Both the position numbers and the translations under genes were made by a program. From positions 1-64,000 of the forward strand of contig JAHFED010000030.1 of NCBI GenBank assembly GCA_023248635.1: a stretch of 64,000 nucleotides of DNA, read 5' to 3'. This DNA comes from Myxococcales bacterium. GTDB lineage: Bacteria; Myxococcota; UBA727; VGSZ01. The notes under the pieces are model-generated. The model was given only the letters and a program-made list of their open reading frames with translations, did not search any database and had not been told where the DNA came from. Position 1 is the stretch's first letter. Each line of letters begins with the position of its first letter. Shown here one piece after another: positions 1 through 64,000 of this stretch.

Positions 1-418
1 ACGGTGCCAGGCCCCGGTATAGGTCGCGCTGTTGAGGCCGATGACGTCGTTCAGACATGCGCGCAACCGCAGCTCACCCACACCACAACGAAGGGCCACG
101 GTGAACTTGTTGCTGGCCAGAGTGTAGGTGATGCAGCCGGAGCCATCGGCCTCACCGGCGACGAGCGGGGCGGCGGTGCCGACAGTGACGTAGGTGCCAG
201 CGGCAGCGACGGTCGTCACCACCCCGGTGCCATCGGCGACGCCGACGCTGGCATAGACATGATCGCCTGCACTGTTCAGCGCGACGGCAGGGATGCCGAC
301 GAGCGCGAGGAACGCCACAAGACAAGCTAGGACCGCGGGCGGCATCCGAGCGCGCATGATGAAGGCAAACGCAAGCGCGACGAGGGCGAGAACGGCGAGG
401 ACAACGAATGGCGTCATG
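1..418 (-). CDS. Phage structural/membrane protein with C1q-like repeats, partial at left edge
   Basis: An open frame starts at an ATG (416-418) and runs off the window without a stop, giving 139 visible codons. An AGGAG ribosome-binding site sits 6 bases upstream of the ATG. The first 45 or so residues form two hydrophobic segments separated by a short basic stretch (IMRARMPP). The rest is a Gly/Ala/Thr/Val-rich beta-sheet-like domain resembling the C1q/TNF-like modules found in phage fibres and decoration proteins. It is the most downstream visible gene of the phage head operon. The function is inferred from position and composition only; no family is firmly recognised. Confidence 0.6.
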
Positions 419-445
419 GTGAGCTCCTGGCGGACGGGTGAGAGG

Positions 446-685
446 TCAGCGACGTCGGCGGTTCTCGAGGTCGCGGGCGGCGTTGACGGAGAGCTTGCGG
501 GCGGTCTCGCTGCTCACGCGGCCGGACTCGAGCTCGCGGCGCTCGTGGGTCGAGAGTCCCGCGTTGGCAGCGGCGTCTTTGGCCAGCGCGCGCAGCACAG
601 ACGGCTCGGCCTTCGTGGCGATTTCATTCGCCATGAACGCCGTCGCGTCGCGCTCGGCCTCGTCACGCCCCGACATTGGCCGCAT
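446..685 (-). CDS. Small charged phage protein
   Basis: Encodes 79 residues rich in Glu, Arg and Ala, predicted to be mostly helical. It overlaps the end of the upstream 140-residue gene by 23 bases; an alternative ATG at 676 would shorten the overlap to 14 bases and loses only three residues. No domain is recognised. It lies directly after the capsid gene and its follower, so it could be a head-completion or accessory protein. The existence of the gene is supported by position and tight packing more than by any motif. Confidence 0.5.
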   Translation of the reverse strand: MRPMSGRDEAERDATAFMANEIATKAEPSVLRALAKDAAANAGLSTHERRELESGRVSSETARKLSVNAARDLENRRRR

Positions 686-1085
686 CCGTCTTCTTCTTCG
701 CGATGGCCTTCACGTCGCCGACGATGGCGGCGACGAAGCCGCCGAGCTTCTCCGATCGAAGCTTGAGGTTTGCGTCGAGGACCTTCTGCCAATGGTCGTT
801 GAGGGTCGGCGCGGCAGCGACGGGGTCTCCCGCGTAGAGCGGCGCGACCGGCTCCGCGAGGATGTAGACCTGAGCCTTCGGGCGGTTCTTGTCGTTGTGG
901 TAGCCGCGGCCGAACTTGCCCAGCTTCTGGAGCAGGCCCTGGCGTCGGGCGTTCGGGAACACGCCGTCAGGCGTGACTGCGGCGCCGTCGTCCTTCTCGT
1001 CGGTGATGGAGCCGTCGAGCAGGTTGAGCACCCGCACCTTGCGCGGGTTCTGGATGAGCTTCTGCAAGGAGGTCAGTTCGGCCAC
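663..1085 (-). CDS. Phage protein downstream of major capsid
   Basis: Encodes 140 residues from a GTG start with a good AGGAG ribosome-binding site 6 bases upstream. The protein mixes short beta-prone stretches (KVRVLNLL, AQVYILAEP) with a C-terminal Lys-rich helix. Immediate placement after the major capsid gene is where phages commonly carry a head decoration or head-tail joining protein, but no family signature is visible. The role is inferred from position only. Confidence 0.6.
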   Translation of the reverse strand: MAELTSLQKLIQNPRKVRVLNLLDGSITDEKDDGAAVTPDGVFPNARRQGLLQKLGKFGRGYHNDKNRPKAQVYILAEPVAPLYAGDPVAAAPTLNDHWQKVLDANLKLRSEKLGGFVAAIVGDVKAIAKKKTDAANVGA

Positions 1086-1133
1086 AAGGTGCTCCTGGTT
1101 CAGGTCGGTGACGACGTCGACGTCGCCGGATGA

Positions 1134-2147
1134 TCAGTCGTTGTCTGCGAGGATTCGCACGGCATCGAGGTCGTTGATCTCGCCCCAGATGTAGCGGGCG
1201 TTCATGATCACCTCGAGGCTGCGGAGCGACTCGTCAGACTGGAAAGCGAAGTTGAGGAAGTGGCGCTCGAGGTAGACGCCGTGCGGGACCTCGCCGCCGT
1301 AGCTCTCGGTGTTCCGCGCGGGGTTGCCGATCGAGAAGAACATGCCGAGCACGTCGGCCGCGGCGTTCGCGGTGACCTTGAGCTCGTCGTCGTACTCGAA
1401 GACGGGGTAGTTCAAGATCGAGCCAACGCGCCCGTTCTGCATGAACTCGTCGCCGGGCTTGTTGACGATGGAGAAGTCGATCGCGCTGCCCCAGAGCGCT
1501 CCGCCAAGGCCACCGCTGGTGACGGCGGCTTCGACGACGAGGTGCTGCACCGCAGCGCCAGGAAGCAGGAAGCCCCACTCGCTGGGCGGACGCAGAGGCT
1601 GGTTGACCTTGTGCTGGCGGATGGCCTGCAGCGCGGCGAGGATCGTCAGGTCGGTGTTGGTGGTGCCAACCGAAGTCGACGGCGCCGCGAGCAGGGTGTC
1701 GAGGCCATCGGCCTCGATCTTCTGCAGGCCGCGCTTGGTCATGCGCCGCACGTCGGGGGCGAGAAGGGCGATGCGCTGCTGGGGCGTGCCGCTCTCAAAG
1801 ACGCTGCGCACCGTGCGGTGCGGGGTGCCCCCCAGGCGGCGCATCACGGTGTCGTCGGTGATGAGCGCCATGTCGGCGACGCCTTCGGTGGGAGCCAGCG
1901 TGATCGAGGTGCCCATGGCGAGCTCGATGGTCGGCGTGAGGTCGACACCTTCAGAGCCGCCGCTCGCGGCACCCAGGTCGGAGTAGACGGCGTAGCGCTT
2001 CGAGTTGCTCGGCTCGCCGTCCATGGTGTCGTGGCAGACGAGGCCCAGCATCACCATGCGCGGGCCGTGGGACGCCTGCACCTCGCGAGAGATGACTTCG
2101 GTGGCGATGAGCGCGGCTTGGGAAGTAGCGGTGGTCTCGTTGGCCAT
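1134..2147 (-). CDS. Phage major capsid protein
   Basis: Encodes 337 residues starting at an ATG with AAGGAG upstream. Features typical of the P22/N4-gp56-type coat proteins are a long alpha-rich first half, a central region with the RRMTKRGLQKIEADGLDTLL helix, and a beta-rich second half ending in a conserved-looking tail (RYIWGEINDLDAVRILAD). The length fits a tailed-phage coat protein. It follows a scaffold-like gene and the morphogenesis and portal genes, the normal head-operon order. It would form the icosahedral shell. The exact capsid family is not certain, but the identification as coat protein is well supported by context and length. Confidence 0.82.
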   Translation of the reverse strand: MANETTATSQAALIATEVISREVQASHGPRMVMLGLVCHDTMDGEPSNSKRYAVYSDLGAASGGSEGVDLTPTIELAMGTSITLAPTEGVADMALITDDTVMRRLGGTPHRTVRSVFESGTPQQRIALLAPDVRRMTKRGLQKIEADGLDTLLAAPSTSVGTTNTDLTILAALQAIRQHKVNQPLRPPSEWGFLLPGAAVQHLVVEAAVTSGGLGGALWGSAIDFSIVNKPGDEFMQNGRVGSILNYPVFEYDDELKVTANAAADVLGMFFSIGNPARNTESYGGEVPHGVYLERHFLNFAFQSDESLRSLEVIMNARYIWGEINDLDAVRILADND

Positions 2148-2168
2148 GCGGCAACTCCTTCAGTCAGG

Positions 2169-2783
2169 TCAGGCGGGCTTCTTGACGACGCGGAGAAATC
2201 TGGAGGCGCCCGAGGGCGCGCGAGCCGTCGAAAACGACGCGAGGTAGGCGTCGTACTCGGCGGGGTGTTTGGTTTTGATTTGCTCGACGGACATGCCGCC
2301 TTGCATCAGCTTGTCGACGTCGATGGCGGCGGGCGCGGGCGCCGGCGGTCCACCGGAGCCGATCGTCGGGTTGTTGGGCTTGGCGTCGCCCGCGGCCTTG
2401 TCGGCAGCGAAGGCGGCCAGCACGATCCGCTTCCCTTCGGCGGTGGGGCTGGCATCGACGGCGGCCTGCTGGTGGGCCGGCAGGGTCCCCCTCAGGGTGG
2501 CGATGCTCGCGGCCTCGGCGGCTTCGTGCTTCTCCCAGGCCGCGGACTGTGCGCGCAGCTGGGCGATCTCCACAGCGGTCAGCTGGGGTGGCGGTTCCGC
2601 GGGCTTCGGGGGCGCTGCCACGGGCGGAGCGGGTGCAGGAGGAGCGAGGATCGGCGCCGTCGCCACTGGGGGCACAATGGCGGCCGGGGCTAGCGCAGGC
2701 GGCGCAGGGCCCGGCGGCGGCGCGGGCGCAGGTCCGGCACCAGGCTCGTTATTCTGCAGCGGGTGGCGGTGGTGAATCCACAT
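2169..2783 (-). CDS. Putative phage scaffold protein
   Basis: Encodes 204 residues. The first third is an extremely Pro/Ala-rich disordered segment, followed by a predicted helical region (around residues 90 to 130), a second Pro/Ala linker, and a basic C-terminus ending SRFLRVVKKPA. A disordered, charged, capsid-adjacent protein with a basic C-terminal coat-binding tail is the usual look of a phage scaffold. It sits immediately upstream of the coat gene. The ATG chosen lacks a convincing ribosome-binding site, so the true start may lie further downstream in the Pro-rich part. No catalytic protease motif is seen. Confidence 0.6.
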   Translation of the reverse strand: MWIHHRHPLQNNEPGAGPAPAPPPGPAPPALAPAAIVPPVATAPILAPPAPAPPVAAPPKPAEPPPQLTAVEIAQLRAQSAAWEKHEAAEAASIATLRGTLPAHQQAAVDASPTAEGKRIVLAAFAADKAAGDAKPNNPTIGSGGPPAPAPAAIDVDKLMQGGMSVEQIKTKHPAEYDAYLASFSTARAPSGASRFLRVVKKPA

Positions 2784-2813
2784 GCCAAAAAGCGTGCGGG
2801 CCTGGTGGCGTGA

Positions 2814-3257
2814 CTACGCTCGCAGGGTTGTGCGCCGGAGGACGATCAGATCTTTGGGCGACAGGCCAAGCCATGGGCGCGCCGGCATGTGCGTCGTCCC
2901 CCTGTGCAGGTAGGTCCCGACGTCGGCATGGGCCGTGTCGGGCTTGATGATGATCGTGACCGTGTCGCCGCTGGCGGTCACCGTCGTCACCAGCCTCGCC
3001 ATCAACGCGTTTGCCTTGCCAGGGCGCTTGCCCGCCCGGGGTTGGGCCACGGCGCCACGGTTCAGGTCGACGGGCCCTGGGTTGTCCTCAGCGTAGGACG
3101 GCGCATAGGGAGCGAAGGGGCGGTCGTAGATGTCGAGGCCGGCAGCGACGCGGGCGACGATGATCTTCCGGATCTCGCCGGCGATCTTGTAGCCGAGCGC
3201 CCGCGCCTTCTTGTTGAGGTCGGGACGCTCCCCGGTGCGTTTGACCGTCAGGGTCAC
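2814..3257 (-). CDS. Phage virion morphogenesis (Mu gpG / tail-completion-like) protein
   Basis: Encodes 147 residues from a GTG that overlaps the stop of the preceding small gene (GTGA). The central DIYDRPFAPYAPSY stretch and the C-terminal MPARPWLGLSPKDL stretch match the pattern of the phage virion morphogenesis / gpG-like family: a basic helical N-terminus, a 'grpfaPy...Y' motif and a 'RPFLGls' motif. These proteins act in head-tail joining or tail completion. The location next to portal agrees with this role. Confidence 0.72.
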   Translation of the reverse strand: MTLTVKRTGERPDLNKKARALGYKIAGEIRKIIVARVAAGLDIYDRPFAPYAPSYAEDNPGPVDLNRGAVAQPRAGKRPGKANALMARLVTTVTASGDTVTIIIKPDTAHADVGTYLHRGTTHMPARPWLGLSPKDLIVLRRTTLRA

Positions 3258-3406
3258 GGCGGCGTCGACAGGTCAGCGGTGGAGAGGTCGCCGTCGTATT
3301 TGACGCCCAGCTTTTCCGCCAGGGCGCGCCGCAAGATGTTGACGGTGTCAACATCGCCGAGGCGCCCCATGCGCTCGATGCCCAGGGTCATCTCGTTGAT
3401 GGTCAC
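3254..3406 (-). CDS. Small phage protein between portal and morphogenesis genes
   Basis: A 50-residue open frame whose GTG start overlaps the portal stop (GTGA) and whose TGA stop overlaps the GTG start of the morphogenesis gene (GTGA again). The peptide begins MTINEMTLGIERMG and contains an amphipathic helix (NILRRALAEKLGV). Exact chaining at both ends in an operon where nearly all genes are linked this way is good evidence that it is translated. No family is recognised; a small head-assembly or portal-associated helper is possible. Confidence 0.66.
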   Translation of the reverse strand: MTINEMTLGIERMGRLGDVDTVNILRRALAEKLGVKYDGDLSTADLSTPP

Positions 3407-5001
3407 GTCGAGCCCCCCCCCTCAGCGGGCTTGGTGTCTTCGGCGTTGTCGTGGGCCACGCCGTCACCTTCCGACAGGTCGGGCTTCGCCGGGAGCTGCG
3501 GCAGCCCAGGAGCTGGCGGCAGGCCGAACGCTGACGGGGGCTTGGGCTTCTCGAGCTCGAGGGCCAGGCCGTCGGCGGCCGCGTCGCGCTCGTTGTCGTA
3601 GTGGCCCATCAAGACGGCGTAGCGGGCCTTGCTGATGACACCGAGCTTGAGGTCGAGCTCGAGCCGGCGCTGTTTGCTGTCGAGCTCCTCGTAGTCAGGG
3701 GGCACGCCGAAGACGACGCGCGGAACGACGTCGCCAAACTTGGGCGCGTACGACGTCGGCGCGAACTGCTCGAGAACCTCGAGGAGGATGGGCAGCAGCT
3801 GCTGCTCTTCGAAGCGTCGGAAGATCGGGCGGAGCTCGCGGACCCGCTTGTCGTGCGGGAGGTTCGCGATCGAGCGGGAGACGCCGCTGACGGCGACGGT
3901 GGGCGTGGTGGCGTAGGCGTCGGGGTTGTTGCTGCGGGAGACCGCGACCTCGCGCAGTGACTGGGAGCGCGACGCCCGCATGTCCTCGAGGAGCGGGTTG
4001 AAGTTCACGCTCTCGATGCGCGCGCTCGGCTCGGCCTTCACCCAGCGATCGGGGCCCATGGGGAGGTGGTCGCCCTCGAGGAGGGTGCCGAAGTACACGC
4101 CCTGGCCGTGGCCCTGCAAGTCGACGGTGTGCTGCTCGTTGCTGCGGCCCACGTTGAGCTCGTCGATCTGGGCGATCGTGTCCTTCTCGGGGCAGGGCCA
4201 GAAGCCACCGTCGGCCTGCTCGATGCGAAGGAAGGCGACGGGGAGTCGCTTGCCCGGGTACTTCGCGGGGAGGGCGGGGTGCTCGCCGTCGGAGCGGGTG
4301 CGGACCCACATCCAATCCCCCCAGGCCTTCACACTCCCGTCGGGGTTCGCCTCGAAGGATCGGGAGTAGATCATCCAGGTGTGCACGCCCGGCGCCGCCG
4401 ACGTCGGGGTCTGTCGCAGACCACAGACCATGATCGCGCGCTCGTCGTTGGGTGCGCTCGGATGGCAGATGACGAAGATGTCGCTCGGCCAGTACATGAA
4501 GCCGACCGGCTTGCCCTCGTCGGCGTCGTCGACCTTCCGCCACATGATCTCGACGGCCGCGGCCTTCACGCCCGTCAGGGTGCGGCGCTCGAGCTCCGGC
4601 ATCAGGGTGGCAAGTCCCATGTCTTCGAGGGCGCGGGCGAAGGCGAGGGCGCGCGCGTCGTCGGCGGGAATGTCCTCCTTGGCGAGCGTCTCGAGGTAGC
4701 GCTCGGCGTCGACGACGTAGACGCCGGCGTCGCTGCGGGCAAAGAAAGCCAGCCAGTTCACGGGGCTGATCGGCATCTTGCCGGCGTTCGGGTAGCGGTC
4801 GAGGAGCTTCGCCGCGATGATCGCCTGCTGGTCGCCACGGTAGCGCTGGGCCATTCCGGCGACGTCGACGTCGTAGTCGAGGGGCTTGGCGGCCTTGCCC
4901 GCGTCCAGCACTGCGCGGAGCTCGGCGGCGGTGGCAGCCTTCGCGCCGAGGGCGATGATGGCTGCGAAGAGCCGCTGCTGCGCGTGGTCGAAGAAGAGCA
5001 T
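3403..5001 (-). CDS. Phage portal protein
   Basis: Encodes about 532 residues from the ATG at 5001; a TTG two codons upstream is also in frame, and the terminase stop lies in the same frame 36 bases upstream of that TTG. The length, an acidic N-terminal half, a central aromatic-rich core (GFMYWPSDIFVI), a long helical section ending in LPILLEVLEQFAPTSY and a Pro-rich disordered tail all fit a dodecameric portal. Position immediately downstream of the large terminase and upstream of head genes is diagnostic. It would form the DNA entry channel at one capsid vertex. No frameshift or internal stop is seen. Confidence 0.8.
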   Translation of the reverse strand: MLFFDHAQQRLFAAIIALGAKAATAAELRAVLDAGKAAKPLDYDVDVAGMAQRYRGDQQAIIAAKLLDRYPNAGKMPISPVNWLAFFARSDAGVYVVDAERYLETLAKEDIPADDARALAFARALEDMGLATLMPELERRTLTGVKAAAVEIMWRKVDDADEGKPVGFMYWPSDIFVICHPSAPNDERAIMVCGLRQTPTSAAPGVHTWMIYSRSFEANPDGSVKAWGDWMWVRTRSDGEHPALPAKYPGKRLPVAFLRIEQADGGFWPCPEKDTIAQIDELNVGRSNEQHTVDLQGHGQGVYFGTLLEGDHLPMGPDRWVKAEPSARIESVNFNPLLEDMRASRSQSLREVAVSRSNNPDAYATTPTVAVSGVSRSIANLPHDKRVRELRPIFRRFEEQQLLPILLEVLEQFAPTSYAPKFGDVVPRVVFGVPPDYEELDSKQRRLELDLKLGVISKARYAVLMGHYDNERDAAADGLALELEKPKPPSAFGLPPAPGLPQLPAKPDLSEGDGVAHDNAEDTKPAEGGGST

Positions 5002-5040
5002 GACCAAAGCGTGCGGTCGCGGCCGCGTGACAACGTGCAG

Positions 5041-6345
5041 TCATAGAAACGAGTCCCGCCGCACCTCCCCCGGGGCCGCGGTCGGCACAGGCCGCCAGAC
5101 CGGGAACTGCCAGTAGCAGCCGTAGCCCACGGCGTCGGCGGCGGCGTCGAGCCCGCCGGATTTGTCGGGCTGTCCGTTCACGTAGGCCTGTCGCTCGAAG
5201 GTCATCGTCGTCGTCGGCGCCGCTGCGGGGTCAATGGTCAGCCGCTTGTCCCGCAGCATGATCTGCACGGTGTTGACGCGGTCGTCGATGAGCGGGTTGG
5301 CGAGGCCATGCTGGGGCTCGAAGCTGGCCTGCTTGAGCAGCGCGACGTGCGTTAGCGGCGTCACCGAGGTGCGCTGCGTTCCGCTCGCATCACAATACAC
5401 TTTGATGCGCATCGACCGAACGTCTTGCTTCGTGATCTCCCGACGACGCACCCGCGTGAGATGCGCAGCGAGGTAGGCCGTGATCTTCTCCGCCTGCTCG
5501 GCGGTGTCGGTGTTGGTGCCGACGAATTCACCGACGATGTGGGCGCAGCGTCGCGCCGGGTCGGCCTCGGCCACGACCCAGACCATCTTACCGACGTTGA
5601 AGTCAGCCCACACCTGCAGGTCCCCGCGGCCCGGGAGCACGCACGGGGTCTTGCCGTGGACCTCGCGGGAGAAGCGCGAGTAAACCCGGCCGCCCTTTGC
5701 CCGGCGTTGGCCCTCGAGCTTCTCGCCGGCCTCGTCGTCGTCGAGGCGGCTCTCCATGTCGGCCACGTAGTCGCTGCGCAGGAAGGTGTTGGCCTTGCTG
5801 CGCACGATCCACACGCGTGTCGTCGACGCCGGCTTCGCGAGGATGAGGTCGTAGCCCGGGCCGTAGCCCTCGGGCGTGCCAGTGAGCACGATCTGCTGGC
5901 AGGGTCCGATCGAGACGCGCGCCATCGCCACTTGGAGGGCCTCGCGATCGCACAACTCCCACTCGTCGACGAGGAGGCCGCCGACGGTGAGCCCCTCGAG
6001 GGAGCGTGGCTGGTCCGCCGAGCGGCACAGCACGTCGAAGCGTCGGCGCCGGCCGATGGTGAGGACCTTGTCGCTTTTGTGGTAGCGCCATGGGAGGCCC
6101 CAGGCTTCGAGCATCCGCGTCGCAGTGGCGACGAAGACGTCGATAATCATCCGGTAGGTGGGCTCGATGACCAGGATGGGCGCGCCCTGGGAGCGGAAGC
6201 CCATGTCGACGACGACGGCGACCCCGGTGACGGTCTTGCCGCTCCGGTAGCCCCCCTGCATGACGCGGATTTTCGAGGCGCGGTCGGCGACAAATTCGAG
6301 CTGGTGCGGGAGCAGGCCAGCGGGTCCTCGCCGAATCTCATCCAT
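5041..6345 (-). CDS. terL: Terminase large subunit
   Basis: Encodes 434 residues. The Walker A loop GGYRSGKT is at about residues 31 to 38 and a Walker B-like GLLVDEWELCD follows around residue 150, then a coupling-motif-like segment (QIVLTGTPEGYG). The C-terminal half has nuclease-like acidic residues, including a WADFNVG stretch and a later KVYCDASG stretch, as in the RNase H-fold nuclease of terminases. The protein packages phage DNA into the prohead through the portal encoded next door. Length is normal for the family. Unlike other pairs here it has no overlap with its upstream neighbour; a 178-base AT-rich gap precedes it. Confidence 0.93.
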   Translation of the reverse strand: MDEIRRGPAGLLPHQLEFVADRASKIRVMQGGYRSGKTVTGVAVVVDMGFRSQGAPILVIEPTYRMIIDVFVATATRMLEAWGLPWRYHKSDKVLTIGRRRRFDVLCRSADQPRSLEGLTVGGLLVDEWELCDREALQVAMARVSIGPCQQIVLTGTPEGYGPGYDLILAKPASTTRVWIVRSKANTFLRSDYVADMESRLDDDEAGEKLEGQRRAKGGRVYSRFSREVHGKTPCVLPGRGDLQVWADFNVGKMVWVVAEADPARRCAHIVGEFVGTNTDTAEQAEKITAYLAAHLTRVRRREITKQDVRSMRIKVYCDASGTQRTSVTPLTHVALLKQASFEPQHGLANPLIDDRVNTVQIMLRDKRLTIDPAAAPTTTMTFERQAYVNGQPDKSGGLDAAADAVGYGCYWQFPVWRPVPTAAPGEVRRDSFL

Positions 6346-6523
6346 GCACCACGGTCAGCGCCGTGGGGCGTGACGACGTGAATCAGCCCCTCATCATTCT
6401 GATTTCGATATCTTTTTTTGTAAAAATCGCCGCGCGTCATTCAATACAAATGTTTTTGGGTCCATTTCTGGTCCCGGCCCGCGGACTTGGGGGCAGGAGG
6501 GCAGGGAACGTCACACGAAGACC
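6346..6523 (-). promoter_or_regulatory. AT-rich island upstream of the large terminase gene
   Basis: The only sizeable gap in the phage operon. About 6388 to 6470 is strikingly AT-rich (runs such as TTTTTTTG and TTCAATACAAATGTTTTT) inside otherwise high-GC DNA. It could hold a late promoter or a packaging recognition site, both often found next to terminase genes. A short minus-strand frame beginning MTRGDFYKK at 6440 overlaps the terminase start but looks like a by-product of the composition. Confidence 0.4.
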
Positions 6524-6958
6524 CTAGGCATGCCAGTCGCTGCGGATCTCTTTCATCTCGCTAGGTACTTGATCGATGATGGTCGGCTCCATCCATCCAC
6601 CGTAGTATCCGTTTGATGAGTTTCGGAAGATGATGTCGACATAGCCGCGTTCGGTGGTCACCCGATAGCCATATGCTTCGTCGGTCTCTTGACGACCTCG
6701 CCCGTCGTCCGTGTTGACCCAGGCCGGCAGAGGCACCACTGCGATGGCCGTCACCTCAGCGGAGAAGAGGTGGTCCACATCGACGATGTCCGCGAACCAC
6801 GACTCCGAGCAGCAGTCCCCCACAACCGTCCAAAGCACCGTGAGCCCGTGGCAAACAAAGACCAGGCGTTGCTGGCCTCCATCGATGAGCAGGGCCTCCA
6901 CCCGCCGGCCGATGAGCTGCTGCAGCGCCGTCTTCTCAGGGCTGAGCCAAGTGCTCAT
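6524..6958 (-). CDS. DUF7448-like phage protein
   Basis: Encodes 144 residues, start overlapping the stop of the terminase small subunit (ATGA). The VGDCCSESWFADI and FRNSSNGYYGGWM signatures are characteristic of a family of small phage proteins (DUF7448 as I recognise it) with an aromatic- and Cys-containing beta-rich core. The biochemical function of that family is not established. It sits unusually between the small and large terminase genes, so it may be a moron or a packaging accessory. The family assignment rests on motif memory. Confidence 0.66.
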   Translation of the reverse strand: MSTWLSPEKTALQQLIGRRVEALLIDGGQQRLVFVCHGLTVLWTVVGDCCSESWFADIVDVDHLFSAEVTAIAVVPLPAWVNTDDGRGRQETDEAYGYRVTTERGYVDIIFRNSSNGYYGGWMEPTIIDQVPSEMKEIRSDWHA

Positions 6959-7428
6959 TGCTTTGCCTCTTCAATGTGAGGAACCCAGCTCGGGACGTCG
7001 ATCATCGCGTCGTCACCAGCCTCAGGAACCTTGTCGCCCCATCGCTCAGGTGCCAGCCCAGCCAGCACCTTGATGCAGGCGCTCACCGTCGCCAGGTCGC
7101 CGTCGTCGGCAGCCTGCACAGCACGGCGCTCAAGCCTGGCCACCTGCTCCTCGATGGTGCCGGCGGGGGCGTCGTCGATTCGGGCCTTCCCTGGAGCGCC
7201 GTAGATGAAGTCGCAGACCCTCTCGACCGCACGCATGCGCAAGACGTCGTCGTCGCACTCATCATCAAGGGCCACGTCGACCAACCACTGGAGCGCCTTG
7301 GGAGCGGCCGTCTTTAGGAAGGTGGGGAGTGCGGGCCGGCCTGGGCCGCCGCCGTTCTTCTCGATGAAGCGTCCCGTCTTGGCGTCCGTTTTAGGTCCGT
7401 TTCCACGGGCCTTGGCCTTCTTGGTCAT
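6955..7428 (-). CDS. Putative terminase small subunit
   Basis: Encodes 157 residues, joined by ATGA overlaps at both ends. A basic, Gly-rich N-terminus (KTGRFIEKNGGGPGRP) is followed by helical segments with MRAVERVCDFIYG, the usual layout of phage DUF5681/terminase-small-like proteins in which 'GRF..G..G.P' precedes a DNA-binding helical core. The C-terminal third is acidic and ends WVPHIEEAKQ. It would recognise phage DNA and recruit the large subunit encoded two genes downstream. Confidence 0.6.
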   Translation of the reverse strand: MTKKAKARGNGPKTDAKTGRFIEKNGGGPGRPALPTFLKTAAPKALQWLVDVALDDECDDDVLRMRAVERVCDFIYGAPGKARIDDAPAGTIEEQVARLERRAVQAADDGDLATVSACIKVLAGLAPERWGDKVPEAGDDAMIDVPSWVPHIEEAKQ

Positions 7429-8123
7429 GGGTGCGCTGCAACCTTCCGTCGATGACGACGTTGCCGTGTGCGGGATGTGAGCACGCTCGATGTGCGCTCC
7501 ACCTCAGCGCCGACGATGTTCAAGTAGCCCTCACGCCACTCTGGGGGCACCAGCTTGGGCACCTCGCCGAGGAGGAAGGCGACGACGCCGGTGAGGGGCC
7601 CGTCGCCTGGGGTGGGGTAGAGGTTCTGGCCGACAGCAGCAGCGATGGCGGGCGGGGTCTTGCCAGCGACGAGCATCGCGACCGCGAGCATTCGCCACTC
7701 GCGATCACGTCGAAACGATGGTTGGCAGAGGGTGCACCAGCGGCCAGTCGTCGGCCGCCCGCAGTTGTCGCAGCTTCTTGGCTCGGAACGAAAACCGTCT
7801 GGCGCGGAACGATTGTTCCGAGCCACGACGACAAATAGGCGCCGTGGACCGTGCCCGACAGGTCCCTCGCGTCGCATGAGGCCCCAGGACTCTGCTCCCG
7901 CGACCACCATGCGGGTCCCGCGGGCGGTGTCGTGACCAAGTGCGGCCTGCAGGGCGGGCATGCCGCCGGGCACCTCACCCGAGGCGTCGGCGAGCTCAAG
8001 CGCAACGCGGACGGCCATCCGAACCGCGTGCGGGACATCGCGCACGAAGCCCGTCGAGGGTTTCGTCGGGCTCGGCTTCGGTGCACCTCCGCCGCTGGTC
8101 TTGCTTCCGCCGCTGCCCATCAT
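7425..8123 (-). CDS. Phage protein with zinc ribbon
   Basis: Encodes 232 residues. An N-terminal Ser/Gly/Pro-rich stretch leads into a helical region that looks like a winged-helix (residues about 28 to 100, AVRMAVRVALELADASG onward). A four-cysteine zinc ribbon CDNCGRPTTGRWCTLC lies around residues 118 to 133, and a basic RTRQRRHRRK tail ends the protein. The combination suggests DNA binding. Two ATGs in a row (8123, 8120) are possible starts; the second has better spacing from a GGGAGG site. The specific function is unknown. Confidence 0.62.
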   Translation of the reverse strand: MMGSGGSKTSGGGAPKPSPTKPSTGFVRDVPHAVRMAVRVALELADASGEVPGGMPALQAALGHDTARGTRMVVAGAESWGLMRREGPVGHGPRRLFVVVARNNRSAPDGFRSEPRSCDNCGRPTTGRWCTLCQPSFRRDREWRMLAVAMLVAGKTPPAIAAAVGQNLYPTPGDGPLTGVVAFLLGEVPKLVPPEWREGYLNIVGAEVERTSSVLTSRTRQRRHRRKVAAHP

Positions 8124-8392
8124 CGCCTCCCCCGCCTCATGGGTTCCGTGAGGCGCTCAGAGACTGCCCGGTCGCGGTGGGCTTTCCAGTCCTCACCGCG
8201 GCTCGCCATCGATGCGCACTTCTGGGCCACGTGCATGGGCGTGCCCCCGGTGCCGATGCGGATGGTGCTCAGCCAACGGAGGCACTCGATCTGCCGGTGG
8301 GCGAGAGAGACGAGGAGGTCAGCATGGGCGAAGCCGTCGCCACGTCGGCCGATGACTTCGAGGCTGATGCCTTCGAGGGTGGGGGCGCTCAC
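8120..8392 (-). CDS. Small phage protein of unknown function
   Basis: Encodes 90 residues from a GTG that overlaps the stop of the upstream gene (GTGA), and its own stop overlaps the next start (ATGA). The peptide is helical in the middle (HADLLVSLAHRQIECLRWLS) with a basic tail. No domain is recognised. Translational coupling on both sides supports it as a real gene of the phage operon. Confidence 0.6.
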   Translation of the reverse strand: MSAPTLEGISLEVIGRRGDGFAHADLLVSLAHRQIECLRWLSTIRIGTGGTPMHVAQKCASMASRGEDWKAHRDRAVSERLTEPMRRGRR

Positions 8393-8658
8393 GGCGCGCC
8401 TTTGGCCTTGGCGATTGCAACTCGAACGACCTTGAGGATCTCCTTGGGGCGGCGAGCTCCGTTGCCGTCAAACGCCTCAGTTAGGGTCTCCTCTGCCAAC
8501 TCGAGGGCGGCGAGCAGCTCCGGCGCGGCGGCGATGAGGTCGTCGTCGGCCCTACTGCAGACAGCGACGAGGGCGCCGACCCTGTCGATCACGGCGGCTT
8601 TGTTCGCGTTCTCGGGGTGGCGCGCCATCCAGGGGCCTGGAGTGTGTTTCGCGTTCAC
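8389..8658 (-). CDS. Small phage protein, HTPGPW / LIAAAPELL type
   Basis: Encodes 89 residues from a GTG at 8658 overlapping the methyltransferase stop (GTGA), with an excellent AAGGAGG site upstream. It begins MNAKHTPGPWMA and contains DDDLIAAAPELLAALELAEE. The 'HTPGPW' start together with the 'LIAAAPELLAALE' helix is a very widespread signature of small phage and prophage proteins of unknown function. A longer reading frame exists upstream but is a shadow of the methyltransferase gene. Confidence 0.78.
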   Translation of the reverse strand: MNAKHTPGPWMARHPENANKAAVIDRVGALVAVCSRADDDLIAAAPELLAALELAEETLTEAFDGNGARRPKEILKVVRVAIAKAKGAP

Positions 8659-9248
8659 GCTGCCTCCTTCGCCGACGACGGCGCTTCGTTGCCGACAACG
8701 GTCCAGCCGGGGCGAGCGCAGCGGGCAAAGACCTCGAGCCTGGGGCCCGGGCATGCGCGCTCGACGCGCTTGAAGGCCTCCGCGGGCTTCTCGGAGTGTC
8801 GGCCGCGGGCTGCTTCGATCACGCTGTGGGGGCGGTGAGGGGGGAGAGGGACCGCGACGTCGCCCATCACGCCGAGCAGGAGGAGCTCGTGGCGCTGGCG
8901 GGTCCGCTGGCCCAGGCCGATGTGGGGCTTGCCCGTCTTCGTCGTCTTCACCCAAACGAGGTTGGTCACGTAGCGGAAGCCCAGGTCCTCCATGACGTCG
9001 AGAGCGCCCTTGAGGTGGTTGTTGGTGGCCCACATCCAAAGCAAGCAGCCGCTGGGATCGGGGCCGCCGACGTCGCGGAAGTAGGTGCGATGGACCTCGA
9101 CGATGGAGGCGTAGGAGAGCACGCGGTAGTGCCGGTCAGCTCCGCGCTTGATGACCCCGCCGCCCGTCTCTGCCCAGGGTGGATCAGAGACCACGCACCG
9201 GAACGTCGGGGGTGCAGGCGGAAGCCCACCAAGCTCGAGCTGCGTCAT
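8655..9248 (-). CDS. MT-A70 family adenine-N6 DNA methyltransferase
   Basis: Encodes 197 residues; ATG at 9248 overlaps the upstream stop (ATGA). The catalytic DPPW motif appears near residue 24 (VVSDPPWAETGG), followed by LLWMWATNNHL, VTNLVWVKTTKTG and the HSEKPAEAF motif, in the order normal for MT-A70/ParB-associated phage methyltransferases. It would transfer a methyl group from S-adenosylmethionine to adenine N6, probably protecting phage DNA or acting as an orphan methylase. A long upstream extension of this frame overlaps the replication gene and is rejected as start. Confidence 0.86.
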   Translation of the reverse strand: MTQLELGGLPPAPPTFRCVVSDPPWAETGGGVIKRGADRHYRVLSYASIVEVHRTYFRDVGGPDPSGCLLWMWATNNHLKGALDVMEDLGFRYVTNLVWVKTTKTGKPHIGLGQRTRQRHELLLLGVMGDVAVPLPPHRPHSVIEAARGRHSEKPAEAFKRVERACPGPRLEVFARCARPGWTVVGNEAPSSAKEAA

Positions 9249-10783
9249 TGGCGGCTCGCTTCCTCGAGGAGAGCCCGAGCCATGAGGCCGCCCAGCTTCC
9301 CGCCGCCGGCGAGCTGCTCGAGTTTGGCCTTGGCAGCGGCAATGGTCGCTTCGTCGTCGTCGACGTCGTCGCCCATCGGGGGTTGATTCACTGCGGTCGA
9401 CGATGGCGGCGTGCGAGGCGGCCCGCCGGAGCCGAGGGCGCCTGTCCATCGAACGGGTTGCCCGCCGTCCCACCACTGCCGCCAGGACGGAAGCCCACGC
9501 GCACGGTCCTGCGGCGGGACCGTCGAGCAGAATTTGTCGTAGGCGATTTTCGACTGAGCTCGTTCCTCTGGCGTCGGCGGCGGCGTCGACGGCGGCGTTT
9601 GCGCAGTGGGGCTGAGGCGGGCGATTTCGTCGTCGGCGCGACCTTGGCTGACGACGTCGTCGATCCAGGTCTGCAGCGGAGGGAGGTCCTCGCGCTGGCC
9701 CATTCGGCGGTTGTAGGCCTTCACGAGTTCGTGACGGACGGGGTCCACCTTCGTCGTCGGCTTCGTCAGGTCGATGCCTTGTGCCTCCGCGCGCTTCTGG
9801 GAGAGCAACGCTCCGGCTGCCTTGTTGGCGTCGTCGCGCACCCAGCGCTCGATCCGCGAAGGCGCCTGGGAGGGCCAGATCCATCGGGGTCTGTCCTCGC
9901 GCTGGTCGGCCGACTGCCAATGCGCCCACGGCCCGATCTCGATCGCGCGCTCGAGCGTGAGGCGACCAGCTTGGCCGTCGAAGGTGCCGCCCAGGTCCTT
10001 GCGAAGCAGGTCCCCGAAGCTCTCCTCGCCGTTCTTGGCGACATGGTGGGGGTAGGCGCTGGACCGGGCGAGAAACTCCCGCACGGTCTGTGGCGCGTCC
10101 TCGAGCTCGGCGACGCTGGAGCGGTTCATCCCTGCGCGGTGGCGAGGGGTGCCCACCGACATCGTTGGCTGCACGGTCTTCACGATCGGCGAAGGCGAAG
10201 GCTCGATCACCGCGGAGGGTGGGGGCTCTGGCGGCGCAGCCGCGCTCTCCCTCTCAAGTTCCGTTTCGTTTCGTTTCGTTTCGGTCAGTTTCGTTTCGTT
10301 TCGTTGGCGCGGGACATCCGCGGACAAATGGGGGTTGTCCGCGGACAAAGGCGGGACAGGTGGCACTTGTCCGCCCCGCTTCGCCGCCCGGGCCACCGCT
10401 TTCCGCTTCTTCTCGGTCTCGCGGTACTTCATGCCCGCGCCCGCGTAGTCCTCCCAGCCGCGGACCATCAGCGTGTGCAGCGGAATCGGCTCGCCAGCTG
10501 CGTCGATGTCGCCTTCCTGGGAGTGCTCAAGCCACTCCTCAGCCACCAAGGCGTCGTGGAATTCGTCCGGCTTCCCAGTCCAGCGGGCGGCGCGGGCGAC
10601 GTCGACGCCGTCCCACCGACGCAAGATCCCGTCGCTCGTCTGCTGGAGGACCGACGTCCAAAGGGAAACGAGGTGACCGACGGCGACGACGCCGCTGACG
10701 CCGAGGCGGGTCGCCACGCGATCGAGCTTGCGGTGAACGAACAGCCCGGCGTGCACGGGAACATAGAGCGTCGGGTCCTTCAT
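9245..10783 (-). CDS. Phage replication (replisome organiser-like) protein
   Basis: Encodes 512 residues from the ATG at 10783, which has GCGGAG upstream and overlaps the stop of a possible small Cys-rich gene. The N-terminal about 110 residues (LYVPVHAGLFVHRKLDRVATRLG, a WTSVLQQ helix, then WTGKPDEFHDALVAEEWLE) look like a winged-helix replication-initiator domain of phage replisome organisers. A low-complexity linker follows, encoded by GAAAC pentamer repeats and TTGTCCGC elements, then a helical C-terminal half and a Pro-rich stretch. No helicase Walker motif is visible. It likely binds an origin inside its own gene and loads host replication proteins. Confidence 0.66.
   Translation of the reverse strand: MKDPTLYVPVHAGLFVHRKLDRVATRLGVSGVVAVGHLVSLWTSVLQQTSDGILRRWDGVDVARAARWTGKPDEFHDALVAEEWLEHSQEGDIDAAGEPIPLHTLMVRGWEDYAGAGMKYRETEKKRKAVARAAKRGGQVPPVPPLSADNPHLSADVPRQRNETKLTETKRNETELERESAAAPPEPPPSAVIEPSPSPIVKTVQPTMSVGTPRHRAGMNRSSVAELEDAPQTVREFLARSSAYPHHVAKNGEESFGDLLRKDLGGTFDGQAGRLTLERAIEIGPWAHWQSADQREDRPRWIWPSQAPSRIERWVRDDANKAAGALLSQKRAEAQGIDLTKPTTKVDPVRHELVKAYNRRMGQREDLPPLQTWIDDVVSQGRADDEIARLSPTAQTPPSTPPPTPEERAQSKIAYDKFCSTVPPQDRARGLPSWRQWWDGGQPVRWTGALGSGGPPRTPPSSTAVNQPPMGDDVDDDEATIAAAKAKLEQLAGGGKLGGLMARALLEEASRQ
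10256..10375. repeat. Candidate internal replication origin: GTTTC repeats plus TTGTCCGC palindromes
   Basis: On the plus strand there are four tandem GTTTC pentamers (10263-10282), a GGTCA interruption, and three more (10288-10302). Beside them lies the perfect 14-bp palindrome TTGTCCGCGGACAA (10335-10348), a related half-site CCGCGGACAA (10318-10327) and another TTGTCCGC (10367-10374). The whole lies in the linker-coding part of the replication gene, the arrangement known from lambda-type origins inside the initiator gene. Confidence 0.5.
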
Positions 10784-10896
10784 GGGGTCTCCGCGAGCGA
10801 GGTGGGGGCGTGCCCCGTCTGGCACTTCGCCCGATGTGCACAGTCATAACATGATCTTTGTTCATATGAACAGTCGCAACATGAGATGGGGCTCAC
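10780..10896 (-). CDS. Possible 38-residue Cys-rich mini-protein
   Basis: A GTG-initiated frame of 38 codons whose TGA overlaps the replication-gene ATG (ATGA). It encodes two near-identical SC-x-DC units (ISCCDCSYEQ then RSCYDCAHRAKC), giving six cysteines in 20 residues, suggestive of a small zinc-binding knuckle. The stop/start overlap matches the rest of the operon. Against it, the GTG has no clear ribosome-binding site and the same bases carry operator-like repeats, so it could be a coincidental frame. Confidence 0.4.
   Translation of the reverse strand: MSPISCCDCSYEQRSCYDCAHRAKCQTGHAPTSLAETP
10841..10885. promoter_or_regulatory. Operator-like palindrome and direct repeats near the phage regulator
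   Basis: A perfect 14-bp palindrome TGTTCATATGAACA (10859-10872) lies between two imperfect direct repeats, CAGTCATAACATGAT at 10841 and CAGTCGCAACATGAG at 10871, whose starts are 30 bp (about three helical turns) apart. It is in the gap between the helix-turn-helix regulator and the replication gene and is AT-richer than its surroundings. It is a plausible binding site for that regulator. Confidence 0.42.
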
Positions 10897-10916
10897 GACG
10901 ACGTCACGGCCGGCGC

Positions 10917-11183
10917 TCAGGTCTCGGGTTTCCAGTCTTTCGGCAGGCCGAGGGCGGAGAGGATGCCGAGGAACGTCACGAAGTCGGCCCCATTGGCCTC
11001 CCACCGGTTGGCGGTCGTGATCGTGACCTTGCAGAGCCGGGACACGTCGAGCTGCCGCAGCCCAACGTGGAGCCTCGCTGCGCGCACTCGACTGCCTGCC
11101 ACCCGGGCGCGTTTGAGCACGCGGGCCTTCTTCTTCGTCGCCATCGCGATCGCGATAGCACGGGTCGGACGTCGTGACGCCAT
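10917..11183 (-). CDS. Small helix-turn-helix regulator
   Basis: Encodes 88 residues from an ATG with a strong AAGGAG site upstream; an internal ATG at 11144 lacks one. A basic N-terminus is followed by a Cro/XRE-like helix-turn-helix: RVRAARLHVGLRQLDVSRLC, then VTITTANRWEANG, where the WE pair is typical of the recognition helix end in this superfamily. The C-terminal helix is FLGILSALGL. It probably controls the phage operon, with the palindrome just downstream as a candidate operator. Confidence 0.62.
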   Translation of the reverse strand: MASRRPTRAIAIAMATKKKARVLKRARVAGSRVRAARLHVGLRQLDVSRLCKVTITTANRWEANGADFVTFLGILSALGLPKDWKPET

Positions 11184-11204
11184 GGGTCATCTCCTTCAGT
11201 GGCC

Positions 11205-11654
11205 TCATGTGGCCTCCGGAATCGCGGGGGTGGGGTTCCTGCCCAAATAACGGGAGAGGCGAAGCCCGAGCGCGAGGGCCTCGAGGGGGCGGTCGCCCAC
11301 GAATCGATGGCAGGCCCGACAGAGCGCGAGGCAGTTGGCGTCGTCGACGATCGAGCCACCAGCTGAGCGGGCGAGCTTCTCGTGGACGTCGACGGACCGG
11401 CCCTGGCAGCCGCGCATGCGCTTCAGGAGATCGTCCTGCTCGAGCACACTGAAGTCGGCGGACCAGAAGAGCCGCGCCCAAAGGTCCCTCGCCTCGCAGC
11501 GCGGGCGCTCGGCGAGGATGCGGGCCACGAAGGCGCGGCGGCCCTCGACGCCCTTGGTGCCGGCGTAGGCGCGCTCCTGCTTCTTGGAGCGGCGGGCGAG
11601 CCCACCGGAGCGCTTGAGGCCGCCGGAGGTTTGAGGGAAGCCGCAGCGCTTCAT
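11205..11654 (-). CDS. Phage HNH endonuclease
   Basis: Encodes 149 residues starting at an ATG that overlaps the upstream stop (ATGA). The basic N-terminal half is followed by the HNH core: VDVHEKLARSAGG, then VDDANCLALCRACHRFVGD, with the first His near residue 95, the Asn in DDANCLALC and the final CxxCH. It resembles phage NinG/HNH nucleases that cut near packaging or recombination sites. It lies in the early part of the operon rather than beside the terminase, which favours a recombination or DNA-processing role. Confidence 0.77.
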   Translation of the reverse strand: MKRCGFPQTSGGLKRSGGLARRSKKQERAYAGTKGVEGRRAFVARILAERPRCEARDLWARLFWSADFSVLEQDDLLKRMRGCQGRSVDVHEKLARSAGGSIVDDANCLALCRACHRFVGDRPLEALALGLRLSRYLGRNPTPAIPEAT

Positions 11655-12352
11655 GCGGCCACCTGTGCGGCTACAACGGAGCGGGCCATGTGAAGGAGCA
11701 GCTCAGCGAAGGGTGCCGGCGTCGCGAGCCGCTCGCGCTTGCCCATCCGCTCGGGGCAGCACCAGGCCTCGCGCTTCTCGAGGTACGCGCGTCGCTCCGC
11801 GCGCTCCTGCTTAGAGATGCCCGCGGGTGGTCGCATGAAGCGGCGGTGGCGGGCGCGCTCCTCTTTGCTGTGGAAGCCGAGGTCAAGACGTGCCGTCGCT
11901 CTCGACGGACCCCACGTCAGAGACGGGAGGTTGACGCCGACGGCGTAGAGCCAGGTCGCCTTGCGGCCACGGTGGCCGTAGCTGCCCTGCTCAATGTGGC
12001 AGGTCCATCCTCCGACGACGTCAGCCATGATCCACCCACCGGTATGGGGGGGGGCAGCCAAGCCGAACCGTGCCCACGCATGGGAGCAGGCGGGGTGCTC
12101 GAGCACGCCACCCCAACGTCGAACGCTCTCAAGCGCCGAGGCAAAGCAGCCGTCGTCGTCGCCAATCTCGCGCCGGCGCGCGTTGGGATTCGGTCCGCCC
12201 TCGGCGTAGCGCCCCCATCGCTGGCAAGGCGGGTGGGCGACAACGGCGTGCGGACCGTCGTAGGTCCGGGCATCACGCGCCTCGTCCCAAGCGTCGACGT
12301 CGGCGCGGTTGGCGTAGATGCCGCGGGGCTCAACAAAGAGCGCGGCGATCAC
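11651..12352 (-). CDS. Phage DNA modification protein (cytosine-methylase-like)
   Basis: Encodes 233 residues. The chosen start is the GTG at 12352, which overlaps the stop of the small upstream gene (GTGA) and gives the common N-terminus MIAALFVEPRGIY. The VDAWDEARDARTYDGPHAVVAHPPCQRWG stretch, split here as VDAWDEARDAR and VVAHPPCQRWG, is the signature of a widespread phage protein related to DNA cytosine methyltransferases; the PPC is the putative catalytic motif. LEHPACSHAW follows. It may modify phage DNA; enzymatic activity is uncertain in this family. Confidence 0.68.
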   Translation of the reverse strand: MIAALFVEPRGIYANRADVDAWDEARDARTYDGPHAVVAHPPCQRWGRYAEGGPNPNARRREIGDDDGCFASALESVRRWGGVLEHPACSHAWARFGLAAPPHTGGWIMADVVGGWTCHIEQGSYGHRGRKATWLYAVGVNLPSLTWGPSRATARLDLGFHSKEERARHRRFMRPPAGISKQERAERRAYLEKREAWCCPERMGKRERLATPAPFAELLLHMARSVVAAQVAA

Positions 12353-12501
12353 GCCTGGCACCCTGTGACGTCGTCGAAACAACCATCAGGACACTCGTGT
12401 TCGTCAGCAGCGTCGACGGGGAGCCCGCGCGCAGCAGCAATGCGAGCGACCTCGTTGAGGAAGTCGGCAACGAAGTCGTCGTCGAGGTTAGGGTCAGCCA
12501 C
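12349..12501 (-). CDS. Small acidic phage protein
   Basis: A 50-residue open frame from a GTG at 12501 that overlaps the upstream stop by eight bases and ends in TGA overlapping the GTG of the DNA-modification gene. The peptide begins MADPNLDDDFVADFLNEVA and ends with three cysteines (HECPDGC and TGCQA). Chained overlaps at both ends support translation. No family is recognised. Confidence 0.58.
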   Translation of the reverse strand: MADPNLDDDFVADFLNEVARIAAARGLPVDAADEHECPDGCFDDVTGCQA

Positions 12502-12976
12502 CAAGCACCTCGGTCTCCATCCCCGCGGGGACGGTCTCGGCGCCTTTCGGCGGGTCGTTCCACCAACGCGACCTACAGCTGTTGCACTGCTCTGCTTGGA
12601 ACGTCTGGCCGTCGTCGACGAGGAGGGCGCGCAAGGTGCCCCCGCATCGCGGGCAAGGAAACGCCGCCGCCGACGGCGGTGGCAGCGTCATCAGGAACCG
12701 GCGCAGGGCCTCGCGCTCGAAGTTGCGGAAGCCGCCCTCGACATAGACGCGGGGCTGCCTGTCGGCCCGATTCGGTCGTTTGAGGTTGTGCAGGTTGGAG
12801 ACCAGGTACGCGTGAGCGGCCTTGCTCGTGAGGAAGGCTTGGACACCGGCCCAGCCCTCGATCCCGCGCCACTCTTGGACCATGAAGACTGGGTTTTCGG
12901 TGCTGGCGTTGTCTTGCGTGCGCAGCTGCTCGGCGAGATGCAAGATCGAGTTCGGCACTTCGATCGTGATCTTCAT
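12494..12976 (-). CDS. Phage protein with C-terminal zinc ribbon
   Basis: Encodes 160 residues from the ATG at 12976, chosen because the peptide MKITIEVPNSILHLAEQL starts a clear fold while the longer frame upstream is Arg-rich noise. Around residue 110 a four-cysteine element begins CPRCGGTLRALL and closes CNSCRSRWW. It is the first recognisable gene of the visible operon. The zinc ribbon suggests nucleic-acid binding; no named family is recognised. Confidence 0.6.
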   Translation of the reverse strand: MKITIEVPNSILHLAEQLRTQDNASTENPVFMVQEWRGIEGWAGVQAFLTSKAAHAYLVSNLHNLKRPNRADRQPRVYVEGGFRNFEREALRRFLMTLPPPSAAAFPCPRCGGTLRALLVDDGQTFQAEQCNSCRSRWWNDPPKGAETVPAGMETEVLGG

Positions 12977-13496
12977 CGGGCACCGCCCCGAGCTCGGGCG
13001 ACGGCTGCGACGATCAATCCCGCGGAGATGCAGCTTCGGGCTGGTGTGCTCCTGGTGTGCACGGCGCGCGAATCGGCGCCGATCCGCACCACATCCGTAC
13101 ATCGCCGCACGCACCGATCCGGCGCATTGGAACGAGCTAGGGGACGGGGTTCCGACGGTCTAACGGGGTCAGATAGAACACCCTGAGGGTATCCCTCCGG
13201 GTGCGCCAGTCTTTTTCCACATTTGCCTTCGCACTCTGCACGAAGCTCGGCGTCGGTGGCGTCGAAGCGCCGTGCTCATGGTGGCGTCAGTCGCAGGCGG
13301 ACGGGCGGACCTGCGTGCTCGCGCACAGGATGTAACGGACCACCAGGCGAGGAGCGCCCGACAGCGTCGCGCGCCAGCAGCTGGAACATCAAGGCTCAAG
13401 CTCCTCCCTCATGGGGCAGCCGACGTCGTTGATGAGAGGATGCGTGCTAGTCTGTGTTGACGCCGAATCGTATGCTGACGTCGAGCGGGGCTGTGG
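12977..13496. other. Gene-poor junction between prophage and chromosome
   Basis: About 520 bases without a gene I can defend. Minus-strand frames here are short or lack starts; one about 100-codon open stretch ends exactly at an ATGA overlap with the 12976 start but contains no ATG and only late GTGs. The segment must contain the phage right end and the promoter of the plus-strand gene at 13497. No tRNA and no visible direct repeat of an attachment core was found. Confidence 0.5.
13179..13203. terminator. Inverted repeat, possible terminator or operator
   Basis: CACCCTGAGGG pairs with CCCTCCGGGTG around a TAT loop, giving 11-base arms with one mismatch. On the plus strand a five-T run follows eight bases later (13212-13216), a weak intrinsic-terminator arrangement. 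It lies in the prophage junction, so it could instead be a regulator-binding site. Confidence 0.4.
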
Positions 13497-15317
13497 ATGA
13501 GAGTCAAGAAACAGCACCCACCCCGTCCCACGCTCCAAGGAACCACGGCTTCGCCCCCGGTTGCGACCGACCTCGCAGCTGTGTCGACGCCGGCGAAGCC
13601 GATGTCGCTTCCTCCGGTGCACCGTCACGGTTCCTTGCCCTCTCACTCGACGGCCAATTCGTCGACGACACCCAACACCGAGCTCAGCGCGCGCACCTGG
13701 GTGAAGGAGCCCGGCAGCCCTTCGACGCGAGCGCTGCTTCTGTCGGCAACGTCGCCCACGCGCTTTGCGTCTTCGGTGCCCGAGACCAAGGCCATCGTCG
13801 CTAGGAGAGTCGAGCTGCGCGGCGCCTTTCATCCTGCAGCAGTGTCGGCGTCGACGTCGTCGCCGACCGCATTGGTGTTGCGACCCGCAGCCGATGCCGG
13901 CTTCGTCTTTGGCGGCCAGCGCTACATCGAGCTGCCCAATTCGACGGCGTTGACGACGACGGATCCGCGCAGCGGCCGCACCCGCGAGCTGGTGTTGACG
14001 CGCGGGGTCCGGCCCTACGAGAACGAGATCGATGCCGAGCGCGGGGTGCTCAATGGTCCGCGCGACTACGTCTCCGACGTGCTCCTGTTCGAACGACAGG
14101 GAGAAAAGCTCGTCTACGTCGACGTTGTCTTGCGCTCGGCGCCCGAGCACGGCTTTCTCTTTGAGGATCCGCGCATCTCGGCCTTCGTCGACGAAAGCGG
14201 TGCGCGCCGCATCTTGCTGTCTGGGACCGATTACTCGCCCCACGTCGCGGGCGCGACCAACAAAGACGTGATGAACCGCTACGTCGAGCTCACCCTCGAT
14301 GGCACGGGACTCCCGCAGCCCGTTGCCGTCGACGCCACGACGAAGCGGCCGAGCTTTCGAGATCTGTCGCCGCGCCCCCGCGCTTCAGAAAGCGGACACG
14401 CTTTCGTCGATGCCAAGAACGCCGTCGTCGCTGTCAACGAGGACGGGCATGTCGTTGTGCGCACCCGCTTTCGACCGTCGAAGGACGATCCCGCCTTCGC
14501 CGCCCATCCGCAGGTGAAGCCCTGGGGCTACGGCGAACAGGTCTTCGAGTTCGCGTCCTTCGCCGACCTGCAGCGCTACGACTGGGGACACGCGCTCGAC
14601 CACCTGGTTGCCGCCACCGCTGGCCAGCTCAACGCCAACGACCCGCGCCCCATGCCGCTCCACGCCGCCTGCACCGCCGTCGACGACACCTTCCACGAGC
14701 TCTACCCCAAGGAAGTGCTGGCACCGGGCAAGGGCAAGGGCTTTGGTCCGGGGACGCCGCCGGTGCGCGTGCGCCGCGCGGGTGACGAGCTGTTCCTTTC
14801 GGAGGGAAAGGGCGCGAGCGAACGCAGCCTGGGCCGCGTGCCCACAGGCTTGCTCGAGGGCCTTCCCATCGACGACGGCGGCGTCGTGCACCTGACCTTC
14901 GATCACGAGATTCGCTACTGCGTCGACCACCGTTTGGTCGACGGCAAGAACGTCGATGCCATCAAGCGCGTGTACTCGGCGTCGATCAAGCTGTGGGACC
15001 GCACGCTGACCCGTCTCGACAAGGTGTACGCCGACGTCGTCCAGCCCCTCGAGGACCACCAGCGCGGCGGCTCGGGCATCCTCGACCTTCACCACACCTA
15101 CCCCATGGGCCGCGTCATCGTCGAGGGCGCCGCTGGCCCCGTGGTGCGCGTCGTGTCAGGCGAAAGCGATGCGCACACCGCGAGCTGCGACTTCGACGTG
15201 TTGAAGCTGCTCGTCGAGATGGCCCGCGGCGGCGAGCGCGAACGCTCGGGGCAGGTGTACGCGCCCTCGTCGCCGCGCTTGCTCCTGGAACAACGGAGCC
15301 CGCGAGCGACGACCTAG
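13497..15317 (+). CDS. GH130/GH43-like beta-propeller protein
   Basis: Encodes 606 residues. The first 90 or so are Ser/Thr/Pro-rich and probably disordered. The rest contains GVRPYENEIDAERG, then FEDPRISAF followed by LLSGTDYS and, near the C-terminus, a GESDAHTASCDFD segment. 'EDPRI' with a following short strand and a late 'G.aDt.t' element is the pattern of five-bladed propellers of the GH130 glycoside phosphorylase/hydrolase type. A carbohydrate-active role is inferred, not certain. The stop codon shares a CTAG with the stop of the convergent kinase gene. An alternative start is the ATG at 13602. Confidence 0.5.
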   Translation: MRVKKQHPPRPTLQGTTASPPVATDLAAVSTPAKPMSLPPVHRHGSLPSHSTANSSTTPNTELSARTWVKEPGSPSTRALLLSATSPTRFASSVPETKAIVARRVELRGAFHPAAVSASTSSPTALVLRPAADAGFVFGGQRYIELPNSTALTTTDPRSGRTRELVLTRGVRPYENEIDAERGVLNGPRDYVSDVLLFERQGEKLVYVDVVLRSAPEHGFLFEDPRISAFVDESGARRILLSGTDYSPHVAGATNKDVMNRYVELTLDGTGLPQPVAVDATTKRPSFRDLSPRPRASESGHAFVDAKNAVVAVNEDGHVVVRTRFRPSKDDPAFAAHPQVKPWGYGEQVFEFASFADLQRYDWGHALDHLVAATAGQLNANDPRPMPLHAACTAVDDTFHELYPKEVLAPGKGKGFGPGTPPVRVRRAGDELFLSEGKGASERSLGRVPTGLLEGLPIDDGGVVHLTFDHEIRYCVDHRLVDGKNVDAIKRVYSASIKLWDRTLTRLDKVYADVVQPLEDHQRGGSGILDLHHTYPMGRVIVEGAAGPVVRVVSGESDAHTASCDFDVLKLLVEMARGGERERSGQVYAPSSPRLLLEQRSPRATT

Positions 15318-16924
15318 CCCGAGCCGGCGCTGCGCAGCTGCACCGACGTCAACGCCATGATGAGCTGGGGAAAGTCGACGGGTTTGGTGACCAGCTTGTC
15401 GCCGCCGAGTGCGAGCAACTCGCCTTCCGAGTAGCGCGCTGAATAGGCCGTGACGAAGAAGACCGGGATGCTGAGCGGCGGGACCGCCAACGCGTAGGCT
15501 GGGCACAGGTTCGGCGGCAGCGCTCCGCGAATGAGGCGCGTCAGGGCGATGCCGTCGAGGGCGCTGCCCTTCAGCTGGATGTCCATCAGCACCGCGCTCA
15601 GCTCAGCGCCGCGGGTGCGCAGCAGCTCGCAGGCCTGTTGGTCGTCCGCTGCGTGCAAGAGGTCGAACTTCTTCTGCAAGAGCAGCTGGGCCACTTCCCA
15701 GTTCTGCTGTTCGTCCTCGATGTAGAGGACCAGCTGCCGCGTCGCCGCCTTCTTGGGCCCCCCGCGCTGCAGCGGTCGCGGTTTCTTCGGCAACGCGAGG
15801 CGCGGGCGGGAGGGGCTGGATGGCTCGTTGAAGGCATCAAAGACCGTGGTGGGATCGTCAGGGCCGGCGTCGCTGGCCTCGCCCGAGGGCGTCGACGGCT
15901 GGATGTCGGCGCGGGTCGGCAAGTCGGCGACGTCGACGGATGCCGTGGCGTCGAGGGGGATCAGCGAGGCCCCGGTGGCAATGCCACCCAAGACCGAGCG
16001 CGGCGCAAAACGGGCGGTCATCCATTCCGCGAGCTGCGACGTCGACGGCGGCCGGGCTTGCCTGCCGGCCCAAGCGTCGAGGGCGAACTGGAGGTCTTGC
16101 GCTGATCCAAAGCGCTCGTAGCGGTTGCGCGCCAGCGCACGGGCGATGATGGCCTCGAGGTCGGGGTCGACGTAGATCCCCGTCGACGACGGCGGCGGCG
16201 GCGTCTCGGTGCAGATTCGCATCATCATCGCGACTTCAGTAAGCCCCGCGTAGAGGCGGCGGTGCGTCAGGGCCTCCCACAACGACACGCCCAGCGCGAG
16301 GACGTCGGTGCGGGGATCGAGGGGCAGCGCCGACATCTGCTCCGGCGACATGTAGCCGATCTTGCCCTTGACCAAGCCCGTCTTGGTTTCGTCGATCTGT
16401 TGATCGCTGGCGGCGACGCCGAAGTCGGCGACGCAGACGGCCCCGTCGCGGGCCACCAAGATGTTCTGGGGGCTGACGTCGCGGTGGACGATGTTGAGCG
16501 GCGCCCCCGATTCGGGATCCTCGACGGTGTGTGCGAAATGCAGGCCCTCGGCAGCGCGGGCGATGATCCACGCAGCCAGGGTCGCTGGCAGCAGCTCGTT
16601 GGTTTCATGGGCCACCTTCAGCACCCGCCCCAGATCGGGGCCGTCGACGTAGCCAAGGGCCATGTACCAGGAGCCGTCGATCTTCCCCACATCGAGGACG
16701 TCGACGATGTTGTCGTGCTTGAGCAGCGCCCCCAGTCGCGCCTCGTCGAGGAACATCGCGACGTGCTCTTCGTTGCTGGTGAGCTGGGCGAGCATGCGCT
16801 TGACGACGACGGGGCGCCCGCGCAGCCTCTCGTCGACGGAGTGGGCCAGAAACACTTCGGCCATTCCACCGGCGCCGATCCTCTCGATCAGCGTGTAGGA
16901 CCCATACGTTTCTCCGGCCTCCAT
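15314..16924 (-). CDS. Ser/Thr protein kinase fused to a response-regulator receiver
   Basis: Encodes 536 residues from the ATG at 16924. Residues about 8 to 275 form a Hanks-type kinase: glycine loop GAGGMAEVF, VVVKRM lysine, HRDVSPQN catalytic loop (147-154), DFGVAA and the SPEQMSA activation-segment end. A Pro/Ser-rich linker follows, then a C-terminal CheY-like receiver with acidic IEDE, phospho-acceptor region LMDIQLKG, VFFVTAYS and a final TKPVDFPQ lysine. No transmembrane segment is seen. A histidine kinase gene is divergently placed 148 bp away, so phosphotransfer into the receiver is plausible. The domain order, kinase then receiver, is uncommon. Confidence 0.9.
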   Translation of the reverse strand: MEAGETYGSYTLIERIGAGGMAEVFLAHSVDERLRGRPVVVKRMLAQLTSNEEHVAMFLDEARLGALLKHDNIVDVLDVGKIDGSWYMALGYVDGPDLGRVLKVAHETNELLPATLAAWIIARAAEGLHFAHTVEDPESGAPLNIVHRDVSPQNILVARDGAVCVADFGVAASDQQIDETKTGLVKGKIGYMSPEQMSALPLDPRTDVLALGVSLWEALTHRRLYAGLTEVAMMMRICTETPPPPSSTGIYVDPDLEAIIARALARNRYERFGSAQDLQFALDAWAGRQARPPSTSQLAEWMTARFAPRSVLGGIATGASLIPLDATASVDVADLPTRADIQPSTPSGEASDAGPDDPTTVFDAFNEPSSPSRPRLALPKKPRPLQRGGPKKAATRQLVLYIEDEQQNWEVAQLLLQKKFDLLHAADDQQACELLRTRGAELSAVLMDIQLKGSALDGIALTRLIRGALPPNLCPAYALAVPPLSIPVFFVTAYSARYSEGELLALGGDKLVTKPVDFPQLIMALTSVQLRSAGSG

Positions 16925-17072
16925 GGCGGCGACCTTAGCGCCAGCCGACAGCAGAAGAACACTTCCGGCGCACCCACCCCTGAAGGGAAGAAACTTGGGC
17001 ACGGCGGCACCCTGGCCGGTCCAGAACTCCCGGGGCGCGACCGGCCGTGAGATGCTCCCCGCGCGAGGATCG
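16925..17072. promoter_or_regulatory. Shared divergent promoter region of the kinase-receiver and histidine kinase genes
   Basis: A 148-base spacer between two divergent signalling genes. No convincing sigma-70 boxes were found. Alternative in-frame starts for the histidine kinase (ATG 17052 and 16923) fall in it but lack ribosome-binding sites. Confidence 0.4.
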
Positions 17073-19154
<2,082 letters not shown>

Positions 19155-19315
19155 GGCGACGTCGACATCGACGACGACGGCGACGACGCGCCGACGCCTT
19201 CGACGGGCCAACGGCTCGGAGCACCGGACGTATTTTTTGCCCGGCGGCCGGGCGGCACAGTGCCCTGCCGCGCCGATCCAGCTCGTTGCTAGCCCTCCGA
19301 CAACGGAGGCGACTC

Positions 19316-20761
19316 ATGAGAACTCTCACCCTCATTTCTGTGCTGGGCGTGCTGGTGCTGGCATCGTGCAGCGACAGACTGGCCAAACGAGAAATCGATG
19401 ACTGCGTCGACGACAACGGAGACCGGCTGACCGTGGCCGCCGTGCGGGATCGAGTCGATCTCGACGTGCCGACCTTCTCGGATCCCACCGACGTCTCAAA
19501 CCCGTTCTTTCCCATCGCTGCGCTGGAGTCGACGGTGATCTTGGGCTTCGAAGGCGGCGACCGGCTGCGCGTGGAGACGACGCTCCTGCCAGAGACCGTC
19601 GCCATCGACGTCGACGGCGCGAGCATCGACACGCTCCAATCCCAGTTCGTCGCCTCGGTCAACGGGCGCATCCGCGAGGTCGCCATCGATCACTATGCCC
19701 AAGCCGACGACGGCTCCGTCTTTTACTTCGGCGAGGAGGTCTTCAACTTCAGCGACGGCGTTGTCACGGACTTCAACGGGACCTGGCAGGCCGGTCGCGA
19801 TGGAGCACCGCCAGCGATGATCATGCCCGCCAACCCCCGTGTGGGCGACGTCTTTCGTCCCGAGAACTTCTGTGGCGTCGTGTTCGAAGAGGTCACCGTG
19901 CAGGCCGTCGACGTCGACGTCATCGGACCCAGCGGGCTGGTGGCTGGTGCCATCGTGACCAGCGAGCTCCACACCGATGGCCCCAACGAGCAAAAGGCCT
20001 TCGCCCCAGACTACGGCGAGTTCAGCTCCGGCTTCGGCGCCGACCTCGAGCAGCTGGCCCTGGCCGTGCCCACCGATCGGGTCACGCCGCCGAGCCGATC
20101 GACGCTGCCGCGGCTGGCACCCGAAGCAGCCATCATCCACTTCGCGGCCGGCGACGGGCAGGCGCTGCCCTCCGGCCGGCCGACCGATTCTCTACCCTCG
20201 GGCCGGGCGGCCAATTGGCCCGCCGTGAGACAAGCCCTCGGCGACCTCGACGCCGCGGTTTCGTCCTTCGCCCGAGAGGGAAATCTGCCCCCCCTGCTCA
20301 AGGCACAATTGGACGATGCCGTCGTCGCCCTCGACAAAGCCGTGGCCGCCCGCGACCCGCTGCTGGTGCGCCACCGCGCCATAGCTGTGGCCCGCGCGAG
20401 CTTCGATTTCTTGCTGCGGGTGGAGCCCGTCAGCGACGTCGATCGCGCGCGCTTCGATCTCTGGCTCGCCCAGGTTGACGTCGACGCCGCCGCCGGACGC
20501 GCCCGATTCGACGGGATCCGCGTCGCCGGCGACGGAGCGATCCGTGGAGACACCGCCTCCGCCGAGCGGGTGTGGGATCGCATCCAGCACACCTTCGATC
20601 CCAGTGTCGCCGACAAGATCGACAGCGGCCTCCAGGCGCTGCGCGACGCGGCCGAAGCCGACGACGACGACGACGCTGCGCGCTTGGCTGGCGAGCTGCG
20701 GGCAATGCTCGACGGCACGGGTTGGCCGTTGCCGGCGACGGAGCTGACGACCGGACCCTGA
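19316..20761 (+). CDS. Lipoprotein of unknown function
   Basis: Encodes 481 residues from an ATG with GGAGG upstream. The leader MRTLTLISVLGVLVLASCSD has a clean LASC lipobox, so it is a lipid-anchored envelope protein. The first 270 residues are beta-rich (PFFPIAALESTVILGFEGG onward); the last 180 are helical and Asp/Ala-rich. Between them, two tandem 9-residue units LPSGRPTDS and LPSGRAANW are encoded by a 27-nt repeat also found near the right edge of the window. No family is recognised. Confidence 0.72.
   Translation: MRTLTLISVLGVLVLASCSDRLAKREIDDCVDDNGDRLTVAAVRDRVDLDVPTFSDPTDVSNPFFPIAALESTVILGFEGGDRLRVETTLLPETVAIDVDGASIDTLQSQFVASVNGRIREVAIDHYAQADDGSVFYFGEEVFNFSDGVVTDFNGTWQAGRDGAPPAMIMPANPRVGDVFRPENFCGVVFEEVTVQAVDVDVIGPSGLVAGAIVTSELHTDGPNEQKAFAPDYGEFSSGFGADLEQLALAVPTDRVTPPSRSTLPRLAPEAAIIHFAAGDGQALPSGRPTDSLPSGRAANWPAVRQALGDLDAAVSSFAREGNLPPLLKAQLDDAVVALDKAVAARDPLLVRHRAIAVARASFDFLLRVEPVSDVDRARFDLWLAQVDVDAAAGRARFDGIRVAGDGAIRGDTASAERVWDRIQHTFDPSVADKIDSGLQALRDAAEADDDDDAARLAGELRAMLDGTGWPLPATELTTGP
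20165..20218 (+). repeat. Two tandem 27-nt repeat units inside a lipoprotein gene
   Basis: Unit 1 (20165-20191) begins CTGCCCTCCGGCCGG and unit 2 (20192-20218) begins CTACCCTCGGGCCGG and ends GGCCAATTGG. Unit 2 matches 23 of 27 bases of a reverse-oriented copy at 63532-63558. The insertion keeps the reading frame and falls at a domain boundary. Confidence 0.6.
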
Positions 20762-20832
20762 GCCCGGGACAAGGGAGCGCCTACCCAACACGCTCCGGTC
20801 CCGCCTCGACCGCTGCGTTGTCGCGGGTGCTC

Positions 20833-22308
20833 TTACTCTTGCACCCAAACAGAGACCGAACCGCCGTTGCAGCGAAACTCGCCCCAGCCGTGTTCGTTGC
20901 ACGTCACGGGATCGCGTACGTGCTCGGTGACGTCGACGAAGCGCTGGTGGGGCTTGCCGACGTCCATCCACTTGGAGCCCTCGGGGCCATCGCTCATCAG
21001 CACCGCCATGGCTTCGGGGTGGTCGGCGTCGCCGAGGCGCGTCCAACCCACGCGGTTCCAGTGGTCGGCATAATCGAGCTGGGGGCCCCAGGCGCAGCGC
21101 CGGCGCACCTCGAGGAACTTGTCGATGAGCCAACGGTGCGAAGGCATGACGACGTGGTGGCGTTGTCCATCGCGGCCGACGTCGTCGTATTCGGCGCCGT
21201 AGTAGTCCGGGTAGAAGAGGCAGGGATACCCGCCGCGGCGCAAGAGAATGGTCGCGTAGGCGAGGGGCTTGAACCACGGGGCCACCGGCGACTCGAGAGC
21301 CTGCAAGGGCTGGGAGTCGTGGTTGTCGACGAAGGTGACGACGGAGTCGGGGCGCTGCTCGGTCACTGTGTCTTGCAGCAGCCGGCGCATGTCGTAGTTG
21401 GCGTCGTTGCTGGCGGCGTGAAAGCGGTAGTGCAGCGGCACGTCGAAGGCCGAGGAGCGACCACCCAGACGATCGAGGTACCAGACCAACGACGACGTCT
21501 CGGGCGCCCAGTATTCGCCGACGCAGAAGAGCTTGCGGCCGGCGTGCCTTTCCATTTCGTCGAGCCACTGGGGAAAAAACCACGCCGCGATGTGCTTGAC
21601 GGCGTCGAGCCGAAAACCGTCGACGCCGGTGGTGTCGAGGTACCACTTGCCCCAGGCGGTCAACTCGTTGCGCACCTCCTCGCTGTCGAAGTCGAGGTCG
21701 CAGCCCATCAAGTAGGAGAAATTCCCCTTCTCGAGGGCAGTCTCGGAGTCGAAGCGTTTGCCATCAAAGAGGTAGACCACGTTGCGTTCGTCGGGGTGCC
21801 GGTCGTCGTAGTCGACGGCGTCGAAGTGCCGGGCGCTCCATTGAAAGCTCGAGTGCGTCTGCTTGCGGGCGGGAAAGGCAAAGCGGGTGTAGGCGCTGAT
21901 GTCGCGGGCGTCGCCGCGGGCCTGGTTGCGATCGTCTTGGGAGAAGGGCGTGGCGCGCACGGTCTCTTTGGCCTCTCCACCCATCCGATGGTTCAGCACG
22001 GTATCGGCATACACTTGAATGCCCTCGGCCTGCAGCGCCTTGACGGCGTCGACGTATTCGGCGCGGGTGCCGTATTTGGTGCGTACCGATCCCTTCTGAT
22101 CGAACTCACCGAGGTCGTAGAGGTCGTAGACGGCGTAGCCGACGTCGGCGGCGCCGCCGTTTCCCTTGTAGGCGGGCGGGAGCCAAAGGGCGGTGATGCC
22201 CGCGGCTGCCAGCTCCTTGGCGCGGGTGGCAGCCTCGATCCACAGCAGACCGTCGGCGCGGTTGTACCAATGAAAGTACTGCATCATGACGCCGTTCAAG
22301 TCACTCAT
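20833..22308 (-). CDS. Alpha-amylase, GH13 liquefying type
   Basis: Encodes 491 residues from the ATG at 22308 (MSDLNGVMMQYFHWY). That start gives the characteristic N-terminus of cytoplasmic/liquefying alpha-amylases and the expected length of about 490. GH13 motifs are present: VYADTVLNHR (region I), GFRLDAVKH with the nucleophile Asp (II), VGEYWAP with the acid/base Glu (III) and FVDNHDSQP with the transition-state Asp (IV). No signal peptide is visible, so it probably hydrolyses storage alpha-glucan or imported maltodextrin in the cytoplasm. It is divergent from the oxidoreductase gene at 22397, with 88 bases between them. Confidence 0.93.
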   Translation of the reverse strand: MSDLNGVMMQYFHWYNRADGLLWIEAATRAKELAAAGITALWLPPAYKGNGGAADVGYAVYDLYDLGEFDQKGSVRTKYGTRAEYVDAVKALQAEGIQVYADTVLNHRMGGEAKETVRATPFSQDDRNQARGDARDISAYTRFAFPARKQTHSSFQWSARHFDAVDYDDRHPDERNVVYLFDGKRFDSETALEKGNFSYLMGCDLDFDSEEVRNELTAWGKWYLDTTGVDGFRLDAVKHIAAWFFPQWLDEMERHAGRKLFCVGEYWAPETSSLVWYLDRLGGRSSAFDVPLHYRFHAASNDANYDMRRLLQDTVTEQRPDSVVTFVDNHDSQPLQALESPVAPWFKPLAYATILLRRGGYPCLFYPDYYGAEYDDVGRDGQRHHVVMPSHRWLIDKFLEVRRRCAWGPQLDYADHWNRVGWTRLGDADHPEAMAVLMSDGPEGSKWMDVGKPHQRFVDVTEHVRDPVTCNEHGWGEFRCNGGSVSVWVQE

Positions 22309-22396
22309 CGATGTCCCCGATCTCCGCGCCGCTCGCGGGCTGGAGGCCAGCGTACCTGTGGCGACAGCCAGCGCAGAATCGGGTAGGCGCGAGCCC

Positions 22397-24013
22397 ATGA
22401 ACGAGGACACGCCCTGGAGCAAAACCTGTCCCAAGAGCCCCGAAAACGGAGAGTGGGACGTCGTCGTCGTCGGCTCGGGCATGGGGGGCATGACCACCGC
22501 GGCGTTGTTGGCCAAGCTCGGCAAGCGCGTGCTCGTGCTCGAGCAGCACTACATCGCCGGCGGCTTCACCCACACCTTCAAGCGCAAGGGATGGGAGTGG
22601 GACGTCGGCGTCCACGCCGTCGGCGAAGTCACCGAGAAATCGTTGCCCGGCCGCTTGTTGCGCCGGCTCACCGATGGACGCCTGCAGTGGGCCTCGCTGG
22701 GACCCGTGTACGACGCCTTCCATTTTCCCGAGGGTGTCGACATCGACTTCCCCGACAACGCCCGCCAATTTCGCTCCAACCTCGTGCAAGCCTTCCCCAA
22801 AGAAGAAGCCGCCATCGACGCCTACCTGCAGCTGGTGCGCGTGGTGTCGTCGGGGATGCGCGGCTACTACCTCTCGCGCTTGGCGCCCGCGCGTTTGGCC
22901 CCGCTCACCGATCTCCTTTTCGCGCGTGGCACGCAGGAACAGCTCGAGAAGAAAACCGGCGACGTCATCGCTGGCCTCACTGCCGATCCCAAGCTGCGCG
23001 CCATCCTTGCCGCTCAGTGGGGCTACTACGGCGCACCTCCCTCGCGATCCTCCTTCGCCATCCAGGCCCTGGTGGTGAAGCACTTCATCCACGGCGGCTA
23101 CTACCCCGTCGGCGGCGCCCGCAAGATCGCCGAAGGCCTGCTCAAGACCGTCGCCGACGCAGGAGGCTGGACCCGCATTTCTGCCGACGTCGACGAAATC
23201 TTGATCGAAGACGAACGCGCCGTCGGTGTGCGCCTGCGCGACGGCGAAATCATCCGTGCCCGCAAGGTGGTGTCGGCGGCGGGCGCCCTGCCCACGCTGC
23301 AGAACCTCTTGCCCCAGCGCTACCTGCAGTCGTCGTCGTGGGGCCAGGCGATCGGCACCCTCAAGCCGGCGTCGGCCCACGTGTGTCTCTACATCGGCTT
23401 CAAGGGCGACATCCGCACGGCGGGGGCCAGCGGCGCCAACCAATGGTTTTACGAGACCTGGGATACAGAGACCGAGGGTTGGGACATCGAGGGTACGCCC
23501 CTGCCCGACGCGCCGATTTTGTATTGCAGCTTCCCCTCGCTCAAAGACCCCCAGCACGACGCTGGACCCGAAGTGCGTCACACGGGCGAAGTCGTCACCT
23601 TCGTCCCCTGGGAATCGTTTTCGGGCTGGATCGACAAGCCCTGGAAGAAGCGCGGCGCCGACTACGAGGCCAAGAAGGAACAACTGCAAAACGCCTTGCT
23701 CGAACAGCTCTTGCGACACATGCCGGGCCTGCGCCCCTTCGTGAGCTACGTCGAGCTCTCGACGCCGGCGACGACGAACCACTTTTGCCGACCTTTGCGC
23801 GGCTCGATTTACGGGCTCGAGCCAACGCCGGCGCGCTTCGCCAATCCCTGGCTGCGCCCGCGCTCACCGCTGAAGGGGCTGTATTTCTCCGGCAGCGACA
23901 TGGCCTCCGTCGGCGTCATCGGCGCGATGATGGGCGGCGTCTTGTGCGCCACCGCCGTCGAACCGATCGGCGCGCTGGGCTACGTGCGCGCGACCGTGGG
24001 CTCGCGAATCTGA
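22397..24013 (+). CDS. RetSat/phytoene-desaturase-like FAD oxidoreductase
   Basis: Encodes 538 residues from ATG 22397. The N-terminal dinucleotide-binding fold VVVVGSGMGGMTTAALLAKLG, with the trailing LVLEQH acidic residue, and the GGFTHTFKRKG segment mark the CrtI/all-trans-retinol 13,14-reductase superfamily. The C-terminal GLYFSGSDMASVGVIGAMMGG is the usual FAD-binding end. The family reduces or isomerises polyenes such as carotenoids and retinoids; the natural substrate here cannot be told. It is followed at 22 bases by the adenosine-deaminase-like gene, possibly in one transcript. Confidence 0.85.
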   Translation: MNEDTPWSKTCPKSPENGEWDVVVVGSGMGGMTTAALLAKLGKRVLVLEQHYIAGGFTHTFKRKGWEWDVGVHAVGEVTEKSLPGRLLRRLTDGRLQWASLGPVYDAFHFPEGVDIDFPDNARQFRSNLVQAFPKEEAAIDAYLQLVRVVSSGMRGYYLSRLAPARLAPLTDLLFARGTQEQLEKKTGDVIAGLTADPKLRAILAAQWGYYGAPPSRSSFAIQALVVKHFIHGGYYPVGGARKIAEGLLKTVADAGGWTRISADVDEILIEDERAVGVRLRDGEIIRARKVVSAAGALPTLQNLLPQRYLQSSSWGQAIGTLKPASAHVCLYIGFKGDIRTAGASGANQWFYETWDTETEGWDIEGTPLPDAPILYCSFPSLKDPQHDAGPEVRHTGEVVTFVPWESFSGWIDKPWKKRGADYEAKKEQLQNALLEQLLRHMPGLRPFVSYVELSTPATTNHFCRPLRGSIYGLEPTPARFANPWLRPRSPLKGLYFSGSDMASVGVIGAMMGGVLCATAVEPIGALGYVRATVGSRI

Positions 24014-24035
24014 GGGCATAGAACTAAGCTCCGCC

Positions 24036-25091
24036 ATGACTTCTGATCCTTCCGCGCCGACCCCGACCCTGCGCAGCGACGGACTCGACCCCCGCCTGCC
24101 CGCCTCCCTCATCGACCTCCACATCCACGTCGGCGGTGCCGTCGCCCCGCACATTCTCTATTCGATCGCGATGCAGCAGGGCTTCAAGCTGCCCGCGAAG
24201 ACCTATTGGGAGTTCGTCGAGCTGGTCACCATCCGGCCGGGCACGACCAAATCCCTCGATGAATACCTGAAAGTCATGCACGAATGGACGGAGAAGATTC
24301 AGTCTTCGCCTTACGCCATCGAGCGGGCTGTTTATGAGATTATTGGAAAGGAATATCGCAGCAGCCGTGTCGAGCAGATCGAGCTCCGCTTCAACCCGAT
24401 GAAACGCAACCTCCACGGGGAGCGCGACCTCGATCACATCATTCACGCCGGCCTGCGGGGCATGGACGTCGCTGTCTTGGAATACGGCGTCAAAGCCTGC
24501 CTGCTCTTTTGTCTGGCCCGCGAATGGAGCTATGAGCTCAATGAGATCATTCTCGAGAAGGCAATCAAGTATCAAAGTCGTGGCGTGCTGGGCATCGACC
24601 TGGCGGGCCCCGAATCGAGCAACCTCGAGCTGCGCGGCAAAGACGCTGCCCGCTACGAGAAGCTCTTCGCCCGCGCCCGCGCCGCAGGCTTGAAGACCAC
24701 GGTGCACACCGGCGAGACCAGCCACACCTCCGGCGAAGGCGTCATCGCCACGCTGCGGCACCTCAAACCCCACCGCATCGGCCACGGCATCCGCGCGGCC
24801 TACAACGAAGAAGCCCTCGACATGCTCGCCGACAGCGGTGTGGTGATGGAGCTGTGTCCGTCGTCGAACCTCGCCACCAAGGCGGTCAAGGACCTCGCCG
24901 AATTCGGCTTCGTCTTGTCCAAGTTTCGCGAGCGCAAGATCCCCTGGACCATCAACACCGACGGCCCTTACCTGCTCGACACCTCGCTGGCCAAGGAGTG
25001 CGTCATGCTGCTCGACGCCAACATCATCACCCCAACCGAGCTCGCCCACTCCTTCCAGGTGGCCAAGAAGGCCTCGTTCATTCCCACGTGA
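24036..25091 (+). CDS. Adenosine-deaminase-like amidohydrolase with altered active site
   Basis: Encodes 351 residues. The fold is clear: the metal-binding DLHIH (H29, H31), the HTGE motif with the catalytic Glu, HRIGHGI and a final NTDG. In true adenosine deaminases the last motif is NTDD or STDD; here Gly310 replaces the second Asp, which normally contacts substrate, while metal ligand Asp309 is kept. The first motif reads HVGG instead of HLDG. A purine or modified-nucleoside deaminase of shifted specificity is a reasonable guess. Its stop overlaps the start of the next gene (GTGA). Confidence 0.82.
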   Translation: MTSDPSAPTPTLRSDGLDPRLPASLIDLHIHVGGAVAPHILYSIAMQQGFKLPAKTYWEFVELVTIRPGTTKSLDEYLKVMHEWTEKIQSSPYAIERAVYEIIGKEYRSSRVEQIELRFNPMKRNLHGERDLDHIIHAGLRGMDVAVLEYGVKACLLFCLAREWSYELNEIILEKAIKYQSRGVLGIDLAGPESSNLELRGKDAARYEKLFARARAAGLKTTVHTGETSHTSGEGVIATLRHLKPHRIGHGIRAAYNEEALDMLADSGVVMELCPSSNLATKAVKDLAEFGFVLSKFRERKIPWTINTDGPYLLDTSLAKECVMLLDANIITPTELAHSFQVAKKASFIPT

Positions 25092-25645
25092 GCAGCCTTC
25101 CTCGCCCCGCTGCGCTGCCGCTGCCGGTCTTCCCCGCCGTGCGCCACGTGCGCTTGTCGTCGGCGCACGCGCTGATGCTCTTTGGCAATCGCCCGCTGCG
25201 AGCGCTCTACCGCCTGTGCAATGGTCTCGATGCCGCCGACGTCGTCGTCACGGTGAGCACCGGCGAGGGACCGCGCGGGTCGTTGGAATTGGTGCGCGTG
25301 CTCTTGCCCTTGGTGGCGCGCTCGGTGGTGCACCTGTGCGCTGCCGACGTCGACCGTTTGGGTCTGCCCCTGCTCGGTACGGTGATCGATCGATCCCCGG
25401 GCTGCGCGCTCTCAGGGCCCCAGGGCATGGTCGTCTTGGCCGAGGGCGTGGTGGCCGCGGAGCGCGTCGTGGTGCCGACGTCGTTTTCCAAGACCAGGGT
25501 CGACGTGCAGCTCGACGGAGAACGCCCCCGCTTTCTGCGCAGCCTGGCCGTCGAAGAAGGCAGCCCCGCTTGCGTCGTGATCGCCGACGCCTCGGGGGAG
25601 CTGCGCCCCGGGGTGCTGGCGACGATCCTCGACCAGCGGGGCTGA
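25088..25645 (+). CDS. Conserved-looking protein coupled to the deaminase-like gene
   Basis: Encodes 185 residues from a GTG overlapping the upstream stop. The sequence has alternating hydrophobic strands and helices (DVVVTVSTGEGPRG, LVRVLLPLVARSVVHLCAADV, GMVVLAEGVVAAERVVV) as in a small Rossmann-like or flavodoxin-like fold, but no catalytic motif is recognised. Translational coupling suggests it works with the deaminase-like enzyme. A longer upstream frame is a shadow of that gene. Confidence 0.6.
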   Translation: MSSLPRPAALPLPVFPAVRHVRLSSAHALMLFGNRPLRALYRLCNGLDAADVVVTVSTGEGPRGSLELVRVLLPLVARSVVHLCAADVDRLGLPLLGTVIDRSPGCALSGPQGMVVLAEGVVAAERVVVPTSFSKTRVDVQLDGERPRFLRSLAVEEGSPACVVIADASGELRPGVLATILDQRG

Positions 25646-25650
25646 GGTCT

Positions 25651-25857
25651 CTACTTTGACTCGCGATCGTCGTCGCGGTCGCCGTCGATGACGTCGTTGA
25701 CCGAGGGGAACTTCTTGATCTCACCGCGGGCGATGCGCCAGGCCTGCTGCACGATCCACGAGAGGCTGCGGTCCTGACGATTGGCTTCGTCTTGGATCTC
25801 TTTGAGCATCTCTTCAGGGAAATAGAGTGATTGCTTTCGCTTGTCGGCAGACGCCAT
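25651..25857 (-). CDS. TIGR04563-type small regulatory protein, copy 1
   Basis: Encodes 68 residues from the ATG at 25857. It contains RKQSLYFPEEMLKEIQDEA followed by DRSLSWIVQQAWRIA, the signature of small myxobacterial proteins I recognise as TIGR04563, which look like ribbon-helix-helix antitoxin or regulator domains. The C-terminus is acidic (DGDRDDDRESK). Its paralog is at 27814 on the other strand. The long N-terminal extension of this frame is a shadow of the lipoprotein gene. No toxin gene is adjacent. Confidence 0.82.
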   Translation of the reverse strand: MASADKRKQSLYFPEEMLKEIQDEANRQDRSLSWIVQQAWRIARGEIKKFPSVNDVIDGDRDDDRESK

Positions 25858-25966
25858 CGGGTTCCTCCTCGGGGTCACTGAAGTGCATGCTCGGAAGCAG
25901 CCCGCGCACCGTAGGACAGAGTGCGACATCGGCTCAAGCGTGTGCGGTCGTGGCACACTGTGGCCT

Positions 25967-27613
25967 GTGAACCGACGTGTCCTCCCCCAGTCCCGCCCCT
26001 TCGTTCTCGTTCTGGTGCTGGTCGCAGCCTGGGGCTGCGAGTGCGGCGAGCCGTTGGCCGAGCTGAACCCCGACATCGCCGTCGATCCGGTGGTGCTGGA
26101 CTTCGGCACCATCCGGCCGGGCTTTGCCAACGCTGACGTCGTCGATGTCGGCAACCGCGGGACCGGCAATCTCGATCTCCGCAGCATCACCATCGTCCCC
26201 GACGACGCTGGCTTTGCTCTCACCACGGTGCCCCGCAAGGTCGGCGCCGGCCAGGCGGAGTCCATCGGGCTCGAGCTGCTCGTCAATGGTCCAGGCCCGG
26301 TCACCGCCGAGCTGGTGATCGAGAGCGACGACGAAGACAGCCCGCGAGTGGCGGTCCCCCTGCTGGGGGAGGGCGGCGTTGCCCGCTTGGTGGTCTCGCC
26401 CGACCCCGTCGAGCTCGGCTTGGTCAACCAGGGGCCCGGCGCCCAGCGCTCGCTCACGCTGCTCAACGATGGCCTCGACAACCTGACCATCACCAGCGCG
26501 GCCTTCCGCGACGACGTCGGCTTCGCCGTCACGGCCAGCGCGCTGCCGATCAACCTTGGGCCACAAGAGAGCACCATCGCCACGGTGTCCCTGCAGCCCG
26601 AGGCCAGCATGATCGAGGCCCTCATCGAGCCGCTGTTGCGCGACGTTCTCGTCATCACCAGCAACCTTGGGACCCGCGACGTGAACGTCAGCGCGCAAAT
26701 CAACCTGGCGCCCGTCGCTCGCGTCGTCGAGCGCGACAGCCGGCGCAACCCGGTCAAGGTCGGCGTCAACGACGTCGTCGTCGCCGATGGATCAGAGACC
26801 GTCGATCCAGAGGGCGACGAGTTTGCGTTTTTGTGGTCGGTGGCGGTGCGGCCCGAGGGCTCGATCGCGGCTTTGATCGGACAGGGCGACCCCCAGGTGC
26901 GCGTCACCCCCGACGTCGTCGGCAACTATGCCATTCGCTTGCGCACCACCGATGTGCACGGCGCCTTCGACGAAGCCGACCTCGAGCTCCTGCCCCGCGA
27001 CCTGGCGGTGGTGCTCTCGTGGACGGCATCAGGATCGGCGCTGTGCCGGCAATTCTCCGACGCCCAATGTGAAGCCTTCTCGCCGGCCGATCGGCAGCAG
27101 AAATGCTGCGGACAGAGCGATCTCGACGTGCACCTGGTCGGCCCCGGCGGCGTCCTCGGCGACTACGGCCAATGCCCCGGCGGCTGCGAAGACATCGACT
27201 TCTGCGCCGAAGAGAGCGACGCCCACGTCGACACCTGCCGCCAAGCCGGTCTCGACTGCGCCTTCGCCAACCGCACCCCCGAGTGGTTCGGCGTCGGGCG
27301 CGCCGACGATCCGCGCCTCGACATCGACGACGTCAGCGGCAACGGGCCCGAGGTCATCTCTCTCAACGATCCCGCCGACGGCATCTATCGCGTCGTCGTG
27401 CACTACTGCCTCGATCGCAGCGACGAGCCGAGCGTGGCCACCTTGAGCATCTTCGACCAAGGCCTCTTGCTGTCGACGACGGCGCCCCAACCCATCGTCG
27501 AAGGCCAGGCGTGGGTCGCCGCCATTCTCGAGCGCAGCGGCGGGGCCTGGAATGTCGTCAGCGCGCCGGACATTTTCGAGACCGCGGTGCCCGCCGATCT
27601 CTGCTCGCGCTGA
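25967..27613 (+). CDS. Surface lipoprotein with HYDIN-like and C-terminal 'DLDVHL' domains
   Basis: Encodes 548 residues from GTG 25967, chosen because it begins a signal peptide (FVLVLVLVAAWGC) ending in a lipobox-like AWGC. Two ASPM-SPD2-Hydin-type Ig-like repeats follow (VLDFGTIRPGFANADVVDVG near the start and a second 'ELGLVNQGPGAQRSLTL'), then a PKD-like domain and a Cys-rich C-terminal module with SDLDVHLVGPGG, PEWFGVG, DDPRLDIDDVSG and YRVVVHYC. This layout is common in myxobacterial outer-surface proteins. The long upstream extension of the frame overlaps the TIGR04563 gene and is rejected. Confidence 0.76.
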   Translation: MNRRVLPQSRPFVLVLVLVAAWGCECGEPLAELNPDIAVDPVVLDFGTIRPGFANADVVDVGNRGTGNLDLRSITIVPDDAGFALTTVPRKVGAGQAESIGLELLVNGPGPVTAELVIESDDEDSPRVAVPLLGEGGVARLVVSPDPVELGLVNQGPGAQRSLTLLNDGLDNLTITSAAFRDDVGFAVTASALPINLGPQESTIATVSLQPEASMIEALIEPLLRDVLVITSNLGTRDVNVSAQINLAPVARVVERDSRRNPVKVGVNDVVVADGSETVDPEGDEFAFLWSVAVRPEGSIAALIGQGDPQVRVTPDVVGNYAIRLRTTDVHGAFDEADLELLPRDLAVVLSWTASGSALCRQFSDAQCEAFSPADRQQKCCGQSDLDVHLVGPGGVLGDYGQCPGGCEDIDFCAEESDAHVDTCRQAGLDCAFANRTPEWFGVGRADDPRLDIDDVSGNGPEVISLNDPADGIYRVVVHYCLDRSDEPSVATLSIFDQGLLLSTTAPQPIVEGQAWVAAILERSGGAWNVVSAPDIFETAVPADLCSR

Positions 27614-27813
27614 TCGCCTCAGGCGCGCGATCAACACTGGCGCTCGTCGGCACCGCCTGGAGTCCGTGTCTGTTTTTTTGTGTCGACGACGGGCGCCGCT
27701 TAGGGTGGATCCCGTGGACGCCAACCGGTGCCACACGACAACCGGCCGGACAAACCAGGGTCGTCGAGCGCCGCTCGCCGACGTTGGCGCACCCGGTCAT
27801 GAGGTGAGGCCGC
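27614..27813. other. Intergenic spacer with weak hairpin
   Basis: A 200-base spacer. TGATCGC and GCGATCA (27611 to about 27633) can pair just after the lipoprotein stop, with a T7 run only 40 bases later, too far for a classical terminator. Nothing else was recognised. Confidence 0.35.
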
Positions 27814-27981
27814 GTGAAGGGCGACAAGAAAAAGCAGAGCCTCTACTTCCCGACCGACATGCTCGACGAGATGCAGCGCGAAGCCGAACGGCAAGAGCGA
27901 CCGCTGTCGTGGATCATGCAGCAAGCCTGGAAGTTGAGTCGCGACAGGATCCAGACCTATCCCGGCGTCGAAGAGCTGTAG
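27814..27981 (+). CDS. TIGR04563-type small regulatory protein, copy 2
   Basis: Encodes 55 residues from GTG 27814; a TGA three codons upstream fixes the start, and GAGG lies upstream. DKKKQSLYFPTDMLDEMQ and RPLSWIMQQAWKL match copy 1 at 25651 closely, with a shorter tail. Such proteins look like compact ribbon-helix-helix DNA binders. It is followed 16 bases later by a strong intrinsic terminator, so it forms its own small transcript or ends the lipoprotein transcript. Confidence 0.8.
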   Translation: MKGDKKKQSLYFPTDMLDEMQREAERQERPLSWIMQQAWKLSRDRIQTYPGVEEL

Positions 27982-27997
27982 CTTCGATCCGGTTGCA

Positions 27998-28040
27998 CCG
28001 CCGGCGAAGACGCAACGACGTCGTCGCCGGCGGTTTTTTT
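27998..28040 (+). terminator. Strong intrinsic terminator
   Basis: CCGCCGGCGA (27998-28007) pairs perfectly with TCGCCGGCGG (28024-28033), followed directly by seven T's (28034-28040). It closes the plus-strand unit ending at 27981 and sits between convergent genes. Confidence 0.88.
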
Positions 28041-28084
28041 CCCGCGGTGGGTGACGCGGAAGCGCGATTGGCGTCGCTTTCTGG

Positions 28085-30007
28085 TCACTTGCCGGCGTCG
28101 AGCAGGTGCTCTTTGCCGGCCAGCACGTCGATGGTGGTCTCTTTGAGCCGCGTCCCTTTGACCACCTTGAAGCGGTAGCGGCCGGCGACGAGCTTGAGCT
28201 TGCGTTGCAGGCTGACGTCGTCGTCGCCGAGGGTGACCTTGGCGTTGTCGGTGCGCACCAAGAGCACCGTTCCCGTCGGCAAGGCGCCGTAGTCGGCTTC
28301 GCCCCCGTTGATCGGCACCTCGACCGCGGAGCCCCGGCGCAGGTCTTCGGCCATCAGCACCTTGGTGCCCGCCGGGACCACCAGGGACCCCGAGCCGATG
28401 CCGACCACGACGTCGCCGGCGCGCCAGCGGATGCGGGTGGGGGCATGGAGCGCCTGAACGACCACCGCAGGACGCGGGGCGGACACGACGACGCCGGCAT
28501 CGACGCTGCTGCCTTGGCCCAGCCTGGGGGGAGAGGCGGTCAGGCCCGCGTCGACGGGCAGCGCCTTGCCGGCGTCGACGGCGGCGGTGCCAGCGTCTGG
28601 GTGGGGGGCGCCGAGCTTGGGCCATCCGACGACGACGACGACGACCAGGGCCACCACCACCAAGAGGCCCAGGGCGATGAGGGGGAGGGGGAAGCCTGCG
28701 CTGGGCGGGGGCGCCAGGATGTCGGAGATGGCGTTGGGAGCTGCTGGCAGCGTTACCGGCTTGATCAGCATGCGATCGACGTCGACGGCCGGTGGCGGCG
28801 TCGGGAGCACAGGCGGGGCTGTCTCCATCGGCAGGGCCGGCGGGTCGACGGCTGCTTCGAGCGTGGGCACGAGAAGTGGGAGCGCTGCGGGAACGGCGTG
28901 GGGGGTACCCGGCGTGGTGGGGCTGGTCGGAGCCGGTGGCGGCTTCGGCGCCAGGCGGCCGCCGGACCCAAGAGCCAGCTTGAGCTCGGAAACCGGGTTG
29001 CCGCGGCTCGGGGTCGACGGCAGCACCTCGCGCAGGAAGGCGACGGTGGTCTTCTTGCCGCCCAGCGACGCGGGCGAGGCCAGGTCGTCGAGAAGGTCGG
29101 CCACCTCCTTGCCCGACGACGGCCGCTGATCGCGGTTCTTTTGCAGCAAGCGCAACAGCAACTCGTCGAGGGCTTGCGGGATACCCGGGTTGTGCGTCGT
29201 CGCTGGGCGCGGGGGATCGTTGAGGATGGCCTGCATGGTGTGCCAATCGGACTGGCGATCGTAGGGGCGCTCGCCGGTCAGCATCCAATAGGCCGAGACG
29301 CCGAGGGCGTAGAGATCGGCGCGTCCGTCGAGGACCTCACCCATGATCTGTTCCGGCGGCATGAAGGGAATTTTCCCGCGCAGGTTGCCGGTCTTGGTCT
29401 TTGGACCCCCGAGGTCGCCCTTGGCGACGCCGAAGTCCAAGACCTTGGTGACGCCGTCTTTGCTGACCATCAGGTTGTCGGGGCTGACGTCGCGGTGCAC
29501 CAGGTGCACGAGCCGGCCCTGCTCATCGGTCAAAGAATGCGCGGCATGCAACCCCAAGGCGGCGTCGGCGATGGTGCGGATGACGACGTCGGTGGGCAGG
29601 GCGCGCCCTTGCTCCCAGGCTGCGGCCGCGAGGCGGTGCAGGGTCAGGCCATCGATGTGCTCCATGGCGATGAAGAGCTCACCGCCCTCTTCGGCGAGCT
29701 CGTAGATCTGCACGACGTTGGGATGGCTGACCCGCGCCGCCACCTTGGCTTCGCGCGCGAACATCTGCACGAACTGCGCGTCGGCCGCGAGGTGGGGAAG
29801 GATGCGTTTGACGACGACCTTTTTGTGAAAGCCCGCAGCGCCGATCTGCTGGGCCAGGTAGACCTCGGCCATGCCCCCAACGCCCAAACGTTCGAGCAGC
29901 TCGTAGCGCCCCAGCCGCGGCGGTTTGGGCATGGCCGAGACGATGGTGGAGTCCAACGCCGGGTCGCCGGCGATGGTGGGAGGCGGGCGCTGGGGGTCGT
30001 CGACCAC
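28085..30007 (-). CDS. Membrane Ser/Thr protein kinase
   Basis: Encodes 640 residues from a GTG. The cytoplasmic kinase spans about residues 33 to 310: GVGGMAEVYLA, VVVKRI, VHRDVSPDN, LDFGVAKG and PPEQIMG. A long Pro/Ala-rich juxtamembrane linker follows, then a single TM helix (PLPLIALGLLVVVALVVVVVVGW) and an external Ala/Asp-rich segment ending in a beta-rich PEGA-like domain (VLLVRTDNAKVTLGDDDV onward, KGTRLKETTIDVL). This is the standard architecture of bacterial PknB-type kinases. It is divergent from the lipoprotein at 30117, so that protein may be in the same pathway. Confidence 0.9.
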   Translation of the reverse strand: MVDDPQRPPPTIAGDPALDSTIVSAMPKPPRLGRYELLERLGVGGMAEVYLAQQIGAAGFHKKVVVKRILPHLAADAQFVQMFAREAKVAARVSHPNVVQIYELAEEGGELFIAMEHIDGLTLHRLAAAAWEQGRALPTDVVIRTIADAALGLHAAHSLTDEQGRLVHLVHRDVSPDNLMVSKDGVTKVLDFGVAKGDLGGPKTKTGNLRGKIPFMPPEQIMGEVLDGRADLYALGVSAYWMLTGERPYDRQSDWHTMQAILNDPPRPATTHNPGIPQALDELLLRLLQKNRDQRPSSGKEVADLLDDLASPASLGGKKTTVAFLREVLPSTPSRGNPVSELKLALGSGGRLAPKPPPAPTSPTTPGTPHAVPAALPLLVPTLEAAVDPPALPMETAPPVLPTPPPAVDVDRMLIKPVTLPAAPNAISDILAPPPSAGFPLPLIALGLLVVVALVVVVVVGWPKLGAPHPDAGTAAVDAGKALPVDAGLTASPPRLGQGSSVDAGVVVSAPRPAVVVQALHAPTRIRWRAGDVVVGIGSGSLVVPAGTKVLMAEDLRRGSAVEVPINGGEADYGALPTGTVLLVRTDNAKVTLGDDDVSLQRKLKLVAGRYRFKVVKGTRLKETTIDVLAGKEHLLDAGK

Positions 30008-30116
30008 GGGGCACGCTACGCCGGGACGCGCGCTGCTGTCGCTGGGGCGACTCCCGAGCGGGCCTCCGGCGCCGGGGTGCCTTGTGGACCACCCTTTGCG
30101 CCCCTAAGGCGGGAGG

Positions 30117-31034
30117 ATGCGCATCTCCACCCGCCTCGTCGTCGTCGTCGCCGCCTTCCTCGGTGTGGCTGCACCCCTGCTGCCTGGCTGCCCCGGCGCC
30201 CAGGTGAAGGGTGGGCCGAGCGGAGAAATCGACGTGGTCCTGCGGCGGGTCGACGTCGTGAAAGCCGGCTTCGATCAGATGGAGGTCCGCATCATCGTTG
30301 CCGTCAACAACGGCACGGACTCCGACGTCGACGTCGAAGCCTCCGCAGACCTGGCCTTGGTGGGCCCGGCCCCCACCGACGAGAGCGGCGGCGAAGCAAC
30401 CGGCGAGGGCGAAGGGGAGCCCAGCGAAACGCCGACGGCCAGCGGCCTCGATGGCGCCCGCCACCAGGGCACCGGCAGCGGCACCGCGGTCGCTCTCAAC
30501 ACCTCCGAGTTGCCCATCACCATCATCTTGCCCCTGCCCTCGGACCCCGCCGTGCTCGAGCAGGTGCTCTCGTGGAAAAAGGCGCGCGTGCAGATCGCAG
30601 GCAGGGTCAAGGCCGGCTTGGTCGAGCGCACCATCGGTGGCGAGCGCGACCTCGCGACGCCGCAGCTCCCCGAGTTCAAGCTCAAGTCAGCCCAGATCGC
30701 CAAGCTCGACGACGGCGTCGGCGGCGAAGCCTTCGTGACCCTGCTGCTGCACAACCGGAACACCTTCGAAGTCAGCGTCGACAAAGTCGCCTGGAAGATC
30801 TCGATCAAGGACAAAGAGGTGCGCACCAAAGAAGACGGCTCCACCAGCGTGCCGGCCTCGGCCGTTGAGGAGTACAATGAATCCATCGAGCTCACCGATA
30901 AGCTCTTTCCTGCAAAAGAGCTGAAGACGCTGCTGAAGCAGCCTGCCGTCCCCTATTCGATCGATGCGACCATCGAGGTGCGCGGCATCAAGAAAGAGGT
31001 CAACTTCAAAGGCGAGATGCAGTTCCCGCGATAG
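30117..31034 (+). CDS. LEA/WHy-domain lipoprotein
   Basis: Encodes 305 residues, ATG with GGGAGG directly upstream. The signal peptide ends in a lipobox-like LPGC. The mature part has two beta-sandwich modules (IDVVLRRVDVVKAGFDQMEVRIIVAVNN and KLKSAQIAKLDDGVGG with FVTLLLHNRNTFEVSV), the pattern of Late-Embryogenesis-Abundant type 2/WHy domains, separated by an acidic GEGEGEP linker. Probably an inner- or outer-membrane anchored periplasmic protein. No enzymatic motif is seen. Confidence 0.72.
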   Translation: MRISTRLVVVVAAFLGVAAPLLPGCPGAQVKGGPSGEIDVVLRRVDVVKAGFDQMEVRIIVAVNNGTDSDVDVEASADLALVGPAPTDESGGEATGEGEGEPSETPTASGLDGARHQGTGSGTAVALNTSELPITIILPLPSDPAVLEQVLSWKKARVQIAGRVKAGLVERTIGGERDLATPQLPEFKLKSAQIAKLDDGVGGEAFVTLLLHNRNTFEVSVDKVAWKISIKDKEVRTKEDGSTSVPASAVEEYNESIELTDKLFPAKELKTLLKQPAVPYSIDATIEVRGIKKEVNFKGEMQFPR

Positions 31035-31071
31035 AGATTTGGCCGCAGCGCAGCAGATCGCGTTTGGAACG

Positions 31072-31106
31072 ATGGAGATCATTTCCAGTGCGGAAATGAT
31101 CTCCAT
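31072..31106. repeat. Perfect 15-bp inverted repeat before comM
   Basis: ATGGAGATCATTTCC (31072-31086), loop AGTGC, then its exact complement (31092-31106). No T run follows, so a simple intrinsic terminator is unlikely. It is AT-richer than its surroundings and lies 38 bases after the lipoprotein stop and 90 bases before the comM start. Confidence 0.75.
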
Positions 31107-31195
31107 TCTCTCGTCTGGTGCAGCGCGATGACGCCGGCGGCGGCGACGGGGAATGGCACAGCGCGTGGTCAGGGCCACTGCAGAGGTCGCCCATC

Positions 31196-32716
31196 ATGAA
31201 CACCGTATTGAGCGCCACGTTGCGCGGCGTTGAGGCCCTGCCCTGTGAGGTCGAGGTCGACATCGCCGGCGGATTGCCCTCTGTCGACGTCGTCGGCTTG
31301 GCCGAGGCTGCGGTGCGCGAGGCACGCGTGCGGGTGCGTGCGGCCATCGTGAACACCGGCTTTTCCTTTCCGGTGGGGCGCGTCGCCGTGAACCTCGCGC
31401 CGGCGCACTCGCGCAAAGACGGCACGGGCTACGACCTGCCCATCGCCGTCGCTGTCCTCGCGGCCCACGGCGACGTCCCCGCAACCAAGCTCGCTGGCAT
31501 TCTCGTCGTCGGCGAGCTCTCGCTGGATGGCTCGGTGCGTCCGGTCCGGGGCGCGTTGCTCGCTGCGGAGGCGGCCCGCAAAGCGGGTCGCGCCGTCGTC
31601 GTCGTTCCCCGCGAAAACGGGGCCGAGGCCGCTCTCGTGCGCGGCGTGCAGGTGCGCACTGTGACCCACCTGCGCGAGATCGTGGCTTGGCTCAAAGGCA
31701 AGGAAGACGCGGCCCCCATCGCGCTGGCGTCGCCGCCGTCGCCGGAGGCCTGGCCCGTGCCCGATCTCGCCGACGTGCGGGGCCAGCCCTTCGCCCGTCG
31801 GGCGCTCGAGGTGGCCGCCGCTGGCGCGCACAACATCTTGTTCATCGGCGGGCCCGGGGCCGGCAAGACCATGCTCGCCCGGCGTCTCCCCGGAATTCTG
31901 CCACCCCTGGGCGACGACGAAGCCCTGGAGGTCACGCGCATCGCCTCGGTGGCCGGCTTGAACATCGGGGGCGGGCTGGTGCGGCGTCGTCCCTTTCGGG
32001 CGCCCCACCACTCGACGACGTCGGCGGGCTTGGTGGGCGGCGGCGCTCCGCTCGCGCGACCAGGAGAGCTCTCACTGGCGCACCACGGGATCCTCTTTTT
32101 GGATGAGCTCCCCGAATTCCAGCGGGCCACCCTCGAGATGTTGCGCGAGCCCCTCGAAAGCGGCGAAGTCACCCTGTCGCGGGCCGCCGGCGTCGTCGTC
32201 TATCCAGCCCGGGCGCTGGTCGTGTGCGCCATGAATCCCTGTCCCTGCGGGCAGCTCGGTCACCCCCGGCTGCGTTGCCGCTGCGCGGCCGTCGACGTCG
32301 CTCGCTACCAGGCCCGTGTGTCGGGTCCTCTGCTCGATCGCCTGGATCTGCACATCGACGTTCCACCGGTCGACCTCGCCGCGCTCACCGAGACCGCGCC
32401 CGGCGAGCCCTCCGTCATCGTCGCCGCGAGGGTCGCCGCCAGCCGTGCGCGACAGCTGGTTCGCCAGGGCAAGCAAAACGGCCTGCTGGAGACGGCGGAG
32501 CTGAACGAGATCGTGGTTCTTGACGAAGCCGGTCGCTTGCTCGTGGTCCGGGCCATGGAGCGACTGGGACTCTCCGGCCGCGGCTACGACCGCATGCGAC
32601 GCGTGGCCCGCACCATCGCCGACCTCGACGGCGTCGACGTCGTCGCCCTGCCCCACCTCGCCGAGGCCCTGCAGATGCGGGGGCGCGCCGATGCCCGCCT
32701 GGGCTTGGCAGCATGA
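31196..32716 (+). CDS. comM: ComM/YifB-type AAA+ (Mg-chelatase-like) protein
   Basis: Encodes 506 residues from ATG 31196. The N-terminal Lon-protease-like domain (LPSVDVVGLAEAAVREAR, then RVAVNLAPAHSRKDGTGYDLP) is followed by a Mg-chelatase-like AAA+ core: Walker A GGPGAGKTML, FRAPHHSTTSAGLVGGG, Walker B GILFLDELPEF and AMNPCPCGQLGHP. Length and order fit ComM, which promotes branch migration during natural transformation. The longer frame from 31118 gives no homologous residues, so the later start is preferred. Confidence 0.93.
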   Translation: MNTVLSATLRGVEALPCEVEVDIAGGLPSVDVVGLAEAAVREARVRVRAAIVNTGFSFPVGRVAVNLAPAHSRKDGTGYDLPIAVAVLAAHGDVPATKLAGILVVGELSLDGSVRPVRGALLAAEAARKAGRAVVVVPRENGAEAALVRGVQVRTVTHLREIVAWLKGKEDAAPIALASPPSPEAWPVPDLADVRGQPFARRALEVAAAGAHNILFIGGPGAGKTMLARRLPGILPPLGDDEALEVTRIASVAGLNIGGGLVRRRPFRAPHHSTTSAGLVGGGAPLARPGELSLAHHGILFLDELPEFQRATLEMLREPLESGEVTLSRAAGVVVYPARALVVCAMNPCPCGQLGHPRLRCRCAAVDVARYQARVSGPLLDRLDLHIDVPPVDLAALTETAPGEPSVIVAARVAASRARQLVRQGKQNGLLETAELNEIVVLDEAGRLLVVRAMERLGLSGRGYDRMRRVARTIADLDGVDVVALPHLAEALQMRGRADARLGLAA

Positions 32717-32748
32717 TCCGTCGCGCAGGGCGACGCAGAGCCCATCGA

Positions 32749-35067
32749 TCAGCCCCCGAGCACCCGCAGCAACGCGGCCCGCAGCTGGGCCCGCGCCGCG
32801 TCGTCGACGACGGCGCCGTCGGCGCGCTGGGCCGTGAAGACGTCGGTGACGCGCGCTCCTTCGGTGTGCAGGCGGGCGACGCTGATGGACCAACCGCCGT
32901 CGGCGAAGGCTCGGGCCAGGTCGTGAAGCAGGCCCCGTCGATCGGCGCCGCGCACCTCGACCACGCAGGCGGGTCCGGCGTCGGAGAGGTAGCGCACGCG
33001 CGCCGGCACCATCGCGCGCGGCTGACCACGAGAGACCGCGTGCTGGGTGCCGGCCACAGCGGCGTCGAGGGCATGGGCGATGCGGCGGGCGGTCTCGGGC
33101 GGCAGGGGTCGGCCGCGGCCGTCGTCAAAGACGAAGGCGTCGAAGGCCGTGCCATCGCTGCGCACGTCGAGGCGCGCATCGAGGACACTGGCGCCCTCGC
33201 TGGCGAAGGCGGCGGCGAGATCGGCGAGCAGGCCTTTGCGATCGGCGGCTCGCACCCAGGCCCGTTGGGGCGCTTCGACGTCGACGACGGCGCCCTGCTT
33301 GGCGGACCACGCGGCGGCGTCTTTGCGCAGCTGCTCGGGCGTGCGGCCACGCAAGAAGGGCACCGAGGCTCCGTCGACGAAGGCCCGATGGGCTGGGGTC
33401 AGGGCCGCCAGCGCACGACGGCGCACATCGTCGTCGGCGCGGGCACGGGTCTCAGGCGTGAGCAGGGCCTCGCGCACGGCGTCGACGCAGACGCGCAACA
33501 GCTGGGCCTTCCACAGCGTGCCGATGCCGGGACCCACCGCGCACCAGTCGCACCAGGTGAGGATCGCGAGGGCATCCAGGCGCGCAGGCGTGGTGACCAC
33601 GCTGGTGACGTCGTCGATCACAGCGGGATCCCCCAGATCACGGCGCTGGGACGTCGTCGACAACAGCAGGTGGTGCAGCACCAAGAAAGCAACGTCGTCG
33701 ACGTCGTCGGCGTCGAAGCCGACCCCTTCGAGGGTCTCTCTGGCGATGCGAGCGCCGGCTTCGCTGTGATCGCCGGGCAGACCTTTGCCGATGTCGTGCA
33801 GCAGCGCGGCGGCGACGACGACGGCGGGTCGTTCGATGCGCTGCACGAGGGGCAGGAGCGCAGCCGGCAGCGCGAGATCGCCGAGCACCTGGGCCCCGGC
33901 GCCGCCGACGATGGCGCTGGCGATGTCGCCGCATCGAGCGAGGTGGGCATCGGTGGTGAAGGCATGGATGCCGTCGTGCTTCACGCGACCGGTGAGACGC
34001 GCCAAGTCGGGCAGCAAGGGCTGCAGCTGTCCCCGCTCGAGCAGGCCAGTCAGCGCGCCGGGAAACACCGCCTCCATCGACGACAACAGCGTCGCCAGGG
34101 CCGGGCTCTCGTTGCGCGCTCTTTTGGGCAGCGCGCCCGGGGCGAAGCGTTGCAAGGCGTCGTCGACGACGACCAGGGCTTGGCGCATGACGACCACGAC
34201 GCGGCGCACCAGGGCTTCGCCGGGGCGCAAGGGGCTCCCTGCTTTTGAGCCGCTGGCACGGCTCAAACAACCTGGGCCGGGGTGTGCGGGCAGCAAGGCG
34301 GCGGCGGCTTCTGCGGCGGCGGCGTGCAGGCGGTGCTCTGCGCGGCCGGCGGCGGTGACCAGGCCGCAGCGCACGGCGAGCAGCTCGCTGCGCACGGCTT
34401 TGAGCACCTCGATCTCCGAGGGAAAGAGCACCCCGGCGGCCAACAACACCGGCAAGACATCGTCGGCGCCGACGTCGACGCCCGAGGTGCACAACCCCAC
34501 CCAGCCCAGCAAGTGGAGGTCGCGCAGCCCTCCGGGTCCGTCTTTGATGTCGGGTTCGACCAAGCTCGGTGAGTGGTGGAAGCGGGCCCGCCGGGCGAGG
34601 GCTTCGTCGACGCGGGCCATCATCAAGGCCTGTCGACGTCGACTCCCCAGGTCTCGACGCAGCTCGCTGAGCACGGCGGTGGCACAGGAGATGTCGCCGG
34701 CGATGGGGCGGGCCTCGAGCAGCGCGGTGGCGGCGTGGCCAGGCTTGCCCGCGACGTCGTCGAACAAGGCCAGCAGCTCTCCCGGCGTGCGCACCGACCA
34801 CGAGACCTGCAGACCGGAGTCCCAGCAGCGTGAAACGATGGCGCCGACGTCGACGGCAGCTAGATCGGGCACGAGAAAGAGCGCATCGACGTCGGCGAAG
34901 GGCAGCAGCTGTCGACGGGCCAGGCCGCCCAGTGCGAGCACCGCGCTGCCTGGGGGAAGAAGGCCAGCGGCTGCTCGCACGCGCTCTTCGACGTCGGCGG
35001 AAAAAGCCCGGGCCATGACGTCGCCGGGCTGGGCCAGCAGCAGGGCGCGCAGCTCGTCGCTGGTCAT
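32749..35067 (-). CDS. glnD: PII uridylyltransferase/uridylyl-removing enzyme
   Basis: Encodes 772 residues. Domains in order: nucleotidyltransferase with DVD (59-61) after a divergent GGLARRQLLPF loop where GlnD proteins usually have GGYGRxEL; a helical region with EPDIKDGPGGLRDLH; an HD domain (AAALLHDIGKG); and two C-terminal ACT domains (AADRKGLLADLA and GADRRGLLHDLA). It senses glutamine and modifies PII proteins. A hairpin repeat also found at the right edge is inserted in frame around residue 270, encoding RASGSKAGSP. The start overlaps the amidase stop (TGATG), so it is the last gene of a coupled operon. Confidence 0.9.
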   Translation of the reverse strand: MTSDELRALLLAQPGDVMARAFSADVEERVRAAAGLLPPGSAVLALGGLARRQLLPFADVDALFLVPDLAAVDVGAIVSRCWDSGLQVSWSVRTPGELLALFDDVAGKPGHAATALLEARPIAGDISCATAVLSELRRDLGSRRRQALMMARVDEALARRARFHHSPSLVEPDIKDGPGGLRDLHLLGWVGLCTSGVDVGADDVLPVLLAAGVLFPSEIEVLKAVRSELLAVRCGLVTAAGRAEHRLHAAAAEAAAALLPAHPGPGCLSRASGSKAGSPLRPGEALVRRVVVVMRQALVVVDDALQRFAPGALPKRARNESPALATLLSSMEAVFPGALTGLLERGQLQPLLPDLARLTGRVKHDGIHAFTTDAHLARCGDIASAIVGGAGAQVLGDLALPAALLPLVQRIERPAVVVAAALLHDIGKGLPGDHSEAGARIARETLEGVGFDADDVDDVAFLVLHHLLLSTTSQRRDLGDPAVIDDVTSVVTTPARLDALAILTWCDWCAVGPGIGTLWKAQLLRVCVDAVREALLTPETRARADDDVRRRALAALTPAHRAFVDGASVPFLRGRTPEQLRKDAAAWSAKQGAVVDVEAPQRAWVRAADRKGLLADLAAAFASEGASVLDARLDVRSDGTAFDAFVFDDGRGRPLPPETARRIAHALDAAVAGTQHAVSRGQPRAMVPARVRYLSDAGPACVVEVRGADRRGLLHDLARAFADGGWSISVARLHTEGARVTDVFTAQRADGAVVDDAARAQLRAALLRVLGG
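34244..34267 (-). repeat. Hairpin repeat copy inside glnD
   Basis: Plus strand TTTGAGCCGC, loop TGGC, ACGGCTCAAA: ten-base arms with one mismatch beside the loop, preceded by CTCCCTGCT. This matches the repeat unit and spacer of the array at 63572-63733. It is multiple-of-three compatible with the glnD frame and lies in a variable linker between the transferase and HD domains. Confidence 0.75.
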
Positions 35068-36998
35068 CAGGGCGCCGTGTAGAAGGCCTGCCGGTCATCG
35101 ACGAAGGCGCGGACGCCGTCGACGACGCCGTTGGCGACCGCGTCTTGGTATTCGGGGCTCGCCAGCCTCTTTTCCTCAGCCTTGTTCGAGAGGAAGGAGG
35201 TCTCGACGAGGATCGAGGGCATCTTGTTGCCCATCAGCACGTAGAACAGCGCGTGCTTGAGACCGAGATCCGGCACATCGCTCCAGGTCTGGTGCAGTTT
35301 TCTCATCACGTTCTTCTGCACCAAGCGCCCCAAGCCCACGCTGTCGTCGACGTTGGACTTCATGGCGAGGTCGGCCAGGATGAAGTCGAGGTCGGAGATG
35401 CTGCCTTCGCCGAGCTCGGCGTTCTCGCGGGCCGCCAAACGCATCGCGTAGCGATCGTGGGTGATGTTCAAGTAGTAGGTCTCGACGCCGCGCACGCGCT
35501 TGATGAGGCTGGCGTTGCAGTGAATGGAGATAAAGAGATCTGCCGCGGCGGTGTTGGCCGTGTTGGTGCGGTCCTGCAGCGAGAGCGTCCGGTCGTCGCT
35601 GCGGGTCATGATGACTTCGACGTCTTTGAGCTCGGCATTCAGCTTCTGCTTCACCTGGTTGGCGATCTGCAGTGTGATGTCTTTCTCTTTGACGCCCGAG
35701 GGACCGATGGCGCCGACGTCGTGACCGCCGTGTCCGGCATCGATCACCACCCGGTGCACCTTCAGCCCGAGCTGTTGGCTGATCGACACCCCACCAGGCG
35801 AGCCACCGCCGAAGCGGGCTTTCACCTCGACGGGATCGGGAGGTGGGGCCTTGGGAGCGACGCCGGCGACGACGTCGGCCGTGGGGATCTCGATGGGGCT
35901 TGAGAGCACGAGCTCGAAGGGCTTGCGCGTCACCGTCAACGTCGGCTCTCTCTTGCCTTCGAGCTCGATGACCAGGCGCACCACGTCGGTGTCGAACTGA
36001 CCAGCGCGCACCCGGGCGACGACGCCGTCGTGCACCTCGATGGGTTGGATGTTGCGCTGCCCCAGCTTGGCGGGAGCGACGTCGTAGAAGATCCGCCGGC
36101 CGCCCTCGGCGCTCTCGGGCACCTCCCCGCGCATGACGCCGACGTCGCCAGAGATGCGCAGCCGCACCTGCGACTCTCCGTCTTGGCGCTCGTGGCGGAT
36201 CACGATGACCTTGCGGGTCGGGGTCCCGGGTGGTGGACGCTCGGGCAGCACCGCGACGGGCTTCATGGCCACCCGGGCGCTGTCCCGGTCTTTGGCCGCC
36301 GTCGTCGTCGTCGAGGCGGACCCGGCAGGCGTCGTCGTCGATGGTGGTGCGGTCGGGGCTCCAGCTGCGGCGCTCGTCGCCGGCGTTGGCGGGGGCTGCG
36401 GCGGCGCGGGGTCTTGGACCTTCAACAAGGCCGACTTCATGGTGACCGGCGACTGCGGGGTGGTGGCCAGCGCGGTCTTCGTCTTGGCCTCCTTGACGGC
36501 GGCGTCGCTGAAGCGGGACTTCTTCAACTCGGCGGCTTCGCGCTTGAGATCAGCCCCCGACATCGCGAGCACGGCGTCGACGAAGCCCCGGCCACGGACG
36601 ACGTCGTCGGTCAGCCGGGCGGCGGCCAAGAGTGCGTCGTCTTTGAGGTTGGACTTGGGAAAGCGCTCGGACATGGAGGCAAAGGCGTCGATGGCGGCCT
36701 CTCTGTCGTCAGAGACCACCGAGACGCTGGCCAGCTCTTCGAGCAGCTGGGCCGCCACGAAGGCGCAGTCGTCGGCGCGGGTCCCTTCTTTGTGGGTGTT
36801 GGCCACCGCCTGCAAGCGCACCACGAGCTTTTCATAATGGTGGCGGAACTGTTTGCGCGCCGGATCTCGGCGCAGCTCTTCTACGTCTTTCTTGAGGGCA
36901 ATGAAGGCAGCGACAGACGGATCGTCGTCGGCCCGACCGGCGGGAGCGCCCAGAGCGACGACGACGACGACGACGAGCAGCGCAGTGCTGTGACGCAT
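35067..36998 (-). CDS. N-acetylmuramoyl-L-alanine amidase, AmiC-type with AMIN domain
   Basis: Encodes 643 residues. A signal peptide (residues 1 to 23, ending PAGRA) is followed by a TPR-like helical region, a long Pro/Thr/Ala linker, an AMIN domain (VRLRISGDVGVMRGEV, then RNIQPIEVHDGVVARVRAGQ) and a C-terminal Amidase_3 catalytic domain: VVIDAGHGGHDVGAIG with Zn ligand His, the E of VKEKDI, SIHCNAS with the second His and LVETSFLSN with the catalytic Glu. It cleaves stem peptides from peptidoglycan during cell separation. Coupled by TGATG to both perM upstream and glnD downstream. Confidence 0.93.
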   Translation of the reverse strand: MRHSTALLVVVVVVALGAPAGRADDDPSVAAFIALKKDVEELRRDPARKQFRHHYEKLVVRLQAVANTHKEGTRADDCAFVAAQLLEELASVSVVSDDREAAIDAFASMSERFPKSNLKDDALLAAARLTDDVVRGRGFVDAVLAMSGADLKREAAELKKSRFSDAAVKEAKTKTALATTPQSPVTMKSALLKVQDPAPPQPPPTPATSAAAGAPTAPPSTTTPAGSASTTTTAAKDRDSARVAMKPVAVLPERPPPGTPTRKVIVIRHERQDGESQVRLRISGDVGVMRGEVPESAEGGRRIFYDVAPAKLGQRNIQPIEVHDGVVARVRAGQFDTDVVRLVIELEGKREPTLTVTRKPFELVLSSPIEIPTADVVAGVAPKAPPPDPVEVKARFGGGSPGGVSISQQLGLKVHRVVIDAGHGGHDVGAIGPSGVKEKDITLQIANQVKQKLNAELKDVEVIMTRSDDRTLSLQDRTNTANTAAADLFISIHCNASLIKRVRGVETYYLNITHDRYAMRLAARENAELGEGSISDLDFILADLAMKSNVDDSVGLGRLVQKNVMRKLHQTWSDVPDLGLKHALFYVLMGNKMPSILVETSFLSNKAEEKRLASPEYQDAVANGVVDGVRAFVDDRQAFYTAP

Positions 36999-38179
36999 CA
37001 GACCTCCGCCGGCACGGGGGGCGCGCCCGAGCGACGCAGCTCCTCGCGCAAGACCAGCGCCACCACTGCGCCCACGGGAAGGGCGAAGAGCACGCCCAGG
37101 AAGCCCGCCGCCGTGCCGCCGAGCAGAACCGCCAACAAGGCTGCGAGCGGTGACAATCCCGCCTTTTCGCCGACGATGCGCGGCGTGAACACGTAACCCT
37201 CGAGGATCTGCAGCACGACGCAGGTGACGACGGCGCCGACGATGGGCCCTTTGCCCTCACTGAGGCCGTGCTCGAGCAGCGTGAACGAGATCGACAAGAT
37301 CAAGGCCACGGTCGCCGAGGCAAAGGGAATCAAATAGGCGAGGCCGGCGAGGATGCCGATGGCGCCGGCGAGGGGCACGCCCGAGATGCCGAGCCCAATG
37401 ATGTAGACGATGGACATCAGCGCGACGACGGTGAGCTGCCCACGCAACAGGCCCGAGAGGGCGTTGTCGACGAGGGGCAGGTAGCGAGCGGCGACGACCC
37501 GCGCTTTGGCCGGCAGGAGAGTGCGCGCGAGCTGCTTCACCTCGGGCAGCTCGGAGAGCAGGAAAAAGCTGATCACCGGCACCAGGGCGACTTCGGCGAA
37601 AAAGCCCGCCGCCGACGCCGCGCCCCGAAAGAGACCCAGTGCCCCCTGTCCCACGATGGCGCCGCCCTTGGCCGCGAAGGGCGACAGCTGGTCGAGGAGC
37701 TCGCGGCTGGCCTGCCCTGAGAGGTCGCGCAGCCGGGTCGGCAGGGCCACCCCGGTGCGTTTCTCGACCTCGGCAGCGGCGGCCGCCAGCAGCGCCGGCA
37801 GCCTCGCGATCAAGTCGGCGACGTCACTCACCAGCTTCGGCACCACCAGCGCCGCCAGGAAAGCGAGGGCCACCATGGCCGCCGCCAGGAAGAGGGCAGC
37901 CCCCGCTCCCCGCGAGATGCCCCGCTTCTCGAGGCGCGCGACCAGGGGCGCGCCGACGAAGGTCACGATGACCACGAAGATCATCGGCACCAACACCCCC
38001 CGCACCAGCCACAGGAGCGCGCAGCCCAGGGCGACGGCGGCGACGGTGCCCAACAAGCGTTGGTCGATGATCAGGGGCCGCAGCACAGCGCCCGAAGGCG
38101 GCGGAACCAGCGGAGCGGCGACGATGGGCGGCGCACCGGCAGGGGGACGGGGCGGCGGCGCTTTCTTCTTCCTGGCCAC
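36998..38179 (-). CDS. AI-2E/PerM family permease
   Basis: Encodes 393 residues from GTG 38179, chosen for its GGGAGGGG site; a TTG at 38221 would add 14 residues without one. A basic Pro-rich N-terminus precedes about eight TM helices, with the family hallmarks LVRGVLVPMIFVVIVTFVGAPLV, ALVPVISFFLLSE and, near the end, ILEGYVFTPRIVGEKAGLSP. Family members export small molecules or ions; the substrate here is unknown. First gene of the perM-amidase-glnD operon. Confidence 0.88.
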   Translation of the reverse strand: MARKKKAPPPRPPAGAPPIVAAPLVPPPSGAVLRPLIIDQRLLGTVAAVALGCALLWLVRGVLVPMIFVVIVTFVGAPLVARLEKRGISRGAGAALFLAAAMVALAFLAALVVPKLVSDVADLIARLPALLAAAAAEVEKRTGVALPTRLRDLSGQASRELLDQLSPFAAKGGAIVGQGALGLFRGAASAAGFFAEVALVPVISFFLLSELPEVKQLARTLLPAKARVVAARYLPLVDNALSGLLRGQLTVVALMSIVYIIGLGISGVPLAGAIGILAGLAYLIPFASATVALILSISFTLLEHGLSEGKGPIVGAVVTCVVLQILEGYVFTPRIVGEKAGLSPLAALLAVLLGGTAAGFLGVLFALPVGAVVALVLREELRRSGAPPVPAEV

Positions 38180-38332
38180 CTGTGCCCCTCCCTGGGGCCC
38201 GTGCACTCCCCTTGTCTCCAATAGGGCACCCAGGTGGGTGCCGCAAAAAAACGGCCGCCTGGCACCGTGGTCAGGAGATGTGTGTCGCTGTAGAGACGAC
38301 GACGTCAGCGCCGCTGCTCAGGGGATTTGTCC

Positions 38333-38641
38333 ATGCTCTCAAGCTCGATTGGTCGACTGCGCCTGGTGGGCCTCGTCGAAGGGGTGTCCTACTTGGTGCT
38401 CCTCGGCGTCGCCATGCCGCTCAAGTACTTCGGCGGCCGACCCTTGCCGGTGCGCGTCGTCGGGATGACCCACGGTTTGCTGTTCATCGCCTTCTGCTTC
38501 GCCCTGCTCTTTGCCTTGATCGAGCACGGCTGGACCCTGAAGCGCGGCGCCGGCTTCTTCATCGCCTCCCTCCTGCCCTTCGGCACCCTGGTCATGGATG
38601 GGCAGCTGCGGCGCGAACAAGCCGCGTTGCCATCGCGGTGA
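38333..38641 (+). CDS. DUF3817 membrane protein
   Basis: Encodes 102 residues from ATG 38333; a TTG two codons earlier is possible. Three TM helices carry the family signature GLVEGVSYLVLLGVAMPLKY and VGMTHGLLFIAFC, as in small integral membrane proteins of DUF3817. Function is unknown. Its stop overlaps the GTG of the ClC channel gene (GTGA), so the two are translationally coupled. Confidence 0.83.
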   Translation: MLSSSIGRLRLVGLVEGVSYLVLLGVAMPLKYFGGRPLPVRVVGMTHGLLFIAFCFALLFALIEHGWTLKRGAGFFIASLLPFGTLVMDGQLRREQAALPSR

Positions 38642-39822
38642 GCCTGGCCCGCCGCGCCGGCGTCGACGTCGTGGGCGGCGCCGCGGTGGGCGCCCTCGCT
38701 GGGCTCGCCGCTGCGGTGTTTCTGCGGGGGCTCGACGTCGTCACGAGCTGGCGCTCCGAGCATGCGCCGGTGGTGTGGCTGCTGCCGCTCGCCGCCGCTG
38801 CCTTGCTGGTGGTGCTGGCGCGCTTCGGCGGGGCGGCCCAGGCCGGGACCAACCTGGTCCTCTGGCGGGCCACCGATGGACGCGGCGATCGCCTGCCGCT
38901 GCTGCTCTTTCCCTTCGCGCTGATCGGCACCTGGTGGACCCACCTCTTTGGCGGCAGCGCCGGCCGCGAGGGCACCGCCGTACAGATGGGAGGCACCATC
39001 GCCGACGTCGTCGCCGCTGGCGCGGGGCGCGTCTGCCGCATCGACGATGACGACCGCCGGCGCTTGCTGGTGGCGGGCATCGCGGGCGGTTTCGGTGGCG
39101 TCTTTGGAACGCCGGTCGCTGCCTGCATCTTTGCGCTCGAGGTCGTCGTCAAGAGCCGCATCGACGTCGCGGCATTGGTGCCGGCCTTCGTCGGAGCACT
39201 GGTGGGCGACGCCGTCGGCACCGCGCTCTTGCACGCGTTGGGGGGCGCGCACGGGCTGTATCCACAGGTCGCAGCTTTTCCCCTCGACGCGCGCTTCGTC
39301 GTCGTCGGCGTCGCCGTCGGAGTGGCTGCCCGCGGCTTCGGCGCCGCTGTGACCTGGGTGAAGAGCCGCACCGTGCGTTGGGCTCCCCATTGGCGCGGCC
39401 TGGCAGGAGGGACCGCTGTCATCGTCGTCTGGCAGGTCGCGGGTCCTGAGGTGCTGGGTTTGTCGCTCCCCACGCTGATGGACGCCGTCAACGGCGCCGA
39501 CGTCGACGCCGCCTTCTTTGTTTGGAAGCTGCTGGCCACCGCCGCCACCCTCGGGGTGGGCCTCATCGGCGGTGAGGTCACGCCCCTCTTCGCCATCGGT
39601 GGCGCTCTGGGAGCCACCCTCGCGGGACCCCTGGGCTTGCCGCCTTCGTTGACCGCCGTGTGCGCGATGGCCGCCCTCTTTGGGGTGTGCGCGCGGGCCC
39701 CCATCGCGTTGTGCATCATGGCCATCGAGCTCAGCGGTGCCGCGGTGTTGCCCCACGTCGTCGTTGTCGCTGCCGTCGCGGCCTTGATCCTGGGCGACCG
39801 TTCCATCTACACCCGGCGCTGA
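38638..39822 (+). CDS. ClC-type voltage-gated chloride channel/antiporter
   Basis: Encodes 394 residues from a GTG overlapping the DUF3817 stop. Many TM helices; motifs GGSAGREGTAVQMGG (the GxAGREGP-like anion-binding loop, with Thr replacing Pro), VAGIAGGFGGVFGTPVAA, FALEVVV and VGLIGGEVTPLFAIGGALG are those of ClC family members. The protein is shorter than canonical ClC channels and has no cytoplasmic CBS domains, like the simplest bacterial branch. A longer upstream frame is not coding. Confidence 0.88.
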   Translation: MSLARRAGVDVVGGAAVGALAGLAAAVFLRGLDVVTSWRSEHAPVVWLLPLAAAALLVVLARFGGAAQAGTNLVLWRATDGRGDRLPLLLFPFALIGTWWTHLFGGSAGREGTAVQMGGTIADVVAAGAGRVCRIDDDDRRRLLVAGIAGGFGGVFGTPVAACIFALEVVVKSRIDVAALVPAFVGALVGDAVGTALLHALGGAHGLYPQVAAFPLDARFVVVGVAVGVAARGFGAAVTWVKSRTVRWAPHWRGLAGGTAVIVVWQVAGPEVLGLSLPTLMDAVNGADVDAAFFVWKLLATAATLGVGLIGGEVTPLFAIGGALGATLAGPLGLPPSLTAVCAMAALFGVCARAPIALCIMAIELSGAAVLPHVVVVAAVAALILGDRSIYTRR

Positions 39823-39842
39823 TCACCTTTGACGCACCCCGG

Positions 39843-40538
39843 TCAAGCAGGCAGCGCAGCGAGCAGGGCGACGGTGCCGGTGGCTTTGACGCGGCCCTCG
39901 GACATCAAGACCACCTGCTGCCCCAGAGCGCGGGCCTCGGCGCGGTCGTGGGTGACAAAGACGACGGGGAGCTGGCGCTCGTCGACGATGCTTCGCAGAT
40001 CATCGCGCAAGGCCACGCGAAGCTCATCGTCGAGGGCGGAGAAGGGTTCGTCGAGCAGCAGCGCGCGTGGTTCGGCGGCGAGGGCGCGGGCGAGGGCGAC
40101 GCGCTGTCCCTCGCCGCCCGAGAGGGTCTCGGGCCGACGTCTGGCGACGTGGCCGACCCGGAACCTCTGCAGCCACGACAGCGCCTGCTCACGTCGTTGC
40201 AGACGCGGAGCAGCAATCCCGTAGGCCACGTTTTCGGCGGCACTCAGGTGGGGAAAGAGCGCGAGAGACTGAAAGACCAGGCTGATGCGTCGTCGATGGG
40301 GCGCCACCTCGCGTTGGGGGGCGTCGCCGTCAAAGAACACCGTGTCGTCGAGCCGGATGCTCCCGGCGCGCGGCCGCACCAGCCCGGCGATGGCCATCAG
40401 CGTCGTGGTCTTGCCCGCACCCGAAGGCCCGAACAAGACCGTGAAGCCCGGTCCAGCGCGGAAGGCGACGACGACACGATCCTCGTTCGCCTCCCGCGCG
40501 GCCACGCGGACGTCGACGTCGAGCCCCTTAGAAGTCAT
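39843..40538 (-). CDS. modC: Molybdate-type ABC transporter ATP-binding protein
   Basis: Encodes 231 residues. Walker A FGPSGAGKTT, Q-loop LVFQSLALFPHLS, signature LSGGEGQR, Walker B ALLLDEPFSALDD and switch His VTHDRAEA. It is shorter than typical ModC (about 350) because the C-terminal molybdate-binding TOBE/mop domain is missing. Its start lies 11 bases inside modB. It energises molybdate (or tungstate) uptake by ModAB. Confidence 0.88.
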   Translation of the reverse strand: MTSKGLDVDVRVAAREANEDRVVVAFRAGPGFTVLFGPSGAGKTTTLMAIAGLVRPRAGSIRLDDTVFFDGDAPQREVAPHRRRISLVFQSLALFPHLSAAENVAYGIAAPRLQRREQALSWLQRFRVGHVARRRPETLSGGEGQRVALARALAAEPRALLLDEPFSALDDELRVALRDDLRSIVDERQLPVVFVTHDRAEARALGQQVVLMSEGRVKATGTVALLAALPA

Positions 40539-41196
40539 GGGAGCTCCGGCGTGTGAGGCGGTTGGCCAGGGTCAAGGCCACGATGGCCAGCGCGGTCATC
40601 AAGGCGGCGAGACCGTTCGCATCGCTGTCGCGGCCTCCCATCACCGCGTCGTAGATGGAGAGCGAGGCCGTGCGCGTGAGGCCAGCGATGTTGCCGGCGA
40701 TCATGAGGGTGACGCCGAAGTCGCCGAGGGAGCGCGCAAATCCCAGGGCCGCCCCGGCAGCGATCCCGCTGTGCGCCAGGGGAAGCACCACCGTCACAAA
40801 CACCCGCAGCGGGCCGGCCCCAAGCGTGCGGGCTGCGCCGATCAAGCGCGGATCCACCTGCTCCATGGCCGCGCGCGCTGACTTCACGATCAACGGCAGG
40901 GCGCCGACGAAAGCGGCGACGACGACGCCGGTGCGCGTGAACACGATGGTGGTGCCGGTGAGCGCCTCAAAGGCCTTCCCCAGGGGACTGTTTCGACCCA
41001 GCATCACCAGCAGGTAGTAGCCGAGCACCGTGGGTGGAACGACGAGCGGTGCCGTCACCAATGCGTCGACGACGTCGCGGGCCCAGGAGCGCGAGCTCGA
41101 CAACACGCCGGCGACGACGACGCCGACGACGAGAGCCGCGAGGGTGCCGGCGCAGGCGACCTGAAAAGAGAGCAGGAGCGCGGACCAATCGATCAC
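40528..41196 (-). CDS. modB: Molybdate ABC transporter permease
   Basis: Encodes 222 residues from a GTG overlapping the modA stop (GTGA). Five to six TM helices and the binding-protein-dependent loop LIGAARTLGAGPLRVFVTVVLPLA (EAA motif) are as in ModB; VVPPTVLGYYLLVMLGRNSPLG is the typical N-terminal signature. Forms the channel with ModC. Confidence 0.92.
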   Translation of the reverse strand: MIDWSALLLSFQVACAGTLAALVVGVVVAGVLSSSRSWARDVVDALVTAPLVVPPTVLGYYLLVMLGRNSPLGKAFEALTGTTIVFTRTGVVVAAFVGALPLIVKSARAAMEQVDPRLIGAARTLGAGPLRVFVTVVLPLAHSGIAAGAALGFARSLGDFGVTLMIAGNIAGLTRTASLSIYDAVMGGRDSDANGLAALMTALAIVALTLANRLTRRSSHDF

Positions 41197-42008
41197 GGCG
41201 TCGCTGACGTCGTCGTCTCGCTGGCCAGCGTGGAGCCTGGATGCTCAGGGCTCTGGCGCACCTCGAACCCGAAGGTGGCCAGGATGGCTCGAGCCGGGGC
41301 CGAAGTGAGGTAGCGCGCGAAGGCCTCGCCGCCCCTCCTCGCGGTGCCGCCCTTGCACACGACCAGCGACTGCTCGAGGGGCTGGTGCAGCTTTTCGTCG
41401 ACGAGAAACCAGGTCCCGCCTCTGCTGGGAATGGCCAAGGACAGAGCGACGATGGCGGCGTCGGCGTTGCCCGTTTCGGCGAGCTGCAAGGCCTGGCGCA
41501 CATTTTCTCCGAGGACGACGCGGGGGCCCAGCTGGTCCCACACACCCACCGAGGTGAGGGCTTCGCGGGCCGCGCTGCCGTAGGGCGCGTGCTCTGGATT
41601 CGCGAGGGCCACATGCAAAAAGCGCGGGTCGGCGACGTCGGCGAGAGAGGTCGGCGCCTTGATCGCTCCTTTCTTCGTCCAGACCACGATGCGGCCGCGG
41701 GCATAGAGCGCCTGGGTGGCGCCATCGCAGGCCCCGGTTTTCACGACGTCGTCGACGAAGGATTGGTTGGCGGCTGCGAAGACGTCGAAGGGGGCGCCCT
41801 CTTTGAGTTGTTTGGCGAGCAGGCCCGTCGACCCGAAGGTGAAGGAGACCTCGGTGCCGCTGCTGCGCTCGAAGGCCTTGCCCACCTCGACGAAGGCGGC
41901 CTGCAAGTCGGCGGCGGCGGCGACCCGCACGGGTCCCGGTTCCGGCCCCGCGTGGGCGGGCTCGGCGAGCGCGAAGGCCAGGGCGATGACGACGGGGGAG
42001 CAGGGCAT
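41193..42008 (-). CDS. modA: Molybdate ABC transporter substrate-binding protein
   Basis: Encodes 271 residues from ATG 42008, which begins a signal peptide (MPCSPVVIALAFALAEPAHA). The mature start VRVAAAADLQAAFVEVG, then FTFGSTGLLAKQL, GAPFDVFAAAN and ANPEHAPYGSAAREAL are diagnostic for ModA, including Ser and Tyr oxyanion ligands. It captures molybdate in the periplasm. The long upstream extension of this frame is a shadow of the MFS gene. Confidence 0.93.
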   Translation of the reverse strand: MPCSPVVIALAFALAEPAHAGPEPGPVRVAAAADLQAAFVEVGKAFERSSGTEVSFTFGSTGLLAKQLKEGAPFDVFAAANQSFVDDVVKTGACDGATQALYARGRIVVWTKKGAIKAPTSLADVADPRFLHVALANPEHAPYGSAAREALTSVGVWDQLGPRVVLGENVRQALQLAETGNADAAIVALSLAIPSRGGTWFLVDEKLHQPLEQSLVVCKGGTARRGGEAFARYLTSAPARAILATFGFEVRQSPEHPGSTLASETTTSATP

Positions 42009-42049
42009 GGGGCCTCGAGGTGCGGCTTGGCACAAGGCAGGGGGAGCGC

Positions 42050-43234
42050 CTACCGGCGTCGTTGATCCACCACCGACCAGAGCAGTGCCAACGCCAAGAT
42101 CCCCGCCGCCGCCAGCGCCGTCGTCGTCGGCGTGCTGTGGTCCCACAGGAGCCCCAGACCGAGTCCGCCGGGCAAGGCTGCCAGCCCCGTGGCGAGGTGG
42201 AACCAGCCGAAGGCTCCGCCGCGTCCCGCCCCCGCCAGCTCGGCCACGCGGGCGCGTTCGAGAGGCTCGCGGGCGCCCGAACCGATGCCGATGACGAGCA
42301 CACTGCCAATGAGCAGCAGCTGGGACGTCGGCCAGGCCACCGCCAGGGCGCACAGGCCAAGTCCGACCAGCGCTAGCAGCCAGGACGCCAAGAGCCACCC
42401 CTGACGCGACGACGACGACGCTGGCTTTGGCACCAAGGCTGCCGCCGACGATTTTCCGACGTGCAAGAGCAGCCACACCAAGGGCAGCGCAGCGTCGGCG
42501 ACGCCCTGGTGGCGCGCGAAGAGGAGCAAGAAGGGCTCGATGGAGAGCCCGACGGCGACCAGCGCAAAGGGCGGCAAAGCCTGGGCGAGACCCGGAGGCG
42601 GCGACCTGGGCAACCACGAGGGCGGCGCCGCCGACGACGACGACGGCTCGCGCGCCTTCTCGGTCACCAAGGACAAGCACAGCAACGCGAGCACACCGGG
42701 GATCCAGGCCACCCGAAAGACCTCGGGCATCGTGAGCCCGATGCCGAGCAGCACGCTCGCGAGCAAAGGCCCGACGACGGCCCCTGCGTGGTCGAGAGCG
42801 CGGTGCACACCGAAGGCCCGGGCGGCGACGTCGGCGCCCCGCCCCGCGACGACGTCGGCCATGAGGGCATCGCGGGGCGCGCTGCGGACGCCTTTGCCGA
42901 CGCGATCCAAGCCGCGCACGAGGATCGCGTGCCAGGGAGCCGTGGCGAAGGACACCAAGGGACGCACCGCCGTCGACAGCCCATAGCCCAGCAGCACCAG
43001 CGGTTTGCGACGGCGAACGCGATCGCTGATCTGTCCAGCGAAGAGCTTGATGAGGGCGCTCGTGGCATCGGCCACGCCGTCGACCAGGCCGACGACGACG
43101 CCGGAGGCATGCAGGCTGCCCACCAAGAACACTGGCAGCAAGCCGATGATCATCTCGCTGCCGACGTCGGTGAAGAAGCTGGCCAGGCCAAAGAGCCAGA
43201 TGGTGCGCGGGAGCTTGGGCTTTTCGGTGTTCAT
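42050..43234 (-). CDS. MFS transporter
   Basis: Encodes 394 residues with about 12 TM helices. The 2-3 loop GQISDRVRRRKPLVLLGYG is the MFS A-motif variant, and RGLDRVGKGVRSAPRDALM is a known signature in a branch of MFS permeases close to Bcr/multidrug types. Its ATG overlaps the exosortase stop (ATGA). The substrate is unknown; its place between exosortase and modA makes a shared physiological role hard to guess. Confidence 0.86.
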   Translation of the reverse strand: MNTEKPKLPRTIWLFGLASFFTDVGSEMIIGLLPVFLVGSLHASGVVVGLVDGVADATSALIKLFAGQISDRVRRRKPLVLLGYGLSTAVRPLVSFATAPWHAILVRGLDRVGKGVRSAPRDALMADVVAGRGADVAARAFGVHRALDHAGAVVGPLLASVLLGIGLTMPEVFRVAWIPGVLALLCLSLVTEKAREPSSSSAAPPSWLPRSPPPGLAQALPPFALVAVGLSIEPFLLLFARHQGVADAALPLVWLLLHVGKSSAAALVPKPASSSSRQGWLLASWLLALVGLGLCALAVAWPTSQLLLIGSVLVIGIGSGAREPLERARVAELAGAGRGGAFGWFHLATGLAALPGGLGLGLLWDHSTPTTTALAAAGILALALLWSVVDQRRR

Positions 43235-44601
43235 GGGGGCTCGGGGTGGAGGCGCACGCGGGCGTAGGCAGACGAGACCAAGGCAGGAACCAGTGTATCG
43301 ACGTCGGCAGAGGGGTCGACGACGACGGAGACGAAGGCCCAGGGGCCGCGCTGCAGGCGCAGGAGCTGATCGGCGGCGCGCTCCCAGAGCGTGGCTTGCA
43401 CCAGGGGCACACCGCCGTCGTCGCGCACGAAGAAGGAGATGCCGGTGCGCGCGCCCCCATCAAGGACGAGGCGCTTCACGGGTACGCCGACGATGACCCT
43501 CGTGGTCGAAGCGTCCACGCGCAGGCCGTTGCCGGCCAGACAGCGCTCGGGCGCATGGTGGGCTCGCAGCGACGTGGCGACAACGACCAGCGCGCTACCG
43601 CCGTCGACCGGCCGCTTCTCGGCGAACCACGCGTGGCTGCCGAACAAGGCCTCTTCGGCCGCAGACAGAGGCAGCGCGTCGGCGGCAGGGACATAGGTGC
43701 GACGCTCGACCACTTCGTGGGGGGACCACAGCCGCAGCAGCGTGGCGACGACGGCGACCAACACCAGCGCGACGACGTCGGCGACTCCCGCGCGCCGCCC
43801 CTCACTGCGGCGCTGCGCTGGGTGCCCAGCAGTCCCTTGTAGGATCCGGTCAGCGGCCGCGGTGGCGACGACGAAGGCGATCACGCCCAGGGGAAGGTGC
43901 GCCAGACGCGCGAGATCACTGCGGTGCAGGCCGAGGGCGAGGGCGGCAAGCACCGTGACCCGCAGCGCGTTGCCGGCCACGGCGACGACGCCGGCGACTC
44001 CCACAGCAGCGAGCAGGGAGAGCAGACCCGCCCGACGCACTGCCCCCAAGATGAGGATCACGACCAGCAACATGCGCAGCGTCTGCAGCCCCGAACAAGG
44101 CGCGGCGACGTCGGCGACGTTGCCTTCGACGACAAGCACCGTTTCGGCCCCCAGCACGTCGACACCGCCGAAGCTGAGCACGGCCTGCGCGATGCGGGCG
44201 GCAAAAAAGCGCGCGGGAAATCCCAGCACGTCCAGGTCACCAGCCAGAGGCAAGCCCACCAGCAGCAAGAGCAACACCGGCAAGAGCGAGCGCACCCGCC
44301 CCGGAGCAACGATGGCCGTGGCGGCATGCACCAGACAGAGCACTCCGCCCATCTGCACGATGCGCACGTCGACGACGAGGCCCAGCAGCAGCAGCAGCGC
44401 GCCCAGGCCCAAAGAGCCTCGGGCACGCGCAGGGGCATCAGACCCCTGGCGGCACAAGACGATGCCGACGACGACGGCGGCCAACTGGCAGCACAGACCG
44501 GCAAGAGCCTCGGGATCGCTAGCGCGCCGGCCCAGCCAGGGGAGCAGGGGAACAACGACGACGACGACGGCGCCTCCCACCGCCGCCACTGCTGGACGCA
44601 C
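43231..44601 (-). CDS. Exosortase fused to an EpsI-like domain
   Basis: Encodes 456 residues. Start set at GTG 44601, with AGGAGG five bases upstream and no clash with the acyltransferase; a longer frame to 44757 overlaps it by 127 bases. About eight TM helices carry the exosortase catalytic triad: C169 in APCSGLQTL, R214 in GNALRVTVL, H235 in LAHLPLG. A soluble C-terminal domain of about 150 residues contains HAWFAEKRP and LRAHHAPERCLAGNG, matching EpsI (DUF3485). Exosortases cut and transfer PEP-CTERM-like proteins, and EpsI partners are usually linked to exopolysaccharide. Fused forms occur in several lineages. Confidence 0.86.
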   Translation of the reverse strand: MRPAVAAVGGAVVVVVVPLLPWLGRRASDPEALAGLCCQLAAVVVGIVLCRQGSDAPARARGSLGLGALLLLLGLVVDVRIVQMGGVLCLVHAATAIVAPGRVRSLLPVLLLLLVGLPLAGDLDVLGFPARFFAARIAQAVLSFGGVDVLGAETVLVVEGNVADVAAPCSGLQTLRMLLVVILILGAVRRAGLLSLLAAVGVAGVVAVAGNALRVTVLAALALGLHRSDLARLAHLPLGVIAFVVATAAADRILQGTAGHPAQRRSEGRRAGVADVVALVLVAVVATLLRLWSPHEVVERRTYVPAADALPLSAAEEALFGSHAWFAEKRPVDGGSALVVVATSLRAHHAPERCLAGNGLRVDASTTRVIVGVPVKRLVLDGGARTGISFFVRDDGGVPLVQATLWERAADQLLRLQRGPWAFVSVVVDPSADVDTLVPALVSSAYARVRLHPEPP

Positions 44602-44630
44602 GTGCACCTCCTGGGCGGAAAACCAGCGGC

Positions 44631-45407
44631 TCAGCGCTTTGCTTCCGTGGCCACCGCCGGTGCCGGCTCCGCCGTCGTCGACGAACGATTCATTGGCGCT
44701 CCGGCCGCCGGCCCCAAAGCTCGATCCTTGAGGAATTTCGCCGGCACGCCCCCCCACATGTGGTGAGCAGGGATGGTGGTGCCCTTGGTCATCAGCGACG
44801 ACGCCCCCAGCACCGCCCCCTCGCCGAGCACGCAGCCGGGCATCACCTTGGCGTTGCCACCGACCATGGACCTCTTGCCCAGGCGCACGGGCCGCATGCG
44901 CATTTTGCCGCCCTCGAGAGAGTGGGCCATCAGCACGGCATCGCCGCCGATGACGACGTCATCTCCGATGTCGATCAGATTCCAATCGAAGATGAGGATC
45001 GAATTGATGGTGACCCGTCTGCCAATCTTTGCACCCAAGAGCCGATACCAAATGTTGAGCATCGGCGTGCCCTTAAAGTGTTTCAAGAACATCTCGTTGG
45101 CGAAATTCGTGACGGCGCCGGTGGTGCCCCAGCCGACGACGGACCAGGAGAAAATCGCCCACTCACCCTCGTGCGGGTGGTAGAACATCAGCAGTTTGAA
45201 GACGACGCAGCAAGCACAGTAGCCAACACCCCAGACCAGATACAGAAATGGCGTCGACAATACCGCCCAAAACATGCTGAAGTGATCCTGAACGGCAGTG
45301 AACAGGTAATAGCACGGCACCAGCGCCACCGACGCAAAGAGCGCACAGAGCGCGAAAACCAAAAGGCCGCCGACGACGCGGCCGAAGTCGACGAACCAGC
45401 TCGGCAT
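44631..45407 (-). CDS. Membrane-anchored left-handed beta-helix acyltransferase
   Basis: Encodes 258 residues from ATG 45407 (AAGGGG upstream). Two or three N-terminal TM helices lead to a hexapeptide-repeat acyltransferase: LLGAKIGRRVTINSILIFDW, IDIGDDVVIGGDAVLMAH, SMVGGNAKVMPGCVLGEGAVLGAS. This arrangement resembles the terminal domain of Pls/PosA-type proteins and capsule O-acetyltransferases. It is the first gene of the exosortase operon, which supports a role in surface polymer or protein modification. Confidence 0.84.
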   Translation of the reverse strand: MPSWFVDFGRVVGGLLVFALCALFASVALVPCYYLFTAVQDHFSMFWAVLSTPFLYLVWGVGYCACCVVFKLLMFYHPHEGEWAIFSWSVVGWGTTGAVTNFANEMFLKHFKGTPMLNIWYRLLGAKIGRRVTINSILIFDWNLIDIGDDVVIGGDAVLMAHSLEGGKMRMRPVRLGKRSMVGGNAKVMPGCVLGEGAVLGASSLMTKGTTIPAHHMWGGVPAKFLKDRALGPAAGAPMNRSSTTAEPAPAVATEAKR

Positions 45408-45532
45408 GCAGACCCCTTGGGCGACGAAAGAGTGGCGTCGGTGCCCGGTCAGCACTGACCATCGTGCGCCGACGACGCTAGCAGGAGTTCAGTCCCCTTG
45501 TGCCGGGCGCGGCAAGACCGTAGTTCAGCGCC

Positions 45533-46426
<894 letters not shown>

Positions 46427-46435
46427 TCGACGCGC

Positions 46436-47476
46436 ATGAAAGGCAAGGCGCTCTCCTACGCCGACGCCGGCGTCAGCATCGACGCGGGCGAGGAGGCCGT
46501 CGATCGCATCACCGCGGCCGCGGTGCGCACGCACATCCCCGGCGTCGTCTCCGGCGTCGGCGGCTTCGGCGGCCTCTTTGCTCTGAAGGAAGCACTGGGC
46601 TCCCTCGAGGATCCGGTGCTGGTTTCGGGCACCGACGGCGTCGGCACCAAGTTGCTCGTGGCCATCGAAGCCGACGCCCACAGCACCATCGGCCAGGACC
46701 TGGTGGCCATGTGCGTGAACGACATCCTCACATCGGGAGCCCGTCCTCTCTTCTTCCTCGACTACTTCGCCAGCGGTCGCCTCGACCCCCAGCGCATGGC
46801 CACCGTCGTCGAAGGCATCGCCTTGGCCTGTGAAAAAAGCGGCTGTGCCTTGATTGGCGGCGAAACGGCGGAGTTGCCGGGTATGTACGCGCCGCGCCAC
46901 TACGACCTCGCGGGCTTCGCGGTGGGTGCGGTCGAACGCAAGAAGCTCATCGATGGCAAGGCCGTCGACGTCGGCGACACCATCATCGGCCTGGCGTCGT
47001 CGGGCGTACACTCCAATGGCTACAGCCTGGCGCGCAAAGTCCTGTTCGAGCGCATGAGCAAGAAGCTCGACGACGTGCTCGTCGACAAGCTCACGGTGGC
47101 CCAAGTCTTGTTGGTGCCCACACGCTTGTACGTACGGCCCATTCTCGATCTCCTGGGGGCCGTCGACGTCAAGGCCATGGCCCACATCACCGGCGGCGGC
47201 CTGCCCCTCAACTTGACGCGCAGCTTTGCTCCCCGCACCGCGGCCCTCGTCGACGAGCGACGTTGGCCCGAGCCCCCCATCTTCGACGTGCTCCGCCAAG
47301 GTGGACCCATCGAAGGCGCCGAGATGCGCCGAACCTTCAACTGCGGCATCGGCTTCTGCGTCGTCGTCGGACAACACGACGAGGCCCGCGCCCTCGAATG
47401 CCTGCGCAGAAACGGGGAGCAGGCCTTCGTCATCGGCTCCGTCGTCGAAGGTGACGGAGAGGTCCGGTACCTTTGA
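46436..47476 (+). CDS. purM: Phosphoribosylformylglycinamidine cyclo-ligase
   Basis: Encodes 346 residues, normal for PurM. Motifs LSYADAGVSIDAGEEAV, GGFGGLFAL, SGTDGVGTKLLVA, MCVNDILTSGA, LIGGETAELPGMY and AHITGGGLPLNL are intact. It closes the imidazole ring of AIR in de novo purine synthesis. Its stop overlaps the start of purN (TTGA), as in many purMN operons. Confidence 0.95.
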   Translation: MKGKALSYADAGVSIDAGEEAVDRITAAAVRTHIPGVVSGVGGFGGLFALKEALGSLEDPVLVSGTDGVGTKLLVAIEADAHSTIGQDLVAMCVNDILTSGARPLFFLDYFASGRLDPQRMATVVEGIALACEKSGCALIGGETAELPGMYAPRHYDLAGFAVGAVERKKLIDGKAVDVGDTIIGLASSGVHSNGYSLARKVLFERMSKKLDDVLVDKLTVAQVLLVPTRLYVRPILDLLGAVDVKAMAHITGGGLPLNLTRSFAPRTAALVDERRWPEPPIFDVLRQGGPIEGAEMRRTFNCGIGFCVVVGQHDEARALECLRRNGEQAFVIGSVVEGDGEVRYL

Positions 47477-48114
47477 AGGCTCTCGTTGGACGGGTGTGCT
47501 CCGCCGTCGATCCCCTGCGGGTGGGGGTGCTCGTTTCGGGCAGCGGTTCAAACCTCCAAGCCCTGCTCGATCGACAGGCCGGCAGCCTCTACCGCGTCGT
47601 CGTCGTCGTCGCCAATGTGGCCGGCGCCTTTGCTTTGACGCGGGCCAAAGACGCCGGCGTCGCCGCTGTGGTCGAGGGGCACCAGGGCATCACGCGCGAG
47701 GCCCACGAGGCCCGAGTGCAGGTCCATCTCGAGCAACACCAGGTCGAGCTGCTGGTGCTCGGCGGCTACATGCGCGTGCTCTCGCCGTGGTTGGTCGGTC
47801 AATGGCGTCGACGCATCGTCAATGTGCACCCAGCGTTGCTGCCCTCGTTCCCCGGCATGCACGCGGCCAAACAAGCGCTCGATCACGGCTGCCGCGTCGC
47901 CGGCTGCACCGTGCACCTCGTCGACGACGGCGTCGACACGGGGCCGATCCTCTCGCAGGCTGCGGTGCCCATTCACGACCACGACGACGAAGCGTCACTG
48001 CAGCGGCGCATCCAGAACGAGGAGCACCGCCTCTTGCCTCAGGTGGTCGAGGCCTACGCAGCGGGCAAGGTCGTCGACGTCGAAGGCCGCGTGCGTTGCT
48101 GCGCGCTTTCTTGA
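47473..48114 (+). CDS. purN: Phosphoribosylglycinamide formyltransferase
   Basis: Encodes 213 residues from a TTG overlapping the purM stop; GTGs a few codons later are alternatives. VGVLVSGSGSNLQAL, LGGYMRVLSPWLV, VNVHPALLPSFPGMHA and VHLVDDGVDTGPI carry the 10-formyl-THF and GAR-binding residues, including the active-site Asn, His and Asp. Length fits GART. It works with PurM in purine synthesis. Confidence 0.94.
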   Translation: MKALVGRVCSAVDPLRVGVLVSGSGSNLQALLDRQAGSLYRVVVVVANVAGAFALTRAKDAGVAAVVEGHQGITREAHEARVQVHLEQHQVELLVLGGYMRVLSPWLVGQWRRRIVNVHPALLPSFPGMHAAKQALDHGCRVAGCTVHLVDDGVDTGPILSQAAVPIHDHDDEASLQRRIQNEEHRLLPQVVEAYAAGKVVDVEGRVRCCALS

Positions 48115-48130
48115 GCCCCAGCCCCTGTGC

Positions 48131-48556
48131 ATGAGAGCGTCGGGCATGAGCTTCTTCGACGCCTGCGTTGTGCTCTCCTTCTTGGTGGCCTTGGCCGTGG
48201 TCTCCAAGATGCTCACCGCGCTGCGCCTCCTGGAATCGCGCGTCTCCCTGCTCCAAGACCAAATCGCGCACTCGGCCCGTCGACGGACCGCGCGCGCGCC
48301 GCCGAGCTTGAAGAGCATGCAGGCCGAGCTCGAAGCCGAGGACCTGCGCACCGACGGTGAAAAGACCACCCACGTCGTCGACGACCCCGAGCTGGAGGCG
48401 CTGCTCAGCGAGATGAACAGCGAGCAAGATCGACTCAAGAAGGCCATGGGCCGCGACTTTCGGGGCGCGAGCCAAGCCCAGCGCGGCCCGCGGTCGGCAG
48501 CGGCCTTGCGAGGCAGCCCGGTGCCGGGACGCAAACCCCAGCCCTTGAAGAGTTGA
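48131..48556 (+). CDS. Small membrane protein with coiled coil
   Basis: Encodes 141 residues from ATG 48131; ATG 48146 (MSFFDACVVLSFLVALAVV) is equally likely. One N-terminal TM helix is followed by a coiled-coil segment (MLTALRLLESRVSLLQDQIA), an acidic stretch with ELEALLSEMNSEQDRLKKAMG and a basic, Pro-rich tail. No family is recognised. It could be a membrane-attached assembly or division accessory. Confidence 0.58.
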   Translation: MRASGMSFFDACVVLSFLVALAVVSKMLTALRLLESRVSLLQDQIAHSARRRTARAPPSLKSMQAELEAEDLRTDGEKTTHVVDDPELEALLSEMNSEQDRLKKAMGRDFRGASQAQRGPRSAAALRGSPVPGRKPQPLKS

Positions 48557-48563
48557 GTTCGGC

Positions 48564-49487
48564 TCAAGCGACAACGAAGGCCAAGACCGCGTCGAGGGCG
48601 AGCAGGAGCAGGGCGACGACGACGACGGCGCCGACGGCGGCCACGGGGGTCCGGCGCCCGCGACCCAAGGCCAGGCCCGCGACGACGATGAGCAGCACCC
48701 CGTCGAGCAGCCGCAGGCGCTGACGCCAGCGCTGGGTGGTCTCTCCTGCCGTTGCCCGTCGTCGGTGCTGCTGGATCTCGAACGACGGCGACACCACCGG
48801 CGTTTGCGCGGGCTGGGGCACGAGCCTTTCGAGGTCAGCGGGCGCGCCCTCACCCTTGACGAAGGCCACGAAAGTGCGGCCGCGGGCCGAGGGCAGCGCG
48901 GACTCGGCCAGGCGGACGACGACGAGCTCCCCAGGCCGGGCGTCGTCGGGGAGCGGGAACACCGCGCGATCGTCGGCCATGGCGCGCGTCACGCCACCCA
49001 CCATGAGCTCAGCGGCGAAGGGCACCGACGAGGTGACGTCGACGACGACGTCGCCGCCGGGCTCGGGTGCGGGTGTCAGCAAAGTCGCGCGCAGGGAGCC
49101 ATCGCTCAGCGGCAAGAGGGCAGCACCGGCCTTGATCAGCGGCCGCGTTGACGTCGACGTAGGGGGGGGCGGCACCAGCGGTACCTCGACGTGCAAGACC
49201 AAGGGCACAGCGCCGACGACGCCGTCGATCTCGAGCGCCGGCGATCTCTCGATCTGCGCCAGCCCGTGGGCGTCGACTGCGGTGCCGTTCACCTTTCCCA
49301 CAAAGGGCGCGCGCCGTGGTGGATCGACGCCGAGCACGCGAACGAACCAGCGCTGACCCGGCGTCACCGCAGGATCCGCGACGACGACAACGACGGCATC
49401 GGGCCCCGGCAGGGCATGGGCCAGGGCGATGAAGAAGCAGCCGACGACGGCGACGGCGGCAAGGACAGCGACGGCGCGAATGATCAC
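48564..49487 (-). CDS. Two-TM protein coupled to the rhomboid gene
   Basis: Encodes 307 residues from a GTG overlapping the rhomboid stop (GTGA). An N-terminal TM helix (AVAVLAAVAVVGCFFIALAHA) is followed by a beta-rich external domain that looks like Ig-like or jelly-roll folds (RWFVRVLGVDPP, then VPLVLHVEVPLV), and a C-terminal pair of hydrophobic helices. Translational coupling to a rhomboid protease makes it a candidate rhomboid substrate or partner. No named family. Confidence 0.62.
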   Translation of the reverse strand: MIIRAVAVLAAVAVVGCFFIALAHALPGPDAVVVVVADPAVTPGQRWFVRVLGVDPPRRAPFVGKVNGTAVDAHGLAQIERSPALEIDGVVGAVPLVLHVEVPLVPPPPTSTSTRPLIKAGAALLPLSDGSLRATLLTPAPEPGGDVVVDVTSSVPFAAELMVGGVTRAMADDRAVFPLPDDARPGELVVVRLAESALPSARGRTFVAFVKGEGAPADLERLVPQPAQTPVVSPSFEIQQHRRRATAGETTQRWRQRLRLLDGVLLIVVAGLALGRGRRTPVAAVGAVVVVALLLLALDAVLAFVVA

Positions 49488-51211
49488 TGGAAGCGGTCGT
49501 CGTCGGGGAAATGAGCGTGGGCGACGGTGTTGTGCAGGGCGGCCTGCTCGAGCTCGCCACGCGCGCGGTGCACCTGCACCAACAAGGCAGCGGCGTCGGC
49601 GTCGTCGCTGGCCTTGCTCTCGGCGGTGCGGGCGTTGGCGAGGGCGGCGTCGAGGTCGTGGCCGAAGCTCAGCTCGAAGGCGGCGCGAGCCATCGCGGTG
49701 CGGGCGGTCCACGAAGGCTCGTCGTTGGCCAGCTCCCCGGCGCGCACGAACGCGGTGCGAGCCGCGGTGACGTCGCCGGCGGTCTGGTGGGCGAGCCCGC
49801 GCTCCAGCCAGGCCTTCGTCGATGACGGCCGATCGGTGGTCGCCCGGGTCGCCAACAGCTCGGCGTCGGTGCCGGTCACGCTCACGTGCAAAAGCAGGGC
49901 GTCGAGCTGCGCGTGGGCCACTGGAGAAACACCTCGGCGCTCCTCGGCGACGACGGCGCATTCAATCTCACCGCGCACAAAGAGCAGCGCGCGCGCCGAA
50001 AAGGGTCCGTCGCTGGCGACGTAGGAAAAGGGCAGGAGGCGCGCGTCCAGATTCCCGACCCGCGCGGGGTGGGCTTCGTCGACGACGAGGCTCGCGAGTT
50101 GGCCATTTCTGGCGCGGGGCCACAGCTCTTGGTCGACGAAGCTTGCGACCGATTCGTCGACGGTTTTGGGCACGGCCATGCGCGCGCAGGCCACGGAGGC
50201 GATGGCGTCGACGCCATTGCCAAAGGCGATGAAGCCCAGGGGGTCGGTGCCCTTGGACCACGTCGACGGCCGCTCGACGGCGACGCCAAAAGCCGAGAAG
50301 GGCGAGCTCACCGTCGTGACCAACAGCCTCGGCAGCAGGGGACCGACAGCGCAGACGACGACGACGACAGCGAGCGCCACCAGCCAGGGTCGAGCGACGG
50401 TGAGCGGTCGCTCGCTCACTGACTTGAGGCGCAGCAAGCGCGGCTCGAGCACGCAGCCCGCCAGAAAGCCGCAAACGATGCCGCCGGCGTGCCCCCAATT
50501 GTCCGTCGAAGCCCGCAACAGACCCAGCGAGAAGGCAGCCGCAGTGTAGCCGACGACGACGACGCCGAAATAGATGCGGTAGCGCCAGGCCAGCACGTCG
50601 GCGAAGCGCAGTCCAAAAACGACGGCGCACCCGAGGCAGCCGAAGATCATGCCCGAGGCCCCGACCGTCGTGAGCGGGATGGCCAGCGTCGACGTCACCA
50701 TGCAAGAGAGCCCGCTCAGCACCAAGAGCAGCAAGTAGTCGCCGCGGCGGTAGACCCCCTCGAGCACGGTGCCGACGCTCAACAAGGCAAAGAGATTGAA
50801 CGCCAGGTGGGTGCCGTCTTTGTGCAGCAAGCTCGCCACCAAGAGTCGCCACGCTTCGCCGTCGTCGACGACCCTGGCCCGGGCCTTGGCACCCAGCAGC
50901 AGCAGCGCCTCGCGGGTGACCACGCCGCCGCCTTCGTCTTTGGCGATCCACCACAGCGCCGTGCACAGCCCCGCAAGCACCAGGGTGACGAAAGGGATGC
51001 GCCCCAGGTGAAAATGGCGGCGAAAGAGCAGCCGCCGGGGATCGTAGACCGCAGCGAAGAGGGGCAAAGCTCGGGCTTCGACGAAGCGCTCCCCCGTCAA
51101 CGCTGGGATCGAGACGAGAGCGTGCGGCGAGATCTCACCACGGCGCGCGCGGTGCTCGAACTCGTCCATCGAGAGCACGGCTTCGCTCTCACCGTCGCGA
51201 ACACGAATCAC
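49484..51211 (-). CDS. Rhomboid serine protease with N-terminal GYF-like and C-terminal TPR-like regions
   Basis: Encodes 575 residues from GTG 51211. An N-terminal soluble domain (FEHRARRGEISPHALVSIP) precedes six or so TM helices with rhomboid motifs: HLAFNLFALLSVG, GASGMIFGCLG with catalytic Ser, and GHAGGIVCGFLAG with catalytic His. The C-terminal 220 residues are soluble and end in TPR-like helices (AWLERGLAHQTAGDVTAARTAF). It should cleave membrane proteins within the bilayer. Start uncertain; an ATG at 51169 is possible. Confidence 0.86.
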   Translation of the reverse strand: MIRVRDGESEAVLSMDEFEHRARRGEISPHALVSIPALTGERFVEARALPLFAAVYDPRRLLFRRHFHLGRIPFVTLVLAGLCTALWWIAKDEGGGVVTREALLLLGAKARARVVDDGEAWRLLVASLLHKDGTHLAFNLFALLSVGTVLEGVYRRGDYLLLLVLSGLSCMVTSTLAIPLTTVGASGMIFGCLGCAVVFGLRFADVLAWRYRIYFGVVVVGYTAAAFSLGLLRASTDNWGHAGGIVCGFLAGCVLEPRLLRLKSVSERPLTVARPWLVALAVVVVVCAVGPLLPRLLVTTVSSPFSAFGVAVERPSTWSKGTDPLGFIAFGNGVDAIASVACARMAVPKTVDESVASFVDQELWPRARNGQLASLVVDEAHPARVGNLDARLLPFSYVASDGPFSARALLFVRGEIECAVVAEERRGVSPVAHAQLDALLLHVSVTGTDAELLATRATTDRPSSTKAWLERGLAHQTAGDVTAARTAFVRAGELANDEPSWTARTAMARAAFELSFGHDLDAALANARTAESKASDDADAAALLVQVHRARGELEQAALHNTVAHAHFPDDDRFQ

Positions 51212-51278
51212 CTCCCGAGTGTAGGCGGATCGGCGGGACGCGGGCGGCGCAAGCCCGAAGCGCTGTAGCGTCGAACCG

Positions 51279-53603
51279 ATGCTCCGCCGCGGCCCTCCCC
51301 AGACCAACCTCCCTGTCGAGCGCGGCGCCTTCGTCGGACGCGAGCGAGGCCTCGCCGCCATCGGGCGCGTGCTCGCCGACGACGCCGACGACGCTCCGCG
51401 CGTGCTGGCCCTGACCGGTCCGGCCGGCGTCGGCAAGACCCGCCTGTGCTTGCGCGCCGCGGCCCGCGAGCTGCCCCGGGTCGGTCACGACGGCGGCGTG
51501 TGGCTGGTGGAATGTCTCGACGCCACCGACGACGCCGGCTTGGTGCGCCTCTTGGGCCTGATGCTGGGGTTGCTCCCCGATGCCTCAGCCCCCCAGGCCG
51601 TCGAACGCGCCCGCATCAGCAGCGCCCTGCGCGAGCGCGGATCCGCTCTGGTCGTCGTCGACGGCGCCGACGACGTCGTGGGCGTGATCGAGCTGCTCTC
51701 CGACTTGTCGCTGGCGGCACCGGCCTGCCGTTTCATCCTCACCCGCCGAGAGACGGTGGCGCCCGGCCCCGGCGTGGCGGCGTTCACGGTGGGCGCCTTG
51801 TCCGTGACCCAGAAGTCCGGCACCGAAGAGAGCGAGGGCGCCCGCCTCTTCATCGAGCGCGTGGCCGAAGCCCGCGGAACCCACACGCGCTCCTTGTCGC
51901 CCCAAGACGTCACAGCCATCGGCCACGTCGTGCGCCAGCTGGACGGCTTGCCCCAGGCCATCGAGCTCGCCGCTGCCCGCTGCCGGGTGTTGAGCCCAGG
52001 GGAGCTGCTCGAGCGCTTGCCGCGCAACCTGGGCGCTTTGTCGTCGACGCGCTCCAAAGGACCGCGCAGCGCCTTGGCCGGCGTCGTCGCCTGGTCGCTC
52101 GATCTCTTGCAGCCCTGGGAGAGGGCCACCCTGGCGCAAACGGTGATCTTCCACGGCGGCTTCACCCACGCCGCCGCCCGCGAAGTCGTCGACCTCAGCA
52201 GCACCCACGACGCGCCCGACATCGACGCCGTCTTGGAATCGCTGGTCGAAAAGGCGCTGCTCAAGGTCATGGTCGGCGACGACGAAGCCTCGTCGGCGGA
52301 AGGTGCGCGCTACACCCACCCGCCGGCGGTGCGCGACTTCATCGTGCAGGTGCGGCCCACGCACCCCACCGGAGCGCGCGCACCCTCGACCCTCGACATG
52401 CTCCCCGAGTCGAGCACCATCGCGCGCTCGGCGGAGGATCTCGAAGGCCCCCGCGAGCTGGCGACGTCGAGGGCGGCCCTGGTGCGGCGTCACGCGACCT
52501 GGGCCCTCGCGCGCTGCGGAGCCCTGAAGGAAAACGTCGACGGCCACGGCGGTTTGCTGGCCCGACGGGCCCTCGAACGAGAGCAAGACAACCTGCTGGC
52601 CGTGGTGCGTCGGTCTTTGAGCGAGGAAAGCGCGAGCCTCACCAGTCTCACGCAGGTCTTGTTGGCCCTGTCGGCGCTGGAGCCGGTGATGACGACGCGA
52701 GGCCCCCACGAGCTCTTCGCGCGCCTCTTGGATCGCGCCGTGGTACCCGCCGAAGCCGTCGGCGTCGCTCCCGCTCTGGTGGCCCGTGGGCACGACATGC
52801 GGGCGCGTTTGCGCCGGACCCGCGGCCAGCTCGCGTCGTCGAAAGCAGATCTCGATGCCTGCCTGGTGCTGGCGCGCAAGGCCCGCGACCGTCCCCTCGA
52901 GGCCCGCGCCCTGGCCAACCTGGGCACCCACGCCCTCTTCATCGGTGACCTGAAGGTGGCTCGCGCCGACTACGACGACGCCATCGCCTTGGTTCGCGCC
53001 ATCGGCGATCGGCGGCTCGAGGGGCGCTGCGTCGGCTTTTTCGGCTTGCTCGAAGAGGAGGGCGACAACCTCGGGGCCGCCGCCCACAACTACCGATCGG
53101 CCATCGAGATCCACCAAGAGACCGGTGATCGTCGCTGGGAGGCCATTCACGGCAGCCAGCTCGCGCGGGTGAAGTTGGGCCAAGGCGACGTCGACGGCGC
53201 CCGCGAGCTCTTGCGCCGCTCCCTGGTCTTGCACCGCGAGCTGCGCAACCGCCGCCAGGAGGGCCTCGGCCTGGTGCTGCTGGGCGACGTCGCCGCCGTG
53301 AGCCGCTTCTTCGCCGACGCCGCCGCCGCCTGGCAGCGCGCCGCGCCCATCGCCCGCGACATTGGCGACCCCACCTTGCAGGCGCTGGTGCACGCCCGCC
53401 TCGCGTTGTCCGAGGAGCGCCAGGGCCTCGATGCCGGCGCCCACCACGCCCTCGTCGATGCCGCCGTCGGACGCATCGACGACCCCCAGATCAAGGCCAC
53501 CATCGCCACCTTCCGCGCGACCGGACCGCTGCCCGCCTCAACGCGGGGGGTGCAGGTGCGCGCGGCCGAACGCGTGCTGAAGAGCCTGGGTGCCCAAAGC
53601 TGA
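51279..53603 (+). CDS. STAND-type NTPase with TPR repeats
   Basis: Encodes 774 residues. Walker A LTGPAGVGKTRL near residue 50, Walker B ALVVVDGAD, a Sensor-1-like RFILTRRE and a GLPQAIELAAARCRVLSP helical segment are as in AfsR/SARP-associated or LuxR-type NB-ARC-like ATPases. The C-terminal 300 residues are TPR-like helices (LEARALANLGTHALFIGDLKVARADYD). No DNA-binding or kinase domain is present, so an effector is either absent or encoded elsewhere. It is divergent from the rhomboid gene. Confidence 0.84.
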   Translation: MLRRGPPQTNLPVERGAFVGRERGLAAIGRVLADDADDAPRVLALTGPAGVGKTRLCLRAAARELPRVGHDGGVWLVECLDATDDAGLVRLLGLMLGLLPDASAPQAVERARISSALRERGSALVVVDGADDVVGVIELLSDLSLAAPACRFILTRRETVAPGPGVAAFTVGALSVTQKSGTEESEGARLFIERVAEARGTHTRSLSPQDVTAIGHVVRQLDGLPQAIELAAARCRVLSPGELLERLPRNLGALSSTRSKGPRSALAGVVAWSLDLLQPWERATLAQTVIFHGGFTHAAAREVVDLSSTHDAPDIDAVLESLVEKALLKVMVGDDEASSAEGARYTHPPAVRDFIVQVRPTHPTGARAPSTLDMLPESSTIARSAEDLEGPRELATSRAALVRRHATWALARCGALKENVDGHGGLLARRALEREQDNLLAVVRRSLSEESASLTSLTQVLLALSALEPVMTTRGPHELFARLLDRAVVPAEAVGVAPALVARGHDMRARLRRTRGQLASSKADLDACLVLARKARDRPLEARALANLGTHALFIGDLKVARADYDDAIALVRAIGDRRLEGRCVGFFGLLEEEGDNLGAAAHNYRSAIEIHQETGDRRWEAIHGSQLARVKLGQGDVDGARELLRRSLVLHRELRNRRQEGLGLVLLGDVAAVSRFFADAAAAWQRAAPIARDIGDPTLQALVHARLALSEERQGLDAGAHHALVDAAVGRIDDPQIKATIATFRATGPLPASTRGVQVRAAERVLKSLGAQS

Positions 53604-53771
53604 CGACGACGGCACCGACGGCGCTGGCTGATGCTCGGGGCCTGGCCAACGGCGCAAAGGCAGGAGGCACTGGAGCCGTGCGACGCCGCAAACATCGGCA
53701 CTTTGCTGGCGGAGGCCTGGCCTTTGTAGGCTGGCGCCGCTGCTGCCGGGCTCGACAGCGAAAAGGACACT

Positions 53772-54401
53772 ATGACCAGCGCGACGATGACTGCCGCCGA
53801 GGGCCGCGCCTACTACCTCGACAAGATGACGCTGCGGGAAGCGCGCACGGCCTACTTCGCTCGCACCGGCTTCGACGACGGCACCTACGTCGACACCTGG
53901 GTGAAGCTGCCGGTGGGTCCCATCCACGTCTATATGCCCAACGTTGGGCCCCGGCGGGAAGCCGTGAAAATCCACGACATCAACCACATCGTCGGCGGCT
54001 TCGGCACCGACTGGCAGGGTGAGTTTGAGATCTCCGCCTTCGAGCTCGGCATGGGCACTGGGCGCTATTGGGTGGGTTGGTTCCTCGGCGTGGGCGGCGT
54101 CGCCCTCGGCCTGTTGCGCTGTCGTGATCCCGTGCGCCGGGCCTTTGCCCGCGGACGTCGGACCAAGGCCAGCATCTACCGGGAGATCCCCGACCTCACC
54201 GATGCGGTGCTCGACGGCACGACGGTGGGTGCCTTGAGAGAACGTGTGCAAATCCCCGACGAAGCCACACCGACCCCCGAGGACGACGCCGCCCTCAAGC
54301 GCCTGGCCGTGATGGGAGTGCTGCTGCATGTGGTGCTGCCCCTGCTGGGCTTCGTCGGGGTGCTGACCGCGCTCTTTCTTGCCGTGCGCTCGCTGGGCTG
54401 A
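53772..54401 (+). CDS. Coq4-like metalloprotein with C-terminal membrane helices
   Basis: Encodes 209 residues from ATG 53772 (AAGGA upstream). The motif HDINHIVGG then GE gives H68-D69-x2-H72-x11-E84, matching the HDxxHx(11)E zinc site of Coq4, the ubiquinone-assembly protein. The region before it is helical and the C-terminus adds TM helices (YWVGWFLGVGGVALGLL and VLLHVVLPLLGFVGVLTALFL). Its role in quinone synthesis is inferred from the motif alone. Confidence 0.66.
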   Translation: MTSATMTAAEGRAYYLDKMTLREARTAYFARTGFDDGTYVDTWVKLPVGPIHVYMPNVGPRREAVKIHDINHIVGGFGTDWQGEFEISAFELGMGTGRYWVGWFLGVGGVALGLLRCRDPVRRAFARGRRTKASIYREIPDLTDAVLDGTTVGALRERVQIPDEATPTPEDDAALKRLAVMGVLLHVVLPLLGFVGVLTALFLAVRSLG

Positions 54402-54415
54402 GTCCGTCGCCCAGG

Positions 54416-55561
54416 TCAGCAATCGGGGTCGGGCAGCGGGCAGAAGTCGTCGCAGTACTCGCCGTCGCCGTAGTAGCCGAGGCTCGCGCAGCCATCTTCG
54501 ATGCAGCCGTCTTCGGCCTCGTTGGCGACGAAGCCCTCGTCGCAGATGCAGAAGGCGTCGTCGCTGGGATCGGGGCTGGAGTGGGCGGCGCAGTCGGCGA
54601 GCACGGCGGGCGCAGGTTCGTCTGGCGGCGGCGGCGGCTCGGGAGGCGCGGGCGCGGGCTCCTCGGGGAGGTCGTCGTTGCCGTCGTCGGCGGCGCAGCC
54701 GGGGGCACCGCTCGGATCGACCACGGTACCGGGAAAGCACACGCAGACGAAAAAGAGCGCGAAGGAGTTGGGTCCACAGCCGCCGCCGTCGTCGTCGACG
54801 GAGCCACCGTTGCCTCCCGGTGGGGTGGTGGGCGGGGCCGCGGCATCGGCCGGTACACAAGCTGCCGCCGTCGTCGAAGGCTCGAACCCGGCGTCGCACT
54901 CGCATTGGCCCGCGGCCCCGGGCGTGGCGTGGGCGTGTTGCACACACTGGAGGGTCTCTGGGGCGTCCGCCGCCAGTGGCACGCAGGCGCCGCTGGCCGC
55001 GGCCTGAAAGCCCCCGTTGCACTTGCAGGTGTTGGTGCCGGGCAGCGGCGAGGAATTGGCGGGGCAGTCCAACGACGACGGCGGCGGCGGCGCGCAGGCT
55101 CCGGTGTCGAAGCAGGTGCCACTGGCGCACTCATTGTCGTCGAGACAGGCCACGCAGCGATCGACGCGGCCGGGCTCGGCGCTGCAAAACGGCGTCGCTG
55201 CGGCGCAGTGCTCGTCGGCGCGACACAGGCCAGCCGGGAGGGGGGCGCACGCGCTGGTGGCGCCGCTGGCATCGCAGAAGGTGTCGATGGGGCATTCGCT
55301 GGTGGAGCCGCAGCCCAGAGGTCCCCCATCGCTCTCGGGAGCCACGGGATCGTCGACGGGGCCAGAGGTCGTGCAGCCACCATCGACGGCGCAGGCGGTC
55401 GACGACGACGCCACACACAGGCCATCGGTGCACAGCTCGCCGGCGGCGCAGTCTTCGCTGGGGCCGCAGGGCGCTGGCCCGCCGGGGGCAGAGACGCTGG
55501 CCACACAGCCTGACCACAGCAGCGTGGTGGCGGAGCAGAGCAGGGCGCCGAGCCTTGGCAT
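54416..55561 (-). CDS. Cysteine-rich surface lipoprotein
   Basis: Encodes 381 residues from ATG 55561. The leader ends LLWSGC, a lipobox variant. The mature part has many short Cys-rich modules (for example EDCAAGELCTDGLC, ADEHCAAATPFC, NTCKCNGGFQ) of EGF-like or DUF-type repeats, a Pro/Glu-rich linker, and a C-terminal DEGFVANEAEDGC-type module. This is common in myxobacterial outer-surface proteins. The longer upstream frame is a shadow of the gene at 55776. Confidence 0.76.
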   Translation of the reverse strand: MPRLGALLCSATTLLWSGCVASVSAPGGPAPCGPSEDCAAGELCTDGLCVASSSTACAVDGGCTTSGPVDDPVAPESDGGPLGCGSTSECPIDTFCDASGATSACAPLPAGLCRADEHCAAATPFCSAEPGRVDRCVACLDDNECASGTCFDTGACAPPPPSSLDCPANSSPLPGTNTCKCNGGFQAAASGACVPLAADAPETLQCVQHAHATPGAAGQCECDAGFEPSTTAAACVPADAAAPPTTPPGGNGGSVDDDGGGCGPNSFALFFVCVCFPGTVVDPSGAPGCAADDGNDDLPEEPAPAPPEPPPPPDEPAPAVLADCAAHSSPDPSDDAFCICDEGFVANEAEDGCIEDGCASLGYYGDGEYCDDFCPLPDPDC

Positions 55562-55775
55562 GGCAGAGGTATCGGGCGGGAGCGCGAAGGCGTCCGTCGA
55601 AGAGCATCGGGTGATCGCCAGCAGAGCTGCCGCGACATCGGTCGATGGGCGGAGCGAGCGCCGGCCAAGCCGCCAGCCTTGACATCGTCGTACCCAGCCG
55701 GAACCCGAGGCGTGTGCGATGGTGCGGCCGTCCGATGCGCGTTCCTCCGAGCGTGCTGTGACCACGGTGGACCTC
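55562..55775. promoter_or_regulatory. Divergent promoter region
   Basis: A 214-base spacer between the Cys-rich lipoprotein and an outer-membrane-like protein. A good -35 TTGACA lies at about 55679, but no matching -10 was found at 16-18 bases. An in-frame ATG at 55719 is a possible alternative start of the right-hand gene. Confidence 0.35.
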
Positions 55776-56525
55776 ATGGCTCTGTTGCGCTGTCTTGTGC
55801 CTGTGGCCTTGTTCTCGTTGTCTTCGCTGGCGGCCGCCGCTGACGAAGCCGAAGTCGGTGCCCTCACCGGGAGGCCGGGAATCGGAGACGCCGCCGCCGT
55901 CGTCCCGCCGGGCGGCGTGCTGGTGAACCCGGGGCTGACAGTGAGCGGCGTTCCCAATGCCATCGGTGGTCCCACGGGCAACGCCGCGCCAGATTTGTTG
56001 GTGCGCGTCGGTCTCGTCGACGGCCTCGAGGCCCGTGGCGGTGTCGTGCTGGTTGCCGACGACGACGCGCGGGTGGCGATGAGTCCGCTCTTTGCGATCG
56101 GCGCGCGCGTGTTCGAAGAAGGCGACCTGGTGCCAGCGCTGGTCTTTCTCTCGACGGTGACCCTGCCCGCGGGCGGCAACCCCGACGAAGACCTCTCGGT
56201 GGAGGTGCGTTTGATGGGCGCAAAGACCCTGGGTCCCATCGGCGTAGGCGTCAACGTCGCCGCCAACGGCAGCGTCGTCGGCGGCGGCTGGGCGGCCACG
56301 GCGGGCATTGGCACCTCGCTGCCACCCGACCTTTCGCCTTTTCTGGAGCTGTACGCCGATGGCGACCTCTTCTCGCCGAAGGGCGCTCGAGCCAACCTCG
56401 GCATCGATGGGGGGCTGGGCGCACAAATCACCCGCAACGTCGCCGTCGACGTCTCCGCCGGCATCACCGTGGTGGGCGAGCCCGAGCTCTTCGTCAGCGC
56501 TGGCGCTTCGTTCTTGTGGCCCTAA
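55776..56525 (+). CDS. Outer-membrane beta-barrel-like protein
   Basis: Encodes 249 residues from ATG 55776, which starts a good signal peptide (MALLRCLVPVALFSLSSLAAA). The mature part is beta-rich and Gly-rich with repeated aliphatic strands and a final aromatic residue region (GASFLWP), as in outer-membrane channel or phenol-degradation (MetA-pathway) type barrels. Function is not known. An upstream ATG at 55719 adds 19 residues but weakens the signal peptide. Confidence 0.66.
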   Translation: MALLRCLVPVALFSLSSLAAAADEAEVGALTGRPGIGDAAAVVPPGGVLVNPGLTVSGVPNAIGGPTGNAAPDLLVRVGLVDGLEARGGVVLVADDDARVAMSPLFAIGARVFEEGDLVPALVFLSTVTLPAGGNPDEDLSVEVRLMGAKTLGPIGVGVNVAANGSVVGGGWAATAGIGTSLPPDLSPFLELYADGDLFSPKGARANLGIDGGLGAQITRNVAVDVSAGITVVGEPELFVSAGASFLWP

Positions 56526-56546
56526 CGAGCGACCGAACAACCGGGC

Positions 56547-58589
56547 TCAGCGCCCCTGGAAGGTCGGGCGGCGCACGCCGATGGTCGAGAGGCCTTCGCG
56601 CGCGTCCTCGGAGGAGAAGATGCGCTGCAGGCCCGCGGTCTCTGCGGCGAGCCCAGCGGCCAACGGCGACGTCTGCGCCATCTTCACCAGCTCGTCGGCG
56701 GCCTGGGCGGCGAGGGGAGCTTTGAAGCTCACTTTCTTCACGCTCTTGTCGAGCTTGGGCTCGACGTTGCCGAGCCCCTTGAGCAAGTCGAAGACCGAGG
56801 TCCAGGTAAACACCCGCCAGTGGGCCTCGAAACCCGGCGGCGGCGCGGTCGGCGGAGGTGCTTCTGCGCGCGTTTGGCCCGAGAAGGCTCGTTGCCGGCA
56901 GGTCTCGGCCAGAGCAGCGTCGTCGACGACGTCGTCGACCAATCCCAACTGCTGAGCGGTCTTTGCGTCAACGGTTTCGCCGGTGAGCAAGAGCCAACGC
57001 GCCAGAGGAACGCCGATGCGACGAGCGCTGCGCTGGGTGCCGCCGAGGCCAGGGTAGATACCGATGCCGGTCTCGGGAAAGCCCAAGGACCCCGACGACG
57101 TCGCCACGATCCAATCGCAGGCCAGGGCGAGCTCGCTGCCGCCGCCGAGGCTGAGCCCGTGGAGCTTGCAGACCACAGGCTTGGCGCAGCCATCGATGCG
57201 GGCGAAGACCTCTTGTCCGGTCGACGCAAAACGCACGATGCGCGCGACGTCGCCCCTGCCGATCTGATCGACGAAGAAGCGCGTGTCGGCGCCGGCGACG
57301 AAGGCCTTGCCTTTGCCTTCGATGACGATGCCCTTCACCTTGGGATCGCTGGCGAGGGCGTCGAAGACCTGGCCCAGCTGCTCGACGACGGCCTCGTTCA
57401 GAGCATTCAAGGCATCGGGGCGCTGGAAGCTGACGATGCCGACGCCGTCGTCGACGCGGCCACTCACCAGCTCGATCGCAAAGGGCGCGTTTTGCTCCCC
57501 CTGCTCGATCAGCTGGGGTGAGACCACGACGTCGGGATGACGCGAGGCCAAGGCCCGCACCGCCGCCAAGGCCGCCCGCGTCCCCCGCTCGTTCATGGCC
57601 TCGAACGGCCCTTTGGGCCAACGCAATCCCGTGCGCGCGCTCAGATCGCAGTCGGCCAAGGTGCAGACCTGCTCGTCAAAGACCAAGCGCGCCGCGATCT
57701 GCCACACCACCGCCCACAGCCTCTCGCCAACGATGTCGAGCTTCTTGCGATCCGGGACCCCGGCGAGGCTGAAGCTCTGCTGGGCGGCAACGATCGGGCG
57801 GATGAGATCGCAGGGCGCATAGAAGGCACCCAGTTGTTGGTGCAGCGTCGTCGCCGCGTGCAGCGTGATGGGCACGCCGGTGACGTTCATCAGCTCGAAG
57901 GGGCCCATCGCGACGCCGAAGGCGGCCTTGGCAGCGGCTTCGACGGTGGCGATGTCGGCGGTGCCCTCGTGCACCAGGCGCATGGCCTCGTTGAGCCAGG
58001 GTACGAAGAATCGATTGACAATGAATCCGGGGGCATCTTTGGATGCGACCGGCGTCTTCCCACAGGCCTCTTGGATTTTCCAAGCAGCATCAAATACCGC
58101 CTTCGACGTCTGCTTGCCGCCGATGACTTCGACGAGGCGGTTCTTCGCGGGGTGATAGAAATAATGCAGACCAATGACGCGATCTCGGTGCTCGCAAACC
58201 TGGGCCATATCCTCGACGTAGAAGCTGCTGGTGTTGGTGGCCAGGATGGTTTCTGCACCCAGGCGTCGATCGAGATCCTGAAAGAGCGCGGTCTTCACCT
58301 TGAGGTCTTCGAACACGGCCTCGACGACGAGAGCGCAGCCCTTCAGCGCATCCTTGTCGGGGGAGAAGGTCAGCCGGGCGAGGATCTGGTCGCGTACCGT
58401 GGGAGCGAAGATCTTGCGGGCGACGCCTTCATCGAGGGTCTGCACCACCCGCGCCCGCCCCCGCTCGACCGCAGCGGCGTCAACATCGACGACGACGACG
58501 ACGAAGCCCTCGGTGGCGTACTTCTGCGCGATGCCAGCGCCCATGTTGCCGGCGCCGACGACTCCGATGCGGGTGTGCTTGGGATCCAT
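56547..58589 (-). CDS. 3-hydroxyacyl-CoA dehydrogenase / enoyl-CoA hydratase fusion
   Basis: Encodes 680 residues. Residues about 1 to 380 are a 3-hydroxyacyl-CoA dehydrogenase: NAD fold GVVGAGNMGAGIAQ, catalytic-type LHYFYHPAKNRLVEVI and APGFIVNRFF. Residues about 400 to 640 are a crotonase: GIVIEGKGKAFVAGADTRFF, then LSLGGGSELALACDWI with the oxyanion-hole Gly pair, and GIGIYPGLGGTQR. The order (dehydrogenase then hydratase) is the reverse of FadB and resembles archaeal bifunctional crotonyl-CoA hydratase/3-hydroxybutyryl-CoA dehydrogenases. Used in beta-oxidation or its reverse. Confidence 0.93.
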   Translation of the reverse strand: MDPKHTRIGVVGAGNMGAGIAQKYATEGFVVVVVDVDAAAVERGRARVVQTLDEGVARKIFAPTVRDQILARLTFSPDKDALKGCALVVEAVFEDLKVKTALFQDLDRRLGAETILATNTSSFYVEDMAQVCEHRDRVIGLHYFYHPAKNRLVEVIGGKQTSKAVFDAAWKIQEACGKTPVASKDAPGFIVNRFFVPWLNEAMRLVHEGTADIATVEAAAKAAFGVAMGPFELMNVTGVPITLHAATTLHQQLGAFYAPCDLIRPIVAAQQSFSLAGVPDRKKLDIVGERLWAVVWQIAARLVFDEQVCTLADCDLSARTGLRWPKGPFEAMNERGTRAALAAVRALASRHPDVVVSPQLIEQGEQNAPFAIELVSGRVDDGVGIVSFQRPDALNALNEAVVEQLGQVFDALASDPKVKGIVIEGKGKAFVAGADTRFFVDQIGRGDVARIVRFASTGQEVFARIDGCAKPVVCKLHGLSLGGGSELALACDWIVATSSGSLGFPETGIGIYPGLGGTQRSARRIGVPLARWLLLTGETVDAKTAQQLGLVDDVVDDAALAETCRQRAFSGQTRAEAPPPTAPPPGFEAHWRVFTWTSVFDLLKGLGNVEPKLDKSVKKVSFKAPLAAQAADELVKMAQTSPLAAGLAAETAGLQRIFSSEDAREGLSTIGVRRPTFQGR

Positions 58590-58643
58590 CGTTCTCTCCC
58601 GGAAACGAGCAGGTGGACCCCCGCGGGACTACACTCGCCGACT

Positions 58644-59456
58644 GTGCGCGCAACCGCCCTAGCAAGCCTGTTCGTCGTCGTCGCGGTGGTCGTCGGAATG
58701 GGTTCGTCGCCGGCCGGGGCCCAAGGCGCTTCCCTCAGGCGGGGCAGCCAGGTGCGCATCTTCGTCACGCCCATCCTCAACGACGCCGATCTCGAGATCA
58801 GCCGCACGCTGACCAAGGCCACTGAAACCGCGCTCCAGGCCGCAGTCCCCAACGCCGAGATCGTAACGCCGGCGGCCCTCGACAGCGCCATCGAAGTCTC
58901 AACGGTGCGCGACTGCGTTGGCCCCTCAGGGGGAGGTCACGCCGACGCCGCTGCGGACTCCTGCCTCAGCGAGCTCGCCGACGCCGTCGACGTCGACTTC
59001 ATCGCCCGCCCCCACTTGGGTCGTGTGGGGGATGACCTGGTGTTGACGCTCTCGATCCTCGACGGACACCGCGCCGTCGTGCTTGCCCAAGGCATGCGCC
59101 GGGTGCGCGCCGCCACGCCCGCGGCCCTGCTCGACGTCGTTCCCGAGCTGGCGATCGCCGTGGCCCGCGATGCCGACCTGCGGGCCCATGGGGTGCGCCC
59201 CCTGCCCGTGGTCCCCATTGTCGTCGGCGTCTCGGGCCTCGCCGGCGCGGGTCTGGGTGCGGCGGCCCTCGTGATCCGCGGAAGCATGTCGGGGGACTAC
59301 GAGCACGCGCGCCTCGATCGCGGCCAGGCCCAGGCCTACGAGCTCATCGACGCGCCCTTCCTGTGGGGCGGCGTCGGCCTCGCCGTCGTCGGCGGCGTCG
59401 TCGCTCTGGGCGGCAGCGGCCTCGCGGTGTGGACCATTCTCAGCGAGAAACCATGA
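58644..59456 (+). CDS. Exported protein with C-terminal membrane helices
   Basis: Encodes 270 residues from GTG 58644. A signal peptide (LASLFVVVAVVVGMGSSPAGA) precedes an alpha/beta domain (RIFVTPILNDADLEISRTL, then LVLTLSILDGHRAVVLAQG) similar to TolB- or CsgG-type accessory domains, and two TM-like helices near the C-terminus (PIVVGVSGLAGAGLGAAALV and FLWGGVGLAVVGGVVALGG). Its stop overlaps the ATG of the RCC1-like lipoprotein (ATGA). Specific function unknown. Confidence 0.62.
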   Translation: MRATALASLFVVVAVVVGMGSSPAGAQGASLRRGSQVRIFVTPILNDADLEISRTLTKATETALQAAVPNAEIVTPAALDSAIEVSTVRDCVGPSGGGHADAAADSCLSELADAVDVDFIARPHLGRVGDDLVLTLSILDGHRAVVLAQGMRRVRAATPAALLDVVPELAIAVARDADLRAHGVRPLPVVPIVVGVSGLAGAGLGAAALVIRGSMSGDYEHARLDRGQAQAYELIDAPFLWGGVGLAVVGGVVALGGSGLAVWTILSEKP

Positions 59457-60778
59457 AGCGCACCCCCACGGCCAGCGTCGTCGTCGTCGTCGTCGGGCTG
59501 CTCGGCTGCCCCGATCGCGCCCGCCCTTGCGAACGCGACAACCAATGCGACGAGGGCGAGGTCTGCCTCCTTCCCGCCGATGACGACGTCGGCGTCTGCG
59601 CTGCAAGCCGCGCGGAGGGCGAAGGCGAAGGCGAAGGCGAGGGCGAAGGCGAGGGCGAAGGCGAAGGCGAGGGCGAGGGCGAAGGCGAAGGCGAAGGCGA
59701 GCTCCCCATCACCGCCCGCGTCGTCGACGTCGGCGGCGTCTTTGCCTGTGCCATCGATGCCCAAGATCGCGTGCAGTGCTGGGGCGGCAACTCGCGAGGA
59801 CAGCTCGGACGCGTGACCGAGAGCGGAGGCGACGACGTCCCCGCTCCGATCCCCGGCCTCAGCGACGTCGTCGATCTGGCGCTCGGTGAGTTCCACGGCT
59901 GCGCGCTGGGGCGCTTGAACCAAGGGCAGCAAAAGCTCTTCTGCTGGGGCGATCCCGGCGAGGGTACCCTCGGCACGGACATCGCCGTCTCGGTGGGCGA
60001 TCTGGTCGAGCCCGAGCTGCCCCTGGGCTTTGGAGCCGACGTCATCGACGTCGACGCCGACGGCGACAACAACGGCGGCCTCACCTGCGCCTCCGACGGC
60101 GTCGACACCTTCTGCTTTGGCCCCCACGCCCCCGGCACCGCCAATGGTCTGCCCGCGCGTCTCAATGGCCTCGGACTGGTGAGCCGCCTCGACGTCTCCC
60201 TCGACGGCGTCTGTGCGTCGTCGCCGACCCAGGCGACCACCTGCGCGCAGGTCGGCGAGGCCCTCAGCCTTCTCGGCTGCGCCGCCGATGGGCGCTGCGC
60301 CGCGCTGGACAACGGCACCCGCTTCGACTCCGAGGTGGTGAACGCTTGCTTGATCGACGACGGCACCCTCTTTTGCGCCGGCGACAACACCTTCGGTGTG
60401 GTCAACCCAGCCGAGCGCGCCCCCGAAGACCTCGCGCTGACGACCCTGATCAACGCCACCGACGTCGCCGTCGGCACCCAGCATGCCTGCGCCATCTCGG
60501 GCCTCGACGTGAAGTGTTGGGGCCGGCCCATCTTTGGCGCGACGGGTTTTCTCGAGGTCGATCTCTTCGACACCGAGCCCTGCGACGATGATCCCAACGT
60601 CCGCTGCCATGGCATCGAAGACGTGCCGATGCCGGCGGGCTTCCTGGGCTTCGTCAACGTCGACACCCACCGCACCCGCTCCTGCGCGCTCACGGGCGAC
60701 GGGCGCTTGGTCTGCTGGGGAGGCGAGGACAGCGACGACGAAGCCGGCCGGCCTCACGCCGTTCCCCTCTTTCGCTGA
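59453..60778 (+). CDS. RCC1-repeat lipoprotein with Glu-Gly linker
   Basis: Encodes 441 residues from ATG 59453 overlapping the upstream stop. The signal peptide ends VVGLLGC, a good lipobox. A Cys module (CERDNQCDEGEVCLL) follows, then an uninterrupted Glu-Gly run of 14 repeats and an RCC1-like propeller (for example VFACAIDAQDRVQCWGGN, FHGCALGRLN, QHACAISGLDVKCWG). RCC1 repeats here probably form a surface binding platform. Same linker type as in the partial lipoprotein at the right edge. Confidence 0.82.
   Translation: MKRTPTASVVVVVVGLLGCPDRARPCERDNQCDEGEVCLLPADDDVGVCAASRAEGEGEGEGEGEGEGEGEGEGEGEGEGEGELPITARVVDVGGVFACAIDAQDRVQCWGGNSRGQLGRVTESGGDDVPAPIPGLSDVVDLALGEFHGCALGRLNQGQQKLFCWGDPGEGTLGTDIAVSVGDLVEPELPLGFGADVIDVDADGDNNGGLTCASDGVDTFCFGPHAPGTANGLPARLNGLGLVSRLDVSLDGVCASSPTQATTCAQVGEALSLLGCAADGRCAALDNGTRFDSEVVNACLIDDGTLFCAGDNTFGVVNPAERAPEDLALTTLINATDVAVGTQHACAISGLDVKCWGRPIFGATGFLEVDLFDTEPCDDDPNVRCHGIEDVPMPAGFLGFVNVDTHRTRSCALTGDGRLVCWGGEDSDDEAGRPHAVPLFR
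59615..59701 (+). repeat. GGCGAA/GGCGAG hexamer repeat encoding Glu-Gly linker
   Basis: An in-frame tandem of hexamers encoding (Glu-Gly)14-Glu. Wobble positions alternate GAA and GAG irregularly, suggesting repeat expansion followed by drift. A second run with the same codons is at about 63904-63957. Confidence 0.85.
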
Positions 60779-60788
60779 CGGACGCTGG

Positions 60789-63503
60789 GTGTCGAAGTTC
60801 GCGTCGACAGGCGACGGTGTGCCACGCTCCGCCGCAGTGGCTCCCAGGGTACTCGTCTGTCTCGAGGACACTACGGTCGCCGTCGTCGTCACCGGAAGGC
60901 TGATGCGCGACGGCGTGGACGGTGTCGTCGTCGACAAGCCAGCGAAGCTCGTCGAGGAGGCTCGCAAGGGCGCCGTCACTCTGGTCGTGCAGGATCGCTA
61001 CGCCAGCGGCGACATCGGTTCGTCGCTGCTGCGGCAGGTGCGGGTGGCGCGGGGTGAGGTGCTCCCCGCCGTCGTCCTCGTCACCGGCGACCTGGCGGCC
61101 CCCGATCGGCACGTGCTCGAAAAGCAATACAAAGTGCAGGTCTTCCTGCCGATGGGCTCAAGCCCCCTGCACATCGCCGAGGCCCTGCGGGGTGCCGGCG
61201 GCCTGCGCAAGCACAGCCCCGACAAGAGCGAAGACGACCTGGTGCTGCACGAAGACGAGGTGAAAAACGACTTCGACATCTCCATCGAGAGCCAGGCCGC
61301 CCAGATCGACGCCGCCTTCAACGGCGCCTTCGACGACGAGGAAGACGTCAGCCTCAAGACCGTCGAGATCTCCCAGGCCGAGCTCCAGCGCCTGAAGAAG
61401 ACCGGCGCGCTGGGGGGGACCCCCCGCACTGCGGCCGAGCAGGAGATGAGTGCGCGGCGCATCCACGAGGAGATCACCAACAACACCGCGCCGGGCGCCC
61501 AGACGGTCGAGAGCGACATCGTCGACAAACCCATCGACCTGTCCGAGCTGCCCGCGCCCGGTGGCGACAACGACTTCGACTTGCGCGACGGACCAGCGAC
61601 CGCCAAATCCCCAAGCGCTCCGGCGACGACGTCTTCGCCGGCACCTCCTGCGCAGACCACGCCGCCAGTGTCTGCGCCCCTGGTACCCCAGCCGATTTCG
61701 GTCGCCGCCGCCGTCGTCACGCGCCCTGCGCCCCCCAGCCCGACAGCGACGGGAAACGGCGCGCCCAAACACTCCACACCTTCGCTCCCCCCTCCCCATG
61801 ACCCGCCGTCGGTGGCCGCTGACGATGAGGAAGACCCCATGCAGATCCAGGAACTCCAACGGACCCAGGCCGAGCTCAAGCGCGCGCTGCTCGCGGAGCG
61901 CAAGGCCCGAGAGACGGCGCAAAAGAGAGTCGAAGAGCTCGAAGCGCGGCTGACCAAGATGGGTGAGGCGCCGACGTCGACGGGCCAGGGTGTCCCCGCC
62001 GAGGGCGTCTTCGAGGATCTGCGCTACCCCGCGTTGTTGGCGCGGGCGCGTGCCGAGGCGTTCACGGGCTCCATCGCGATGGCAACGGGCGGAGCGACGC
62101 GCACCGTCTACTTGAAGGACGGCCTGCCGGTGGCCTTCTCGTCGAGCGAGCCCGGGCAGCGCATCGGCAAGGTGCTGGTCTCTCAGGGCCGCATCACCGA
62201 CGAGCAATACATGAAGGCCGCGACGCGCATGGTCGAGAAGAGCATCAAGCTCACCGACGCGTTGGTCGAGCTCGGCCTCATCGACGCCGAGAGCCTCGCC
62301 ATCGAGCAGCGCAACCTCACGCGCGATCAGATCATCCAGGGCTTCGAGATCGTGCAGGGTCGGTTCACGACGACAGCCGGCGCCGCCCCCGACGTCAACA
62401 CCGCCACCTTCGACTTCGGTCCCGGCGAGATCTATGTGCAGGGCTACCGACGCTATGCGCCTCCCAGCGAGATGCTCGCGGGCTTCGAGACCCTGCGCGA
62501 CAAATACCTGATCGCGAACGCGAGGCTCGCGGGCTTCCGCGCCAAGCTCGGGCTTTCGGGCGAAGATGAGCGACTCATCCGGCTGCTGGGCGAGGCTCTC
62601 ACCGTCGAAGAAGCGGTGGAGCGCGCGAGCTTGACCGCCGAGCACTGTGCGCGCCTGTTGGCCGCCCTCCAGGCCCTGGACCTCGTCGAGGAATGGAGTC
62701 CCGGGGTCGAACAATTCCGCAGCCGCATCCGCGCTGAACGCCAGCGCCAGGCCGAAGAGATCACAGCGCACCACCAGGAACAGAAGCGTCGCGAGGATCG
62801 CCTGCTCGAGGCCTTCGAGCGCGCGCTGAACGGTCGTGGTGACGCTTCGTCGCTGCGGACGGCCATGGGCAGCCCCCTGGTGACGACGTCGGCGGAGCGA
62901 CTGCCTGAAAAGCGCGAAGAAAAGCGCGAAGAAAAGCGCGAAGAAAAGCGCGAAGAAAAGCGAACCCAAGCCGCGACCCCCTTTGCGAAGGACGCGGCGA
63001 GCAAACCCCCATCGTCGTCGTCGACCCTCGCTTCGACGCTGTCGTCGGCCATGGCTTCGCCGTCGGCGCCTTCGTCGGCGTCTTCGTCGTCGCCGCCCTC
63101 GATCAGCGCGTCCCCGTCGTCCTACTCTTCTTCGTCGTCGACGGCCTCGGAACCTTTCCTCACGCCCATCGCCGCCGCCCCCGCCGCGACGGCGCCGCTG
63201 ATCCCCACACCCACCCCCGAGGTCTCGTCGCCGGCAGACAAGAAGTATCGAGAGGGCATTGAGCAGGCGTCGCAGAACCGCTTGGACGAAGCCGAGCTCA
63301 CGCTCCGCGAAGCCGTGCGGCTCGACGCCACCCGTCCGGAATATTTGACCTCGCTGGCGCGGGTGCTGCTTGAGAACCCCCGCTACGAGCGGGCGGGCAC
63401 CCTGCCTGTCGTGCGTTCCCTCCTCGACCGGGCCGTGCAGATCGCACCCGACCACACCGAAGCCGTCGACCTTCACAAGCAGGTGATTGCCGAGATGGCT
63501 TGA
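60789..63503 (+). CDS. Receiver-like / DUF4388 (PATAN) / TPR signalling protein
   Basis: Encodes 904 residues if GTG 60789 is used; GTGs at 60819 and 60837 are alternatives. The N-terminus is a receiver-like domain (RVLVCLEDTT, then LVVQDRYASGD and VVLVTGD). A long linker precedes a coiled coil (ELQRTQAELKRALLAERKARE) and a DUF4388/PATAN domain (ALLARARAEAFTGSIAMATG). A Lys/Arg/Glu repeat (EKREEKREEKRE) and a Ser-rich linker follow, then C-terminal TPR-like helices (DEAELTLREAVRLDATRPEY). This layout is common in delta-proteobacterial gliding and Frz-like signalling. No enzymatic output domain is seen. Confidence 0.82.
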   Translation: MSKFASTGDGVPRSAAVAPRVLVCLEDTTVAVVVTGRLMRDGVDGVVVDKPAKLVEEARKGAVTLVVQDRYASGDIGSSLLRQVRVARGEVLPAVVLVTGDLAAPDRHVLEKQYKVQVFLPMGSSPLHIAEALRGAGGLRKHSPDKSEDDLVLHEDEVKNDFDISIESQAAQIDAAFNGAFDDEEDVSLKTVEISQAELQRLKKTGALGGTPRTAAEQEMSARRIHEEITNNTAPGAQTVESDIVDKPIDLSELPAPGGDNDFDLRDGPATAKSPSAPATTSSPAPPAQTTPPVSAPLVPQPISVAAAVVTRPAPPSPTATGNGAPKHSTPSLPPPHDPPSVAADDEEDPMQIQELQRTQAELKRALLAERKARETAQKRVEELEARLTKMGEAPTSTGQGVPAEGVFEDLRYPALLARARAEAFTGSIAMATGGATRTVYLKDGLPVAFSSSEPGQRIGKVLVSQGRITDEQYMKAATRMVEKSIKLTDALVELGLIDAESLAIEQRNLTRDQIIQGFEIVQGRFTTTAGAAPDVNTATFDFGPGEIYVQGYRRYAPPSEMLAGFETLRDKYLIANARLAGFRAKLGLSGEDERLIRLLGEALTVEEAVERASLTAEHCARLLAALQALDLVEEWSPGVEQFRSRIRAERQRQAEEITAHHQEQKRREDRLLEAFERALNGRGDASSLRTAMGSPLVTTSAERLPEKREEKREEKREEKREEKRTQAATPFAKDAASKPPSSSSTLASTLSSAMASPSAPSSASSSSPPSISASPSSYSSSSSTASEPFLTPIAAAPAATAPLIPTPTPEVSSPADKKYREGIEQASQNRLDEAELTLREAVRLDATRPEYLTSLARVLLENPRYERAGTLPVVRSLLDRAVQIAPDHTEAVDLHKQVIAEMA
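62907..62962 (+). repeat. 12-nt tandem repeat encoding EKRE
   Basis: GAAAAGCGCGAA repeats exactly four times (from 62907, 62919, 62931 and 62943) plus a partial fifth. It encodes a highly charged linker in the DUF4388 protein. Identical copies without drift suggest recent slippage. Confidence 0.85.
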
Positions 63504-63531
63504 CACCAGGCCCTCGTTCGGCCCCTTGCCC

Positions 63532-63558
63532 CCAATTGGCCGCGCGCCCTGAGGGCAG
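63532..63558 (-). repeat. 27-nt repeat, copy related to the lipoprotein insert
   Basis: On the minus strand it begins CTGCCCTCAGGGCGCG and ends GGCCAATTGG. It matches 23 of 27 bases of the unit at 20192-20218 and would encode LPSGRAANW in that orientation. Confidence 0.65.
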
Positions 63559-63571
63559 AGAAGCACCGATG

Positions 63572-63733
63572 TTTGAGCCGTTGGCTCGCCGCAAGGTGCT
63601 TCCTGCTTTGCGCCGTTGGCACGGCTCAAAGGGCCGCTGTTTGAGCCGTTGGCACGGCTCAAAGTACCTCCTGCTTTGCGCCGTTGGCACGGCGCAAAGT
63701 ACTTCCTGCTTTGCGCCGTTGGCACGGCGCAAA
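63572..63733. repeat. Array of five hairpin (REP-like) repeats
   Basis: Units start at 63572 (degenerate), 63607, 63640, 63675 and 63710, period 33-35. Each is a ten-base stem around loop TGGC. Two stem versions occur, TTTGAGCCGT and TTTGCGCCGT, each paired with its own complement at 63640, 63675 and 63710; the 63607 unit is a hybrid. Spacers share TCCTGC. A related copy is inside glnD (34244). Confidence 0.88.
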
Positions 63734-63803
63734 CGTGGGGCCCGGTGAGAAACTTGGCTGCGGGCCGGTTGCCGATCCATCGAGATCGTGCACACTCCCG
63801 CCC

Positions 63804-64000
63804 ATGCGCGTCGTCGTCGTCGTCGGAAGCGTGCTCTTGCTCTGTGCCCTGGCAGGGTGCGAGGACTGCGTTGGGCCCGTCAATGGAGCCGATGCGGGTC
63901 CTGGCGAAGGCGAAGGCGAAGGCGAAGGCGAGGGCGAGGGCGAAGGCGAAGGCGAAGTTGTTCTGTGCGGCCCGACGACCGCCGGTTTCGGCGAACCCTG
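63804..64000 (+). CDS. Glu-Gly-linker lipoprotein, partial at right edge
   Basis: ATG 63804 opens a frame that leaves the window (65 visible codons). MRVVVVVGSVLLLCALAGC is a textbook lipoprotein signal with LAGC lipobox. The mature start EDCVGPVNGADAGP leads into a Glu-Gly repeat of about nine units, then VVLCGPTTAGFG. It is the same class of surface protein as the RCC1-like gene at 59453. The C-terminal domain is outside the window. Confidence 0.78.
   Translation, partial: MRVVVVVGSVLLLCALAGCEDCVGPVNGADAGPGEGEGEGEGEGEGEGEGEVVLCGPTTAGFGEP

Follow-up and report, generated by a model that had tools for sequence, protein, structure and literature searches.

TGGC-loop hairpin arrays in a Myxococcales genome: a probable lineage-restricted superfamily of non-autonomous mobile units

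Introduction

Is the array of short hairpins near the end of a 64,000-nucleotide stretch of a Myxococcales genome a local duplication, a set of structures each kept by selection, or part of a family that has moved through the genome? The stretch (positions 1 to 64,000 of contig JAHFED010000030.1, assembly GCA_023248635.1) is referred to here as the window. An earlier note, made from its letters alone, described the array as REP-like, with compensatory stem changes and possibly moved by a RAYT-type transposase; the spread of REPs is described as still poorly understood (PMC3733652; PMC8266576). Our analysis of the source genome and its relatives indicates that the array is probably a cluster of one stem family, F1, belonging to a superfamily of mobile but non-autonomous hairpins that is restricted to this lineage and likely moved in trans by an HUH-type enzyme.

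Results

The array and a lone unit in the window

The array comprises five units at 63563-63733, whose hairpins start at 63572, 63607, 63640, 63675 and 63710 (spacings of 35, 33, 35 and 35); zero F1 units are expected in shuffled window sequence. In arrays, one unit is 33-35 bp long and consists of a leader, 9-12 nt overall, followed by a 24-nt hairpin with a 10-bp stem and the TGGC loop. Since the 5' leader belongs to the unit, the array starts at 63563, ahead of the previously given 63572. The features are listed below, with z values from shuffle folding.

63563..63595, + strand: unit 1, a decayed F1 hairpin (3 mismatches to the consensus) behind the leader GCACCGATG; z -0.30, the level of shuffles
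63596..63630, + strand: unit 2, 11-nt leader and a mixed-type F1 hairpin with a stem C opposite T; z -2.05
63631..63663, + strand: unit 3, 9-nt leader and a perfect A:T-type F1 hairpin; z -3.27
63664..63698, + strand: unit 4, 11-nt leader and a perfect C:G-type F1 hairpin; z -4.48
63699..63733, + strand: unit 5, 11-nt leader and a perfect C:G-type F1 hairpin; z -5.06
34232..34267, + strand: lone F1 unit of 36 nt including its leader, in frame within a glnD-like gene; hairpin at 34244-34267
32749..35067, - strand: glnD-like gene hosting the lone unit, with GlnD_UR_UTase, HD and ACT domains

The five units, the TGGC loop and the 33-35 bp spacing are as first described, but the ten-base stem is perfect in only three of the five hairpins (63640, 63675 and 63710). 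Likewise, the two self-complementary stem alleles that had been proposed hold for units 3 to 5, but not for unit 2, with C opposite T at that position, nor for unit 1, which folds like shuffled sequence. The stray copy reported in glnD does lie within a gene with the GlnD_UR_UTase domain. GlnD orthologs from outside the genus show 31-40% identity to this protein and rarely align over the linker. The gene is unmatched in two genomes of the same genus (G001 and G002) and one of the same family (G003), yet it is matched in 39 of 146 genomes of the phylum, the source genome included. Two other kinds of repeat lie near the array: tandem repeats with a short unit of about 12 bp (GAAAAGCGCGAA) at 62911-62963, within the DUF4388/TPR gene upstream of it, and GGCGAA/GGCGAG hexamers at 63900-63957, which open the next gene and belong to a low-complexity repeat frequent in G001-G003 as well.

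Stem families with a common loop

The source genome (6.53 Mb in 135 contigs, 96.74% complete, with a G+C of 66.7% in its first sample) contains 375 matches to F1 (165 forward, 210 reverse) and 459 to F2 at up to 3 mismatches, and the reversed-pattern controls gave 0 in both cases. The earlier note had asked for such a search, and its outcome excludes the case in which only the copies of the window exist. The true copy number is probably above this count because arrays sit at contig ends (units were found at the ends of C48, C51, C56 and C66).

Further families emerged when 704 kb of the source genome were searched for recurring hairpins. The F2 hairpin reads TTCAAGACGC-TGGC-GCGTCTTGAA; F3 (TTCATCGCC-TGGC-GGCGATGAA) and F5 (CTTCMGGCGC-TGGC-GCGCCKGAAG) were counted in sampled stretches. 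The four stem families have self-complementary stems of 9-10 bp and one loop in common. In the source genome sample, TGGC/GCCA makes up 223 of the 382 hairpins with 4-nt loops, versus 3 of 50 in G001, and it lies outside the eight commonest 4-nt loops in G002 (239 hairpins) and G003 (177). F3 often alternates with a second hairpin lacking the TGGC loop (TTCACCGACA-N10-TGTCGGTGAA), the two forming a 63-bp composite (L049:12893-13052, L053:232-316 and L063:4415-4562). The same 704 kb hold 16 copies of a separate dispersed repeat, F4, built around GGGAGGTCTGGTGCAGACCTCCC with flanks conserved on both sides (for example L040:3379, L042:14898 and L059:9900).

The families were hardly found beyond this genome. 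None of the repeats in the parts sampled from G001 (168 kb), G002 (374 kb) and G003 (400 kb) forms a hairpin family, and the F1 pattern has no match in these three genomes. Within a set of 58 genomes of relatives it was found in the source genome and in G045 only, the latter with one single 3-mismatch match. A covariance model (R1) applied to 195 genomes of the phylum, with up to 35 candidates scored per genome, recovered the source genome and one weak match in G124. The exact F1 pattern is absent from genome_contigs, the exact F1, F2 and F3 patterns are absent from viral_contigs, and one F1/F2 array gave no match to plasmids.

Stem changes between and within families

Between stem types, 7 of the 10 stem pairs change on both sides (24 units, 23 of them distinct). 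Pairing holds in 93.9% of the cells of the between-family alignment, whose covariation score of 0.506 (0.181 in shuffles) is somewhat overstated because the rows were picked partly for pairing (from hairpins in which 7 or more of the 10 pairs form). Within families, by contrast, one-sided changes that break a pair dominate; these counts are free of the choice for pairing, although finding the units did depend on their resemblance to the consensus. Among distinct copies, F1 has 91 such changes, 31 that leave a G-T pair and 13 two-sided changes, 4 of them compensated; the corresponding numbers for F2 are 91, 15 and 16, with 12 compensated. At the F1 position read earlier as an allele, 169 sampled copies carry C:G (83), A:T (53) or T:A (2), and the remainder are unpaired (C/T 25, A/G 5, A/C 1). 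Conservation of the loop does not clearly exceed that of the inner stem, with 0.030 versus 0.035 changes per site in F1 and 0.056 versus 0.062 in F2.

The proposal that compensatory changes reveal selection for folding is therefore borne out between stem families and fails within them. The combination of strong covariation between families and decay within them leads us to infer that folding is needed for spread, not for staying in place; since within-family changes mostly break pairs, selection on each resident hairpin is not demonstrated. These counts bear on the idea that selection at each site keeps the units as elements of RNA or DNA structure (terminators, stabilisers of mRNA or protein-binding sites). 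The strong folding of perfect copies fits that idea; the predominance of pair-breaking changes goes against it, as does the result that no Rfam family reaches its gathering score for the units.

Arrangement of the units and insertion into genes

The arrangement was studied in 71 stretches of the source genome (1,169,103 bases), with genes called by a purpose-made codon-usage caller. It is important to consider that 36 of these stretches (the window, one counted by range, and L032-L066 with the duplicate L056 removed) were chosen around listed F1 copies, whereas most of the rest come from places without a listed exact F1 copy; the F1:F2 ratio in the sample consequently has no meaning. The sample holds 355 units in 140 clusters, of which 74 are single units and the largest has 18. 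Among the 66 multi-unit clusters, 60 lie on one strand, head to tail, and the commonest spacings are 35 (92), 33 (63), 34 (30) and 63 (14).

With respect to genes, 105 of the 140 clusters are wholly intergenic between two called genes: 50 in co-directional gaps, 32 in divergent and 23 in convergent ones, the gap bases being 71,475, 41,926 and 19,059, respectively. Another 21 clusters lie in genes, 6 extend across gene ends and 8 are at stretch edges. Convergent gaps alone are slightly over-used, as they hold 23 of the 105 clusters versus 14% of gap bases, a bias that selected structural elements would explain; the clusters in divergent gaps and inside predicted genes speak against them, and we regard site-by-site selection as improbable. 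A reading of the units as terminators only was rejected, as the use of divergent gaps roughly matches the proportion of gap bases that they contribute.

Two in-gene units could be sized. In a HEAT-repeat protein (L054:9140-10804), 11 amino acids at the unit are missing from the orthologs in 4 of 4 genomes (G001, G002, G003 and G005); they correspond to 33 bp, the sum of a 9-nt leader and a 24-nt hairpin, and thus to the precise insertion of a single unit. In a histidine kinase (L050:435-3917), the two conserved blocks around the unit are separated by 31 residues versus 20 in four other kinases, again a difference of 33 bp; this comparison uses four paralogous domains, a fifth row (L176) having been left out because it is unaligned over that part. 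As judged from orthologs in one gene and paralogous domain length in the other, what inserts precisely is a single unit of the array length.

No extra target duplication is visible at these two insertions, which are preceded by CACA and CACC, not TGAA. IS200/IS605 elements insert on the 3' side of a fixed tetranucleotide, and no target duplication results. We counted TGAA directly before the leader, leaving out mixed-strand clusters, clusters lying too close to an end and any with a probable older unit upstream (similarity of at least 10/18). It occurs in 27 of 49 F2 clusters, 2 of 29 F1 clusters, 0 of 9 F5 clusters and 20 of 30 F3 clusters, in the last case mostly as the end of the companion hairpin, and GAA makes up 1.5% of intergenic trinucleotides. 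F2 units thus show a statistical preference for the position just 3' of TGAA, which is either their target or carried along with them.

Six arrays mix families; in all of them F1 lies 3' of F2 or F3, and five are joined at an exact unit boundary. In addition, private variants are shared within some arrays, such as the 18-unit array in L038 with its changed 3' arm. Such variants are what local tandem duplication would leave, and duplication likely contributes to array length. That it produced the arrays by itself is very improbable: there are hundreds of dispersed copies, more than half of the sampled clusters are single units, and the in-gene insertions and mixed-family arrays do not follow from it. 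Local duplication was consequently rejected as a full account on the evidence of the dispersed copies and the in-gene insertions.

A RAYT-like protein without its catalytic motifs

The earlier note had also pointed to a RAYT-type transposase and suggested looking for a Y1 gene. Our search of the source genome with PF01797 (Y1 transposase) returned 0 matches, a result that is not final because the assembly is incomplete. The NF047646 model finds one protein, P0002 (C9:359453-360406, equal to L190:961-1914), with an E value of 1.7e-10 and 43 bits versus a cut-off of 80; no working copy of the expected enzyme was found. Near its C-terminus P0002 has a DnaA-type helix-turn-helix scoring 29.2 bits, just below the cut-off of 31.5.

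The HuH motif and the tyrosine are important in RAYT-type enzymes (PMC8266576). In our alignment, where the placing of both is our own reading, all 7 same-phylum relatives have H-x-H and the tyrosine, as do 11 of 12 further homologues. P0002 has S-E-V-R at the HxH position, and its orthologs have N-E-L-R (G001), N-A-V-R (G003) and Q-E-I-R (the L233 MAG); the tyrosine is replaced by W in P0002, G001 and G003 and by A in the L233 MAG. To judge from these residues, P0002 is very likely inactive, and it is the one RAYT-like protein that the searches found.

The P0002 family shows 66-80% identity across four genomes of one family (L190, L231, L232 and L233), and its orthologs are kept in relatives where the repeats were not found. 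The nearest named relatives are MAGs of Myxococcales and Deltaproteobacteria, and P0002 has no relative in the PDB. Its sequence would fit a RAYT-derived protein with lost motifs, a candidate domesticated hairpin-binding protein.

These observations bear on whether the units are classical REPs or REPINs moved by an active RAYT that is missing from the draft assembly. Arrays break contigs, and an array-flanked RAYT gene could have been lost with a small contig left out of the assembly; the units at contig ends and the completeness of 96.74% agree with this, and Y1_Tnp matches occur in 36 of the 58 genomes of the relatives set. One F3 unit also lies 16 bp from the P0002 stop codon, which is weak evidence because an F3 unit occurs in a gap next to 36 of 787 genes. 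Against an absent RAYT, the units run head to tail and not as inverted pairs, none of the 355 carries the GTAG tag, and Y1_Tnp gives no match in G002 and, in G001 and G003, weak ones that go back to the same P0002-type protein without the motifs. We consider this explanation possible but not probable.

Discussion

As far as the sequence tells, the units behave like REPs, and we favour a superfamily of hairpins moved in trans. Single units would insert precisely at new sites, without detectable extra target duplication. The 3' foot of a resident unit (TTGAA in F2, ATGAA in F3, CAAA in F1) may then serve as an insertion site, so that later units stack head to tail behind it; the unit junctions are seen in the arrays, and it is from them that we infer the stacking. 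Local tandem duplication may lengthen arrays further, as the private variants within them suggest. A unit would have to fold on one strand to spread, and copies would decay after insertion; the proposed requirement for one-strand folding would explain why the stems of different families differ in paired positions around a fixed loop. By analogy with REP/RAYT or IS200/IS605, the process may be a single-strand, hairpin-recognising HUH-type transposition in trans. The mobilising enzyme could be lost or of an unrecognised type, and an active one may be missing from the draft assembly. More tentatively, and in our opinion unlikely, the units could form a third class of palindromes lacking the GTAG or CGTC tag, recognised by the TGGC loop with stems free to vary, using the 3' foot as insertion site and moved by a non-Y1 enzyme.

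In this genome, several families of stems around a common loop occur in one cell, the in-gene insertions have a known length, and the arrays keep a record of the order of insertion; with this combination, the requirements for recognising a moving REP-like hairpin become testable. A further outcome is the record of a RAYT-derived gene that has lost its active-site motifs throughout a myxobacterial family.

Comparison with known repeat systems

Among the papers listed by our literature searches on RAYTs and hairpins and on REPs and palindromes in myxobacteria, we found no description of these units, and a search on inactive RAYTs listed no paper. Most REPs are assigned to a GTAG or a CGTC class in PMC3733652, which names no known transposase for CGTC-tagged REPs and also mentions REP-like families without a terminal tag. 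Like GTAG REPs and REPINs with RAYT/TnpA-REP, described as palindromes of 20-50 nt in high copy, the units are mostly intergenic and sometimes in genes, with several types per genome related by stem changes (PMC3733652; PMC8266576). They differ in their 5' feet (CTGC, ATGG, GATG, CAGG and ATTG; GTAG in 0 of 355), in a head-to-tail order unlike the inverted pairs of REPINs and BIMEs, and in that no intact tnpA-REP gene was found. The REP/REPIN likeness first suggested holds for short, genome-wide dispersed, mostly intergenic units with single in-gene insertions; it is not supported for the tags or for a working RAYT.

CGTC REPs are described with stems of 8-9 bp whose first two positions are A/T pairs, loops of 4-5 nt and no dedicated transposase known (PMC3733652). 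The stems of F1-F3 resemble these, with 9-10 bp, a TT start, an AA end and a loop of 4, and F5 starts with CT; none of the 355 units has CGTC at the 5' foot or its complement at the 3' foot, and the head-to-tail arrangement, called negligible as dimers of CGTC REPs in PMC3733652, is here the rule. With IS200/IS605 elements, whose single-strand transposition is treated in PMC8266576, the units share a one-strand hairpin, no extra target duplication at the sites seen and, for F2, a preferred TGAA on the 5' side; they differ in having one hairpin and no transposase gene per unit, and in that TGAA is a preference only, not seen in F1. Because both tags are absent (0/355), we file the units as REP-like and as members of neither class; the untagged REP-like families mentioned in PMC3733652 are likewise palindromes without a conserved terminal tag.
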